A DNA stretch of 64,000 bases, taken from Pseudofabraea citricarpa. Taxonomy: Eukaryota; Ascomycota; Leotiomycetes; Helotiales; Dermateaceae. Below the pieces are notes generated by a model. That model was given only the letters and a program-made list of their open reading frames with translations, was not told where the DNA came from and searched no databases. The position numbers and the translations under genes were made by a program. Shown here in pieces: positions 1 through 64,000 of the stretch. The stretch lies in contig JAPWGK010000002.1 in assembly GCA_029641185.1 (NCBI GenBank), positions 1,364,001-1,428,000 of the forward strand. Direction: 5' to 3'. Numbering within the stretch: position 1 is the stretch's first letter; each line of letters begins with the position of its first letter.

Positions 1-194
1 AGATCAACTGGCACAATGAGAGCTTGCGCCGGCATGGGAAATTAGAGCCACCAGAAGATCAAGGGACGGTGGAGCAATTGGCAGGTCTGGCACGGGATAA
101 CCTGAACCGTGTCAAGGTAGCAAGCAAGACGGAGACGGAAGAGGAATTGAGGATTAAGGAGCGAGCAGGCAGGGGAAAGGGAAGCCGTGAATAA
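1..194 (+). CDS. C-terminal fragment of an unidentified protein (cut by window edge)
   Basis: Reading from base 3, a frame stays open for 63 codons and ends at a TAA at 192-194. The peptide is hydrophilic and charged (it includes NWHNESLRRHGKLEPPED and ends KGSRE), with an even, protein-like composition rather than low complexity. It has no start because the gene begins to the left of the window. I do not recognise the family. The alternative is a chance open frame. The frame is short, so confidence is moderate at best. Confidence 0.45.
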   Translation, partial: INWHNESLRRHGKLEPPEDQGTVEQLAGLARDNLNRVKVASKTETEEELRIKERAGRGKGSRE

Positions 195-623
195 CTTGGT
201 GCTCCAGACATGGAGTTTGGACTTTTGTGTATACTGCATGATATCATGGGTGGCGGGGGCGTTTGGGCTAAGTAAGTTGTCAAAAGCAAAGGTGACTTTG
301 ATGCTCGGGTCAAAAAAGTTCACTAAAATATATAATTATTGGGAAGCTGCATTTAATGCTATCTTCCAATATAGCTACACGCCGTTATTCAAATGGCGGT
401 TCTGGTATAACCCAGTCCAGTCGAAGCCGATTCACTCAAAGCTTCACACGAACAATTGCTTGCGAGCAGTGTCCCAAAAATGAACGCCTGAACATAAAAG
501 GAATGCCGTCTCTGAACCGCTGCTTAACTCCAACTGTGACAAATCTCTTTAGCCAATATCTGATTCCGGATCCCCAGAAACCTGTCTATGTGCAGACCTC
601 ATTGGTCTGAATCGTTTTATCCC
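195..623. other. Intergenic, convergent gene ends
   Basis: This is the gap between the end of the left-edge gene and the 3' end of the mitochondrial carrier on the other strand. It should hold the 3' UTRs of both. I see no RNA gene or repeat. The short open frames in it look like noise. Confidence 0.5.
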
Positions 624-1857
624 TTACCATGCTCCTGACTCTTGCTTTCTGATTGCTTCAGACTTTGAATGATTGAGAGTTTTCATCATAAACTCGTATG
701 TGAGCATGGTAGTGGTCGCTGCTGGTACAGCTCTCATCATATTAACCCCCATACCAGTGTAAAACGCTCGCCAACCCTCTTCTTTGAGGATGGTTTGGAA
801 AGTAGTCACAATACCTCTATATCGTGGCAGTGATGCTTTCGCCTGTGCAACCACAGCTGCTGTTCGGCCAGAACCTGAACCTTCCAGTCCACCTCTGAAT
901 GCTGCATACTCGGCTGATGCCGAAGGGAGCGATCTTTGTTGTGTTTGGAGTCTTGTTCTGATCACTTCGTGGGGATATGTCGCAGAGCTTGCAATAATCT
1001 TGCTCAACACGCTCGCTGACAAGGTACCGAACCAGTGAAAAGTCGTGTCACCATCTGCGGTTGCTCCCATACCTTGGCCTGTGAACTCCCTCTTTAAATA
1101 TTCGTATGCTGGAAACTGTACAGCGACGTGGGTCAACCCGAGTAGCGCTGGAGTAAGGCCCGAATAAAATGACAGGACTCCTTCATTCATGTACATCTTC
1201 CGTGCTGCATCAAAGGTCGACCGGTAGTGCCATGGTGGTCGAGCATCATTGTTGGTCGCTTTCCGACTGACTTGTGACATTAATCGAGTCTTTATCACCC
1301 ATATGGGGTTCGTGACCATAGTTGACGAGCCGCCAGCAACGATCGAAGAATAAAAGTTGACCAGGTTAGGGTTGGCTTCACAACATGTCAGTGGAGATCC
1401 TCTTCGCTATATACGCTAGCTTAAGCATACCTTCATATTGTGAAAAGAGCCCCTTCGCTTTCCCATAGACCGTAAACCAAACCGCCCACGTAGGAAGGTA
1501 TCCGAGAATAATCGGCCCCAACCCTCTGTACATACCCTTTAAGCCTTCCTCACGTAGGATAACCCGGGCCGTACCTAGCATGCCCGAATATACCACATGT
1601 TGTCCCGGGCCCGCCGTTGCTCTAAACCCTCCTTGTGCTTGTAGTTTTGTCTTGATCACATCCAGCGGGCATGTGATAATCCCAGAAGTGAAGCCTCCCG
1701 CAGCACCTGCCAGTGCATTGAACGTCGAATCCGATCTCCCCACGCAGAATCTCTCCAAGGCCGTAAGTGGAATGTCGTCTCTCGCGAAAGCCGAGGAGCC
1801 TGGTGAGAATTGTTGGGTGGGTGAGGATGACGATGGCGTGCTGCGTTCGTGCGACAT
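624..1857 (-). CDS. YIA6: Mitochondrial carrier, NAD+/nucleotide transporter type (Yia6/Ndt1-like)
   Basis: Inner-membrane solute carrier of the SLC25 family, probably importing NAD+ or a related nucleotide into mitochondria. Exons are 1431-1857 and 624-1375; the 55-bp intron has GTATGC and a CAG-type acceptor region (TGAAG). The protein is 392 aa. All three family repeats carry the PX[DE]XX[KR] signature or its known variant: PLDVIKTKL, PIWVIKTRL, PHEVIRTRL. The Trp in the second signature is typical of the NAD+/FAD/pyrimidine-nucleotide branch (Yia6, Flx1, Rim2), which is why I favour a nucleotide substrate; the exact one is inferred. An upstream in-frame ATG at 2010 would add 51 residues with an Arg-rich start. 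I chose 1857 because MSHERSTPSSS resembles the usual cytosolic Ser-rich leader, but the longer form is possible. The gene is divergent from QCR7. Confidence 0.9.
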
Positions 1858-2763
1858 TGTGAAAACTGGCGCGAGGATACTGCTCTGCTCTGCTATCTCT
1901 GCCAGCGCAGAGGCTCCTGGACCGGCTCTGTGAGCAAGTGGAAGCTTTCTTGTTGGTCGCCTTTTCCCAATTTCGTGTCCCGGTGTGCGGGGAATTTTCC
2001 CACGCAGCACGCCAGTGACACAGCTGGCTAACGGTTGTCGCAGGCCATTGATTGCCCAGAGATCACAGGTTTGTAGCTCGCGGCGGGATGTTGGGGCAAA
2101 TTGCGAGAAGAGATGGTGATAGTGAGGTCGAATAGAGGGAGGGACGTTTGGCTTGGTCAGAAAGTGGATAACGGAGGAGGTTCGGAGTCGAATCTGATGA
2201 TTTCGCTTGTTCAGGATGAGCTATCCAAACACAGCATGAGTTCACGCGGGCCGGGGGGGCGGTGGGAGGTGAAAGGTGGTGGCTGATGGTATTGGAGGTA
2301 CAGTCGGTATGGGGTGTATGGGTGTACGGGGAGCAATAAGCAAAAAGGACGTGAGGCCTATGACGGTGCAGTGGAAGCCTGAAGACGACGGTCCGGTCCT
2401 GAGGAGTCTGCGAGTCTGGGAACTGAAGCTGTCACCTGCAGTGGAAAAGCTTGGAACGAGCAGGGTGGGGGAGGAGTGATGTAGCAGCCATGCTCTGTGG
2501 TTGGTGGTTGGCCCATGACACCACACCTCAGCATTCTGCATCTTGGATTCCGACTGGGGGGGAACAAACGCTCAACATCCCCACGTGATGTAAGATGTAA
2601 GTAAGATGTAAGATGTGCCTCCGTCTGCCATCTGGCGCATCACCTGATGTCGATTAGGTAATGCATCTTCGGATTTTGCAGGAACCTCCAATTCGACCCT
2701 CAACCACGACGAATTCCCGAGCTGCCAAATACCTGCCGTGCTATTCGATCCCACGACGACACC
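1858..2763. promoter_or_regulatory. Divergent promoter region, carrier gene / QCR7
   Basis: About 0.9 kb separates the two divergent mitochondrial genes (carrier on minus, QCR7 on plus), so it should contain both promoters. A short direct repeat of AAGATGTAAG lies around 2588-2615. Open frames on both strands here overlap each other and have no recognisable content. Confidence 0.5.
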
Positions 2764-3349
2764 ATGTCTGCTCCCTCTCTTGCCAACTACATCGCCAAGC
2801 GATCATGGCTCAAAAAGATGGTCATGCCACTTGCCAATTGGTACGCCAATGCCGCTGGATACAGAAAGCTCGGTCTGAGGTATACAATCCCTCCATTGAT
2901 AGGACTGGCCCGAGAACTGGATGTTGTTCAGAGCTGAAAGGGACCTGGATGAACATGTGCTGATGTGCTGGTCCTCGTAGAGCCGATGATTTGATCCCCG
3001 AAGAGTCCGAGACTGTCCTCCTTGCTCTCAAGCGTCTTCCGCAGAAGGAGGCATACGATCGTGTTTACCGTCTCCGCAGAGCTTTCCAGGTATGAGTTGG
3101 AGGATGTTGTATGAGAAGGATGTGCAGCGCAGGGCTGACCTTGACTAGTGCTCACTCTCGCATCAACTTCTTCCTAAAGAGCAGCATACCAAGCCAGAAG
3201 AGGTAGGAACATACTCAATTGAATCCGAAAGTGACCCAGGACCTGACGTGTGCATCTAGGATTTCCCATACCTGTCCCCCATAATTGCTGAAATCGAGGC
3301 CGAGGCCAAGGAGCGCGCAGATTTGGAGGCATTGAGCATCAAGAAATAG
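2764..3349 (+). CDS. QCR7: Ubiquinol-cytochrome c reductase subunit 7 (complex III, 14 kDa)
   Basis: Small matrix-side subunit of the respiratory cytochrome bc1 complex, needed for complex assembly and close to the quinone-binding part of cytochrome b. Four exons: 2764-2879, 2981-3089, 3149-3202 and 3260-3349, giving 122 aa, the usual length for fungal Qcr7. The translation has the family's features: an N-terminal amphipathic start (MSAPSLANYIAKRSWLKK), then GLRADDLIPEE, the ETVLLALKRLP and RVYRLRRAFQ helices, and a charged end rich in Glu/Lys. No mitochondrial presequence is expected. All junctions are GT-AG and keep frame. No single exon exceeds about 40 codons, so open-frame searches miss this gene entirely. 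Confidence 0.96.
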
Positions 3350-4288
3350 AGGACGTTCAAGGGGGATGTGTATATTTGAAGGGTGGAGAGGAAGAGACTG
3401 AAGAAGATGCTGACCTGTACTGTATAACGTTTGGTGGTCGAATCGAGAATCGAGAGTCGAGAAGTCATATGGTGTTTATGTTTATGGAAGTGACAGTTCT
3501 GTCGACCGGACGATTCGTCCAGCCTAGTATGGTTGTTTGTAACGGAACCAATGCTACTGGGGAATACACAAGCAATACCACCAGCCAGAGATCATATCAG
3601 CCTTTGTAACGACACAGATGCCGACAGCACTAATCAGATTAAGTTGCGACAACTTGAGAATCTTTAAATTTCCTGTGGCAACGTGTATATATCTAAATAC
3701 CAAGGAAGATCATAGCTTGAAGACCAAACAGCTACCCAGTTGGCTACATACACCATCCTCGACTATTGGATTTCTTCGTGAGCTACACTTTGGGGTGTTC
3801 AACCTTGTATCTGGATTTCATTCTACATCTAATGTCTCTTGGCAGATCTCCACCAAAAACATTCCAGCCAATAAGAAGCTCTCCATATCCAAGCTCTCAC
3901 GGACAGAAATGCAAGGACATTTTTATTAAAAAGAGGTTGTTGTTTCTCTGCTCTTGCTCAAATATATTGGGCTAGTACTGCGTAGAATATACTCTATTTA
4001 TTACCTTGTTTTCAATGAGTATAACATTTGATATGCCAAAGTTTCCTTGAACGTGTCTGAACAACTTATGTTAACTTACTCCTTGAGCCACTCACTATAT
4101 TGAGTGCTTATATTATATCGAGCAAGAGATAAATCTCACATTCATACTAGTACACCTACAGGTGTTAGTAGTTACACAGGTAGGATATACGAGGAGCCAT
4201 TGTCCAGAGAAGCCCTCACAAGCTACCAACACAGCCAGGCAGACTTAGCAGAGAAACAAATATGTTACCATTCACCCCTTACTCCTCA
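3350..4288. other. Intergenic between QCR7 and the repeat array
   Basis: No gene recognised. The region is moderately AT-rich. The QCR7 3' UTR should occupy its first part. From about 4130 onward the sequence (for example ACCTACAGGTG at 4154-4164) begins to resemble the flanks of the array that follows. Confidence 0.4.
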
Positions 4289-4856
4289 GTCCGTCATGCA
4301 ACGAAATTTCTCCTGTATCCAGCTCTATCACTTATCTTGTGTTTATTGCCCTTCCTCTTATCTATATGATGGGTGGATAAGGGTCCGTCATGCAACGAAA
4401 TATCTTTTACATTCAGCTCTATTACTTGCCTGATGGTTAATAACCTTTCTCTTATCTGATGAGAGACAGGTGATAAGGGTCCGTCACGCAACGGAACTCA
4501 AGTTTTATAAGTTACCAATATAGGAATGTTTACATAGTCACTTGTCACACCATTCACTTATCACATATCAGTTCGTCATGCAACGAAATCTTAGTTCTAC
4601 CCAGATCTTCTTCTATCTGTCCCATAAGATAAAGACTTGTCTTTATCTTTCCCTCTCTTATCTTCTGATAAGAGTCCGTCATGCAACGAGACTCAAGCTA
4701 CTAACATAGGAAGGTCTATAGAGTTACTTATCACTATTCACTTATTACATGCCAGTTCGTCATGCAACGAAATCTTTCCTATGATAAAGATCTCTTTCTC
4801 TCTCTTATCTGTTGATAAGAGTCCGTTATGCAACGAAATCTTTCCCAGCATAAAGG

Positions 4857-4900
<44 letters not shown>

Positions 4901-6241
4901 CTGTTGATGAGAGTCCGTCATGCAACGAAATCTTTCCCAGCATAAAGGTATGTCTCTCTCTCTCTCTTATCTGTTGATAAGAGTCCGTCATGCAACGGCA
5001 TTATCATCAATCAGATGTTGGATAGTATCTGGGCAAATATTATCAAAATTCACATGATCTAGATATCCGTCACGCAACGAAACCAGCTTCAACTTCGAGC
5101 AGTTTTGTTCTCTCTTGAATAATCTGGTGATATAACCCTAACCCTTAAAGGTCCGTTGTGCAACGAAACCAGCTCTAGCCATGACCTCTCTTGAAGAAAT
5201 TTCATAACTTACCCCTTAAAAGTCCGTTGTGCAACGAAACAGGTCTTGCTTTTGGGTAGCTCAACTAATCAATCCCTTCAAAGGCTCTCAAGAATTCACC
5301 CCCTTAAAAGTCCGTCACGCAACGAAACTGTTCTTATGCGGATCTTCTCTGTATATTAGTCAGATAACTAGTAGGTGGTAGTGTCTCCTGTGATTCACTT
5401 CTTGAAAGTCCGTCATGCAACGAGATGGAATATTATACTAAGTAGCTAAATTTGGATCTCTTCTTAAAGGACTAACTATATCCTCCTCTCTTATAAGTTA
5501 CCCCTTAAATGTCCGTTATGCAACGAAATATAACTTTATCTCTGAACTTATCTCTGCCCTCTACTATTTACCAGATCTCTCAATTCACTCCTGAAAAGTC
5601 CGTCACGCAACGAATTATATAACAAGTGCCTGAACTGCTTAGCTATAGCTTAAACCCCTCTTGTAAGCTGGTTCTCCAAGGTCCGTCATGCAACGAAATA
5701 TAGCTCTAGCCTCTTCCCTTATGGTTTAGCCCTTAAAAGTCCGTCACGCAACGAATTATATAATAAATGACTGAACTTACAAGAGAGGTTTGGAGTACAA
5801 CCCCTTAAAAGTCCGTCACGCAACGAATTATATAATAAATGACAGAACTACTCAGCTGCAGTCTGAAGCTCCCCTATGATTCACCCCTGAAGCTCCGTCA
5901 CGCAACGAATTATATAATAATTGACTGAACTTACAAGAGAGGTTTGGAGTACAACCCCTTAAAAGTCCGTCATGCAACGAATCATAGTAACTAGCTATAC
6001 TGACCAGCTATACTCTAAACCCCTCCTATGATTTACCCCTTAAAAGTCCGTCACGCAACGAATTATACAATAAGTGACTGAACTACAAAGCGATACTCCA
6101 GCCCTCTCTTGCAATCCACAAGAGAAGTTTGGAGTATAACCCCTGAAAGGTCCGTCACGCAACGAATCATAATAGCTAGCTAAGCTGAACTCCAAACTCC
6201 TCCTATGATTCACCCCTTAAAAGTCCGTCACGCAACGAAAC
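4289..6241 (+). repeat. Interspersed tandem array of 24 conserved ~18-bp cores, undescribed type
   Basis: Twenty-four copies of a core close to GTCCGTYRYGCAACGAA lie in one orientation. Starts: 4289, 4383, 4479, 4571, 4674, 4755, 4821, 4913, 4983, 5065, 5151, 5222, 5310, 5408, 5511, 5598, 5681, 5739, 5811, 5893, 5965, 6046, 6150, 6223. All 24 match CGTYRYGCAACG exactly. Spacing is 58-104 bp, mean about 84, not in multiples of three. Inter-core DNA falls in two families. On the left (to about 5000) cores 2, 3, 5, 7 and 9 follow a CTTATC...GATAAG inverted repeat by one or two bases, and core 8 has GATGAG. On the right most cores are preceded by CCCCTTAAAA and several are followed by an AATTATATAATAA block. 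No gene is visible inside. It differs from a simple satellite because the core is far better kept than the rest. Its function is unknown. It is not a CRISPR array (eukaryotic context, related spacers). Confidence 0.93.
4859..4966 (+). repeat. Two (TC)n microsatellites inside the array
   Basis: A TC run at about 4859-4897 and a shorter one at about 4952-4967 sit at the same place within consecutive array units, between GGTATG and the CTTATC arm. The units around them are near copies, so the length difference shows expansion or contraction of the dinucleotide after unit duplication. Confidence 0.9.
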
Positions 6242-7314
6242 ATGCAGATCTACATATTGATTCTCTCAGTAAAGAAAGCCTTCACTTCCTACAGGTGTCC
6301 ACAGACACCAACTGCAATGCAGCGGAATGGCTTTACAAGTAAGTACAATGACCTACTCAGTTATCTATGGGAATAATTCTGACAAGTCTGTAACACAACA
6401 AACTCGTTATTTATCCATCTGGCCCCACAGGTTTTTGTCTATCAAGTCACTTATAAGAGAAGACTCGACCCTCTTAGAGCACAGCAATCAAATAAGCATA
6501 GCAAGTATAGCAAGCAAGAAAAGTGTGTCAAGTGTAAGCGTAAGTGTAAGTGTAAAAAAATATGTATGTATACGCCTCCCCTTCCCCTTCCCCTTCCTCA
6601 GTCAATCAAACTACGATCCTGTCATCATCCATCCTATATTAGATTTATAGCCCTCCTCACTGCTGCTCGCTCCTTCCTCCTGGCTTGCTCTTCTTCGCCC
6701 TCGATTGACTGATCCACATCCACATAAATACATATACACACTCTCCTTCCCTCCCGCCATCTCTCCTCTTTCCCATCAGAAAGCCCCAACTAAGAACCAA
6801 CACACAACACACATGACATATCGTATAATATCCATACCTACAGACCTGACCGGAAAAGAACGCAGCAGACTAAACAAAAAAGAAAACAAATTGAAGCCAA
6901 CAGAAAACCAACGACAGGAGGAGCAAGGGATGAGAGAGTTACACAAGTTCGCATTCTATTACAAAGGGACAATGTAAGATTTCCACCATTCCCTAATTCT
7001 TTGTCCATGAAGAGAGTTTTTTTTCCCGCGCAAGTTTTCATAGTTGAAGTGTTTGCGTGCTTCAATTCAGGGTGTCCCCTTTGTTTTCCCTCATGATGAA
7101 ACCAACCCAAGACACACACACTTTCATAAAAAAACAAAGAGAACTCCTGGCAATCCACCCAGAGGAAAATTCAGAAAGAAAAACAACAATGATTGAAGAG
7201 GATGTATGACTTCTTTCATCGATATTGCTTCCTGAGTCCCCAAAAACGTCTGTTGCACTAAACTCCGTATATGCGTGAAAACATGGTTGATGGCCTGGTT
7301 GGTTATGGTTGCAT
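6242..7314. other. Intergenic between the array and the GT62 gene 3' end
   Basis: Just after the last core there is a perfect inverted repeat GGTGTC-CACA-GACACC at 6294-6309, then CAATGCAGCGGAAT at about 6316-6329, which looks like a decayed core. An AAGTGT/AAGCGT run is at about 6527-6555 and a CCTTCC run at about 6578-6597. The stretch next to 7315 should be the GT62 gene's 3' UTR. No gene recognised. Confidence 0.5.
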
Positions 7315-8760
7315 CTATGCATTACCAGGCTTCTCATCGGTATCTATGTGCCATACCACGTAGTTGGGTAGGCCAATGACTTCGTATCCGGCTCGTTTGG
7401 CCATCTTTGCGAATCCCTCGGTTTCTGCTTGGTTTTCGAAAGCGTAGGCAGGGAAATTAATTCCTATCAATTTATTAGCGTTGGAATTTGCAACCTCCTT
7501 GAACAAATCTTACCTGATCTGTGGACATCGGCCTTGACAACAATATTTACTCCGCCAATACCATCGAGCTTGACTTCCTCGTCTTTGTTTAGACGCCAAT
7601 CACCCATCTTTGCCATATATGTACGGCCGGTCTGGAATTCCTTGTAGCCTAGTTAAACTGTTAGTTTCCGAAATAGCATTATGGATCATGATGTACTAAC
7701 CTTCAACAATGACGGTGTCCTTATCGAGAGAAGATGCCAGGCGGAGAGCCTTGTCCGATTCAATCCATGAGTTGTAGTCGAATCTACCCTCAATATCTCT
7801 TCCATCCTTGTAGCGATGGAACCAAACGTCTACGAAAGTCAGCAAAGGGAAACATAATGAAGATTTGGATTCGCATACTTGGAACAATGATGTCCTTATC
7901 GTGGGCGATAAAGTCCTCGAGGATTTTCCGGGGGCTGTCGACGATATCTGAGTCACGCCAGTACACCCAAGAGTGTTCTGGTTTCAACGCAGCTGTGAGG
8001 AGATAATTGCGTGCTCGGGCCATGAGCTTCCGTCTGGGAGCTTGGGCTGCGAAACCATGTCGTTCTTCAACACTCTGCCCAGTAACAACACCGAAATCCT
8101 TCTCAATAATCAGAGCACTGTTAAAGGGGACGGAGTCTTGCTGCCTTTGTATTCTATCAAGCTCGGCCGCAAGGACGGCGAGGGTATCATCTGTTGAGTC
8201 GCCAACCAAAAAGCCAAGGTCAATGAGGTGATGAGGATATGTCAATTCGGATAGGAGGTCGAAATATTTGGGAAGATATGGAGCAGCGTCTCGCAGGGGA
8301 GTCAAAATCAGGATGCGTTCCTCGTTCGCAACCGCTTTCGTGGTTGATCGAATGGGGTTGAGATCCACCCTTTTAATGGTAGATGAGTTCACGACCAGAG
8401 GCTCGTGATGGTTGAAGATGACAGGCGTCTGTAGGTGCGCTGTCCAGTCGGCCTGCTCATTCAAAGTCATCTGCATCGGCGGTTTCGAAGGCCCCCAGCA
8501 ATAAAACCTGTCGCCATCGTGTCAATCATCAGTTGCTTCAGACCATGTTGAGGGTGCGAGTATGGATAGGAGATTGCTGCTGCTGACCTTTGCATCTCCC
8601 CTGCGGATGTGCTGATTCCTCTCCATAACAATAATACAATCCCAGCGAGGGCTACACACAACAAGAATCGCGTTCTAGTCACGAACACCCATATCGCTCT
8701 CGTGGGCGGCAGATTGGCCTTTGCAGACTTCCACGTAACGCCGCCTTTAGGGAGAAGCAT
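7315..8760 (-). CDS. ANP1: GT62 alpha-1,6-mannosyltransferase, Golgi mannan polymerase subunit (Anp1/Van1/Mnn9 family)
   Basis: Type II Golgi membrane protein that extends the mannan backbone on N-glycans as part of a mannan polymerase complex. Five exons on minus: 8588-8760, 7879-8507, 7701-7829, 7514-7648, 7315-7463, giving 404 aa. The N-terminus (MLLPKGGVTWKSAK) is followed by a single membrane anchor (about residues 30-47, FLLCVALAGIVLLLW). The catalytic part starts after FYCWGPSKPP, with ILTPLRDAAPYLPKYFD, the GDSTDD segment, and the acidic motif YWRDSD, a DXD-type metal/nucleotide site. I start at 8760 because the residues just upstream do not look like a leader and the MLLPKGG start is what I remember for Anp1-type proteins. 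Which of the three paralogues it is (Anp1 preferred) is a judgement from memory. Confidence 0.94.
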
Positions 8761-9656
8761 GGCGAATCCCCCGTGGCCACAGCACCACCGTCGCAAAGCA
8801 AGGTATCAATTCGAGCGGAGGACGAGGACGCGCTGGCGGAGGAGGTCGAGAGATGGGACCTGCGAACGGTGAATCGCGAGTTCTGGACGCTAAGGTTGGG
8901 AGGGGGAGGTTGAATCTGTGAGGTTGGAGATGATGGGCGAGGAAGTTCGAGAAGCGTGCAATTAGAGCTCGCCAAGGCCAGAGCGGGTGAAATAGGTCTA
9001 GCGACTACGAGCAAGCAAGCAAGAGAAAAGTGTCCAGTCCCCACACAGTCTAGACGCTGATTCAACCGTTGTTGGTGATTACGCTCCGGGCTTCATCTTA
9101 TAGGGATTATGCAGAGGGCTGGGTTGTTGGTGGTTGTGAGATGAGTGCTTTGCTAGGCTACCTATACCTATACCTAGTAGGCCCCGTGATTGTTTTGGCA
9201 GAGCAGAAATACTTAGGTACTTGGGTACTTAGGTACTTTCGTACTTCCCTACTCGTACACGGTGTATCCTCGCTCTCCCACAAACCAGAAAGCGAGCAAC
9301 GGCGGGACCCCCAAAATAATCAAATCGGGGAAGGTGGCTACGCGGCTGACCATCTCCATCTCCATCTGTGCTATTTAGGGGTACTCGCACGTGACGCTGG
9401 GGCCTCCTGCCTGCCCGTGACATGACATATTACGCGTTGCTCTGGAACTTGGGGCTCACACCTTGCTATCTATCTACCTTATGATTCGCAGCACAGCATA
9501 GCATAGCATATCATTTGTGTCCAGGACTTGAGTTGGTATGTGGAATTTGAGTTAACTGCCCAAGCATCTTGAACTCAAGCTAATGCTTCCAGACACTCTT
9601 CGTCATCAATTCTGGCATCCTTCGCTAGGCAACAGCTTCCTCTCTTATTGAGAACC
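8761..9656. promoter_or_regulatory. Divergent promoter region, GT62 / MAG1
   Basis: About 0.9 kb between the two divergent genes. It contains a tract of ACTTAGGTACTTGGGT-like repeats at about 9211-9247, next to CCTATACCTATACCTAG at 9160-9177, and a short GCATA repeat at about 9495-9510. No convincing gene. Confidence 0.5.
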
Positions 9657-10805
9657 ATGGCTACAAGACGCTCATCCCGAATAGCTGCGGCTCCCAGTGA
9701 CACCCCAAAAGTGATAGATGAACAAATCACAAAGAAACCAGTTGCGAGCAGGAAGAGGAAGATTGTCAGTCTAGCGCCACCCGAGCCTCTGCCAGCCGAT
9801 GAAGTCCCAACGACACCCAAGAAGAAGCGAGTAGCAAAGCCAATTCCATTTACACCGACCCCATCTGTGGTTGGTTTGATGTCAGATCCCATCATACAAC
9901 CAGAATTGAATACCCCTCCTCCACTGCGTCACCGACTCGCAGCTCCCAATGCAACCAATGCACCATTGATCTCACCAGAGACGTCACGAGTGATCAGCAG
10001 TAAGCCGTTAGATGAAGTGTCCCCATCCAAAGTCTCCAATGTCAAGACAACCACCGACAATATTCTTGAGGAAGCCGTTGCACATCTCATCAAGATCGAG
10101 CCGAAGCTCAAGCCCGTCATCGAGAAGCATCCGTGCAAAGTCTTCTCTCCCGAAGGACTGGCCGAGACAGTTGATCCCTTCATGGCTCTCACGAGTGGTA
10201 TCATATCTCAACAGGTATCTGGCGCAGCAGCTAAATCCATCAAGGCCAAGTTTGTAGCATTGTTCAATCCTGACGTCGAAGATATTGACCAGCACATATT
10301 TCCTGCTCCTTCGCTTGTAGCCGTTACATCTATTGAGAAACTGCGTACGGCTGGTCTGTCGCAGCGCAAAGCAGAGTACATCCAAGGACTGGCCGAAAGA
10401 TTTAATTCGGGAGAACTGAGTGCAACCATGCTGTTCTCGGCTACGGATGAAGAGGTGCTAGAGGAGTTGATCAAAGTCAGAGGTCTAGGAAGATGGAGTG
10501 TGGAGATGTTCGCCTGTTTCTCTCTAAAGCGGTTGGATGTCTTTAGTACTGGTGATTTGGGCGTGCAGAGAGGAATGGCCAGTCTTGCAGGAAGAGATGT
10601 GAGTAAGGCTAAGTCCAGCGGTAAGGGGAAATGGAAGTATATGAGTGAGAAGGAGATGGAGGAAACCGCAGAGAAGTTTAAACCATACAGGTATGTCTCA
10701 ACTTTTGTACGCAGGAGGCAGAAAGCTAATGATTTCCCCAGGAGTGTCTTTATGTGGTACATGTGGAGAGTAGAGGACACTGATATCAGCACCTTTGATA
10801 ACTAA
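9657..10805 (+). CDS. MAG1: DNA-3-methyladenine glycosylase (HhH-GPD family, Mag1/AlkA type)
   Basis: Base-excision repair enzyme that removes alkylated purines from nuclear DNA. Exons are 9657-10690 and 10742-10805, giving 365 aa. The first ~120 residues are basic and Ser/Pro-rich with likely nuclear signals (PKKKRVAKP). The glycosylase domain follows: FMALTSGIISQQVS, the helix-hairpin-helix VRGLGRWSVEMF (about residues 273-284), and GDLGVQRG with Asp300 in the position of the catalytic Asp. The 51-bp intron (GTATGT...CCCAG) is a multiple of three and has no stop, so unspliced RNA would read through with 17 extra residues. I treat it as an intron because removing it restores KPYRSVFMWYMWRVED, the conserved end of the family. 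The start is the first ATG, at 9657; only a TTG lies just before it in frame. Confidence 0.93.
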   Translation: MATRRSSRIAAAPSDTPKVIDEQITKKPVASRKRKIVSLAPPEPLPADEVPTTPKKKRVAKPIPFTPTPSVVGLMSDPIIQPELNTPPPLRHRLAAPNATNAPLISPETSRVISSKPLDEVSPSKVSNVKTTTDNILEEAVAHLIKIEPKLKPVIEKHPCKVFSPEGLAETVDPFMALTSGIISQQVSGAAAKSIKAKFVALFNPDVEDIDQHIFPAPSLVAVTSIEKLRTAGLSQRKAEYIQGLAERFNSGELSATMLFSATDEEVLEELIKVRGLGRWSVEMFACFSLKRLDVFSTGDLGVQRGMASLAGRDVSKAKSSGKGKWKYMSEKEMEETAEKFKPYRYVSTFVRRRQKANDFPRSVFMWYMWRVEDTDISTFDN

Positions 10806-13800
10806 ATGTTAGAATATAAAGTTGGCTTCCCAGTGATGTCTTGCACCAGTGGGGAGTTGATATCCACCAAGTTCCACTTTTATTCGAGGCCTGTAAGATT
10901 TCCCCTCGTTATTCTGTATAAAAGAGGGTCTTGCCTTGGAGAGGTCGATCGATCATTGCTAACTACCCCTAACCGATGAACATTGTTGTACTTATTAGGT
11001 TGTCGTTCATCAATACTCTTGTTCTCTCTGTTTTGACATCCTCTCACTACTTGCAGCCCTACCAATGTTGTGGCTATCCTCGTAGCTCTACATCCAATAT
11101 CACAAGTGAGTCTTCTGGATTTGTGTTTGCATTAGCCAAATAATCAAGCCGAAGACTGAACATGGCTAGCTATAGATGACCCCCAGATAGGAGGGCATAT
11201 CTTTTTCCAATATGCCAATATGGGGGGCGTTACACAGTGGAATACACCATTCGACTCCTGGAGATATAATACGAGGCGTGAGAGTTATACCAGCAAACGT
11301 TGTATTCGATTTTGTTTGTTGATTTTGTATTTTGTGACCAAATGTCTTCGGCTATACCATTTAGATATGGCACGGGAGTAAAGCAAGGAAAATGCCCCGA
11401 TGTCAAAGGAGTAAACCTGAACTTGACCGTATTTCCTGCAGCTACTACCCCGTGGATTAGCATGTAATCGTGGCCCGTTGCAAGGGAATGAGCATACCTT
11501 TGATGAAGAGCAAGTGAAAAGTCGAAAAGTTTAACCTGTTGGTTCCAAACCCTAAAGGACACGTGAAAATTGCCAAGCAAAGTGCTTCAATCCCACTTGG
11601 GTGAAGTTCAGGAAAGGATTTAGCACCAATGATTGAGCAAGAAATGCTTCAACACGACGTATATAAAAAATAAATACTCTGCAGCTAATAACTGTTGAAA
11701 ATTAGATCCTAACCATATAGCTCCCGATAAACGGGAAACTAATTCCTGTACCGCTGTATTGATAGGGAAAGGAGAACTTGAATCTGGCCAACAAACGCTT
11801 CTGAAATGTCCAATTTCTCTCTGGCATCCTGAACAAGTTTCCTCTGTACAGCGTACCTCAGAAGGAGTACGCGTCATCTCCCTGGACTTCCTTCATTGGA
11901 TCCATGTTGTAATGACAATTGGCAAGGAACACAAGATACTATGATGTGTCTGTCTCCACTTGGGTATACTTCATGTAGTAATTTATTAGCCCAAGCATGT
12001 GTAGAGAAATTCTCTATAATGCTCTCTGGACCTTTTAACCAAGAGATGACGGCTTCGTCACACGACAACTTACCTCGATATCAAGATCAGGATCATCAAG
12101 GCTGATAAGGAACAATTCAAGGAGGCACCCTTAACAATGTTCACCTTTTAAGCCTTGACAACCCGGTATCTTGACTATGTTTGCCCAGCTTATTTGCGAT
12201 GATCGAGCTAAACACAAAACCCTCAGCCCTCTGCCTTATGAGCCAATTTTTCGGCAGATCTTGTTAAAAAGAGAAGTGTAATGGTAAAGCAACAGAAAAA
12301 CCAGATACCCAGTGTGCAGTGCTGTGAAGCATCTCAACGAGTTAAGTAGGGGCTACAATATTAAAACTTTGTGCCAAGATATGCCAAAATAGAAGACAGC
12401 AGTCTGCCTCGTCCTGTATGCGGACTCATGGATATCAACTTATTGAAACGTAGGTATCAGAAATTAGCGATGATGGTTCATCTTGTAAAGCGAGGTTTTA
12501 CAATGGGGAAAATAGTCTGACTTCTTCAGATCCATCGCTGCCTCAAGAACACCCTGGATCCCATGTCAATCATTGAGTTTCATAGCAAGAAATGTTCAGA
12601 AATTTCCGACGATGGCCGCAGGTATGAAAAGTCTTGTTTATTTGGATTTCGCTTGGGGATTGTCATCCAGAACATCGAATGGCTGGCAGCCACACAAAGA
12701 TACTTTACTCGATCGACCCCTTGGAACGATAGACTCACGTGACTGGAACCGGTGTGAAATAGCCAGCCCAGCTCAAATGCTCGCCACCTAAAGGAAAGGT
12801 TGGTTGATTATGAGGTGGTATCACTGATAACAGCCTCCTTTCCTATGCAGGTCAATGACTTGACGAATCCATATTCGTGAGGCTCTCTCTGAGATTGAGA
12901 TTTGACCGTGTTTTTCAATATTCCATCTCGAAAGTGACAACGCCGATGCAAGGGCCGGGGTTATTAAATTAACGACCATTTTCCCGGCAAATATAAGACA
13001 ACGAGGCAGGGGAAGGTAAAGCTAAAAATATCCGGCCCCCTCCATTGTTGACTCCTCGCGATGGTGTGGACTGCGGAGCAGGGAATCATCGTCATTGTAC
13101 GATGGGTATCTGCCTACGATCTTCACAAGAGAGATTTATTCTGGGTCCAATTGTTATCATCAACTGTCCTTGATCTCCTCCGGTACTTGAACCCTCGCAA
13201 GTGTCCAGACGGTTGTTTATGAGGAGCCGGAGGGATTGCTTGGAAGGATTGGGGAAACTCAGTCTGCGGTAGCGGTCGCAGCGTGTACAGTGCAGAGTGG
13301 TTTGTGAGCAATGTGAGGACAAACATGACCTGTTTTTCCCCTGGCCGAGATTGAGCCCGCAGGGGATTCGATGCTATGTCTGTCGTCGCTTGGTTGGTTC
13401 TTTGTCACATGTGGTGGGGTTTCTGGTACTGCGTGCTGCATTGTTTAAACTGGATGACGGAAGACGACGCGCTCCGGTGATGTTGGTGGTGCTTCGTTGG
13501 TGTCTTTGGTGTCGCAAGAGGAACACGAAGTCGAGGCGAAAAGTCTCACAAAATCCGGCTTTTGGGTGAGGCGAGTATGGCAAAGGCCTAAAATAATGCA
13601 AAGCTGCGCCAGACACGACCCGGTCTCCTCGTCGCCTTCTGTAATTCGCTTCGGCATACGGTAGCTGCGTCGTGTTTTTGACCTTCGGTATGGAATTCGT
13701 GCTGGTTATCTCGACCTTGACCTCGAACTAGAAAGATATCTGGGACTCTGATGGTGGGGGATTGGCCAATGGGGAGCTCGGAGGGCCAGCAAGTCATGGC

Positions 13801-15358
13801 CACACCAAGCTGCAGCGAGCCTAACGTGGGACTGCACAAAGAGAGATTGCGCATGCATGAGTTAGTCAAAGGCAAAAGCCTCTTTTAGAAGCGCTCGCTC
13901 TCTCCCGCCGTTAGTTGAATTGCATTCTGCATTTTGCATTGCTTACTGCATCCATCCCCAACGAAATGGCTGGGCTGGACTGGGTACGAAGTACGGGCTG
14001 GAGTAAACAAACAATTGAGACTCTGTGTGTCTGTGTGCGTGTGTGTGTATGTGCATGACATCAACGCAGCGAGCGGGTGTGATGTGATGCTGATCGAGAA
14101 GCAAGCTTCACCCAGAGTGCCTCAAGGTTTCAAGGTTGCGGGGGACAAGATTGAGACGAAGACAGTTCGCGACTGTTGCGGTCTCCAGCGCATTCTGAGA
14201 TTGATGCACTCCACCACAATGGCACATCCCATTCATATCCGCGGCGTGCCAAGTGTCGAGGGACCCATCGCAAGCAAGATTTGGCAAATAGCCGGCGATC
14301 GTTTAATCCTGATAACCTGCCCCGGCTGCCCGAATCCATTGGACCGTTATTACTCCCAGACGCCATCCTGGTCGTCCGATTGGGTGTGGTATAGGTATGG
14401 TGTGGTGTACGGTACGGTAGTCTGGTGGAGGAGGTGCGTCCATCTGAATTGGCGCACGTCTGCTCAAGGCACGGGCGGGCGTGTCCCACCCAGCGAGCCA
14501 GCTCATCCAGGATGGCGAAATGGAATCCAAGAGGGGGCTGTAGAGGTTGTGCTTGTGCTTGTGCAGTTTGTGCACAGGTGTAGTGGGTGTTCGGGGTGGC
14601 TTCTCGCGGCGTGGACCATGGCGGAGGTGGAGGTGGAGGTGGTGGTGGTGGTGCAAGATGTAGTATAACTGGAGATGGCTGGGCACAGAGCAGACGAGAG
14701 GTAGTGTGAGTGACTGCAACTGTGACTGCGACTGCGACTGTGATGATTCTCGATGATTTGTGACAAGCATTCCCGAGGAATCTGGGTGATATGAGCACAA
14801 CAACACCAAAGTCCCGAAATAAGTGCATGGGCCCGAAAGAAAGTCTGGCAGCGAGACGAGATAATCATGGACATTGAGCCGTCCCGATCGGGCCTAGCGC
14901 GACAGGGGCAACAGGCCGGCCTCCTTTTATGAAAAAGCTCGCTGCGGCCACTCTCACACCTTCGCATTCCACTGTTGTTTCATCTCGGAAATCCTGTCGA
15001 CTTCTCCTACTTACTTCTTTTAATATTCTTCACTGTCGTTAAGTGCTCTTGTTGAAAGTCTGCAAAATTTCACTTGGGTCCCATTTTCTGCAGTTAAAGG
15101 AAGTCGCAGATACAGAACCCATTTCACCCAGTCAACAACACCAAAAAGGTACGCGTGTTTTCCCCCTGGCGAGAAAGATCCACCCTCTCCTTCCTCCTTT
15201 CCCCAAATCCATTCGACAAAACAACACAACTTCAACAACAACAACAACATCATCCAACGTCTCCTGTCTCTCATCTTGGACACTATCTTACTCCAATCGA
15301 ACAATTGAGCTGACTTGGCCGCCCAAAGATTCTGTACAATTACATATTTCCGATCATC
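10806..15358. other. Long gene-poor stretch upstream of ECM33
   Basis: About 4.5 kb without a gene I can support. In 11230-12068 minus-strand frames hold protein-like pieces (a Cys-rich SGCQREIGHFRSVCWP near 11800; KGPESIIENFSTHAW near 12020) in different frames, which may be relics. 14.0-14.8 kb has long overlapping open frames on both strands caused by purine/pyrimidine-skewed repeats (GGAGGTGGAGGTGG; GACTGCGACTGCGACTG). From about 15000 on it should be the ECM33 promoter and leader. Confidence 0.5.
15217..15249 (+). promoter_or_regulatory. CAA-rich 5' leader of ECM33
   Basis: A run of CAA/ACA triplets lies about 110 bp upstream of the ECM33 start, in a pyrimidine-rich, G-poor stretch (15160-15300). 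Unstructured CAA-rich leaders are known to favour efficient translation in eukaryotes. Assigning it to the transcribed leader is inference from position. Confidence 0.45.
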
Positions 15359-16775
15359 ATGCTCGCCCAAAGCTTGGTTCTCGCGGCCGTTGCCGCCAGC
15401 GGTGTTTACGCCCAGTGTAAGTTTTCCCAACCTCCATCCATCACAGACCTTGCATCGACACCGGTGGCAAGCAGTGCAGCAGACCACGAGTCCTGGGTGA
15501 CAGGCTATTGGTGTCGTGGGATGCAAGAGATTCGAATAGGAGAGAGGAGCAGTAGCTGACCTTTCATCTCCCAATAGCTACAGCTTCCGGCTGCTCAGCA
15601 GCAACAGTCACTGTCAACTCCCAAGCCGATGCCACTGGCCTCGCCAGCTGCTCCACCATCCGTGGTGATCTCCTTGTCGGACCAAATGCTGCGGGTATTA
15701 TCGATCTTTCTGGCCCAGAAGCAATCGGCGGCAGCTTGATTGTCGAGAATGCCGGTCAATTGATCACTCTCCAGTCTACCACCATCGGCACGATCGGTGA
15801 CTCCTTCACCCTCACCAACTTGACTATCCTCTCCACCTTGAGCTTCGGATCCTTGGTTGGCGTTGGACAGATCGCATGGAGCGCTCTCCCAGCTCTTCCT
15901 CAGTTGACCTTCCCACAATCCATCAGCAGTGCCAAGAGCGTTCTCATCACCAACACCTTCTTGAGCACTCTCGACGGTATTAACTTGGATTCTGTTGACA
16001 CCATGGACATCAACAACAACAACCGTCTCCGAACCTTCAGCACCCAGGTCTCCAACATCACCCAGATGCTCAACATTGATTCTAACGGACGCAACTTGGA
16101 AGTCACCTTCCCCAACTTGGAGTGGGCTGCCAACATGACCTTCCGTAACATCTCCAGCATCTCCTTCCCATCTTTGGCTGTTATCAACGGATCTCTCGGA
16201 TTCTACGAGAACTACTTCGAGAGCATCAATGCCCCCAACTTGACCTCGATCACTTCAGGCTCTTTGGCCATTGTTGCCAACCCTAGCTTGGCCAACCTCT
16301 CCATGCCTCTCCTCGAGGCTATCGGAGGTGGAAACTTGATTGCCAACAACTCTGCCCTCGATGCTATCTCCTTCCCAGTTCTCGCCAACGTTGGAGGTGC
16401 CATTGACTTCTCCGGAAACTTCACTACGTAAGTCAACTATTCGTGTATCCCAGTGAACAATAGTACTAACATTTTCTCAGCCCTGAGCTCCCAGCTCTTA
16501 ACGATGTCAAGGGAGGCTTCAACATGCAATCCACCACCACCATTGACTGCAGCGGATTCCAATCTGAGAAGGACAGCGGTGCCATCCAAGGCAAATACAC
16601 TTGCATCACCACTGAGGATGCTACCAGCGACCCCGACGGAACTGCCACCAGCACCGGTACTGGATCCAGCGCTTCTTCCACTTCTTCCAGCAACGCTGCT
16701 GTTCAGGTTGGAATGAGCGCTCAGTCAGCCATCGGACTGTCGGTCGTCGGTGGATTCCTCGGAATGTTGTTGTAG
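15359..16775 (+). CDS. ECM33: GPI-anchored cell-wall protein, Ecm33/Sps2 family
   Basis: Glycosylated surface protein needed for normal cell-wall organisation in fungi. Exons are 15359-15416, 15578-16427 and 16481-16775, giving 400 aa. The first exon encodes almost only the signal peptide (MLAQSLVLAAVAASGVYAQ), cut from the rest by a 161-bp intron, the longest in this gene. The mature part holds repeated leucine-rich-like receptor-L segments (for example LVVEN/LTIL/LPALPQLTFP patterns) with many N-glycosylation sites (NLT, NIT, NMT, NIS, NGS, NFT). It ends with a Ser/Thr-rich spacer (SSASSTSSSNAA) and a hydrophobic tail (IGLSVVGGFLGMLL) fitting a GPI signal. Length and order match the family. 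All junctions keep frame. Confidence 0.95.
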
Positions 16776-17271
16776 AGAAGCATTGGGATGGCGGCGTTTT
16801 CTTTTTCATACTTAGACTTAATCAGCCACGTCTCTTTCCTTTTTGCACGACCTGTTATCAAGCCTTTGAGCGTTTTACACCTTCACTAGGATCATTAAGG
16901 GTGGTGCGTAGCATAATCAATGAGGTTGCATAATGTATTGCATGCTTCGTTGATGTAGTTGTAGTTGGGGAGGATGAAGCGCACACTGAAGACTCAGAAT
17001 TTCATTACTTTGTACATTGTAAATTGTCTTGGCAGTGTCGCCTGATCTGTTTTGTACCTGCGTTTTCATGTGATTGTGTAATCTTCATGACCCTGCCCAG
17101 CTGTGATTACGTGTTGGTGCCCAAGTTGGTATTCAAATTCAAGTTGCCTCTCCTGCCGAACCGTTTATGATGCAGGTCAATGTGACAGGTAAGCATGTCT
17201 GAGGCGTCACGTTAAACCAATCTTAAAACATTCGTAGGTGGCTTAAAGTATTTGATTACCTGCATCGTTCG

Positions 17272-17880
17272 TTACTCTGTACCCGTTCTTGTTCCTGTTC
17301 CTGTACCTGTGCCTATTCTTGTGCTTGTATGTACATGCATGTACATGTACCTAAAGGTCCGATGTGATGCGCAGCCGTACAGTAGGTAGGTAGGTAGGTA
17401 GGTAGGTCTGCATATTAGTATGGGTATGGGTGTGGTTATTGGTAGGGAGTGCAGTACCTTAAGTGAGGCGAGTCTCGTCATGTCTTGTCTTGTCTTGCCT
17501 TGCCTTGCCTTGCCTTTCCTGCACACTGGTTTATGTATGTATGTATGTATGTAATCTATCTTGATTTCTTGGGGCTGGTTTCGAACCTGGGAAAGGAAGG
17601 TCTACTGTGCTGTGCTGTGATGTGATGGGATATGATATGATGGATTGGAGTGGTGTTGTGTTTACTCATATGTATCAATTTAATCTTGATTGGGATTTTG
17701 CATGTATGTATATATTGTGTTGTATGTATGTGTATATGAGATGAGATGAGTGGTCGAGGTTGGAGGTTGGAAGTTGGAAGTTGGAATGGGGAGTGTGGGG
17801 GTACGGTAGGTAGGTAGACTAGGTGAGTATAAAGGTAGTCAAGTATAGGTACCGTGTTGAGTAGGTAATTTACAATGTAT
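17272..17880. repeat. Cluster of microsatellites
   Basis: Several different short tandem repeats occur within 600 bp. They include GTAG at about 17382-17407, CTTGT/CTTGC at about 17481-17515, TATG at about 17532-17553, GAGAT near 17737, and GGTAG again near 17806. The neighbouring TGTACATGTAC palindromic steps are at about 17328-17350. Confidence 0.85.
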
Positions 17881-20800
17881 TCAAGGTAGCTGGGTATAGG
17901 TTTTGAGTGAGCAGTAGAGCGGGAGTTAGTGTAAGTGTTGATATACCATCATTATGTATATAAGTTATTATACTTAAGTGCATATACCTCTCGAATCTTT
18001 TGGCTTTGGGTTTATCGACATCATGATCTCCCGGCGTTAGACTTGGACTTGGACTTAGTTGGGCCTGGTGTAAAAAGTCGATACATGTACCTCGACACAA
18101 ATCTCCAGAGATACAAGGAAAGCAAGTAACTCATCTCTTATCACATTTCCCGACTCTCTCAGCCGGCTAGGTTGGAGCCACCAAATCGGTCAGTATCAAC
18201 CTGGAGTCCTGGACGCATCGAGCGGCAAGCCACCTACCTATCTAGGTATCTGTGTGAGCAGGTTCAGGTCCGTCAAGCAAGGCAGCCCAGCAAGCCAGCA
18301 GCCCAGCCCAGCCCAGCACCATCGTGCACCGGAGGTAGCTAAAGAAAGAAACGGCTGGGCGGGTGCATTTTTTTTTCTCTCTCTTTCTTTTCTTCCTTCG
18401 GGCATTTTTTGGTTTTCTCGCCGCATGTGCATATGCGTATGCGTATGTGTATGCATGTCATGCCTGCAGGTACTGACTGCGAAACCCTTTTTTGCCCTCT
18501 GTTTCGTCTCTGGGTTGCCCGTACAGTTACCCCTTGATGCCATGCTGTGCTGTGCTGTATTATGCTGTGTATATGTATGCGCACTTTTTGTATTTTTTAA
18601 ATTTTCACCTCGGGCTTGTTCTTCTCCGCCCTTGTCATGGTGATGCTCATGATGGATTCTTGCGGTGCACCATGGCCCATGGGGGGTTTCCTTGGTTGTG
18701 GCTAAGGGGACACAAGAGAGGGTTGGGCTGCCATGTCTCGAGGTCCCCAGGTGTTACAGATGGTGCGAGCTTACGGGGCTTTGTGGGGGCTGTGTTGTGG
18801 TACGGCGTCTCTTGTGTTTATCTTACTTCCGGCCTTGCTTAGGTCTGAAGAGAAGAAGAGTACCTATATGGGCTCTGGAACTTGGACCGTTCTGGTGATG
18901 ACAAAGATGTGAGGTTATTCATCTATCTTGACATGTACTTACTCGGTTTAGTTCTTCGTCCTTCGAGGAGAGGACATTTTTCTTTTGCGGGGGGAGGGAA
19001 TGGTATTGTACGGCTTAGATGATTATCTAGCTATAATGAAAGTTTGTATTTACTCAACTAGTAAAACAAGGACCCTAAAGTTTTACGAGATAGATAGTTA
19101 GCTTTCTGTCCTGTTTCTTTTCTTTCTCGGGTCTTATAAGTCGTGGGTTGAAGCTCGAAACTCGAAGACTTTTACTTGATGTGAGGCTAGAGGCATATGA
19201 TCAGGTAAAAACTGTTTAAATTCTATGCCTTTCCGTGAGAAGATACGGTGCTGGGGATCCAGTCTTGTCTTTCCCTTCTTCCTACCTTGCTGGTGAAAGT
19301 TGGCTGAGGATAGGGATTAAAGATCATCGGTGTTCAGTAGCTGCAGCCTGTTCCTACAGTTAAGTCAGGCTTCAGTACAGAAGTGTTTGTTATATGCCCT
19401 AGAATTACAACTATCCAACTATATGATGAGCTCAATTAGCTTGATTTTATAAACTTGATATCCTTGGAACATGGTGCTTCACTGGTAGGTATCACTTGAT
19501 TAGAGCTGAAGTGGATTATCGAACGGCAGTAGGATTGGTACTGGGTGTTTTTGGGATGTCAAAGGATGATAGCGCTAAGTCGAAAAATAACTTTTGCAGA
19601 TATGTGGAAATTATTATTTAACAATGCTTTGGTGTAATGATTCTTATTCCTGAGGGGTGATTGATGGCAGGAGGAAGTTTCAATCATATAAATCCGTTCT
19701 AACCAAAGTAATATACTCCTTTTCAACTAGTTTCAACTTATGACTTAACGTTTTATTTCAAGGTTTTATATTTAATAACCTTTAAGCACTTAATATTCAC
19801 TTGATTCCAATCAACCATAATAGATCTTATATTACTTGGGATTTTTAAATATGCAAAATCACACGCAAAGTATTTACGCGAGGTAGTAAAACATTCCTAG
19901 ATCCAAATAACATCTCTGTAACTTGAGAATCAGCGATGAACAGTGTTGATACCTGTCAAGTGACGAGTCTGTGTGAATGTGGTCTGATTAGTTCAAAGCA
20001 ATTGAATGCGTGTTGGTTGAATATAGTTCATAGAGGTCCTCGATCTGGGACCCCGATCACCATTGAGAATCGAGAATACTGCTATCTTCACAACGATCAC
20101 GCCGTGGCATGATTTAAGTTTCCAGCAATTTGGATCCAAGGGTCTCAGACGCTCACTCACATCAGGAGCCGGAAGATCAAACGATTGAACCCGAGTACAA
20201 TGTCTTCGGCATGGGTGCAGTTCTCGTCGAGAGGTTCTCCAACGCCCGACTCGCGCTTTGCATGGCGATGCTCACTAGGTTCGTCCACTTTATATTGTTT
20301 GCGTGTGGGGGTCGCATCTGTTTCTGATTTCGAGTAGGCGCTCATTTCATTGGGTCTGGTTGCCTACAAGGTCGCTTCCAAAACCTGGGGGCCATTCGGA
20401 TGGCCCGCGAACAGTGGTTCATGCAGTGCCTTGATTTTGCGTAGAGCCGCAACCCCGGATCTCTATGAATGTGGTCCTGAGTCCACTTATGTGATCTGTG
20501 ATCGGGGCGAGAATATGCTCGCCTCGTGATGCTGCCCACGCGAGAAGCACAGCAATGCTATGCTGTGTATGCACATAAACGCCGGTCGAGTCGCTTATTC
20601 CACAATGGTATGTGAACGAACGGAGCAGATAGTGGGATCTCCCCTTTCAGGAATGGGTCTTGTTCTTTTCTATTTGGTCATTTTAATATACAGCTCTCTC
20701 GGTTATACTCACCTTCAACAATTCATGATGCGAACATGGTGCCATTTGTAGCAGAGTCTTGATTCCCAGGCTGCAGCAAGGCCCAATGAAGAAGAGAATA

Positions 20801-22078
20801 ACAAGATGTTTCACATGTATTCTCTGGCGACTGCCGGCCGATCACGGGGAGTCGATGCAGCTATGGTGAGGCTACTGATCTCGTGAGTGTTTATTTGCAA
20901 AGTGGATGTCGATGCTGTATGTCTCGCAAGCAATACGATAAACGTGCAAGTGCAGAGACCGGAAGATGACGCTGTTCAAGCTCAGACACAGGATATGCAT
21001 GACATGACATGATTCAGGTGATCGATCATGGTGCATACCCGCAGATAGCTGAGGAGATCCTCCTGGCGAGTTTGTTTTGAGAGATAAGATTGCATATCCG
21101 CAGTTTGTGTTTGAGAATAAGATGATGCGAGACGAGGAGCTGAGACGGTGTAACTCGTTGGCAGCGATATGACACAGTGCCCAACATGATTGTTCTTGGT
21201 GGGTTCTCCCGATCGCGGTGGAGCGCATACATGCACCAGCAGACACTTGTTTACTCAACGTCTTATAAAGTGGTCCTGAGGGCGAGGCCTGCGAGTGACG
21301 ATGCGCCGGGAAAGAGAGGTGAGAGGATGGTCCTGTTGATTTGCTACCGGGTTCCTCTGCATATATGCAACTCACAGCCCCGTGATCTGGAAGTGCAGTA
21401 CAGAAAACCGGCGGACGTGTAGATAGATGCAATGCAGACAGCAGGCAGTAGTTAATAGGCAGTAGGCAGTAGACAACAGACAACAAGACCCAACGGTGAG
21501 AGGCATAACACGAGGGATTGATTCGACCACAACAGATGCACTTCTGCACTTCTGCACTGCTGCACACTCAGCGGCGGAAGGGTTCGTCTCGTGAGGTGCA
21601 AATGTCGCAGAGCCATGTGGAGGATGGTCAATGGTGTGTATATCTTTTGGCGACGCAAGGAGGTCGACTTCGAATTAAAGTCAGTAGCCGCACGAGGCGC
21701 CACGAAATCTCAATGAGGCCTGGTGTCCCGGGGAATCTTTCTGTCTCTCTGATTCTTTGCTTTTTTTGTTGTTTCTTTTTTTGACAGTGACGAACCCATC
21801 ATCATCGGTCTCTCTCTCTCTCTCCATCCTTTAGCCATCAGCCCCCCTCCCTTTAGGTTAGAAATTGCCCTTTTTCTTCTGTCTCTTCGTTCTTTCTTCT
21901 CGGGGACTGACCGGAGACGGAGAGCAGCAGAAGGATGGGGATTTGTAAGTGGTGGTAACTGGACGTCAGTGGCGGTGTTTCGTTTTATATTGTTAGGTTG
22001 TTAGGCGACGGGTTGAGCTGCGATGGACGAATCATCAACCCACAATTACTAGCATTCTAGGTCGAAAAAGCAAACAAT

Positions 22079-22160
22079 CCTCAACTCCCACTCCCACTCC
22101 CACTTCCACTTCCACTTCCACTTCCACCTCCACCCATCCACACCCACATCCCACCACCCA
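22079..22160 (+). repeat. C-rich hexamer repeat (CTTCCA/CTCCCA)
   Basis: Tandem copies of CTCCCA grade into CTTCCA and CACCCA units, making a strongly strand-skewed pyrimidine tract. It lies within a longer CT-rich region (21.8-22.3 kb) upstream of the regulator gene at 23548. Confidence 0.8.
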
Positions 22161-23547
22161 CCCACCAACCCACCAACTCAACTCAACTCAATCCCAGCAT
22201 CGCAACACCATCAACCACCACAGCCGGGCAGGAGGACCCTTGGTGCCCGATGACACCCTGCCACCCCCCCTCTCCATGATCCATCACAGGCGCCAGATCT
22301 CAGCTTTTCCAAATACCTGGGAAGTCAATGCTCTGGTTCTCTCGTAACTCGTGCGCGGCAGAGGCATGTCTGTTCGTCCGACCCAAGATGTGAGATGTGA
22401 CGGAATCGCTCATACCGCTACTTTGCTAAGATGCTAAGCTGCGAAGATGGCATCGCCGACGCGACGCAAGGGCGACTGGGAAATATCGATGATTGCTTTC
22501 AGGCCTTGTCCCGGCTCCACATGCACAGCACGTACTCGACTCTTTTTGCGAAGGGGGCATTCCCTTGCGATCCCCGGAACCAGAGAAGACGACGTTCGTT
22601 CTGTTGTTGTTGTTGGTGGTGATGCTTTTGCTGTCTGTTCATCGTCAGCGAGCTGCTCGCCATCCACTTCCACATCCACATCTACACCCCCCCCAGTCAC
22701 CCACCAGCTATCAGCCACCATCTATCACTCACCACACATTACCAGTCACGTCAGATCTGAAATAGCAGACTTACGAAACTTGGGGCTCTCATCTACTGTA
22801 CACTGTCCTGTACATACATCACGGATGGCTTCTTCCCTGCCCCCGGCTGCCGCTGCCGCTCCCTGACGTCCCTGTCAGCCTGTCTCCCTAGAACCCGGTT
22901 TGGAGTTTGCTGCTACTGTACGGACGACTGCTGCTGCTGCAAGCCTCGAGTCTTGCCTTTGCCTCGCCCGCAATAGATTTGCATTTGCTTCTGCTGCAAG
23001 CCCATGGCCAGTGCAGCCGCAGCCGGCCAGTGCAGTGCAAAGGGCTCTCCGTCATCCACACAGGAGCAGACGACATGGTGCCATCTGCCACTACTGCTGG
23101 CCCGTTCCACCTCGCTCAACCTTTCCCGCACCTGGCAGCGGCAGCGGCAACCCCTTGATTGAAGGGCTGGTCTAGAGGGAAAAAGAAGATGCTGGGTTGT
23201 TTCCCGCCGGAGCCTAACAATGCTGCCCCGGATCTCTTGCGGCTTGTCTGATCTTCGCTAAGTTCCTGCGCTTGATCCCTGGATTTAGGTATTGTATTTG
23301 AATTCTTTTTGGAGGGGGACAGGTGTGCAGCCGCGCCAGAAGAACGTGTAGAACGTTCTTATACCTCTCATTCCCGACTTTCTGGGTCATTGCAACAACC
23401 AGACTCGACTCACCCTTCTCAGACATTTTACTTTCTGAAAGTCGCTATCCGTCCTCCACTTGCTCGTGCTACACTACACATTCCCGCTGCCCCTCGTGCC
23501 TTTGTACTTCAAGACATTCCTCCTCTCTGCTTCTTCCTAGAGAGATC

Positions 23548-24664
23548 ATGGCCTCCATGCCATGGGATACTAGAACTGCAAGTTCGCAGTCTGTACAACT
23601 TCCGTGAGTTACACACTATCCACATCAGCAATGCGGAAACTAATAAGACGCCGCAAAGTTCTATTGATGAAGGCTTTGGCTGTTTAGCTCCCCAATCTCA
23701 ATATGGCTCCCCAACAAGTGTGAAATGTGACACCTGTGCTGCCCGTGGCCATACTGTTTGGATACCTCAAGGAATTACTTGCCCGCGATGTGCGAACAAC
23801 AAGTTAACTCCTCCTCCGGAACATGTCAGCTACCGGTCTGAAGGCCCCAACGCAGTGCAGGCGAGATATTTCACGCCCGGCTACGAATCTGAAGCCGATC
23901 CCTTGGCCCGAAGACCAAGTCAAGGCTCGATTGTGAACCGTCCCTATCATGATCCGTACACCTGGATCTCCAGTACTTCATCTTCACCGCTTACCGCCAC
24001 GGCCAACGTCTCTTTCCCTCCATCCAACCCTTATCACCGCCATTCTCTCATGTCAAGTTCTTCTCCATTTCACTTCTCAGACCCAAACAGTCAGAGCCAC
24101 GGGAACAAGAAACCAGCTGCCTACCGTTCCGAGAAAGATATTCGACACTGCGACGCCGAGAAAGCACGCCGAGATCACCACTCGACTTACATCGAGATGG
24201 GCTTCCGTTTACGTGAGCGTTTCCAATGGCCAGAAGAGACCAGTCCCTTATCACAATCTGCGGGTGACACCAGTGCGTCTGACACTGATCAACGTAAAGG
24301 TGGCATCAGCAAGGACCGACGCAAGCGTAAAGCGAAAGATAACCTCACCAAGCAAGAGAAGCTCTACTCACAAGTCCTGTGGGAGTTCCGTGCCTGTCTA
24401 CGCATAGACCGGGAACGAGTGAGGGAGTGGCTTGACGAGATGAAGACCGAAGGCGAGAAACACAAAGAGCGCAAACGTGTGCTTATGGAAGGACACGGGC
24501 GAGGTGGCCTTGAAAAGGGAGAGCGCGAACGCGATCGTGTACGCTGCGTCAAGGACGAAGCTGTCATGGACGTGTGGGACATCATGGAGCGCGAGTTCTG
24601 GGAGTTCGTCGAGCGAGACAGCGTTGGTGGTAGTGTGAAGAGGATGAGGATTGACGACGCCTAA
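23548..24664 (+). CDS. Putative transcriptional regulator with CxxC/CxxC knuckle and bHLH-like region
   Basis: I do not recognise a named orthologue. Exons are 23548-23603 and 23659-24664 (55-bp intron, GTGAGT donor, ACTAAT branch site, CAAAG acceptor), giving 353 aa. C42-x2-C45...C60-x2-C63 forms a likely zinc ribbon. A Ser/Pro/Tyr-rich stretch follows. At 182-190 the order H-x3-E-x2-RR (RHCDAEKARRDHH) is the DNA-contact pattern of basic helix-loop-helix proteins; a hydrophobic helix comes next, then a Ser/Asp-rich loop of about 50 residues with KDRRKRKAK, then a second helix near 249-262 (KQEKLYSQVLWEF). The C-terminus is highly charged. Such long loops occur in fungal bHLH proteins. The role is inferred from these patterns only. 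A frame open from 23309 lacks the MASMPWD start and I consider it leader sequence. Confidence 0.72.
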
Positions 24665-26609
24665 CCTTTCTCTTCTTCTGTCTCGTACACTTCTTCCTTT
24701 CTTGACAACGTCTTTGACCTACTTTGTTTATTTATCTGGGTGATATTTGGAATTTTCTGCAAAAAGCGGCTGGGATTTTGTTTGTTCTTTTTACTTGGTG
24801 TGGTCTACAGATGCTGGTCATATTTCATCATGAGCGTGCACAGCGAGCAAAGCAGATATCGGACTCCCCTGGTCACACTTGTTTTCGGTTCCTAGAAGGG
24901 AGCGTTTGAGGGACATTTGGGCCCTTGTTTTTTTTTCACTTTCTTTTCTGTTACTGGATATGAGATTATGAGGCACCCAAAAAAAATTGGAGGAAGTGGA
25001 GGATTTATTTCTTCTCTTTTCTTCCCTGAAGCATACACGACGGGAGGGAAACACAATATTTATTTTTAATCGGTAGTTGTTTAATATTTTCACTGCCTTA
25101 TTCTATTTTTCTTTGCGTGGGGTATAATATTCAATGGCAAAGGATCGGATGGGGTAGGGTTTGGTATGATAGGATACAATAGACAGAAAAAATTCAAGAA
25201 ACATACAACGAGCCAGAGTTCTCAAGATGCCATCTGTCAATGGCTGAAAGTCAATGATCATATTTTAGTCCCTCGATATGGGACTTTAATTTGCCCATTC
25301 AGTCACTGATTACGTTGTACATTCTGCTGGATGATGTCATGCGCTGTCTCTTTGACTTTTCTCTTCTTGTTTCTTCTGTTCAAGACTCGCGAATCGAGCC
25401 ACTTTTTAAGGTTTTCTTTTGTTTTTCCTTTTGCCAACTCGAAAACCGTTTTGTGTGTGTGTGCGTGTGCGTGCGTGCTGGTCGATCAAGCAATCCAACA
25501 AACAATCAATCAATCGATCGAAGAGCGGGCCGAGGAAAAAGCAAAGAGAATCGGCATGGCAGGGTTCTCGACTCCTGATGCTTTCCTTTCTTTGCTTCTC
25601 CGGATGAGCGCCGACGGATGTTCTAGTCGAATAGTGGGGTGTGTCACAGGTCTCCTCCTTCTTCTTTCTACTCGCCAACGGACCACATGGACTGCGAGAT
25701 ATCCGTTTGGCGCCCTTTCTTTTCTTTTGAGCCGGTGACAGGTGAGTGACAGGTGGGTTTGAGGACCCCTGGTGGATTTTGGTTTGCTTTCTCTGTGGCA
25801 GTTTGGAGGGGGGAGGAGAAGCAGGAGAAAAAGAAGAAGAAGAAATGCTGGTGGGTTCTTGAAGGAAGGAAGGAAGGAAGAAAAGAAGGAAAGAAGAGAC
25901 CTGAGTTTCAATGGGTATGAGGTTGGGCAGATTATGTTGTGAAGTCTGTGTTTTGTTTCCCTTTTAGTCTTTCGAATGGGAATTCAAAATCCTTGTTCAA
26001 TTGGACTGAGTGCATGCTTGTTTCGAGTAACTTACAAGGTTGGCTGAACTAAAACATGTAGCGAAGTACATACCCCTCGAGCAGTGCCATAAGTTAAGCG
26101 AGCAAAACAGGCGAGGAGTTCGTTTCAAATATCGAGTTGTCAAGAGATGAAAGCATATCAGATAATAGCTCTGACTTCAACTGCTCTATCATGAATGGGT
26201 TTCTCTTGTTTTCACAATCATGGGAGGGGCCTCTCGGCTTTTGGCAGGGGTGTCTGACAATCTCATTGGTGACCAGAACGCGGCTTTGCATTAACGCCGG
26301 CCTCCCGGTTGCGATATGAAAAGTTGCCTTCCCCTTCTGGTCGAGGGGCCTCCAAGTGTCGGATTATATCATGTGATGATTGAGGGGCCTCCAGCCGTGG
26401 CTAGATATTTAGCCACATCTCCCTCCCCCTCTGCGGTTCTTTCGAGCACCATCCACCAGACCAACTGAAATTTAATTGACAGCTCCAAGACTCACCGAGA
26501 TCCCGCAGCAGATTGCTGCAGGATCTCAGCATCAAACTACACGAGCGGAGACGTTTATCTCCGCATAACAACCCATTTCGCACGACAATGATTGGCAATT
26601 AGGTATGCT
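24665..26609. other. Intergenic between two putative regulators
   Basis: No gene recognised. Contains homopurine and homopyrimidine tracts (for example GAAGGAAGGAAGGAAG near 25861-25880), a GT run at about 25453-25475 and a CAAT/CGAT run at about 25500-25520. A GAGGGGCCTCC motif occurs three times, as GGGCCTC near 26226, 26345 and 26384, in the 400 bp before the zinc-finger gene; it may be part of that promoter. Confidence 0.45.
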
Positions 26610-27463
26610 ATGAATTATCTTTTTCAATTGGACAATTTGCGAACTGAAGTCTTCATAGGTACCAATAGCGACCCTTTCAACAACCTTCTGCTTTTCGCAA
26701 ATCAAGATAGCTTGTGGTATTTCGAGCAATTCTACCATGAGGATACTTCATCTCTATTCAGCTTCAATTTTGACGAGCAGTGCCCCAAATTCTGGGAGCA
26801 CCTTGATAACTCTGTTCATTTAATCGACGAAACCTCGTTGTCGTTCGTGTCCGATCAAGCCAGTATTCCTGTCCAGCCAGTCCAACCAGTCCAGCCACTT
26901 CCCAGTTCACCACCGCCAAGCCTCTTCTATGATGCCCCAAATGATGCCTCACCAACCACAGAGGCTATTTTTGCAGAGCTCGATCATCTCGAGTCTATGG
27001 AAATGCTACCAGCCTCAAACTCGATACCAAGCAGCAATTCATCTGATAATTCTCCGTCTTCCTCGCCACGAGATGCATTGCAACAAAACCTCAGGCAGTC
27101 CAATACTCTTAGATGTTTGCACTGCAACAGATTGTTCCCCACAAGAACGATACTCAGGTAATGTTAATTGATTCGAGAGTGGATGAACTCTTACTGACAC
27201 CGCAAAGGCGTCATGCGAAAACACACAATCGCCCTCTTCAATGTGACTTTCCCAATTGTCACAAACGATTTGCCGAGAGGAGGGATCTCAATCGACACCG
27301 GCAGGCGCGGCACCAAGTTGCAGTAACTCAAAACTACTACTGCCCTATCAGTGGCTGCGATTACGCTCTGAATGGAAAATTCAATGGCTTCGGTGGACGT
27401 CTGGACAACGTTCAACGGCATATGAGGAGACAACACAGGAACGACCATGCGAATAGAAACTGA
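26610..27463 (+). CDS. C2H2 zinc-finger protein
   Basis: Probable DNA-binding regulator. Exons are 26610-27157 and 27208-27463 (50-bp intron), giving 267 aa. The N-terminal half is acidic and Ser/Pro-rich with a VQPVQPVQP run and could act in activation. Zinc fingers are at the C-terminus: CLHCNRLFPTRTILRRHAKTH, which is split exactly by the intron, then CDFPNCHKRFAERRDLNRHRQARH, then a longer CPISGCDYAL...HMRRQH. The start is uncertain. The first in-frame ATG is 26610. An ATG at 26588 ends after four codons unless an intron beginning at 26604 (GTATGC) is removed, so an extra short 5' exon is possible. No named orthologue is recognised. Similar three-finger arrangements are common in lineage-specific fungal regulators. 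Confidence 0.8.
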
Positions 27464-28888
27464 AAAAAATCACGATTCTGTGAAAAGCAAGAAGGAAAGT
27501 TGAATGAGGTCGCTAAAAATCAGCAACGATATCAGAAGTTCACGAGTGCGAGCCCATATCATGCCTCATGGGATCTTCACCGAGGGTTTGAGAAAGCTCT
27601 AAAAACTACTCGGTGAAGTTACCACGGCCAACACACTATGAGGCTTGATTGAGGCTCAAAACAAGGGGACTTCGCTCAAGCAGCAATATAGCATTACTTA
27701 ATAACCCACGGGGGAACCCGGCTATACCATTTCTTTGTACATCCTTGCATGAATACCCTTACCTACCATGCGTTTCCTTTGTGGTCTGTCATTCGGAAGA
27801 TGGTGCAGTCATCCATCTCTCTGCTGCTTGAGATATCAATGCTTTACCAATTTGCCACGGGGTCAAGGGGAGCGGCGTGGGACGGAGCAAGGGCTGAAGT
27901 TGTTTTGAGGACTGCCAGTGAAGGGCAGGCTATGACCAAATTTGATGATTTGTAATTCTAGTCTATGACCAAGCTGTCCCGAGCCTCGGGGGAAAATTCG
28001 AAGTAGATTTCCTTTTTCTTTTCACCATAACCATCAAAACCAAAGCAAAAAAACTTGAAAACACGATTCTTAAACTGCATGCTTCTACTTTAATTTGATT
28101 TGCCTCGGAAGCTACAAGTTATATAAATCCCCAGTCGATTTCTCTACAAAATTCTTTATTAATCTCAACTACTGTTAATAAAAGACCCGCTGATTTCTTT
28201 TGGGCTTCTGTGGAAGGCTCGTTGGTCACCGATACCATTACAATGTGAGAGTGGACAATGTAGGCGAGCTATGGTACTTCTCGTTGACTTGAATGATCTC
28301 TCCTAGTTAGAGCTAAGTATCACCGCTATGGCTTCACAGAAGGATAGCTACGGAGACAGCAAGGAGCAGAACGGTACTAAGGCCCACAATCTACAAACCT
28401 TGAAACTGTCCGGTTGTTCGCAGTTTGATGGATTATACCATAAGGAGTCCTCACTGCACAGTTTTAAAACCCCAAACACATCATATCTCGAAGAAATTCT
28501 AGCTTTTTTCTTTTTGCAATACTACAGTTCAAACTGCTTTTTACTTCCTCTTCCGTTGCAGCTTCTTACCATTGTAGTTACAGCAACCAGAGCCAATGCT
28601 GCTGCTTGTATTCGGTAGAAGTTTTGGATGTGGCATGATACAGATTATAGGCAATTAGATTCTTTGAAGAGAAAGAACAGAAATATATATACTGGGCTGG
28701 TATTTGCGGCAGAAGAAGTTGAGTTCAGAAAAGTGAAGTTGCTTGAAATTGGTATAGTGAGGTTTCTATCTAATTTATCAAGAATTAAATTTAAGATCAG
28801 CCGATCGCCTCGGAGGTGAGCCGTGGATGAAATCTTCGCACGTTGTCTTGTGCGTGCTAGAGATGGTTCAGTAGAGGTGCCATCCACG
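27464..28888. other. AT-rich intergenic
   Basis: No gene I can support. A plus-strand frame from 28328 starts in good context (MASQKDSYGDSKEQNG) but soon turns into AT-rich noise. It might be the head of a decayed gene. Confidence 0.45.
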
Positions 28889-29542
28889 TTATGAGAAGGC
28901 GTATGAATAATAGCGTATCCGAACCAAAACATCCACGATGTTTGGAATTATCATACAGCATATCAAGAGAAACGATACGCCACCAGATTCTCCAAGTCCA
29001 AGACCGCAACAGGGACCAAACGTATATGATGCTACCTGGCTGATTTCTTGACTTCTTTTTCATCCAAGTATAGTGCTCACCGCGGCAAGATTGTTAGACC
29101 TCTTCTGTAAGTTTCCTAGAAGGCCGACAACTACGGTACAATAAACTACAGTGCTAACAAACCTCTGTTGTTTGCAAGCTAAGATGAATAGTAATACTGT
29201 TATAGCGAAGATAGATGAGGATGCTAGAATCAAACAATCGCCATTAACACATCACTTGTAGAACCCAAAGAGAATAGCACATCAGAATGAATAGAACAAG
29301 CACTGCAAACTCCACAACAATAAGTCTCGCCATGGCATAATGAACCCTCTGGCCTATCGTCTTAATTTTTTGCTTCTTCGCCTGGGGAAAAAAGTCTAAA
29401 CGGTTGTCAGCTCATTCTCCAACATCATAAAGGTTTCATGTTTGAACTGTAATTTGAAACTAAGGATGAACTTGAAAACAGAATCTCCGAGGAGATCAAG
29501 TCCAGGAGGAACGAGGGAAACAAAATTCTCTGGCTGTAACAT
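28889..29542 (-). pseudogene. Probable multi-pass membrane protein gene, frame broken or exon structure unresolved
   Basis: Four consecutive minus-strand blocks read as one protein in order. 29396-29542: 48 residues, Met start, with LLGDSVFKFILSFKLQF. 29256-29381: after CCCCAG, a KKQKIKTIGQRVHYAM start and a membrane helix (LIVVEFAVLVLFILMCYSLW). 29081-29251: a second hydrophobic stretch (SIFAITVLLFILACKQQ, then STVVYCTVVVGLLG). 28889-29035: reached through a clean 45-bp GTGAGC...CCAG intron, with a third helix (GGVSFLLICCMIIPNIVDVL), ending RIRYYSYAFS and TAA. The first three blocks are in different frames with gaps too short for introns, so small indels, or a splicing pattern I cannot see, must separate them. 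The layout of helices near the C-terminus faintly recalls Sur7/PalI-type proteins, but I do not claim that family. Confidence 0.4.
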
Positions 29543-31753
29543 GAAATTGTACTCCCCCTACCAACTAGTTTATGTCTTCAGATCCATCAAACGTATTTAA
29601 AGCCATCAATGGCCACACTTCCCACGCTACCTTTCGCAATTGCTTTTCCGCGTCAGACAGAAGCATCTGATCGAGCAGGAGTTCCAGGAGCCATGCGCCG
29701 TAAAGGAAAGCCAGCGTCTTTTAGCCGGCAGCATGTCTTCCCGTTCTTTTTTGTCTTGTCTTTTAACGCTGTCGTCAATATCACTCTTTGTGCCAGTGTT
29801 ACTACAGCTGTCATTTCCAAAGAAGCTCTTGCTCTTTGTGTGTCGTGAATGTGCTGCTTCCCCTCTTCGGTTTGGAACGTATTGGAAGTTGTGCCCAGTG
29901 CAGTCGTAACTTCGGTGCCAGCAATAAATACCCAAAAGGCACAATGAAGGGTAAGAAGTGTGCAGCGAGAATCAGATGGCGTTCCTTGGTTGTTTGAACG
30001 AGAGACTTTAGTTTATGATGCTGGAGTAGTAAATCGGCCATTAATTTGTCAAGAGGTGATTACTCTGTCTTCGAATCTGAAGGGGGAAGTAACACAATAA
30101 TCTTTTGGCTCTTTCTCTAGCTGTGTGAGACGATCCCGTTATGTTGTGTCAAGACCTTCCTCATGGCACCTATATTTTACGAGGTATGATTTTGCAGGGT
30201 TTGCGCCGTCTGCGATTTTCAGTACACAGAGTTTGTTCTGTCAGATGTATCATATTCAAGTGAAGCAGTCTTGTGTAAGATTTTCCAAATATGGCCAAAG
30301 CATGGGGAACTTTTCACCTTCATGTAGATCATTAACTGGGTATAGCCTTTTATTGAGAAATAAATTCTTACAAGAGTCATATCTCAACAAACCATAGATA
30401 TCTTGTAATACCTAATGCGTATTTGCTGATCCCATTCGTTGTCTTTTAAAACATGAGAGGAGTGAGATGAGGCACTGGAGCCAGGCAAGGGAAAATAAAT
30501 ATCACTTAGCTGTATAGAGACGGGACGAAAAAGGAAATAAAGGCTGTTTGAAAACTCCAAATTATATCCGGTGCATTGTAGTAGCTGTTTTATGGATGAA
30601 TAAGCTTGTATTGTTACTGGAATCAAGGACAACGAGTTAAATACCTTCACTTCTAGGTCTGAAGTGAAGAAATCCTGTAATCCATATGATCAGTGACCCG
30701 AGCCGTGTCAAAGGGCAGTCTTGGAAAGATGATGAAATTTGTGCGAAGTTTCTGTATCGACCTCGGTGTTTAGTTATCTTGACATGAGCTATCGATTTCT
30801 TGTAGAACCATAGGTAATATAGTAGTGAGTGCATCTCGCTAACTCGCTCGCTAAACTTGGAACTAAGAAAGGAGAATATGTTCACTACGTTTCTAGCTAC
30901 GATCATTATACTAACTTAAGAAATATACTTTACATTGTCTGCATAATGTAAGAATGGAAAAATAATAGCAGAAGTATGGAACAGTGTTGTTGAGAACGGG
31001 ACTGGCTGAGATTCAACAAATGAAATCTTGTATCAACCTGCACCGAGAACTACGTCTGAAGATTTAACGATATATCCCTAAAAATAACATTAATTTCTAG
31101 AAAGAAAACCCGTGCTATATTGAAATAGAATGAAAATAGAAAGAGAAACAAATGCCGACGATACCGAGTCTGTTGTAAGAAAGAGTTGCTAGTAAACGTG
31201 TGACGGAATCATTTGAGTCCTAGCGAAGCCTAAGCTGACATAACTTTTCAATCTGAGAATCGAGTGGTTAGAAGTTCCGCTCGTCAAAAAGAGTTTCACT
31301 AAATCTAAAGCCTCTGTCGTCATTTTATGACTGTCTCAGTACTAAGGCTCTTCTAACCGATATTGGACTCACTAAGCTTAGCCTAGATTTGTTCGGCTTT
31401 CCTCTTCTAGACTACCCTCCTAAAGTTATGTCAGGATCGAGGATCGACAGGTACCGGGAACTCGCAAATCCTAATGTTATCTGACGCTGATACCAGAAAC
31501 AGAGAGGTGGCTCTGTCTATTTTGCTGCATGTGGGATTTAGTACCATGGAAGGTTGAAAATCCGAGGACTCTTCTTCTCTTGACGTAATAAATGCCGTGA
31601 TTGAGCCTGCTGCTGAATGATAAATATCTGACAATTATTCGCACTTTTGAACTGACCAAGTAACACATGCTTCAGTCTTCAGCCTCATCACCATCTACAT
31701 ATCGATAAACTCCAACAAATTTTTTGATCTCATTCCGTGCAACAGTCATCATA
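29543..31753. other. AT-rich intergenic, possible relics
   Basis: No gene I can support. Minus-strand frames at 30384-30650 and 30637-30906 read adjacent 80-90-residue peptides with mixed composition, but I recognise nothing and see no clear splice signals. The last part before 31754 should be the promoter of the Cys-rich GPI protein. Confidence 0.4.
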
Positions 31754-32269
31754 ATGCATTCTTCTACATCTTTATTTATCCTCCTCGTAGCCACAACCAT
31801 AGCTCAAGATATTAATCTCGGCATCACCGAAAACTGTACAGGTGTCGGCATTTTTGACTACTGCTGTCCGGGTAGCCTCATCGGCACCAATGGAAATCTG
31901 AATTCTGCTGCTGATGGAATCTGCTGCGTTGGCGACCCGAACCAATCGATTGACAACACTCCTGATTCAAGCTGCACGTCTGGTACTCCCGTACCTCTTA
32001 CTGCTATCTCGGCTTATATTGCTACGGCCGGAACTGCTACCACGAGGATCATTTCTGCAACTTCAAACTCGGCATCGACCGAGTCAACTTCGGGTTTGGC
32101 CACCACCACTACTTCCGGATCCACCAGTAGAACCCAATCAAGGTCGTCGACTGGGACAGCTACAGCTGAGTCTTCAAGTACAAGTACTGCAGCAGCAACT
32201 CTGGTGACTACGGCTCCCTGGACTGGTGTTGCTCTTGGAGCTATTGGGTTCGTTATTGCGGCGCTGTAA
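31754..32269 (+). CDS. Small secreted Cys-rich, Ser/Thr-rich protein with GPI-type tail
   Basis: Single exon, 171 aa. It has a signal peptide (MHSSTSLFILLVATTIAQ), then a ~50-residue module with the cysteine order C-CC-CC-C (NCTGVGIFDYCCPG, DGICCVGDP, SSC). A long Ser/Thr-rich segment follows, likely O-glycosylated, and a hydrophobic C-terminus (GVALGAIGFVIAAL) fits a GPI-anchor signal. It would sit on the plasma membrane or wall. The paired cysteines recall hydrophobin-like spacing, but there are only six, not eight, and the anchor argues against a hydrophobin. I start at ATG 31754, because the upstream extension in frame begins only at a TTG. The function is unknown. Confidence 0.78.
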   Translation: MHSSTSLFILLVATTIAQDINLGITENCTGVGIFDYCCPGSLIGTNGNLNSAADGICCVGDPNQSIDNTPDSSCTSGTPVPLTAISAYIATAGTATTRIISATSNSASTESTSGLATTTTSGSTSRTQSRSSTGTATAESSSTSTAAATLVTTAPWTGVALGAIGFVIAAL

Positions 32270-32867
32270 TTAGGATCTGGGATTGTAAAGTAGTCTGATA
32301 TGAATCACATCATCCTATGGGATTGGAAACTATAAACATAATTTACAGTCAGTCTAAGTTGAAGCTAGAGCGTCTATGTGATGTAATCCTTGTATTATCC
32401 TCGGTAGTCTACCGTAACAAAGGCCCCTTTTTGACACGTCGCTTAGCTCCCCACGCGATCAAGCCCGTGCGATGCGACGCTCGAGCAGGGTGCTTTGACA
32501 GGAGCATACCGAGGACGAATCAGAACGATAGATCATATCTCCGTCATTTGTTCCATAGTCTATTTTGTAAAGACCATGTCACAAAAGAAGGTGGGGAAAG
32601 TAAATGCTGGACAGATCCCGCAGACATATATTCCGTGTCCAATCCTTGAGCGGCTACTTTCCTATGTGAATCTTTTGTAACTTTTTAGATATGTTCAAGT
32701 ATGCTACGATCACATCGCTTTTAGGTACTCTTGCTACTGTTGGACTTCGCTACCTCTCTAATCCTGCAAGAGCCGTAACCATGTTTTGGAACATAAAAAT
32801 GAGGCAGATATCACTCCTGCGGAGATGCATCCAAAATATATACTAACAATCAAAGAACAGAATAAAG
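32270..32867. other. Intergenic upstream of the PhlG-like gene
   Basis: A plus-strand frame at 32317-32649 has no recognisable content. Nothing else seen. The last 200 bp are likely promoter. Confidence 0.4.
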
Positions 32868-33632
32868 ATGGCGTTCTCATTGCCAAAACCTATTCAGGTC
32901 ACCATGGAACCTGGAGCAATCCTCCTTAAAGACGCTCGTCTTCTTCTTGAAACTGCAAACACCGATCCGTATCTTCCCATGGAAAGTGGTTGGGCTTTGG
33001 GTCCGGATGGAATATATCATGTAGCTGGCCATACCTACATGCCCGGAGTAACAGGGGAGATGATAAACTGGTGGTTTGGATACATAACCACCACTGAACA
33101 GTACAAGCTTTGGCATCCGCGAGATCATATCTGGTCTTCTTGGGAAGGCCCTCACGGAAACTCGACCTATATTGGTGGCCACCATCTTGTTCACGAAATG
33201 ATTGGCGGCGAGCTGCAAAAGCTCAAAATTTCATTCAAAGATCCTTCGGAATACTTTGGGCCGAATTGGAAGGAAGACTTTAAAAAGGCCAACTGGGCGA
33301 CTGCTATCTGTGGCCGGGTAAATTTATGGATTGGACCAGGGACGTTCGCTCTGCCAATTGGACACCTAATCCATATTGTGCAGAATACTGAGGACGGAGT
33401 AAGAATGAGAAGTAGATTTTGGTTGGGAGACATTCCTGTACTTCCGCATTCTAATCTGCGAGCTGGAGCAGTGTCATTAAACTTAGTTAAGGGTTTGGTG
33501 AAACACACTTCTGAGGAGATGGCCATTTTGGCGTCATTTTTGCCAGAATTATATCGGAAAGAGACGAGAAAGACAATAAATAACCTAGGAACCGAGGAGA
33601 GAAAACCTAAGGGACTTGATTACAAAATTTAG
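32868..33632 (+). CDS. DAPG hydrolase (PhlG)-like protein
   Basis: Single exon, 254 aa. It matches the family of PhlG, the zinc-dependent C-C bond hydrolase that in pseudomonads deacetylates the antibiotic 2,4-diacetylphloroglucinol. The diagnostic block is MPGVTGEMINWWFGYI...YKLWHPRDH (about residues 62-90). It is followed by GGHHLVHEMIGGEL and, near the end, GHLIHIVQNTEDGVRMRSRFWLG. The several His and Glu in these blocks are candidates for the Zn ligands. No signal peptide or membrane segment is visible, so it is probably cytosolic. In a fungus it could detoxify a bacterial or endogenous phloroglucinol-type compound; the actual substrate is unknown. It lies 199 bp before the GH16 gene on the same strand. 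I am confident of the family, not of the substrate. Confidence 0.85.
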   Translation: MAFSLPKPIQVTMEPGAILLKDARLLLETANTDPYLPMESGWALGPDGIYHVAGHTYMPGVTGEMINWWFGYITTTEQYKLWHPRDHIWSSWEGPHGNSTYIGGHHLVHEMIGGELQKLKISFKDPSEYFGPNWKEDFKKANWATAICGRVNLWIGPGTFALPIGHLIHIVQNTEDGVRMRSRFWLGDIPVLPHSNLRAGAVSLNLVKGLVKHTSEEMAILASFLPELYRKETRKTINNLGTEERKPKGLDYKI

Positions 33633-33831
33633 GTGTTAATAATAATGAATGAATTGCATAGATACAAATATATTGAAGTGCAGTTAGCAATATACTCGTG
33701 CTTGTATCAAACGACGTCACGAAGGATTCATGAACTTGGCTCAACTTGGCTGAATATGCCCTCCTTCTCTCGTCACCGAAAGCTCCAGATAGGTTCCCAA
33801 ATCCACAGAGAAACTTCGCATCAGATCAGCA

Positions 33832-34818
33832 ATGGATTACAAAAAGCTACTGAACAAGGCAAAGGCCAAAGCTGAAGGCCTGGCGGCACAGCACAACATT
33901 AAACTCCCCACTAACTTCCCCGGCCAGTCTTCGCAGCAAAACCAGCAGCAGCACCAGCAGCACCAGCAGCACCAGCAGCCCCCTCCTCAAGGCAACTACT
34001 ACGCACCTCCGATTCCTCCTAACAAACCTTCTTATTCTGCACCACAGGTACAGCCGTACTGGCGACCGAATTTCACGCCCTCGAGTTCCGTCGCGGAGCA
34101 CTTCAAACACCAAACTGGAGCTCATGGATGGGGCAACAACGAACTACAAAACTATGTCCCTAACCCCGAAAACTCGTTCTTCACACCGGATGGCAAGCTA
34201 GTGCTGCGCGCGATTGCCTCGAATGGCCAGTACACTTCTGCCAGGCTGACGTCGCATATGACACTGTCCAAGCAGCGAGGAAGTATAGTGGCCGTCGCAA
34301 CGCCGCCATGCGCAACCGGAATATGGCCTGCCTTGTGGCTCTTACCAAACGAACCATTCCAGTGGCCAAACGAGGGGGAAATTGATATCTTGGAGACTTG
34401 GAACGGGGACGGGGTGAATCATACATGTTTGCATTGGGGCCATTTCAACGGAGAGGACTGGAATAAACACCGTGTGATGGAGACAAACGTCCCAGACATG
34501 CCCAGGCGGCCAATTAGATATGAGTTTGTTTGGCAGCAGGACGAGTCGAAGGGCCGGAATGATGGTGGTGGAAGAGCCGTTTGGTATATTGACGGCAGGG
34601 CTGTCATGAAGGCTGAAATCCCAGCTGGGTCTAGAAGGATCAACGACTGGCAAATTATTATCAATGTGGCCATGGGCGGAAATGTCTGTCAAGGGAAGAC
34701 GCCTGCCGATGGCCACTACGATTTGGTCGTGCACGAACTGAAGCTTTCTGATGACCCAACAGATGGTTGGGGGAGATTCGAAGCGGATTGGCATAGTGCT
34801 CCTGAAGGCCACCCTTGA
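33832..34818 (+). CDS. Glycoside hydrolase family 16 protein without signal peptide
   Basis: Single exon, 328 aa. GH16 enzymes cleave beta-1,3/1,4-glucans or related glycans. The catalytic signature is E183-I-D185-I-L-E188 in GEIDILETW, with nucleophile and acid/base glutamates both intact, preceded by GIWPALWLLP and followed by NHTCLHWGHFNG and WQIIINVAMGGN, all typical of the fold. Unusually, the protein starts MDYKKLLNKAKAKAEGLAA, an amphipathic charged helix, followed by a Gln/His repeat (QQHQQHQQHQQ) and a Pro/Tyr-rich linker to about residue 75. There is no signal peptide, so it appears cytosolic or unconventionally exported. An undetected upstream signal exon is possible but only 199 bp separate it from the previous gene. 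Confidence 0.88.
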   Translation: MDYKKLLNKAKAKAEGLAAQHNIKLPTNFPGQSSQQNQQQHQQHQQHQQPPPQGNYYAPPIPPNKPSYSAPQVQPYWRPNFTPSSSVAEHFKHQTGAHGWGNNELQNYVPNPENSFFTPDGKLVLRAIASNGQYTSARLTSHMTLSKQRGSIVAVATPPCATGIWPALWLLPNEPFQWPNEGEIDILETWNGDGVNHTCLHWGHFNGEDWNKHRVMETNVPDMPRRPIRYEFVWQQDESKGRNDGGGRAVWYIDGRAVMKAEIPAGSRRINDWQIIINVAMGGNVCQGKTPADGHYDLVVHELKLSDDPTDGWGRFEADWHSAPEGHP

Positions 34819-37800
34819 ATAGGCTTGTGGGCTAGCTGATGACAGGCTGTTATATTGTGTGATGTGTATGCAAAATAAGCCCTTTGATTGATCTATGTCT
34901 ATATTAGCAGCGAATTGGAAATACCAAAATTCAACAGCTTTAAGCAAATTTTAAATCATCATCTTTCGCAACAAGCATAAATCAAATACAATCGACTGAG
35001 CTATACGTCAGTGTCTCTCCTTTTCAAGCTTGTCAGTGATTGCTGAATAAAAGACACGTATAAGATCGATTGGCCGATGCACGGATTATAAGACCTTTGA
35101 AGTAAGCCGTCACTTAAATGCTGGAAGTAACAGAAACGACCAATATAAGAGTATAAATTTGGGACCACATAGATTCGACAACAATGGTGGTTAACTAAAT
35201 GGTTATCTAGAATGCCATAAGGTTATTTAAAACCAAGAGAGTGGTTACTCTCTACTTGTTCTACAGTGCCCCTTACATTGAGAGAATTGGAGGTTTGTTT
35301 CGTCTGCGTACCTTAAAGAGCGGGTACTGGGAATTGCGTATACCTGTTGAACTTACGACTACATTAGCAAAGTCAGATAGATGCTCAGATAAATTCTGAG
35401 AGATGCGTGAAGCTGGTGGGTTCTGCCATTCGTTACACAGCTCACAATCAATAGTAACTACCAAAAAGTTCAAATATTTGCTTGCCGAATATATAGGGGT
35501 ATTTGGGATCTCTATAGACACAGTGTTTTGATTTGATCCTTGACGAACAGTTTTCGGCCCTACTCTTCGATACTTTTTCTCTCTCACACTTTTGTCACTA
35601 GATCAGAACACGTCGTTGCTTAATTATCCGTAGGAGAACTGTAGCCTCCGAAACCCGAAACTGAATGTTCACTCAAAAAAAGCATGGAAATTCTCTCCTC
35701 ACTAAATTGACAGCAGATAGAACGCTCATAGCAAGTAAGTCGTCGTATGTGCCGTTGAGGATTCCATCAAGATCCCCTTGAAGCTACCCAAGCTTCAGTA
35801 CCACTCGTAGTCCATTTTCAGCCATCAACCCCCTCTTAATAGACCACCAGTACCGTATATCTTACTGGAAGTTCAAGGGCGTCTCAGAGAGTGCCTTGAA
35901 AAAACGATTGCCAATTGTTATTATGCTTCCCATCTTCGTTTGCAGAGCCATTGCAAGGTAAGAAGCACTATCATGACACTATCTATTTGTCACAGATCAG
36001 GCAAAAAGAACTCATGATATCTCGACTGAAACTTCAGATGTGAATTCGGCATTCTCCGCTGCATGATAACCTGGAATTTTCATGCTTTGATTGCTAAGTT
36101 CTTCGTTGATAGCTCAATACATGGTATGTTTGCTAGGAATTAACGCCGAGAATGACCAATCTGGGTCGGGAAACTTTGTACAGTTCTGGAGCTCCTTCGA
36201 CCCAGCCCCCTTCTCCAGCGGCCCTTACTTCTTTGGATTCCTCGTGCATCATCCATTCGTGTCGTCCGGAGCATTGCAGAGTCTCTTTTGGTGTTGGAGG
36301 AAACCTTTCGTATGTGCTGCGTAGGACCTCGGTGCCGTCCCGTCGTATTTTCCGATTGACTATTGTTTCGAGATGATCATTACCAATAATTGGTTTCCAC
36401 TGGACCGGTGAAAAAGTTTGCTCGTCGTCATCTTGACGGTCTATACTGGCGATCCCACGATGTCCAACTGTTGCAGACCTCACTGGGTCTTGGCGCTGCG
36501 GAGAAGGCTCGGTTCGTTCATGTCTGGTAACAGGGCTTTGGCACTTCCTCGGGTTACGCAAATTACGGGATGTGGAAATTGAAGATTTGAAAAAACAGTT
36601 GGGATTGCCGTGGCAAGATTTGGAATTCCAGACAATGAGCGTGCGTGCATATTCTATGACAGGACGTCCACAACAGAGATCTGTACTACTCCAGCACCTC
36701 TAAGCGAGCTGAGTTTGGTCACTTTGAGGATTTATCTCATGGAATGTCGGGTCAGATGCCGTCTCCGATGTTTGGCCACGGGCGTTCTGTGGACGATGCA
36801 CAGCTGTACGTATACAGTATCAAGTTCGCCCAATCAGTGCGAGCCCAGAATAGGGACTGATTTTGAGTGCTTATCTCTCTATCTAACACCCGCAAAGACT
36901 CAGATCCTCGGTGCCATTGAGCCAGGGATCTGGGAACGGCGCTTGGAAGTTTGCAATTCGCAGTCGAGTTCCGCGGTGAGCGAAATTCATATCAAACAAT
37001 CAAACTGGTCGTCGTGACGGTGTAGCCACACCCTCTTTTCTCCCCCACGCCATCTTACGACATTGCTTCGGACCAGCGCATCATGGAACGACTCTACCAG
37101 CATAGATTTACCGCCGACACACCCGAGGAGGGTGAGGGCGAAGAGCAGAACGCCGATCGATGCAACGCAGTCCTCGTGGGGCCATAGATTGGGAATTGGT
37201 GGGGAAAGACAGTGGATACGAGGCGATAAGTGTGGGAGATACAGATGCAGGGCCTCCATCAGTCAATCCCGAGAAGTTCTGGCGCGAAGATGCTATCGGT
37301 CAGCGCCAGCCATCTTTTCTCCTCCCCCCTCCCCCCTCCCCCTTACCCAATATCTGGCCGTCGGTATGGCATGTGGTTGGAGAGAAAAGTCAAAGGCGTA
37401 AGCTGATGTGCCGCACAGGTTGGCGTTCTGAACAGAACGGGCCCTAGGTTCGTCGTGGTGCGATCTAGACGGGGCGAACTAGGTCACTCAGAGGCCGCCG
37501 ACTTTCCTGCCAACGCACAAGACAACCGAGGCGTCCAGCAAGGCTCTTGATTGGGCCCGTGAATAGATGGGTCTTTGCATTGTGGATGATCAACCACACA
37601 ATTTGAACACTGGGAGACGTTACCTAAGGACGAAAGGGCCAAATTCGAAGATGGTCTGATGGATATTTGAACCGTTAAGCAGGAGGCTAAGAATATCTCG
37701 GGAGGGAAGTTCTAGGCGGGAGTTGTGGTGGCACAGTGATTTGCTACGTGACCACTGCATTACTTCACACTGCATACCGCTGCATCTTCTGGGTTGCTTC

Positions 37801-38314
37801 GTTCCTGTTCCGACCATGACAAATGTACATCTCCCCTTCGCGTTCCACAATCTCCTGGATGCCCCCTCGGCTAAGTTAAGCGAGCTGCACAGGAATCCAG
37901 AACCGGGACCACGTGGAGACGTTTTTTGCAGATAACAGATTTCTGGAAATGGGCGGGAGAGGAGAGTTCAGAGCAGGCGCGGTGGGAATATGTGCACTTG
38001 TCCCATCTCGCGGGATCAGCGGTGAGCACTGATTGCCATGCTGCAGAAGTGGGACATCAGGAAATGCTCTAAAGACGGACCGGCTCGATTAATGCAGCGT
38101 GCGTGCGCGCTTGCTGGAACTCGTGCGGCCTCGTGCGGCCAGCGAGCACATACTCGACTCTGGCGGCTAACTACATATAGGCTCAAACCTTACCCGCAAG
38201 GCAAGACAATCTGGGGTTGTCAAGGGAGGCGACAGTAAAGTATTGATTCATGAGTTGCAGGGCGTGCACGAGCATCTGGCTGTCTAACTCGATGAGGCAT
38301 AAGTCGGTGGCAGG

Positions 38315-38345
38315 TACTTACTGTAGCAACCTGGTACAGTAAGTA
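38315..38345. repeat. Perfect 11-bp inverted repeat
   Basis: TACTTACTGTA (38315-38325) and TACAGTAAGTA (38335-38345) are perfect reverse complements separated by nine bases. A partial third copy (GTACAGTAAGTGG) follows at 38350-38362. It could form a hairpin; no gene context explains it. Confidence 0.85.
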
Positions 38346-39030
38346 AGAAGTACAGTAAGTGGTACGTGTGGTCCGAAGTACAGCCTGCTCCACCGAGCTA
38401 AGTCTAGCCATCAAGTCAGCAAAACCGATTTCCAAAAGCGAGGCCGATCTGGAGGAGGAAGAGGAGGAGGAGAGGAGGAGGAGGAGGAGGAGAAGGAGAA
38501 GAAAGAGAAGTCGAGGAATTGGGGGGTTGAAGAGTCGACTGCTCGCTTGTCTCTTCAATCTCCCTCTTGGGTCTTGACAGTACGATAGTGCAAACAAGGA
38601 AATGGCCATGCACTTACTTCACTATTCCGAAAAGGCCAATGATTGCAGCACTTTCTTGAATCATTTACTTATTCTGTCTATTATTGTTGTTTATTACTAT
38701 TACACTCACTACAACATGATTTCGCTTACCAAGTGCCGAAAAGGCTAAAGTGGCACGACCTTCCGCAGGGTTGCCATGTTCTGACTTACCATCTCTTGCA
38801 CGCCGCTGGCTGAACAAGATGCAACAACCACCAGCCTTGCGATGCTCTGCTGCCAAAGATTCGCATCAGATATTCTCTGGAGCCGCCGTCTCCAGTCTTA
38901 TACGACGTCCCTGTTGACAGTTGCCAGCTGGTTGCTCTTGTTGCACGTCGCACCGTCGGCCGACCCCTGTGCCTTCTGCGCCTTAGGGTTCCCGCTACCT
39001 GCACTCGCCGCCGTTTACAGCGAATAACGG

Positions 39031-39060
39031 ATCACAACGCATCACAACGCATCACAACGC
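39031..39060 (+). repeat. Triplicated decamer ATCACAACGC
   Basis: Three exact tandem copies in a gene-free stretch. Too short to assign a role. Confidence 0.9.
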
Positions 39061-39413
39061 TTTTCGTGCGAAAGTGCGGTGAGCAGAGGCTTCGAGAAAA
39101 ACTCTCGTGCGAGGCCAGAGTCCGTCAGACGAAGTTGTGCGAGCACATTGGACGTCGGTGGCCTGCGAGCACCCAATGGCACGTCGCCGCAGCGTTTCCT
39201 GTCAATTCTGCTCGCCGGCCTGGAAACTCTGATGGCGTCTTATCTTGTTTCTGTCGTGCTTGGCGGATATATATCTTCGGATGGCGTTGCCACTTCAGCG
39301 CTGGCTTCTGCCCTGAACACGTCAGAGAGTCTTGTTTGTGTGGGTGATCCTGGGAGAGATGGCGACTGGTCGTGCATCCATGGCCTGTACGGTACGTCCT
39401 CTACGTACAGGAT

Positions 39414-39433
39414 TGTACAGTATGTACTGTACA
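39414..39433. repeat. Near-perfect 20-bp palindrome
   Basis: Nine-base arms TGTACAGTA and TACTGTACA flank a 2-bp centre. Similar TACTGTAC steps recur at 54473-54490 upstream of PEX19. Confidence 0.85.
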
Positions 39434-40070
39434 GATCCCGCTCTTTCTGTCACTGACGCTCCCAAAGCAGTGGTTTTCCGGTCGGGAAGAACGTGCTGTG
39501 CTACCAAATGGGCAGTGATGGGCTGGACGACGAGCCTCTCGTGCTTCCCATGCCGCCAATGTCGCCCATGTCGCCCACATCGCTGGAGCGAAGCACAACA
39601 ACGCCTCCAACACCTCCCCAACTCCCCAACTCCCGCCAGCTCGATTGCTAAGGCCAATGACTGATGGTCACCGCGCTCGCTGCTCAGGTACATTACCAAG
39701 TAAACAGGAAACAGGGTCGGCTCCATCAGCTACCCCTCCCCACTTTCTGCACAGTCCATAGCAAGCCCGGCCCCTCCGGCTTCACTCGTCCTCTCCACCT
39801 GGTAACCCGCATTGGCCAATGATGCCCCCGTCGTGGCCAAGCCTCGGGGCCATTTGCCCATTCTCCTGGTGTGCTACTTCTGTACGCTCCTCCGTAAATG
39901 GCCAGCAGGATTCACACCACTAGTGGACACACTGAGAGAGAGATTGCCATTATGTGATCTGGACGGGCTGGAGAATGGATATAAGACTACATACCGCTAC
40001 TACACGAAAATCCTCTCTGCAGCTGAAGTCCGCGTTGCCATGAGGTCCAATTCTCGCCCGCCCGCCCAAG

Positions 40071-42177
40071 ATGATTTTGTTGCCGACGGAAGATGTCTAT
40101 CTGGCCAATCTGGTGATTGCTAGGTATTGGTTACGACACGGCTTCCAAACTCTAGGAGAGCACACCTGGTGGTCGGTTTTGCTGGCGGTATGTCTTCGTT
40201 CCCAGAGTCGGCGGGCGCACTCGAGTCAGAGATTTGTCGCAAGAGCTGACAATTCTAGATTGTGGGGATTGCCGTCGCCAGAGTCATTTATCTTTATACT
40301 TTTCATCCTCTTGCGCGCTTCCCTGGTCCCTGCTTAGCTCCACTATCTAATGTAAGGCATATCCTTACGAAACATCCAACCCTTCTGACAAACCATCAAG
40401 GCATTTTGGTACCACACGATACTTGGTGGTCGAGGGCCATGGAGGAATCACAGGTGGCACCAGAGATGGGGTATGTACGATCCCAATCCTTGTTCCTGGC
40501 GAACCGCTCTCCTGGAAACTGGGCTGAGAAAATCCAACACAATAGGACCTATCGTGCGCATTGCACCCAACCATCTGAGCTTCAACTCGCATGAGGCGCA
40601 GAAGGTTATCTACGGCTTTGGGACACGCCAGGTACCATCGATGGAGAAGGACCCGATCTTCTTCACCCCCGAAGTCGACCACTCCATGAATATCATCAAC
40701 GAGACGGATAGAGAAGAACACTCACGTATGCGACGCATGCTAAGCTTCGCCTTTAGTAATTCAAACTTGCTTGACAATGAAGACGTTCTTGTGAGACGGA
40801 CTGATGATTTCTTGAGAGATCTTAAGCGCGCAAGCCAGAATGATAGCAACCGAGGCTTCAACATTGTGCGCCAGTTTAACTATGTTACTTTTAATATTAT
40901 GGGTAAGCGACGAACGGTAATAACGAGCAAGACAGCCGCTGACCATGGTGCCTATAGGAGAGATGTCGTTTGGCGAATCGTTCGAGGCGAGGCTCAAAGA
41001 TCAACCAGGTATGTGGTTGGATCCAACATCCAACATCCAACATCCAACACCAGGTTGCCGTGACTAAATATAGAATAGAACATCGATATCATTGGGCGGA
41101 CACCATTGTCAACACAACATATTTTAACGACGTTATGAGAGCAGTGTGTGTAGTTCCAGGTCTGTTCTCAACTTTAGAGTGGTTGAAGCCCGACTGGATG
41201 AAGCAAACATTATATCAACATGCCGAATATGCAACCGAGCACACAGAAGCGTAAGTTATTGACCACTCCTATATTTCCTTCTACCGGCAAGCTAGCATAT
41301 GCTGATTGTCACCAAAGCCGTTTGAAGATGGTAACACAACGGAAAGATTTTATGCACCATATCTTATCTTCTAAAGGCCATTCTGCATCAACTGTGGAAG
41401 TTGCCTCGCACTTTAATGTCATCATGATGGCCGGGGCTGTCACAACTGCGACTTTCCTCTCGGGAGTCATGTATTATCTCGGCCACAACAAATCTGCTGT
41501 AGCTCGGCTACAACATGAACTTCGCTCCCGATTCCAGAACGTCGAGGATATCAATTCTCGCGAGCTGCTCACGTGCGAGTACCTTAACGCCGTCATTGAG
41601 GAGGGTTTGAGAATCTACCCTCCCGCCGGCGCGGGACATCTGTCTCGAATCGTACCGCCGGGCGGTTGCCAGATTGCGGGAGAGTGGATCCCGGAAGGAG
41701 TAAGTCCCCGATAAGGTTTCTCATAGAAAGTCTATTTTTTCTCGGGTGTAACTAATTGGGTTTAGACACGAGTCTCCGTACATTCCTGGTCTGTGGTTCG
41801 AGATCGACAAAACTTCTTGAATCCCACTGAGTTCATACCTGAGCGGTGGATCAAGAGCGAGCCAGAAGGGCAACGAGGTGATCGGTTAGAGACAAGTCTT
41901 CCGTTCTCTTATGGCCCACGGGGCTGTCTTGGCAAGAAGTGAGTTCACATGCTTCCAGTCACTACATCGTTAGAATATCTCCTAACTAAGTCGTGGTAGC
42001 CTCGCTTATCTAGAGATGCGCATGGTGCTCGCCAAATTATTCTGGCAGTACGACCTCCTATGGTTCAACAGTGATGAGGTACACTGGGAGAGAGATAGCA
42101 AGGGCTATACGCTCTGGGAGAAGCCTGACCTGAGGGTCATGCTGAGAGATCACCGGAGTGGTGAGACTGCTCAATAA
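40071..42177 (+). CDS. Cytochrome P450 monooxygenase, microsomal, fungal type
   Basis: Nine exons: 40071-40187, 40259-40351, 40401-40470, 40546-40902, 40958-41008, 41079-41250, 41318-41699, 41766-41938, 42000-42177, giving 530 aa. An N-terminal membrane anchor (TWWSVLLAIVGIAVARVIYLY, split by intron 1) is followed by the proline-rich hinge FHPLARFPGP. GPIVRIAPNHLSFNS is the usual early block of fungal P450s. The I-helix reads MAGAVTT, the ExxR motif is EEGLR, PERW is present, and the haem loop FSYGPRGCLG gives Cys468 as the axial ligand. All key residues are present, so it looks functional. It resembles the isotrichodermin C-15 hydroxylase-like (CYP65-type) group in general layout, but I cannot fix the family or substrate. 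No other biosynthetic genes adjoin it. Intron 5 holds a CAACATC tandem repeat (41021-41050). Confidence 0.92.
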
Positions 42178-44135
42178 TAACACTAACACTAACCAACACC
42201 AACTACTATTAACGACACTGAACCAACTGAACCGAATATAACGGTCTCTTCAACACGATACTAGCCTTTTCATTTGTCTGAGTCGCTCTCTGAGAATTTT
42301 CTTTTTGCTCTTTTTTGATACCAAGTCATACATCATAGTAGCTATGCTTGCCGGCATTGATGTCCTTTACGATGAATGAGTAGGATAGGATGGAAACCCG
42401 GGGATTTATGGGATGGAAATGGATTTACGACCGAATTTTAAGATACCATATGGGAGGAATAAAGAGAAAATCTCTCTAGTCTTCTTCTTCTTCGCTTCTC
42501 ACGTCTCATTTAAAAGACATAACACGCATACGCTCTCGCATAGAGTCTTTCATTTTCTTTTTATTTCATTTTTCGGCATGGTTTTTGGTCGTTCTGGTGT
42601 TCTCTTCTTTCTTGCTTTCTTGCATGCTTTCACTCGGCGCATGAGTCTGGGAATCATCGGGGCTAGGCAATTCTTTCTTGCCATCCTAGCTTTTTTGATG
42701 GTCATTTTTGCATGGCGTGGTTGGTGCATGTTCACGTACGTTAGATTTAGCTTATACATCACGTTCTTTCTCTTAACTCTTCTGAGATGTGACGTTGATA
42801 GATATACCCAAGAAAACAATGGTCCTTATCATAATCGGGTTTATAAGGTGGTACTATTCTCTCCAGACCCCAGAGTATACTACGATTGGCTTCTCACACC
42901 TCAATCTTCTGCCTTGCTCACCCTGCATCCGAACCTAAATCCCAGAGCTAAGGGAATTGCGGATATAGCAGACACACGATTGAGTACTTCGAATGCTTGC
43001 ACTGTGTTGCTGGCATGCAAAAAATGCACAGTATATAAAGTACACATTCCAAGATCCCAGGTCCTATACCCTTGGAATATCAAGGAAAGCTTGAAAGCGT
43101 CCAAAAAGAAAATGGCACAATTCCTTAATGGTATCCCTATATCAACTTCGCCATTCCCTACTGACAGATATATTTACATATACGAATAAATAAAAAGGGG
43201 CATACACAAACCACCTACAAGCTAGTACAGTTTCTACACTTTTTTATACCCTGCAAGATGCCGCCGAGGAAAAGAACATCCACTTGTAGGTATAATACGT
43301 TTATATCTACCCCTTTCCAACCTAGCCAGGATATCTTTTACTGGTAATTATACAGATGGAGGGATATGCATGCTCGTGGATTAATATACATAGTCCAGCC
43401 TGCTCTAGCCTGGTCTGATCTAGTCCGGTCTAGTCTAGGTTGAGTTGGTATCGCGAAATCGGGAGACATCACCAGGGATCATGAGCTATACCTCTGGATG
43501 GCTGGTGCGGGAAACATACTATCACAGTAGCCAGGCCAGGCTCCAGGTTTGACGCTGGACAGAGATATATACTGGGCTTGATAATGTGTAAGCAGCACAG
43601 ACAGGTAATTTCATTTACGGAAAGCCGGCTTTGCAGGGTTGAATTAATGAATGATTGTATACAGGGACTCTGGTGGCAGGATCCAGCCGTGTTTATCTTG
43701 ACTTGACCTAGCTCGGGAAGGGAAGTGAGGTGGAGTCTTGGGTCTACTCGGGCCTGTCTCGAAGGCTACAAGTGTACGTGGATGAATAGAAACAACAAGC
43801 TAGAGCCATGGAGTGAAGTGCATAGCAAGGCTATCGTATCCATAATACTCAATGGCTGTAGATTATAGGGAGGAAAATAACCCCAATGGAGAAAAAGCGA
43901 ACAAAAAGCCTCAGTCAGACTAAATTTCTTATATACAAGGAGCCAAATGACTACTTCATGAATAAAAGAGCCTCTCAAATTCACCCGGAGATTATTACAA
44001 GTCTAAGAACTCATCAAATATATACCGACATTTCCGCCCTGGGATTCCAAAAAAAACGCCGCTCTTTTAATGCATAAAGTTGAATCCTTAAAATATTTCG
44101 TAAAAACCTCTATAGTTCTATACAGCCCTCATGTC
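42178..44135. other. Intergenic between P450 and desaturase genes
   Basis: Contains one long open frame, listed separately, and at 43390-43440 a degenerate run of TCTAG/CTGG steps (TCTAGCCTGGTCTGATCTAG). The last part is the desaturase 3' flank. Nothing else recognised. Confidence 0.45.
42413..43189 (+). CDS. Orphan open frame, 258 codons, hydrophobic middle
   Basis: An uninterrupted frame 236 bp after the P450 stop. The middle (about residues 55-125) is strongly hydrophobic with Phe/Leu-rich helices and basic residues between them. The remainder is unremarkable and Tyr-rich at the end (YIYIYE). I recognise no family. Phe-rich translation of T-rich DNA is a common artefact, so this may be chance. 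The length alone makes it worth recording. Confidence 0.2.
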   Translation: MEMDLRPNFKIPYGRNKEKISLVFFFFASHVSFKRHNTHTLSHRVFHFLFISFFGMVFGRSGVLFFLAFLHAFTRRMSLGIIGARQFFLAILAFLMVIFAWRGWCMFTYVRFSLYITFFLLTLLRCDVDRYTQENNGPYHNRVYKVVLFSPDPRVYYDWLLTPQSSALLTLHPNLNPRAKGIADIADTRLSTSNACTVLLACKKCTVYKVHIPRSQVLYPWNIKESLKASKKKMAQFLNGIPISTSPFPTDRYIYIYE

Positions 44136-45379
44136 TTAAGCCTGGATCTCCTGCTGCGTCCAACCGCCAACCTTGCGTCCACCCTCCTTGCGCTTTACCC
44201 GACATGTCATACCGACATTCTTATCCATGACAAACTGCCAGATGACGTAGATCCAGCTCTCGTGGCTGGGGAGCTCCTCATAGAACTCCTTTGCAATCTC
44301 GCGCAGAGCGGGAAGTCGGGTCCAAGGGACAGCAGGAAAGTCGTGATGTTCGTTATGGAGGCCGACGTTGTAAGTCAACCAGTTCAACGGACCGTAGTAG
44401 CTGAAAGTCTCAGGGATAGGAGCGAGGGATGCGGGATCCTTTGCTGCGGCCGGCTGGCGCTCAAAAACATAATGCTCAGCAATAAAATGACCAGCACAGG
44501 GATGTAAAGAGCCTGCGAGGAAGGATGAGAAGATCAGGTATGCCAATGCCTTGCCAGATGCGAATTTGACGAGGAAGATGTCGAAGACAACTTGAACGAG
44601 GATGTTGAAGAAGTGGATTCCGGTGAAAGGGACCTTGTATACCATCATTGGTCGGAGGGCGTAGAACAAGATCTGGAAGGTGCAGAAGAAAGCCTTGCCG
44701 CCAATAGAGTCGAGGAAGACTGCTTCGAAGGCAGTAGGGAGATCGGTATCCAAGCCATCGACGCCGAGTGACTTGTGATGGGTCAAATGATACGGCTAGA
44801 AGAAAGTTAACACCTTACAATATCCAAAGTTCTTTTAATTTGTATACATACTCGGAAGGAGGCACTGTATGGAATGCCAATTGGCAGATTGGCAAATACA
44901 GCAATCAATCGATTGGCAGAAGCTGATCTGAAAGCCAAGTTGTGAGAGATCTCATGGATGGCAAGGAATAGGTTCTGGTTTGCGGTGGCACCAATGATAT
45001 AGGCAGTGAGGAAGAATCGCCACGAGAAGAAGGGCGCATCGCGAAGAAGGTATGCGCATAAGACTTGGAGGGAGACCACGAAGAGGACGACGTATTTCGT
45101 TAGGGGCTCTGGCCCGCAGAGCTTCGTAACCTACAAGAGGACAAGTCAGCCAAAGTAACAATAGGCCTGGAGATGGGCAGAATTTACTTCGGGATGGGCT
45201 TTGATAATGGCCATCCGTCGAGTCCGATGCGGCTCTTCGGTGTACGTCCAAAAGAAATCATGTTCTTTGGTTTCTAGGGGAGGAGGGGCATCCATCTTTT
45301 CGGACTCAACTCTGAGGCGTGGAGGTGGGTTTTCGTCCTTGGATCGGGCGGTAGTGACTGTAGAGGTAGCAGCGGCCAT
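44136..45379 (-). CDS. DES1: Sphingolipid (dihydroceramide) delta-4 desaturase
   Basis: Endoplasmic-reticulum enzyme that introduces the 4,5-trans double bond into the sphingoid base of dihydroceramide; in many filamentous fungi this feeds glucosylceramide synthesis. Exons on minus: 45188-45379, 44852-45130, 44136-44795, giving 376 aa. The three histidine boxes of the fatty-acid desaturase superfamily are intact: HEISH, HLTHH and HNEHH, the last in GLHNEHHDFPAVPW. An N-terminal lipid-desaturase leader (KEHDFFWTYTEEPHRTRRMAIIKAHPEV) is characteristic of DES1-type enzymes, and hydrophobic segments lie between the boxes. The start at 45379 follows the longest sensible leader, MAAATSTVTTARSKDE; an in-frame ATG 27 bases further upstream is less likely. 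Confidence 0.95.
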
Positions 45380-45763
45380 TTTGTAGGGTCTTTGAAATAC
45401 GGCCACAAAATATCACCAGATAGAAATGGAATGATGGCGAGATCTGTCGGGAGAGGTTGTCGCAGCCTTCCAGAGGTACGAGTTATGCGCATGCGAGTTT
45501 CTTAAATTCTGGATTCAGGGACGTGCCTCGAGCCAATCAATGCTCGATCCACGCGCATCGCCACCCAGATCGACGGCGCCCGCTTGTTATGTTCCCCCCC
45601 AAGATTGATAGACACACTCGACTCAGGGGTAAGTGGTTGTTAATAGATCTTCTCTGCTGCTTCTAGAAGTTCGTCCATTGTGAAGCTAGAGCTAGATTGA
45701 CTGTCTAATTACCATGCGCCTGTCCATCCATCAATCCAGCCATGCCTGTGCTTTTTCAAATGT
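45380..45763. other. Spacer between desaturase start and MAP2 stop
   Basis: This gap should hold the desaturase promoter and the MAP2 3' UTR, both genes being on minus. No other feature seen. Confidence 0.5.
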
Positions 45764-47311
<1,548 letters not shown>

Positions 47312-47646
47312 TTTTGGATCACGCAGAGCCTAGCCCTGGAAAATTTGCTTCGGAATGTTTGGTTTACTGACGTGCGCTCTCAGATATTGCTTCAATTATT
47401 TCGTCAGCGCGTTGTGAAATTTCATGTAGTTTGTAAAAGTCGAAAGATGGACCCCGCCTCAGCAACGGAAGGAAAGTCTTGCCGATGCGAATGAACGCTT
47501 TTCGCGAAGGTGCCAAGACAATTCGCGTGACATCACTAAAGTGTAATCGTCAGTGCTTCACTGTTGCAACTCGAATCTCCACAATCCTTTTCATCCATTT
47601 CACCCGAAGCCATTGATAGAGGAAGAGACGATATTCGGGATGAGGA
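47312..47646. promoter_or_regulatory. Divergent promoter, MAP2 / J-protein
   Basis: The 335 bp between the two start codons must hold both promoters. It includes TGACATCA at 47528-47535, close to a CRE/ATF-like site. The regulatory reading is speculative. Confidence 0.45.
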
Positions 47647-48531
47647 ATGCTACTCCCTTCTATCCTCTCTCCTCTTGCACCGGTGCCTCGCCTGCTGCTA
47701 TCCAAGTCGAGGCTCTTTCACAGAAGTGCCATCTTGAACGTCGCCGATAGTCATCCGAACCATTACGAGACTCTCAAAATACCAACAAATGCCACGCCCA
47801 GCCAGGTGAAGAAGTACTGCTACCTACAACTCACATGTATAAGAGACAAGGCAGACTAATAATTCCATAGATCCTTCTACTCACTGTCAAAAGCCCACCA
47901 CCCCGATCGCAATCCGAACGATCCCCATGCCTCTGAAAGATTCGTCAAAATTTCAGAGGCGTATACGGTCCTAGGCACACCTGCAAAACGGCATCAGTAC
48001 GACCGCGAATTTTTACGAGCTTCTCATTCACATGCGAGCCACGGTGCAAGCCATGCTCGACCCACGGGGTCATATTCCTCGTCAGGCCCTGCCGGCGGTA
48101 GACCTGCGAGTGGACTGAGTAGGAGAAGAACTCAGTTTAGAGGACCACCTCCAAGCTTCTATCGCAGCGGAGGATGGGGGGAACATAGTGCAAAGCGGCA
48201 AGCTGCACAAGGGGAGAGTGCGCAGGCCCCTCCATCAGGAGAGGCGGCGCAAGGTATGGGGACTGCGGGAGGAATGGGCCCCGGACAACAACCTTGGCGA
48301 GGAGAGAATGATGTGCCCCATTTTGATCGCGAGGGACATTTCCGAACACAAGATAGCCTTTACTCTCAACAGGAAAGAAGGCGGCAAAGAAGGATGGAAC
48401 ACTACGATCCTATTGTGCCGAACAGAGGGATATTGGGCAACTTCTTACTACTCTCTGGTGTAGTGTTCGTTGCCGTATTCGTACCTGGATTTATTCTTGA
48501 TAGAGAACCGAGAAAGAAACCAGAGAAGTAG
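47647..48531 (+). CDS. Mitochondrial J-domain protein with C-terminal membrane helix
   Basis: Hsp40-type co-chaperone. Exons are 47647-47813 and 47871-48531, giving 275 aa. The N-terminus (LAPVPRLLLSKSRLFHRSAIL) is a basic amphipathic presequence suggesting mitochondrial import. The J domain runs from about residue 38 (HYETLKIPTNATPSQVKKSFYSLSKAHHPDRNP) with the essential HPD intact and split upstream by the intron. A Ser/Gly/Gln-rich linker follows, then a single membrane helix near the end (GILGNFLLLSGVVFVAVFVPGFIL) and a basic tail. Presequence, J domain and one C-terminal helix is the arrangement of DNAJC30-like proteins, so an inner-membrane location is plausible. The intron donor is GTACTG, weaker than usual. 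Removing it gives KKSFYSLSKAHHPD, so I trust it. Confidence 0.9.
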
Positions 48532-48687
48532 ACCACATTCAAGAGAATCATAATATCCATTTCAGAGTGCTTGGTTTGGATCGTTCCATTGTTCCTATAC
48601 TACAAGACCCATATTCTCGTACAAAGCAATGGATGTTCCTCTAATCAGCTCCTTATCGTGACCACACTAACATTACACACAAGTCAT

Positions 48688-50065
48688 CTATGCATCGAAA
48701 GTGAAGCTGGTACCAATCTGAAAAAGATGTCAGTTGATCAGACATTTTGTTGATTGAATGGAATAACTTACCTTGTGGGTAGCTTGGTCAAGCTTCTGGG
48801 TATCGAAAGAAGCTCCGAGGCCAAGAGTGACACCTGGTCGGAGGAGAACGCTGTAGGAAACAGCAGCAACACCACGGTCATTAAGCTTGATCTGCAATTT
48901 TACGGTTAAATAAGTATTTCAAAATTGGGATTAAAGTGCTCACCTTGGCGAAGGAGAGGGGGTCAAGTCTGTACTTGCTTGCAACCTCAAGACCAACAGC
49001 GTTTCCACTCTTGGAGTCCCAGCTGGCCTTGGCACCGGCCTCGACCTGGGAGTTGACCTTGTGGTAGTAAGATGCAGAGAAGACGCTCAAGTTGTTTGCG
49101 GCAGTGATAGCGGCAGTGTATTGAGGAGCAGAGTATCCAATAGCGGCGGCGTAGCTAGTAATGGCAGCCTTCTGGACGTCATATCCAGCAGAGGCACCGG
49201 CCAAGAAACCATCTTGTCCAATAACGGCGTCAACATTGGCAGTTGGGCCCTTAAGGAGATCGAAGAAAGCACGTCCGTGGAAGTTGGATTGCTTGAAGTG
49301 CAAGTTGAACTTGGCGCCCTTTGCTTGGGTAGTTGGTAGGAAGGATGCGAGGACCTCGGCCTTGAGTCCCTTTGCAATGGCATCGTTCAACTCGATCTTG
49401 CTGTCGAGTGCGTTGACGGTGTTCCATGATTGAGTGATGGTTAAGCCTGCACGGCGATAGAACATTAGTAATTGTGTGAAAGATGGTTGGAGAAGTGCCA
49501 TTAAATAAAGGGATTTCGATTCCCCAAAAGCTGAGGATATCTGCAGAGAGGGTGGCTTTGAGAATTTGTATATACCAGTTGGCTTGTCGGTGTACTTTGC
49601 CTCCAACTGTACACGAACTTCTTATTAGCATTGGCGCATACAGACTTTGTTCAAGCCTGGATGGTTTATCGTACCAGACCGCTAGTCGCCGACTCGTGGG
49701 TGCTCTTTCCGGTGACCTTGAATGCGACATTGTTGGGGGTGTTGCTCTTGACCTCAAGGGCAGCGGCAGTAAGATGGTAGAAGTCCTTGCTGAGCAACTA
49801 TAGAAGTAGTTAGCATAATGTTTGTGAAGGCCGGCCAGCGCAAAGTAAAAGCTATCCAGCTTCATCAACCACGAGAATCTTTCTGTTGAATGCAGCCCCG
49901 GCCTTTACAGCTGCACAAGCTTCAGGCGCCCCTTTCATTTTGACCATTGACTCAATCCCCGAGGTTGATGAAGCTGCAGTAACTTTCTGCTTGACACGTA
50001 TTAAGACAGGAGGAACTTACGTCGTTTGAGGACTTTGCAATATCTGCGAAAGCTGGGACAGACAT
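48688..50065 (-). CDS. POR1: Mitochondrial outer-membrane porin (VDAC)
   Basis: Beta-barrel channel for metabolites in the outer mitochondrial membrane. Six exons on minus: 50021-50065, 49675-49797, 49576-49606, 48944-49446, 48772-48891, 48688-48717, giving 283 aa, exactly the normal fungal VDAC length. It starts MSVPAFADIAKSSNDLLSKD (the N-terminal helix inside the pore), continues with ALEVKSNTPNNVAFKVTGKS and the alternating-hydrophobic strands of the barrel, and ends IGTSFTFDA. The first intron (223 bp) is long relative to the others. Two exons are 31 and 30 bp, so only the fourth exon is obvious as an open frame. It converges with the J-protein gene, with 156 bp between stops. Confidence 0.96.
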
Positions 50066-50679
50066 ATTGAATGAGGTGAAGAAAGAGTGATAAGAGGTTT
50101 TAATGGATTTAGAGGTGATGAGGATTGTAGAGGTAGGTCAGGAGAAGATGTTGACTGCCGGGAAATTATTATGCGAACGCAATGCGCGCGATGGTTGCGG
50201 AAAAACCCGGGGACCGAACTTGCAATGTTGCAGTGTATCGTGAGATTCTGTTGGCCAATCAATGTGGCATGCAATCGTTAGTGCGAGGCTGACCACCTGA
50301 CTACTTTCAAGTTTCGAATGCGTTGAGGTGGTGGTCCAAGTTGTGTTTGCTGAAGGTAAAGGAATGTTCTCTGTCGTCACTCTTTCAGACTCTGCATCAA
50401 AGGCTGAGTGAGCCTAGCGGCACCTGATTTGTCCATTGTCGCCAATAACCAAACATGACTCTCTTCGGTTCCGCAAATCCCATAAGCTTGCGTGGATTTC
50501 GTGGCATCATCTATTTTATTTTAACACAAGTTGCTGCCATCTATGTAGCGCCGGCATATGCCATTGGTGAAACAATTCGAAGTCTACATCATTACATGCA
50601 AGTGCCCAGCCAGTTGCTGCATCGCAGGCAGTTTTCCCCCCAAACCCGAAATCCATTCCAGGAAATCAAAAGATCCTTT
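50066..50679. other. Spacer between POR1 start and asparagine synthetase stop
   Basis: Contains the POR1 promoter and the 3' UTR of the next minus-strand gene. Plus-strand frames here mirror the neighbouring coding sequence and are not genes. Confidence 0.5.
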
Positions 50680-52777
50680 CTACTTGGTCTCCTCATACTT
50701 TGCGGCGTGGACACCAATGGCTCTTCCAGAAGGATCCGTCTGCTTAGACCATGTTGGGGTCCACCGCATGACGGTCTCTGCGCAGTATGGAGGGAAATGC
50801 TCATCAAACATTGTTCGGTACCAGTAACTGCTTGGTGATCAGTATTTCAAAGGATTCACAGATTTCTTTCAAACTTACGCTTCCTTGGTATCTGGAATAT
50901 CACTGCCCCATTCTGGTTTTGGGTTCTTCATCATCTCATCAGTGACTTGCAACTCAGCGTTGTCCTTCAAAGCATCAATCCATCCGTATCCAACACCGTC
51001 ACTGAACTGCTCCTTTTGTCTATACAAAATATGGTTAGGTAGATATGGCTCTGCGCCAGGCTCGTCAGAAACATCGAAAGCCTTTCGCAAGATGTACTTT
51101 TCAATTCGACCAGGCACATGCATCTTCTCTTGTGGATCAATGTTCATGGAAACCTCAAGGAACTAGTACATGTTAGTAGCGCTACAAGTATTCATGTTCT
51201 GGAGTTTCTTTACCTCTTTGTCCAGGAAAGGGACACGAGCCTCTAAGCCCCATGCGGATGTAGATTTGTTGGCTCGCAGGCAATCAAACAAGTGCAAGTT
51301 CTTAATTCTGCGCACAGTCTCCGTGTGAAGAGCCTCCTTATCTGGTGCAGCATGGAAATAAAGATATCCACCAAAGATCTCATCACTACCTTCTCCACTC
51401 AGAACCATTTTGACACCCATAGCCTTGATCTTTCTTGCAAGAAGGAACATAGGTGTTGATGCCCGAATAGTAGTTACGTCGTAGGTCTCCAAATGGAAAA
51501 TAACATCAGAAAGAGCATTCAAGCCATCTTCGATGGTGAAGGTCATATCGTGATGCTTTGTTCCAAGGTATTTAGCAACCTCAAGAGCTGCCTTGGTATC
51601 AGGTGCATCAGGGAGACCAATGGAGAAGGAGTTGAGTTGCGGAAGATATGTGAGGGTTGATAGCTTATCATCGTCATCCACTCCCACAAGACCTTCTCCC
51701 TTGTCCTCGTCTCCATCTTGCTTTGGCTCTTGTCCATTCTGTGCCAGAACAGCAGCTTTCAATCTCAGGGTTTCTCTCTGAGCAATTGCGGCGACCAAAC
51801 TCGAATCAAGACCTCCCGACAAGAGTACACCATATGGTACCTCTGCCATCAATCGCTTGCGAACTGCCTTCTCGAAAGTCTCTCTTAGGTGCTTGAGATC
51901 AACAGGGGCAGTAGGAACCTTAGTTGGATCCCACCATGATGGTTGGTAGTATCTGGTTGTTGTGTCTGACTTCGAATCGTAGACGTGTCCTGGAGGGAAA
52001 GAAATGATCTTATCGCAGACTGGGTGTAAGCATTTTAATTCGGACGCGAAATAAACTGCTCCTGGAGTCTTGGATGACCATCCCTGGTAAAAGCTAGTAA
52101 CTCCAATAGGATCGCGAGCAGCAATTGTCCGGTCCTGGGTTTTATCATAAAGTACGAAAGAGAACATGCCATCGAGATGTTTTGGCGCATCAATGCCGAA
52201 TTCCATGTACTACCATATTATGAGCATGGAGCCAATGCAGCCAATCGTATATTTTACATACCAATGGGATTATGACCTCACAATCGGAGTGTGTCTTGAA
52301 ATGATATGGTGTGCTGAGGCCCTTGCGAATCACTCTGTGGTTGTAAATTTCACCGTTGACGGCCAACACCAACGACCCATCTTGGTTGGTGAGTGGTTGC
52401 GCTCCAGAATCAACGCCAACAATACTCAGTCTCTCGTGAGCCAGAACTAGATTTTTTCTTAGTAGACATTCGCGCAGATTAACCCATCGTTCGGCTTACT
52501 TGTGTTGTTTGCAATAACGTTTCCACCTGGTAAAACCCTTCAGTAAACAAGACTCCCCGTATGAGTCACCCAAACTACTCACTCCAATCCGGTCCACGAT
52601 GGCGAACCTGCTTCGCCATCTTCAGGGCCATGGGTTTAAAACCCTTAACATCGGGATGACTGCAGAAAAGAAGAAATCAGTGAATATTCATGAGATCGCG
52701 GGGCCCCCACTACGATTGCCATTGCCCCTCCAAAGCAGGGTGAAAACGTACTGATGACAAGCAAATATGCCACACAT
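50680..52777 (-). CDS. ASN1: Asparagine synthetase (glutamine-hydrolysing)
   Basis: Makes asparagine from aspartate and glutamine with ATP in the cytosol. Seven exons on minus: 52752-52777, 52583-52659, 52500-52526, 52262-52446, 51214-52209, 50879-51162, 50680-50827, giving 580 aa. It begins MCGIFACH; Cys2 is the glutaminase nucleophile once Met is removed. [27 protein letters not shown] and NGEIYNHR define the class-II amidotransferase domain. The synthetase domain has the ATP pyrophosphatase loop [13 protein letters not shown] and [17 protein letters not shown]. An acidic insertion (about [21 protein letters not shown]) follows the P-loop helix, which I also associate with fungal forms. The first three exons are 26, 77 and 27 bp, so the N-terminus is easily missed. 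C-terminus YEETK. Confidence 0.96.
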
Positions 52778-53368
52778 CTTGCAGGATTTCTCGAAGGTCG
52801 AAGCTCAGGAGACAGGTCAGAATTGGGGTGGTGTTGTATGTTGTTGGAGAAGAAGTAAAATGGTCGGTGAGTTGCGCTGACTGCATTTAAAAAGATGCCA
52901 AAGTTCGAGTCACTTTTTTGTTTTGCGAAACCGGAGCTAGCTTCAGGGCGTGGAATTACCCGTCATTAGTCGTACGTCCAGGAAACCTTATCAGGCCGCT
53001 TTATCTCTCCCTCTGACCACTTACAAAATCTAATCCTGCCACTGTAATTCGCAGGATCAGGAAACAGGCACAGCAACAGGCACCTGGGCAGTCATCATCG
53101 AGTAAGCGGCGGGCCGATATGTATGTACATAAGACACATAAGATCAGTCCTTTGCAGCAGAGTCACGCGATTTATTTTCTGACTGGTCCAGGCTTTATCC
53201 ATTCCATTTTCATGCCCGTCGTAAATCATCTAACCAGGCTAGAGCCTTGCTGAAGTGCTCGCTTTGTGTAACCGATGATATGACCCCGTAAGATAATCCC
53301 ATGCAACGCCTATGCTCGAAAAAGAAGCCCCCGCCGAAAAAGACAACTATCTCTCGTCCCAACAATAT
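52778..53368. other. Spacer, asparagine synthetase promoter / UBC9 3' end
   Basis: No gene. Upstream of 52777 the sequence is moderately GC-rich. ATGCAACG at 53304-53311 is a chance partial match to the array core elsewhere in the window (it lacks the CGT half). Confidence 0.45.
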
Positions 53369-54002
53369 CTATGGTGCCGGGTTGTCACGAACAATCGTCT
53401 TGACCTTCCGTTCGTATTGCGCCCGGTCCTTCTTGAACAGGTTGTAAGCCTCAGCCTGGGCTGGGGACTCGGGATTGGGGTCGTCGAGCAGATCTTGAAC
53501 ACCCAGAAGGATTTGCTTGATCGTAATTGCCGGCTTCCATCCCTCTTCCTCGTTCAAGATTGACAGACAAACGGTACCGGATGGGTAAACGTTTGGATGG
53601 AAGAGAGGGGGAACGAATTTGCCTGTTGATTGTCAGCTTAGCTCGTGTAAACAGGTCGGTGTGAATGGAGAATGGCGCATACACTTCGGTGGCTTCGTTG
53701 GATATTCTAGACAAAACATAAGTATAACTCAACAATTAGTCGGTGTTGCAGCTTACCATCCGGGAAAGTAACAGTCATCTTGAAAAGGCCGCCCTCCCAC
53801 AATGTCTTCTCCTTGCCGGGTATGCCACACTCCCAAACTTTTAAATCCAACACGCCATTTGCACCTCGCTGTGGTTTCGCGAAAAAGCCGAAGGGGTGGT
53901 CACGGCGCCATTGTTTTCTATTGCCGTGAGCAGTTGCGCAGAATATGTTCTATCAGAACATGCCTACCGTTCTTCTTGGAGCCGGTTTTGACAGAGCGCC
54001 AT
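53369..54002 (-). CDS. UBC9: SUMO-conjugating enzyme Ubc9
   Basis: E2 enzyme that transfers SUMO to lysines of nuclear and other proteins. Exons on minus: 53968-54002, 53757-53917, 53683-53706, 53369-53622, giving 157 aa, the standard Ubc9 length. It starts [20 protein letters not shown], has FGFFAKPQ, the PTKPPKCKF segment, and [17 protein letters not shown] with the catalytic Cys, then [13 protein letters not shown], typical of Ubc9 rather than ubiquitin E2s. One exon is only 24 bp. It shares a divergent upstream region with PEX19. Confidence 0.97.
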
Positions 54003-54556
54003 GGTGATATGAGGAGGCTGTTGATCCCAGCGGGAGGGGCAAGGCTGACGAAAAAGTTCGATGGAGAATTGTGGAGAGGTAGAAGTAGAAGAGAGACAAC
54101 TGAATACTCTAGGAGTAAATGAAGAAGTCTGTTGTAGAACGCTAAGCGCCTAGGTTGGTTGTTGGATAGTGAAGTGAATCCTCGATCGTTCTCGAGGAAG
54201 AGGCTCGCAGCGCGTTGAAAATCGGAGGGCAAGGAGCACACGTTGATTGGTTGGGGGGTGATCCAGGTCGCACTAAAAGTCAGAGCAAGGCAGCCTCGGT
54301 CAACTTCACATGGCACTTGCTTTCCTACCCGTCTTCACAACCTGGTTATCATCTGCAAAGGAAGGTCTTTTGAGATCAGCAATATATCTTGGGTTACAGC
54401 TGACAAATCTCAATACTTCTGGATTTTCTGAATCAAATTAAAAAAGAAGCCTTATCCGATCGCATTCTCTATAGTACTGTACTGTACTGTAGCGCTTTGG
54501 AGTTACCCCTCCATCCTCAGACGGCTGTCGGTGCAGGATATCAGAAGGTCGCAAAC
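54003..54556. promoter_or_regulatory. Divergent promoter, UBC9 / PEX19
   Basis: The 554 bp between start codons hold both promoters. A TACTGTACTGTACTGTAG repeat lies at 54474-54491, about 70 bp before the PEX19 start. No other motif is claimed. Confidence 0.5.
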
Positions 54557-55642
54557 ATGGCCACCAAACCTGGGGATGTGGCAGGGACTGCCTCTTCTAC
54601 GACAAAGCCTGCGGATCCAGTCTCTACTTCTACTCCTCAACCACAAGAATCAAAGCCTACTACAGTTGAAGAAGTTCCAGATCCAGATGAGGATGACCTG
54701 GATGACTTAGATGGTCAGTCTTGGACCTAGAATTGTGATCATAACCTAATACAACATACATAGATATGCTGGATGAGTTTTCGGCGACAAAGATAGAAGA
54801 AAAGAAACCCGCAGTTCCTTCTGGACCCGGGAGACCACAGCCAACAGCAGAAGAGACGCAGGGAATCTCTGATGATGAGTTTGCTCAGCAGTTACAAGCC
54901 GGAATGGCCGATTTATTGGGAGAGCTAGAGACATCACCGGACATGCAGGCGCAATTTGAAAGCATGTTGAAAGAGTTGGGTGGTGCAGCAGGATTGGGAG
55001 AAGCTGCTGCTGCTGCCACGGGTGCGGGTGCGGCAAAACCAGTAGCAGGACCATCAGCTCCAAAACCAGCAGCTGGAGAAGAGTCATTCCAGGAGACAAT
55101 CAAGAAGACAATGGAGAGGATGCAGGAATCTGGAGATAAAGCAACACAAGCGGCAACAGAAGATGACACAAATGATCTGCTGGCTGAGATGATGAAGGCT
55201 ATGCAATCAGGCGCTCTGGGTGAAGATGGAACTGAGGAAGATTTTTCTAAGATGTTATTAGGCATGATGGAACAGTTGACTAACAAGGAAATATTGTACG
55301 AGCCTATGAAGGAGTTGGATGATAAGTTTCCAGCATGGATGGAGAAGAACCAAGCAACTACGTCCAAAGAGGATTTGCAGAGATATAAAGAGCAGCAGAA
55401 AGTTGTCTCGGAAATTGTCAAGAAGTTTGAGGAAAAGACTTACAAAGATGAGAATGCTGCTGATCGAGAATATATCGTGGAGCGCATGCAAAAGGTTAGC
55501 TATTACCCCAATCTTCAGTTAACACGATGCTAACAATTTAAAGATGCAAGCGGCTGGTTCACCTCCAGCAGATCTAGTGGGAGATATGGCAGCGGCACAA
55601 GAAGCATTTGGGGCTCCAGAAGAAGGATGTCCGCAGCAATGA
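54557..55642 (+). CDS. PEX19: Peroxin Pex19, import receptor for peroxisomal membrane proteins
   Basis: Cytosolic chaperone that binds peroxisomal membrane proteins and docks at Pex3. Exons are 54557-54713, 54764-55494 and 55544-55642, giving 328 aa. The acidic N-terminal half includes DPDEDDLDDLDDMLDEF, the Pex3-binding type of region. The C-terminal cargo-binding domain runs from about residue 150 (TIKKTMERMQESGDKA, MMKAMQSGALGEDG, MLLGMMEQLTNKEILYEPMKELDDKFPAWMEKN). The protein ends CPQQ, a CaaX box for farnesylation as known in Pex19; the final exon adds it, so the prenyl site depends on correct splicing of intron 2. It converges with the unknown gene at 55807. Confidence 0.95.
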
Positions 55643-55806
55643 AGATTCATTATCTCAAAAAAGTTCCCAGTTACTTGACCCGAAGCCCATTATTCAAAGC
55701 CACCCACACAAGCTCATATTGAGCTACCTTAATACTCCCTAATAGCCCATCCGGAACACCTACGCTAATACGCTAAAATATACCTGACAGCACAATATTA
55801 AACATT

Positions 55807-56678
55807 TCAACTCAAATCCATTTCCACATCTGCTGGTGGTTCCTGATATGCCGCTTGTCTTGACTCCTGTTGGATGACGTCCATAAAAATATGGTCATAA
55901 TCATCGTCGTCGCTACCATATGAAGTATCCAAGTGTGATTGTGGATTGTCTCTTTCCTGATTTTCCATACTATTTCCATAGGATAAATCCATCTGGTAAT
56001 CTCCTAACATGTCATTTCGGGCAGGATGTGACTCTTCCATAGAACTCAAAAATGCCTCGATTTCTTCATCTTGGAGCCTCGCGACCTCATCTGCCATGAC
56101 CTGATCTAAACAAATTATTAGTTTTCAGATCTCCAAGCGAAAACCACATGCAGCAACTGATTGAACATACCTAAATTCAGCATCTCCTCCTCCTCGTCTG
56201 GGAATACCTCAGCATCCGGATCTCTTAGCCTTCTCTCCTCCATCCTTTTCTGCTCCGCAATCCAAATCGTCCGCATCATCTCATCATCGCCTCCTCTGGC
56301 CTTCCACCTCTTTTCCTCACTGTCCTCTCGCACCTTCCTCAGAAACAATTTCCTCCGCGTCTCCCTACCATCGCCACGATTATGCAGCAGCGGATTTGTT
56401 TTCGTGACGCGTTTAGCATACGGCGATGACTTAGGATGTGCCGGCTGTGGTTGGGATTGCGATTGCGATTGCGATTCCGGAAAAGAAGATTTGGAAGAAG
56501 GTGTAGGCGAGGACATTATGAAGGCTCGCGGAGATGTGACATTGTTGGAGCGTGGGGAGAGGGGTGATGAGCGGAGTGGTGAGGATGTGTGTGGTGTGTA
56601 ATGATAGCCGCCGGTGGCTTTATAGCCGTTATTATTCTGTGATGGCAGTGTTTGGAGACTTGGCAGTGTGCTGAACAT
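55807..56678 (-). CDS. Conserved-looking protein of unknown function, charged, Ser/Pro-rich N-terminus
   Basis: I do not recognise this family. Exons on minus: 56171-56678 and 55807-56105, giving 268 aa. The first half is Ser/Pro/Gln-rich and probably disordered (SQSQSQSQPQPAHPKSSP). The middle is a long charged, helix-forming stretch: RRKLFLRKVREDSEEKRWKARGGDDEMMRTIWIAEQ, then EERRLRDPDAEVFPDEEEEM. The second exon begins with DQVMADEVARLQDEEIEAFLSSMEE and is Asp/Glu-rich to the end. No membrane segment, no catalytic motif. Composition suggests a nuclear, protein-binding role, but this is only inference. A clean splice joins LNLG to DQVMADE and keeps frame. It converges on PEX19. Confidence 0.8.
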
Positions 56679-57205
56679 CTTTGCTTCTTCAATCCCAATA
56701 GGTGATGAGACTATGGTGGTGGTGCTGGTCGTTGCTTAGAGGTTTATAGGTTGGTAGCTGGATAAGAGACGCGACTTCTCGTCGTTGCAGCGCGCTTCGC
56801 GTAGATGGGCAAGGCCGAATCGGGAATAGTACCAGCGCTCTAAATAACAAATAAGAACCCAATCCTTCTTGCATCTATTAGATACATGAGCTGTAATCGT
56901 TCTGATTAAAGCAAGTACAGTATCGATGTGGAATTACTACATTGGTATCTCCAAGAGTCCAAAAATCCATGCTTCAATAGCAAACAACATGTATGGTTGA
57001 ACTGAGGAAAGACTGAAATTCCAGATGCCCTACCAACGGGCTGTATGAACACTCTGATATATCTACATCCAACCTAAATTACCAGATCCGGGCAGTGCCT
57101 TCTATTACATACAATGATTGAAACAAGTTTTGCAAACTCCAATCAGTATACCACGACGCCTAACAACCCTAGAATCATAACCCCAACTCCGCAATCTCAT
57201 GGAAA
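56679..57205. other. Spacer, promoter of the unknown gene / DUF2408 gene 3' end
   Basis: No gene seen. A short minus frame starting MQEGLGSYLLF (56689-56874) is not supported by any signal. Confidence 0.45.
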
Positions 57206-58816
57206 TTACTCTTCTGCCTCGGTCTCTGCTGCTACTCTAAGCTCATAGTTAAGCTCAAAGCATTCGGCTAGTAACTCGTTCACACTGCCTTGTCCTTCCG
57301 GAATGTCTTGCCCCACCATGAACTTTCCGTCTTTTCTCATATTGTCGATTGAGTTGAGCTATTTTGATGTTAGTAACACTCTTCAGGGCTAATATTATGG
57401 CTATCTCTATCTAACCTTCATGCTGTATGGATAAAGCTCTCGTGGAGAGCTGACACCCCCCGAATTCTTGACCTCAATAAGGCAACGCTTTAGAGTTTGA
57501 AGTTGATTATAAATGGGTAGTAGTGCCTCAGAGACCGGCTCAGATGACACCATAAGTAAATATATGTATGCGTAACTTCTTCGGATAAGGTACAGTAGTG
57601 TCTACATCTAGTTAGTAAAGCCTTAATAAGATGGGGAAAATCCATACTCTTTGCACGTAAAGCTCGGCTGGCTTTCCTTCTGCGTCGATAAAGTTCCCAT
57701 CAACTCTCGACTCATCGATTTTATCTAGCTGACGCTGGAAATCATACAAATCTGTTTCCCTTAGAGACCAAGCTTGTGTCAGAGACAACTTCTCGAGCTT
57801 GTTTCGGATGTCTATCAAGATTTTGTGTGTGTCCTTGAAAGCCGCGGGGATTTCTCCTTTTCTAGAAGCCTATCAGCATCTGGATCGAATTCAGGCAAAA
57901 ATTACTTACCGTTCAAGAACTATTTCGGACCATAAAAGACATTTCCTCAGCAATTCACCAACCTCCTCGTTACCTTCTGGTACTTCCCCGTTTGTGGTCA
58001 CAAACTTTCCATCTACTCTCTGGGAGTCGATTTCCTTCAGTTGAGCTTGTAGAGCTTGAACTTCGGTCGTAGAGAACTAACACAAGAGTTAGTCAAAGGG
58101 CAATGTGCTAATTCCGGTTGTTGAAGTCTTGTTATTTATCCCTCACCTTTGACTTTGTATTTGCCAGAGAAATAGACCGCAATATTGAGATCAGTTTTTC
58201 ATGAATTGAAGGGAGGTCCTGGCCTAACCGAGCTAGATTGCTCTGAAGAGACTTGCAGGATATGTGGCATAGATCCAATCGGTTCGACAGCAGAGTTATG
58301 AGCTTTGGTGAATAAGAGGCTTTCGCATTTTTCATGATCTCCCGGAGATTCTCAATTGTCGAAGATATATGTTCCAAATCCTTCTCAGAATATAGTTGAG
58401 ACTCAGTGAGATGATCCAACAATCGCTTTATCGTAGAAGTCAAGGAATAGGCGGCTGGTGCTTCGTTATTCTTGCCAATAGTCATGAAGAAGAGCGATAG
58501 TAATTGAAAACAAGCGTCCAGTACCCTATCCACTGTTGCGCGATATGTTCAGTATTTGTACCTGTCCCAATGCGGCCATCTGGAGTTCTCAAAACTTACA
58601 TCGGTTTTCTTCTTGCGGCTTCTCTGCCCGGATGTCATTGAGCAGCTTGACTTGGTCTACAACTTTATCGTACAGTTTCATGACATCGGAAGACTTGACA
58701 TATGTTGTCCTATCTTGCTTGAGCAGAGTGAGCTGATCCCGGTATATGAGTAGGCTTTCTAGCAGTGGTTGCTCGCGCGGATCGACAGGGAGAGGAACAT
58801 TCGGAGTGTCAGTCAT
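57206..58816 (-). CDS. DUF2408-type fungal protein
   Basis: Exons on minus: 58600-58816, 58147-58532, 57910-58076, 57648-57861, 57416-57601, 57206-57358, giving 440 aa. Mostly helical, soluble, without catalytic motifs. Three internal copies of a short block are visible: IDSQRVDGKF, IDESRVDGNF and IDNMRKDGKF, each ending a helical segment, with PEGNEEVGELL and PEGQGSVNELL after the first and last. From memory this repeated RVDGxF block is the hallmark of DUF2408, a family of unknown function found in fungi. The biochemical role is unknown; a scaffold or regulator is only a guess. All six junctions keep frame. It shares a divergent promoter with RPP1. Confidence 0.85.
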
Positions 58817-59386
58817 TTTGCCGGGTATCTTTGGTTCCTTTCAGTCTCTGTGTGGGTAAAGTTTGTGTGGTACAGGAATGGCTGGTGGTGATTGTCTGTT
58901 ATTCTGCATTGAATCCGACGGGAGGTTTGTTGAGCATTGGTCGCAGTCGAAGCTCGAAGAACCCGAACTCATCTACAGCAGAAGCGATGACATGCTAAGG
59001 CGGGGAATCACCGAGCTAGCGGGGTTATCACGGCTCACGTGGGTGCATTCCACGTGATTATGCTTGTCTGTCTTCCATTCGCCGTTTGACTCTTTTCGGC
59101 TCGCGTAATAGCGGCGATTGCCCACCAACAATTTTTGAAATTCATACGACCTCGCGATTCTTCTCTTGACGAAGACCATCAAAAAGTTCCTTTCTCCACC
59201 TCAAGTCTGGTACGTTTGAATCCCCTTCTCTTCTGATAATTTATATTCACATAAGCTATCTCGCATCGAGATCGTACCGCTAACGCAACCTCAAGTGGTT
59301 AAATCGATTGGATCTACCAAAACAGTCAGTTTACACAAAATTGCGCACTTTACCAGAATCTCGTACTCATACTCGCGCAGATCAAA
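58817..59386. promoter_or_regulatory. Divergent promoter with two CACGTG boxes, DUF2408 gene / RPP1
   Basis: 570 bp separate the two starts. CACGTG occurs at 59036-59041 and again at 59051-59056, 15 bp apart (about one and a half helical turns). CACGTG is the site for bHLH factors such as Cbf1, and such sites are known in ribosomal-protein promoters of several fungi. The RPP1 leader just before 59387 ends in a good AUG context (ATCAAAATG). Confidence 0.6.
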
Positions 59387-59889
59387 ATGTCTAACGCCGA
59401 ACTCGCTGTCTCTTACGCAGCTCTCATCCTGGCAGATGATGCTGTTGAAATCACCGTACGCCCTGTCTGCTGCGCTTTGGAAGAGAGAAGGAATACTGAC
59501 ACTATATACAGGCCGACAAGCTCCAGACCTTGATCAAGGCTGCTGGTGTTGAGGATGTCGAGCCAATCTGGACCTCCCTCTTCGCCAAGGTACGGGAACA
59601 ACACTGAGGAATACCCAAGAATGGTCATACTGATTTCTGGTTACAGGCTCTCGAGGGCAAGGATGTCAAGGACCTTCTGTTGAACGTTGGATCCGGTGGT
59701 GGAGCTGCTGCTGCACCAGCTGCTGGCGGAGCTGCCGGTGGTGAGGCTGCTGCCGAGGAGAAGCCTGCTGAGAAGGAGGAGGAGGGTACGAACTTCCATG
59801 CCGTCCCATTTTCCAATGTGAATTTACTAACATATCTTACAGCCAAGGAGGAGTCCGACGAGGATATGGGCTTCGGTCTCTTCGATTAG
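59387..59889 (+). CDS. RPP1: 60S acidic ribosomal protein P1
   Basis: Part of the ribosomal stalk that recruits elongation factors. Exons are 59387-59455, 59512-59589, 59647-59785 and 59843-59889, giving 110 aa. It begins [18 protein letters not shown] and has [20 protein letters not shown] and [19 protein letters not shown], which are P1 rather than P2 features. An Ala/Gly hinge and an acidic segment follow, and it ends [11 protein letters not shown], the universal stalk C-terminus bound by elongation factors. The conserved tail is encoded by the separate 47-bp last exon. Confidence 0.97.
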
Positions 59890-60218
59890 AGTGTTTACAC
59901 ATTCGGTCGGCCTGCACTTCCAACTCCAACTGCATAGCCACGGTTCTCGGTTCTTTGGGATCACATCTGGATGAAGGAGTAGCTCATAGAAAACAAGAAT
60001 CTAAAAAGGCTCTTTGCAAGTCAACACCGGTCTTGGAAGTGAGAATTGTGAAGCTGGCATTGAAATACGTATGGCTGGCTGGTTATGGAATCTTGAGAAA
60101 CAAGGATCTTCCGGCGTTCCTACTACCTACTGACTACGACAAAAAGCATGCTATGGCTTGTAAAAGGCTGCCTTGAAAGGATATATTTGGACCTGTATCC
60201 ATTAGCGACATCCAGACC
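59890..60218. other. Convergent 3' region, RPP1 / YCII gene
   Basis: The stops of the two genes face each other. A 73-codon plus frame at 59955-60176 lies in the RPP1 3' flank and has no recognisable content. Confidence 0.45.
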
Positions 60219-60653
60219 TTACAACGAGTAACGAACCTTGCTCAAATCCCAAACTCCCTCCTTGGAATAAATATCATTCTTGACAACCTCAAGAACTTCG
60301 TCCTTTGTTGCTGCGACTACAACAAGGGCACTCCCATTTATCTTCATGGCCTCGCCCTCCTTTGGGACATCTTCCAATAGAGCTCCTACTTCCCATCAGC
60401 GGTCTTATTGCTTATAAACTCAGGGATTGAGAACTGACCACCCATCTTTATCAGCCCAGCGTCAACGACTGGTCCCAGACCAGCAAAGTGTGCCCTGTTA
60501 TAATATATCAACCGATCATTCACGTAATTATAAAATGAACGATGGATGCACTTACGGCCGGACCTTCATACGATGCTCAAGTATCCCCTCGTGATCTGGG
60601 ACGATGACAAGCCACTCAAACCTTCCCGGCGGGATAGTTGGGGGTGTAGCCAT
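60219..60653 (-). CDS. YCII-related domain protein
   Basis: Exons on minus: 60556-60653, 60439-60494, 60219-60385, giving 106 aa, about the size of a stand-alone YCII domain. The order of blocks fits that fold: FEWLVIVPDHEGILEHRMKVRPAHF with the conserved His/Asp residues, then GLIKMGGALLEDV, then SALVVVAATKDEVLEVVKNDIYSKEGVWD. YCII proteins are small ferredoxin-like enzymes of mostly unknown reaction; some are hydro- or dehydrohalogenase-like. The substrate here is unknown. No targeting signal seen. Confidence 0.85.
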
Positions 60654-61159
60654 AGTTTATACTTGTTTCCGTCGCCTTGACTTTGAAGAGCAAGAGACCA
60701 ATATGTTTCGCCGAGGTGATAACAATAAAACAAGAGAACAGTGTACTTCAATGGGTCAAGGAGCGTTGCTTTGGGTAAGAGAACAGTGATGCTTTATTGT
60801 AGGAAGAAGGCAACAGATATGCCCAAGTGTGCCATGGCTGGTTGGTGGGGGTTTTCCAATCCGTCCCAGAGAAGAAAAAAGCGCTCCACTTCCACTTTGA
60901 CATGGCGGGGTACATGAATGTCCAGAACCCTCCACTAAACACGCCCACATTCACGCCCACGCCCACGTCCACATCCACACCACGCCCTTTGATTCCCTTT
61001 CCCGTTTCTTCTTCCTCTTCCTCTCCCACACAAACTCAAACCGGCCTTCCCCAAGCAAAAGAGGCACGCACGCACTCACAATCGCATCCCATCCTATCCC
61101 GCTCGATCCATCCATCACATGACACATACATATATCCATACACCATCGCCATCATTACC
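60654..61159. promoter_or_regulatory. Divergent upstream region, YCII gene / small acidic protein
   Basis: Contains a CACGCCCACATTCACGCC-type repeat of Thr/Pro-coding hexamers at about 60938-60982 and a TCTTCCTCTTCC run around 61008-61025. A frame open from 60827 continues into the next gene, but its translation is low complexity. Confidence 0.5.
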
Positions 61160-61426
61160 ATGAATTCCTCCGCGCTCAAGTACGTGTATATCGTACAGCA
61201 AGCATCCTACCCCTCGTCGGGAGAAGGCGGGGACGAGATCCTAGCCGTGTATGCGCGCCTGGAGGATGCGAACCAGAAAGCCAAGACGCATATCGACGAG
61301 GAGTATGCAGAGCCCGAGGACTGTGAGGACGGCCAGGACGAGAACGGCTGCTTCTGGTGGAGCGCTGCTGATGTGGGCGAGGGCGATGCTGTCAGGGTCT
61401 ATGTCGTCAGGTGGGAGGTGCTCTAA
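61160..61426 (+). CDS. Small acidic protein of unknown function
   Basis: Single exon, 88 aa: MNSSALKYVYIVQQASYPSS at the start, EILAVYARLEDANQKAKTHI in the middle, an acidic Cys-containing loop (EPEDCEDGQDENGC), then FWWSAADVGEGDAVRVYVVRWEVL. The alternation of strand and helix, with aromatic and hydrophobic positions in YVYIVQ and VRVYVVRWEV, looks like a compact alpha/beta fold. I do not recognise the family, though similar small proteins seem to recur in filamentous fungi. I place the start at 61160 because everything upstream in the frame is Thr/Pro/Ser repeat. Confidence 0.7.
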   Translation: MNSSALKYVYIVQQASYPSSGEGGDEILAVYARLEDANQKAKTHIDEEYAEPEDCEDGQDENGCFWWSAADVGEGDAVRVYVVRWEVL

Positions 61427-61906
61427 GGTAGCTGGAAAGTCCTGGGTTGATTGAGGGTCCTGTCAAATCAGACCGCACTCTTACATGCTCCTGGGCATGT
61501 GTGAGGAGGAGCTGTATTTGGGGGGAAAGGGCATGCGCCGACTTCGGCGCATGGTGGTTGTTGGACTTGCGCTTCCCGTGCAAGCCTTTTGGAACCAAGA
61601 TACGATGAGATGGGTTTGGAGAAGAACAGCGCCATCAACTGGTTGGGCATGGAGGAGCCGTGGCAGAGGCTCTGCATCACCATTACTGTCTACACGGTAA
61701 GCTGCTAGACGCGCCAAGTTGAGAGGATGGGTAGTGGCATGGGTAAGGTGTGTGTGCAGGCTGGGCGTCATGTACAGGAGGAGTATTTTCATGGGAGATG
61801 ATCTAGAGGGACCATTCAGAGATGGCTGGTTAGACTTAGAGGTCATGGAATAGAGCGTAGATGAGTAGGAGAATAGGTTAATGTTTTAGACTACAAAAGT
61901 CATCCC
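61427..61906. other. Convergent 3' region
   Basis: 3' flanks of the small acidic protein gene and of the SPF45-like gene. Inverted repeat GCATGCGCCG-ACTT-CGGCGCATG at about 61531-61553. Short frames on both strands are not supported. Confidence 0.5.
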
Positions 61907-63636
61907 CTATTCATAAACACCCTTTTCAAAGGTTTCGGTATCATAAAATAGAGCAGAGATGGTATTTCCATTGAATATCCTCCCTTCAAGCGCATTGACA
62001 GCCTATCATCGTATTAGCATTTCCCGACGTGAAGTCAAATTTCTACTTACTCGGAGTGCAGAAAGTTGGCTCGTGAACTTGACAAAAACTTTAGCTGGTG
62101 CAGTTCCGTGTCGGTCGATGTACACTCTTTCAACTCGGCCATACTGTGAAACGTGTTAGCTACCATCTTATACGTTGAGTGAGCCAACTTGAACTTACTT
62201 TCTCGCTACATTCATCTCCTATTTCTTGCATTAAACCTCCGTCACCTGATCCTTCAACTTCTTCGTCTAGATTCATGCCATCAACCATGCCACGAAGTAC
62301 AATCACTTCTGACATATCACCAAACTTTCCGGTTTCAGAATCTTTTTCTGGCTCCTTTCTCTTCCCTCCAATGATCTTGCCTCTTCCTCCAGAGTCCCGG
62401 AAACCACCGCCTTCAGCATCGGATTTCTTCTTCCGCTTCTCTAATTGAACTCGGAGAGGATTGATAATGCCACTGCCATCGGCTCCCAATCCAGTACCTT
62501 TGCTCCAACCATACTTGGACATGAGCCTTTCAGCAAATCCTTTCTGACCGGGGCGTTGTGACCTAGGAGCATCATCGTCCTGTGCATCTTCCTCGTCTGG
62601 CTCCTCTGCAAGCGCTTTCTCCAACTCTGCCTCTGATGCTGGTATTTCACTTGGTGCAGCAGGCAAGTTGTATCGAACCGGGGCACGAGAGATGGCTCCA
62701 GGCGCGGAAGCAGGAGGCTGGAGGCTGGGTGAGAAGGCAGGCGGTTGTGGAGAACGACTGGGCACGAGAGTAGGACTATAGGAATTGTCTCTGGTACTTT
62801 CAGTAGGTTTGGAGGGTGGGTCGATTGGCGGCGGTGCAAATGAATAGTTAGAAGGCGGTGCAAATTGATCTGTTTCTGTTAATATAAACTTTCGAGATTG
62901 AACAGAAATACTTACTGCCCATCTGCGGCCTATATGACTCCTCGTCACTGCTGTCCTTTTCACTGGGCGACTTTCGTGCTATTCTGTGCGCGTATAGTCT
63001 GTCCTTCCATTCTCTAACCTCTCGGATTTTCTCATCGCTGTGTTTGTATTCGTCATAGCTGTTAGGTCGCGTTGGATCGTAAATGTCGTCCCAGTCTTGC
63101 GCAACAGCATATTCTTCCCTGTTCTTCTTTCTTCTCTTCCTGCCGCCTCTCTGTCTCTTTTCTCCCCCTGCATAAAAGCCGTTCACGTCATCATCGTCTG
63201 CTGCAGTCCAATCTGCCAATGTGCTCTTGGCTGGTGCTCTCTGCGTAGTGGATGATGCTGGCTTTGCGACAGTCTTGGGGGTGCTGGTATCCTGTGGAGG
63301 AGCTTTGGGAAACGAGGCCTTGGGTTTTGGTTTCTGATTTTGGAGTTGCGGTCTTCTTGTAGGTTGAAATCGTAGAGCAGCTATTCCAACCAGAAGCAGA
63401 CGCTTCATGTGAGCAATCCAAATCTACCAAACAATGAGAGGGCAAGTGTAGAATCTACCGGCATCTATTTGGTGCTTCTTAGCTGAAGCTGAAGCATCCT
63501 CGCCCTGAGAGGCATCGTTTGCGCCAGGCTTGAATACGACTGGAGCCTTTGAGATTGAGCCCGGAGTCGACGCTGATGGGTCCAGCAGGTTCGCATACAG
63601 CGACAGCCCGGTGCCCTTTTGCGGAGGATTGGACAT
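61907..63636 (-). CDS. SPF45/RBM17-like splicing factor (G-patch and UHM)
   Basis: Nuclear protein of the spliceosome that acts in 3' splice-site choice. Exons on minus: 63459-63636, 62916-63380, 62199-62869, 62051-62143, 61907-62002, giving 500 aa. It starts MSNPPQKGTGLSLYANLLDP. A low-complexity, Lys/Pro-rich first half contains the SPF45 signature DWDDIYDPTRPNSYDEYKHS. A G-patch follows in the third exon (GQKGFAERLMSKYGWSKGTG LG, about residues 320-340). The C-terminal RRM is of the U2AF-homology type: VIVLRGMV, DECSEKYGRVERVYI, AKVFVKF and the RXF motif in EGRIFNGN. The RRM is spread over three exons. The order matches SPF45 throughout. Confidence 0.94.
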
Positions 63637-64000
63637 GGCGGTGCGCAACAAGAGGAAATGAATGAAGTTTGTCTTGGATGATGGGATTTCCGAAGTCAGC
63701 CTTGTCAGTCTGTGTTTCTGGGTTCCTGGTCCGGAAAGGCGCGTGCCGAGAAATGGCCGGGGGAGCTCCGATAAGACGACTTTATTGGTGATTCTGAGAC
63801 GGTCTAGAAAAGACGTCACAACACCCTTTGCTACCACTCCTTCTTCCCTCGTACTTATTTTCTTCTTCCATATAGACCAGAGATCAGACTGTATTAGACA
63901 TCTAGATTGTATCTGCAAGCATCAATTCCTCGTTTGGCTCAATTCTCTTTCCAGTTCTCTAATCTTCTCAGCCGATAGACACTTTTCTCAACCAGATTGC
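63637..64000. promoter_or_regulatory. Upstream region of the SPF45-like gene to the window edge
   Basis: 364 bp, pyrimidine-rich on the plus strand after 63830. It should hold the SPF45-like promoter. No start of a further gene is visible before the edge. Confidence 0.45.

Follow-up and report, generated by a model that had tools for sequence, protein, structure and literature searches.

The array of short conserved cores in the window (the whole stretch of DNA analysed, 64,000 nucleotides in length) was found to be one member of a genome-wide family, whose two boxes persist despite turnover of the DNA in between by local duplication and point mutation. In this family, CpG has been lost specifically across the arrays and for about 200 bp past their ends. 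Two core CpGs are spared, and the loss is slight or missing in three arrays with few boxes. It is very likely that the arrays are a selected multi-site DNA-binding platform. Given such a platform, the balance tilts somewhat toward a role in starting CpG-methylated chromatin, where I infer from patterns in the DNA that there is a binder, methylation, and some benefit. The combined reading, that the arrays are protein-binding platforms that bring in CpG methylation and silent chromatin, is given a probability of about one half.

The array in the window

As shown in Table 1, the array consists of units in a single orientation. The exact sequence CGTYRYGCAACG occurs 24 times, always on the plus strand, with the first copy at 4292 and the last at 6226-6237. 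The spacing of the cores is 58-104 bp, and the mean is (6226-4292)/23 = 84 bp. Dinucleotide shuffles gave a mean of 0.01 matches to CGTYRYGCAACG with a maximum of 1. Thus, the same-strand array of 24 cores with a mean period of about 84 bp, which had been noticed in a preliminary description, is real. The same description placed the array between a respiratory gene and a glycosyltransferase gene. As a correction, the left neighbour that was tested encodes a mitochondrial carrier, and the right one a glycosyltransferase of the Anp1 family. In one spacer of the array, the dinucleotide TC is repeated 18.5 times without a mismatch (4861-4897). Among named relatives, a protein encoded in the window is nearest to those of Phlyctema vagabunda (83% identity) and Coleophoma crateriformis (73%), by which the genome is placed in Helotiales.

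Table 1. Features of the array and its neighbours (positions in the window)
Feature	Position	Strand	Score or match
Whole array, 24 units with a 21-bp core each, mean spacing 84 bp	4287..6241	+	
Core 1	4287..4307	+	33.6 bits
Core 2	4381..4401	+	
Core 3	4477..4497	+	
Core 4	4569..4589	+	
Core 5	4672..4692	+	
Core 6	4753..4773	+	
Core 7	4819..4839	+	
Core 8	4911..4931	+	
Core 9	4981..5001	+	
Core 10	5063..5083	+	
Core 11	5149..5169	+	
Core 12	5220..5240	+	
Core 13	5308..5328	+	
Core 14	5406..5426	+	
Core 15	5509..5529	+	
Core 16	5596..5616	+	
Core 17	5679..5699	+	
Core 18	5737..5757	+	
Core 19	5809..5829	+	
Core 20	5891..5911	+	
Core 21	5963..5983	+	
Core 22	6044..6064	+	
Core 23	6148..6168	+	
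Core 24	6221..6241	+	
Decayed 25th core copy	6384..6404	+	15.0 bits
Second box ATTCAC, 5′ of core 1	4270..4275	+	
Second box ATTCAC, 5′ of core 4	4552..4557	+	
Second box ATTCAC, 5′ of core 6	4736..4741	+	
Second box ATTCAC, 5′ of core 10	5048..5053	+	
Second box ATTCAC, 5′ of core 13	5294..5299	+	
Second box ATTCAC, 5′ of core 14	5393..5398	+	
Second box ATTCAC, 5′ of core 16	5583..5588	+	
Second box ATTCAC, 5′ of core 20	5879..5884	+	
Second box ATTCAC, 5′ of core 24	6208..6213	+	
Left neighbour, mitochondrial carrier exon	627..1406	-	PF00153, E 1.6e-44
Right neighbour, Anp1-family glycosyltransferase exon	7793..8521	-	PF03452, E 1.1e-67

A genome-wide family of arrays

A genome search for similar arrays had been suggested in the preliminary description, and it revealed a family. 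In the 44-Mb assembly, the exact 12-mer was found 378 times (194 + 184), as against 31 times (17 + 14) for the reversed pattern. In split genome searches, the exact 12-mers were grouped in at least about 30 clusters, and thus the statement that the array has no known counterpart does not hold within this genome. I analysed 27 clusters (the window, L031-L050, and L051-L056), which contain 331 of the 378 exact copies; the clusters near C23:766k, C39:2123k, and C42:649k are outside all counts. An iterated weight matrix gave 468 copies in the 27 loci and one match in 538 kb of reversed sequence. The scored copies number 3 to 55 per locus, where L034 consists of two copies close together and one weak distant match. 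The arrays are roughly 0.3-4 kb in length and intergenic, with several per contig on many contigs.

The typical distance between units is about 50-110 bp, and only three of the 431 spacings between same-strand neighbours (relaxed set) are shorter than 50 bp. Helical phasing of the spacings was not found above chance. Strand changes within blocks are rare (8 flips among 431 neighbours), and L039 and L049 contain inverted blocks. At the end of the L037 array (5302-5355), there are two tail-to-tail cores whose starts are 28 bp apart, and the inverted core has its own inverted box. Outside this genome, the 17-mer was found in 27 prokaryotic stretches with one match each and no arrays, where about 60 matches in 257 billion bases are estimated by chance, and the 18-mer had no match in viral contigs.

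Constraint on the core

The core consensus ARGTCCGTCAYGCAACGAAAT is asymmetric and 20-21 bp in length, which is longer than the 12-18 bp first estimated. In 260 exact copies, conservation covers roughly positions -5 to +15 relative to the 12-mer, and there is next to no information beyond. At core positions 0-2 and 6-13, the base is kept in 91-99% of 442-468 copies (loci with at least five copies, leaving out the tested position and its neighbours), and the departures at these positions are mostly C-to-T or G-to-A.

The spacers behave differently. In 434 alignable unit pairs, grouped into classes of spacer identity from 0.95+ down to 0.60, the spacer mismatch rises from 0.02 to 0.32, whereas the mismatch of the invariant core stays at 0.02-0.07. 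The whole unit thus does not decay evenly as in a plain satellite, except in the 26 closest unit pairs (spacer identity of at least 0.95), in which the core mismatch of 0.045 exceeds the spacer mismatch of 0.020 and which were picked by spacer likeness. Over all copies, the invariant-core mismatch is 0.092 for copies of one array and 0.085 for copies of different arrays. Since these values are alike, the core is held to one genome-wide standard and not homogenised array by array. The unequal divergence of core and spacer supports the earlier idea of selection, or of a sequence-specific process, at the core. The multi-site protein-binding platform proposed with it also gains from the kept cores and from the many similar arrays.

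One array departs from this standard. In L050 (4470-5047), six of the seven copies have a common variant core of the GTCCGACATGCAACAAAA type, with no second box and a normal CpG level, and this array is a natural control for the family. L032 has a partial array-specific core variant.

A second box 5′ of the core

Word counts in the spacers revealed a second conserved element, GTGAAT, together with its reverse complement ATTCAC. Of 465 copies, 238 have the exact box in the 25 bp on the 5′ side of the core, as compared to 1.2% and 0.5% for the two words in shuffles (1.7% together). Its distance to the core is nearly always 1-12 bp, and only four cases start within the first 20 bp 3′ of the core. 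When one mismatch is allowed, the box is found at 319 of 467 copies versus 80 in shuffles. Thus, the core was correctly described as kept, while the spacers do not drift freely as had been thought, since many units of the family have this box. The second box and the CpG loss described below are new relative to the preliminary description.

The orientation of the box is mostly constant inside an array and varies among arrays. The ATTCAC arrays include L037, L038, L040, L043, and that of the window, where 9 of the 24 units have the exact box; the GTGAAT arrays include L035, L039, L047, L048, L051, and L055; and L044, L049, and L054 are mixed. Seven small or weak loci (L032, L033, L034, L041, L042, L046, and L050) have no or one box. 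Among the 228 copies lacking the exact box, degenerate AGTGA words are enriched, as are CTTATCTG words in about 4-6 arrays. In L037 and between 4620 and 4990 of the window, CTTATCTG/TGATAA words are found at some units in place of the GTGAAT box, and they are possibly an alternative upstream box.

Since the box is used in either orientation, it is argued that double-stranded DNA is the working form. This bears on the processed RNA raised earlier as another possibility. In that case, the arrays would be a processed transcript or a set of small RNA genes, and the core would be a motif for guiding or processing the RNA. The layout of a conserved core with variable spacers would suit it, and it is shared with prokaryotic CRISPR arrays, which have a conserved repeat and unlike spacers. 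However, an RNA does not readily account for a box in either orientation or for blocks inverted inside two arrays. No Rfam match was found between 3600 and 7000 of the window at E up to 1 or in seven loci at the gathering score, and ARAGORN (bacterial code setting) found no tRNAs. The spacers in the window array match their own genome outside that array only once, in a 99-bp stretch (74%) of the C16 array. An RNA origin is therefore barely plausible. A CRISPR-like origin was rejected because, within its own genome, the window array matches only itself and those 99 bp; unlike CRISPR spacers, the spacers here are locally duplicated, vary in length, and have a second box inside.

Turnover of the spacers

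Neighbouring spacers are alike: among 284 adjacent pairs, 16% score at least 20, a score reached by none in shuffles. Among spacers more than three units apart, 1.8% of 2796 pairs reach this score, and between arrays none of 2246 sampled pairs does. The arrays thus grow by local duplication.

Such head-to-tail growth is what would be expected of a functionless dispersed minisatellite library, whose units spread and whose local turnover keeps the core alike while the spacers drift. The array-specific cores of L050 and, partly, of L032 also fit this explanation, as do the 26 most similar pairs, in which the core is kept no better than the spacer. On the other hand, the core mismatch is similar whether the copies come from one array or from two, it stays flat as the spacers diverge, and the arrays have no spacer likeness to each other in the sampled pairs. 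Moreover, turnover cannot account for a second box in two orientations or for CpGs kept mainly in the cores. A functionless minisatellite is consequently considered improbable, and a platform of selected binding sites is preferred.

A CpG-specific loss in and near the arrays

In the spacers of 24 arrays with at least five copies, 195 CpGs were observed versus 709 expected (0.28), as compared to 0.75-0.76 in noncoding 100-bp windows of the same loci with a GC content of 0.30-0.45. The two outer CpGs of the core are kept in 89% of cases, and a third possible core CpG (position 5) is TG in 72% of the copies. In the flanks of 12 large arrays, the CpG ratio starts at 0.43 (first 100 bp) and 0.41 (second 100 bp) and reaches 0.68-0.88 farther out, at 200-600 bp. 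The depletion is specific to CpG and limited to the element, as would be the case for an island of CpG-methylated chromatin.

The depletion varies with the presence of the box. The CpG ratio is 0.13 in units with a box and 0.42 in those without, or 0.32 if L050, L042, and L041 are left out. In these three arrays, the depletion is weak or absent: L050 (variant cores, no box) has a ratio of 1.26, L042 (no box) 0.83, and L041 (sparse, with a box in one of eight copies) 0.67. Values of 0.57 for L036 and 0.44 for L052 are intermediate despite boxes in about 60% of copies, and L032 is off the pattern, with 0.25 and no box in six copies. The array-level correlations are weak, with a rho of -0.49 (p 0.016) for the box fraction and -0.41 (p 0.049) for the intact core, both uncorrected.

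RIP and RIP-directed methylation of repeats, as treated in PMC13297926, resemble the present case in that repeat DNA has lost C-containing pairs and gained TpA. In the array spacers, one of the two RIP indices is raised (TA/AT of 1.06 versus 0.70-0.73), while CA (1.11) and TG (1.07) are near normal and the substrate index is 1.19. A 1.4-kb retroelement stretch of the same genome gave 0.02 for CA, 0.00 for TG, and 0.40 for CpG, where the array spacers have a CpG ratio of 0.20 in the same comparison. Thus, the retroelement has lost nearly all CpA and TpG, whereas the spacers retain them and have lost CpG. The measured retroelement stretch has a GC content of 0.17. The genome has 50 reverse-transcriptase matches, of which 49 have internal stops, nearly all TAA or TAG, and these copies (e.g., L085) look strongly RIPed. 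Since the two patterns are opposite, the arrays seem to have escaped RIP and undergone something else. The arrays as a RIP-mutated repeat or a transposon relic were rejected, because TpA alone is raised and the loss of CpA and TpG is absent.

The arrays may also be the remnant of a transposon system, in which the boxes are transposase-binding subterminal repeats or the units are stacked MITEs. Subterminal motif arrays are known in some plant DNA transposons, and the present arrays are dispersed, lie on both strands, and include two with inverted blocks. However, 20 ORFs flanking 13 of 21 loci contain no transposon domain according to Pfam and are ordinary genes or unmatched (17 matched a family and 3 none), the sampled spacers of different arrays are unlike apart from the 99-bp exception, and CpA and TpG are not lost although the retroelement of this genome is strongly RIPed. 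A search of the genome for DDE_1 (pogo transposase) gave no match, a result that is not proof of absence. A transposon remnant is therefore very improbable. Likewise, no sign was found that the array is a fragment of a known transposon or satellite, which would have spoken against the preliminary description: there was no transposon domain in the 20 flanking ORFs, no Rfam family in the window stretch and seven loci, and no other genomic copy of the spacers.

Two further observations speak against methylation. In recent duplicates, CG changed to TG or CA in 10 of 63 cases, GC to AC or GT in 33 of 244, and CC to TC or CT in 60 of 263, and CpG changed in 21 of 110 cases in a larger duplicate set; this comparison, with small numbers, non-independent pairs, and surviving CpGs that may be the protected ones, does not support an ongoing fast CpG decay. 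In the spacers of arrays with at least 12 copies, A5 and T5 runs occur at 0.73 and 0.44 per kb versus 2.75 and 2.34 in matched noncoding DNA, about 4-5 times more rarely, and this shortage is unaccounted for by CpG methylation.

A possible mechanism

Each array is best explained as a platform between genes on which proteins bind composite sites, with 2 to 55 sites per locus. Each unit would be a ARGTCCGTCAYGCAACGAAAT site, about half of them with an exact GTGAAT box in either orientation 1-12 bp 5′ of it. A sequence-specific DNA-binding protein, or a pair of them, would load at many such sites and might recruit a CpG methyltransferase and silent chromatin. Each array would thereby become a small intergenic island of methylation, in most cases not at divergent promoters, which may serve in separating neighbouring genes, pairing, cohesion, or silencing.

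A wider claim is more tentative. The arrays may represent DNA-encoded starts of CpG methylation in an ascomycete, in which about 30 two-box arrays recruit the methyltransferase independently of RIP and transposons and form small methylated islands between genes, and selection preserves the boxes in the face of the mutation pressure that they cause; I regard this as less probable than its opposite. The targeting of methylation in fungi is mostly explained by transposons and RIP (PMC13297926). If the wider claim is true, sequence-defined islands outside transposons would be a directly testable code, with intact and box-poor arrays (L050, L042, and L041) in one genome. Whatever the role, some 470 constrained two-box copies indicate a DNA-binding protein and a chromosome element that have yet to be described. 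In the open-licence literature, going by titles and the opening lines of abstracts, no description of the motif, of fungal arrays built in this way, or of CpG islands started by a motif in ascomycetes was found; judging by titles, the core strings occur there in other contexts only.

Similar systems

The arrays have partial likenesses to known systems. In alpha satellite DNA, the CENP-B box (TTCG-N4-A-N2-CGGG) is a short site for protein binding that persists while the repeats around it evolve fast. Read as its reverse complement, the core includes TTTCGTTG, which is like the first half of the CENP-B box. By eye on the consensus, TTCG and the A fit, but the end of the box is off by one base, and so the core does not match the CENP-B box. 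Further, the present arrays are about 0.3-4 kb and intergenic, whereas alpha satellite is megabase-sized and centromeric. The pairing centres of Caenorhabditis elegans have motif arrays bound by the HIM-8/ZIM zinc fingers, and they resemble the present arrays in that a short conserved motif is clustered at scattered places within variable DNA. The differences are a two-box site of about 30 bp, the spread over many contigs, and the CpG loss. At the disiRNA loci of Neurospora, DNA methylation occurs at convergent transcription, as described in PMC3764098. Methylation, inferred in the present case, would be linked in both to convergent genes outside transposons. The trigger there is convergent transcription, while here it would be a repeated motif, and nearly half of the arrays sit between tandem genes.

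Genomic setting and candidate proteins

The gaps that hold arrays lie between convergent genes in 12 of 21 cases versus 6 of 41 controls (Fisher p 0.0009) and between divergent genes in 1 of 21 versus 10 of 41, by rough orientation calls from a rough hexamer gene finder. With other thresholds, the convergent gaps number 12 of 21 versus 10 of 54 (p 0.002) or 11 of 21 versus 6 of 35 (p 0.008), and the class of L040 and L044 shifts with the threshold or with weaker exons. The window was scored as convergent via a doubtful plus exon at 1607-1810. Since the Pfam-supported carrier gene is on the minus strand, its gap is likelier to be tandem, and 11 of 20 array gaps are convergent without the window.

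The excess between convergent genes would also suit the same selected platform with a mechanical job, such as homologue pairing, cohesin loading, fork arrest, or intergenic transcription termination, with the CpG loss as a by-product or separately caused. The spread of the site arrays over many contigs and the near lack of spacings below 50 bp, which fits a bulky bound complex, are consistent with this. In contrast, the spacings show no helical phasing, and the CpG loss would need a cause of its own. A purely mechanical role is thus rather unlikely, and a platform that brings in CpG methylation is preferred here.

Candidate proteins for this preferred reading were found in the genome. There are nine DNA-methylase matches in six places. 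One of them (C12:185099) is on the same strand as a SNF2 match (C12:181355), and the two share a listed open frame of 1969 aa. According to the review PMC13297926, the fusion of methylase and SNF2 identifies DNMT5, an enzyme that maintains CpG methylation. This review also describes DNMT5 as mainly a basidiomycete enzyme and attributes the methylation in Verticillium mostly to DIM-2. Thus, C12:181355-185473 is apparently a DNMT5-type gene with its domains in one frame, and its product could be the maintainer of CpG methylation at the arrays.

HTH_Tnp_Tc5 domains, the CENP-B-type HTH, were found in four places in the genome. The protein encoded around C11:359133-359324 is a candidate binder. 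This domain (L084) lies in a serine- and proline-rich reading frame.
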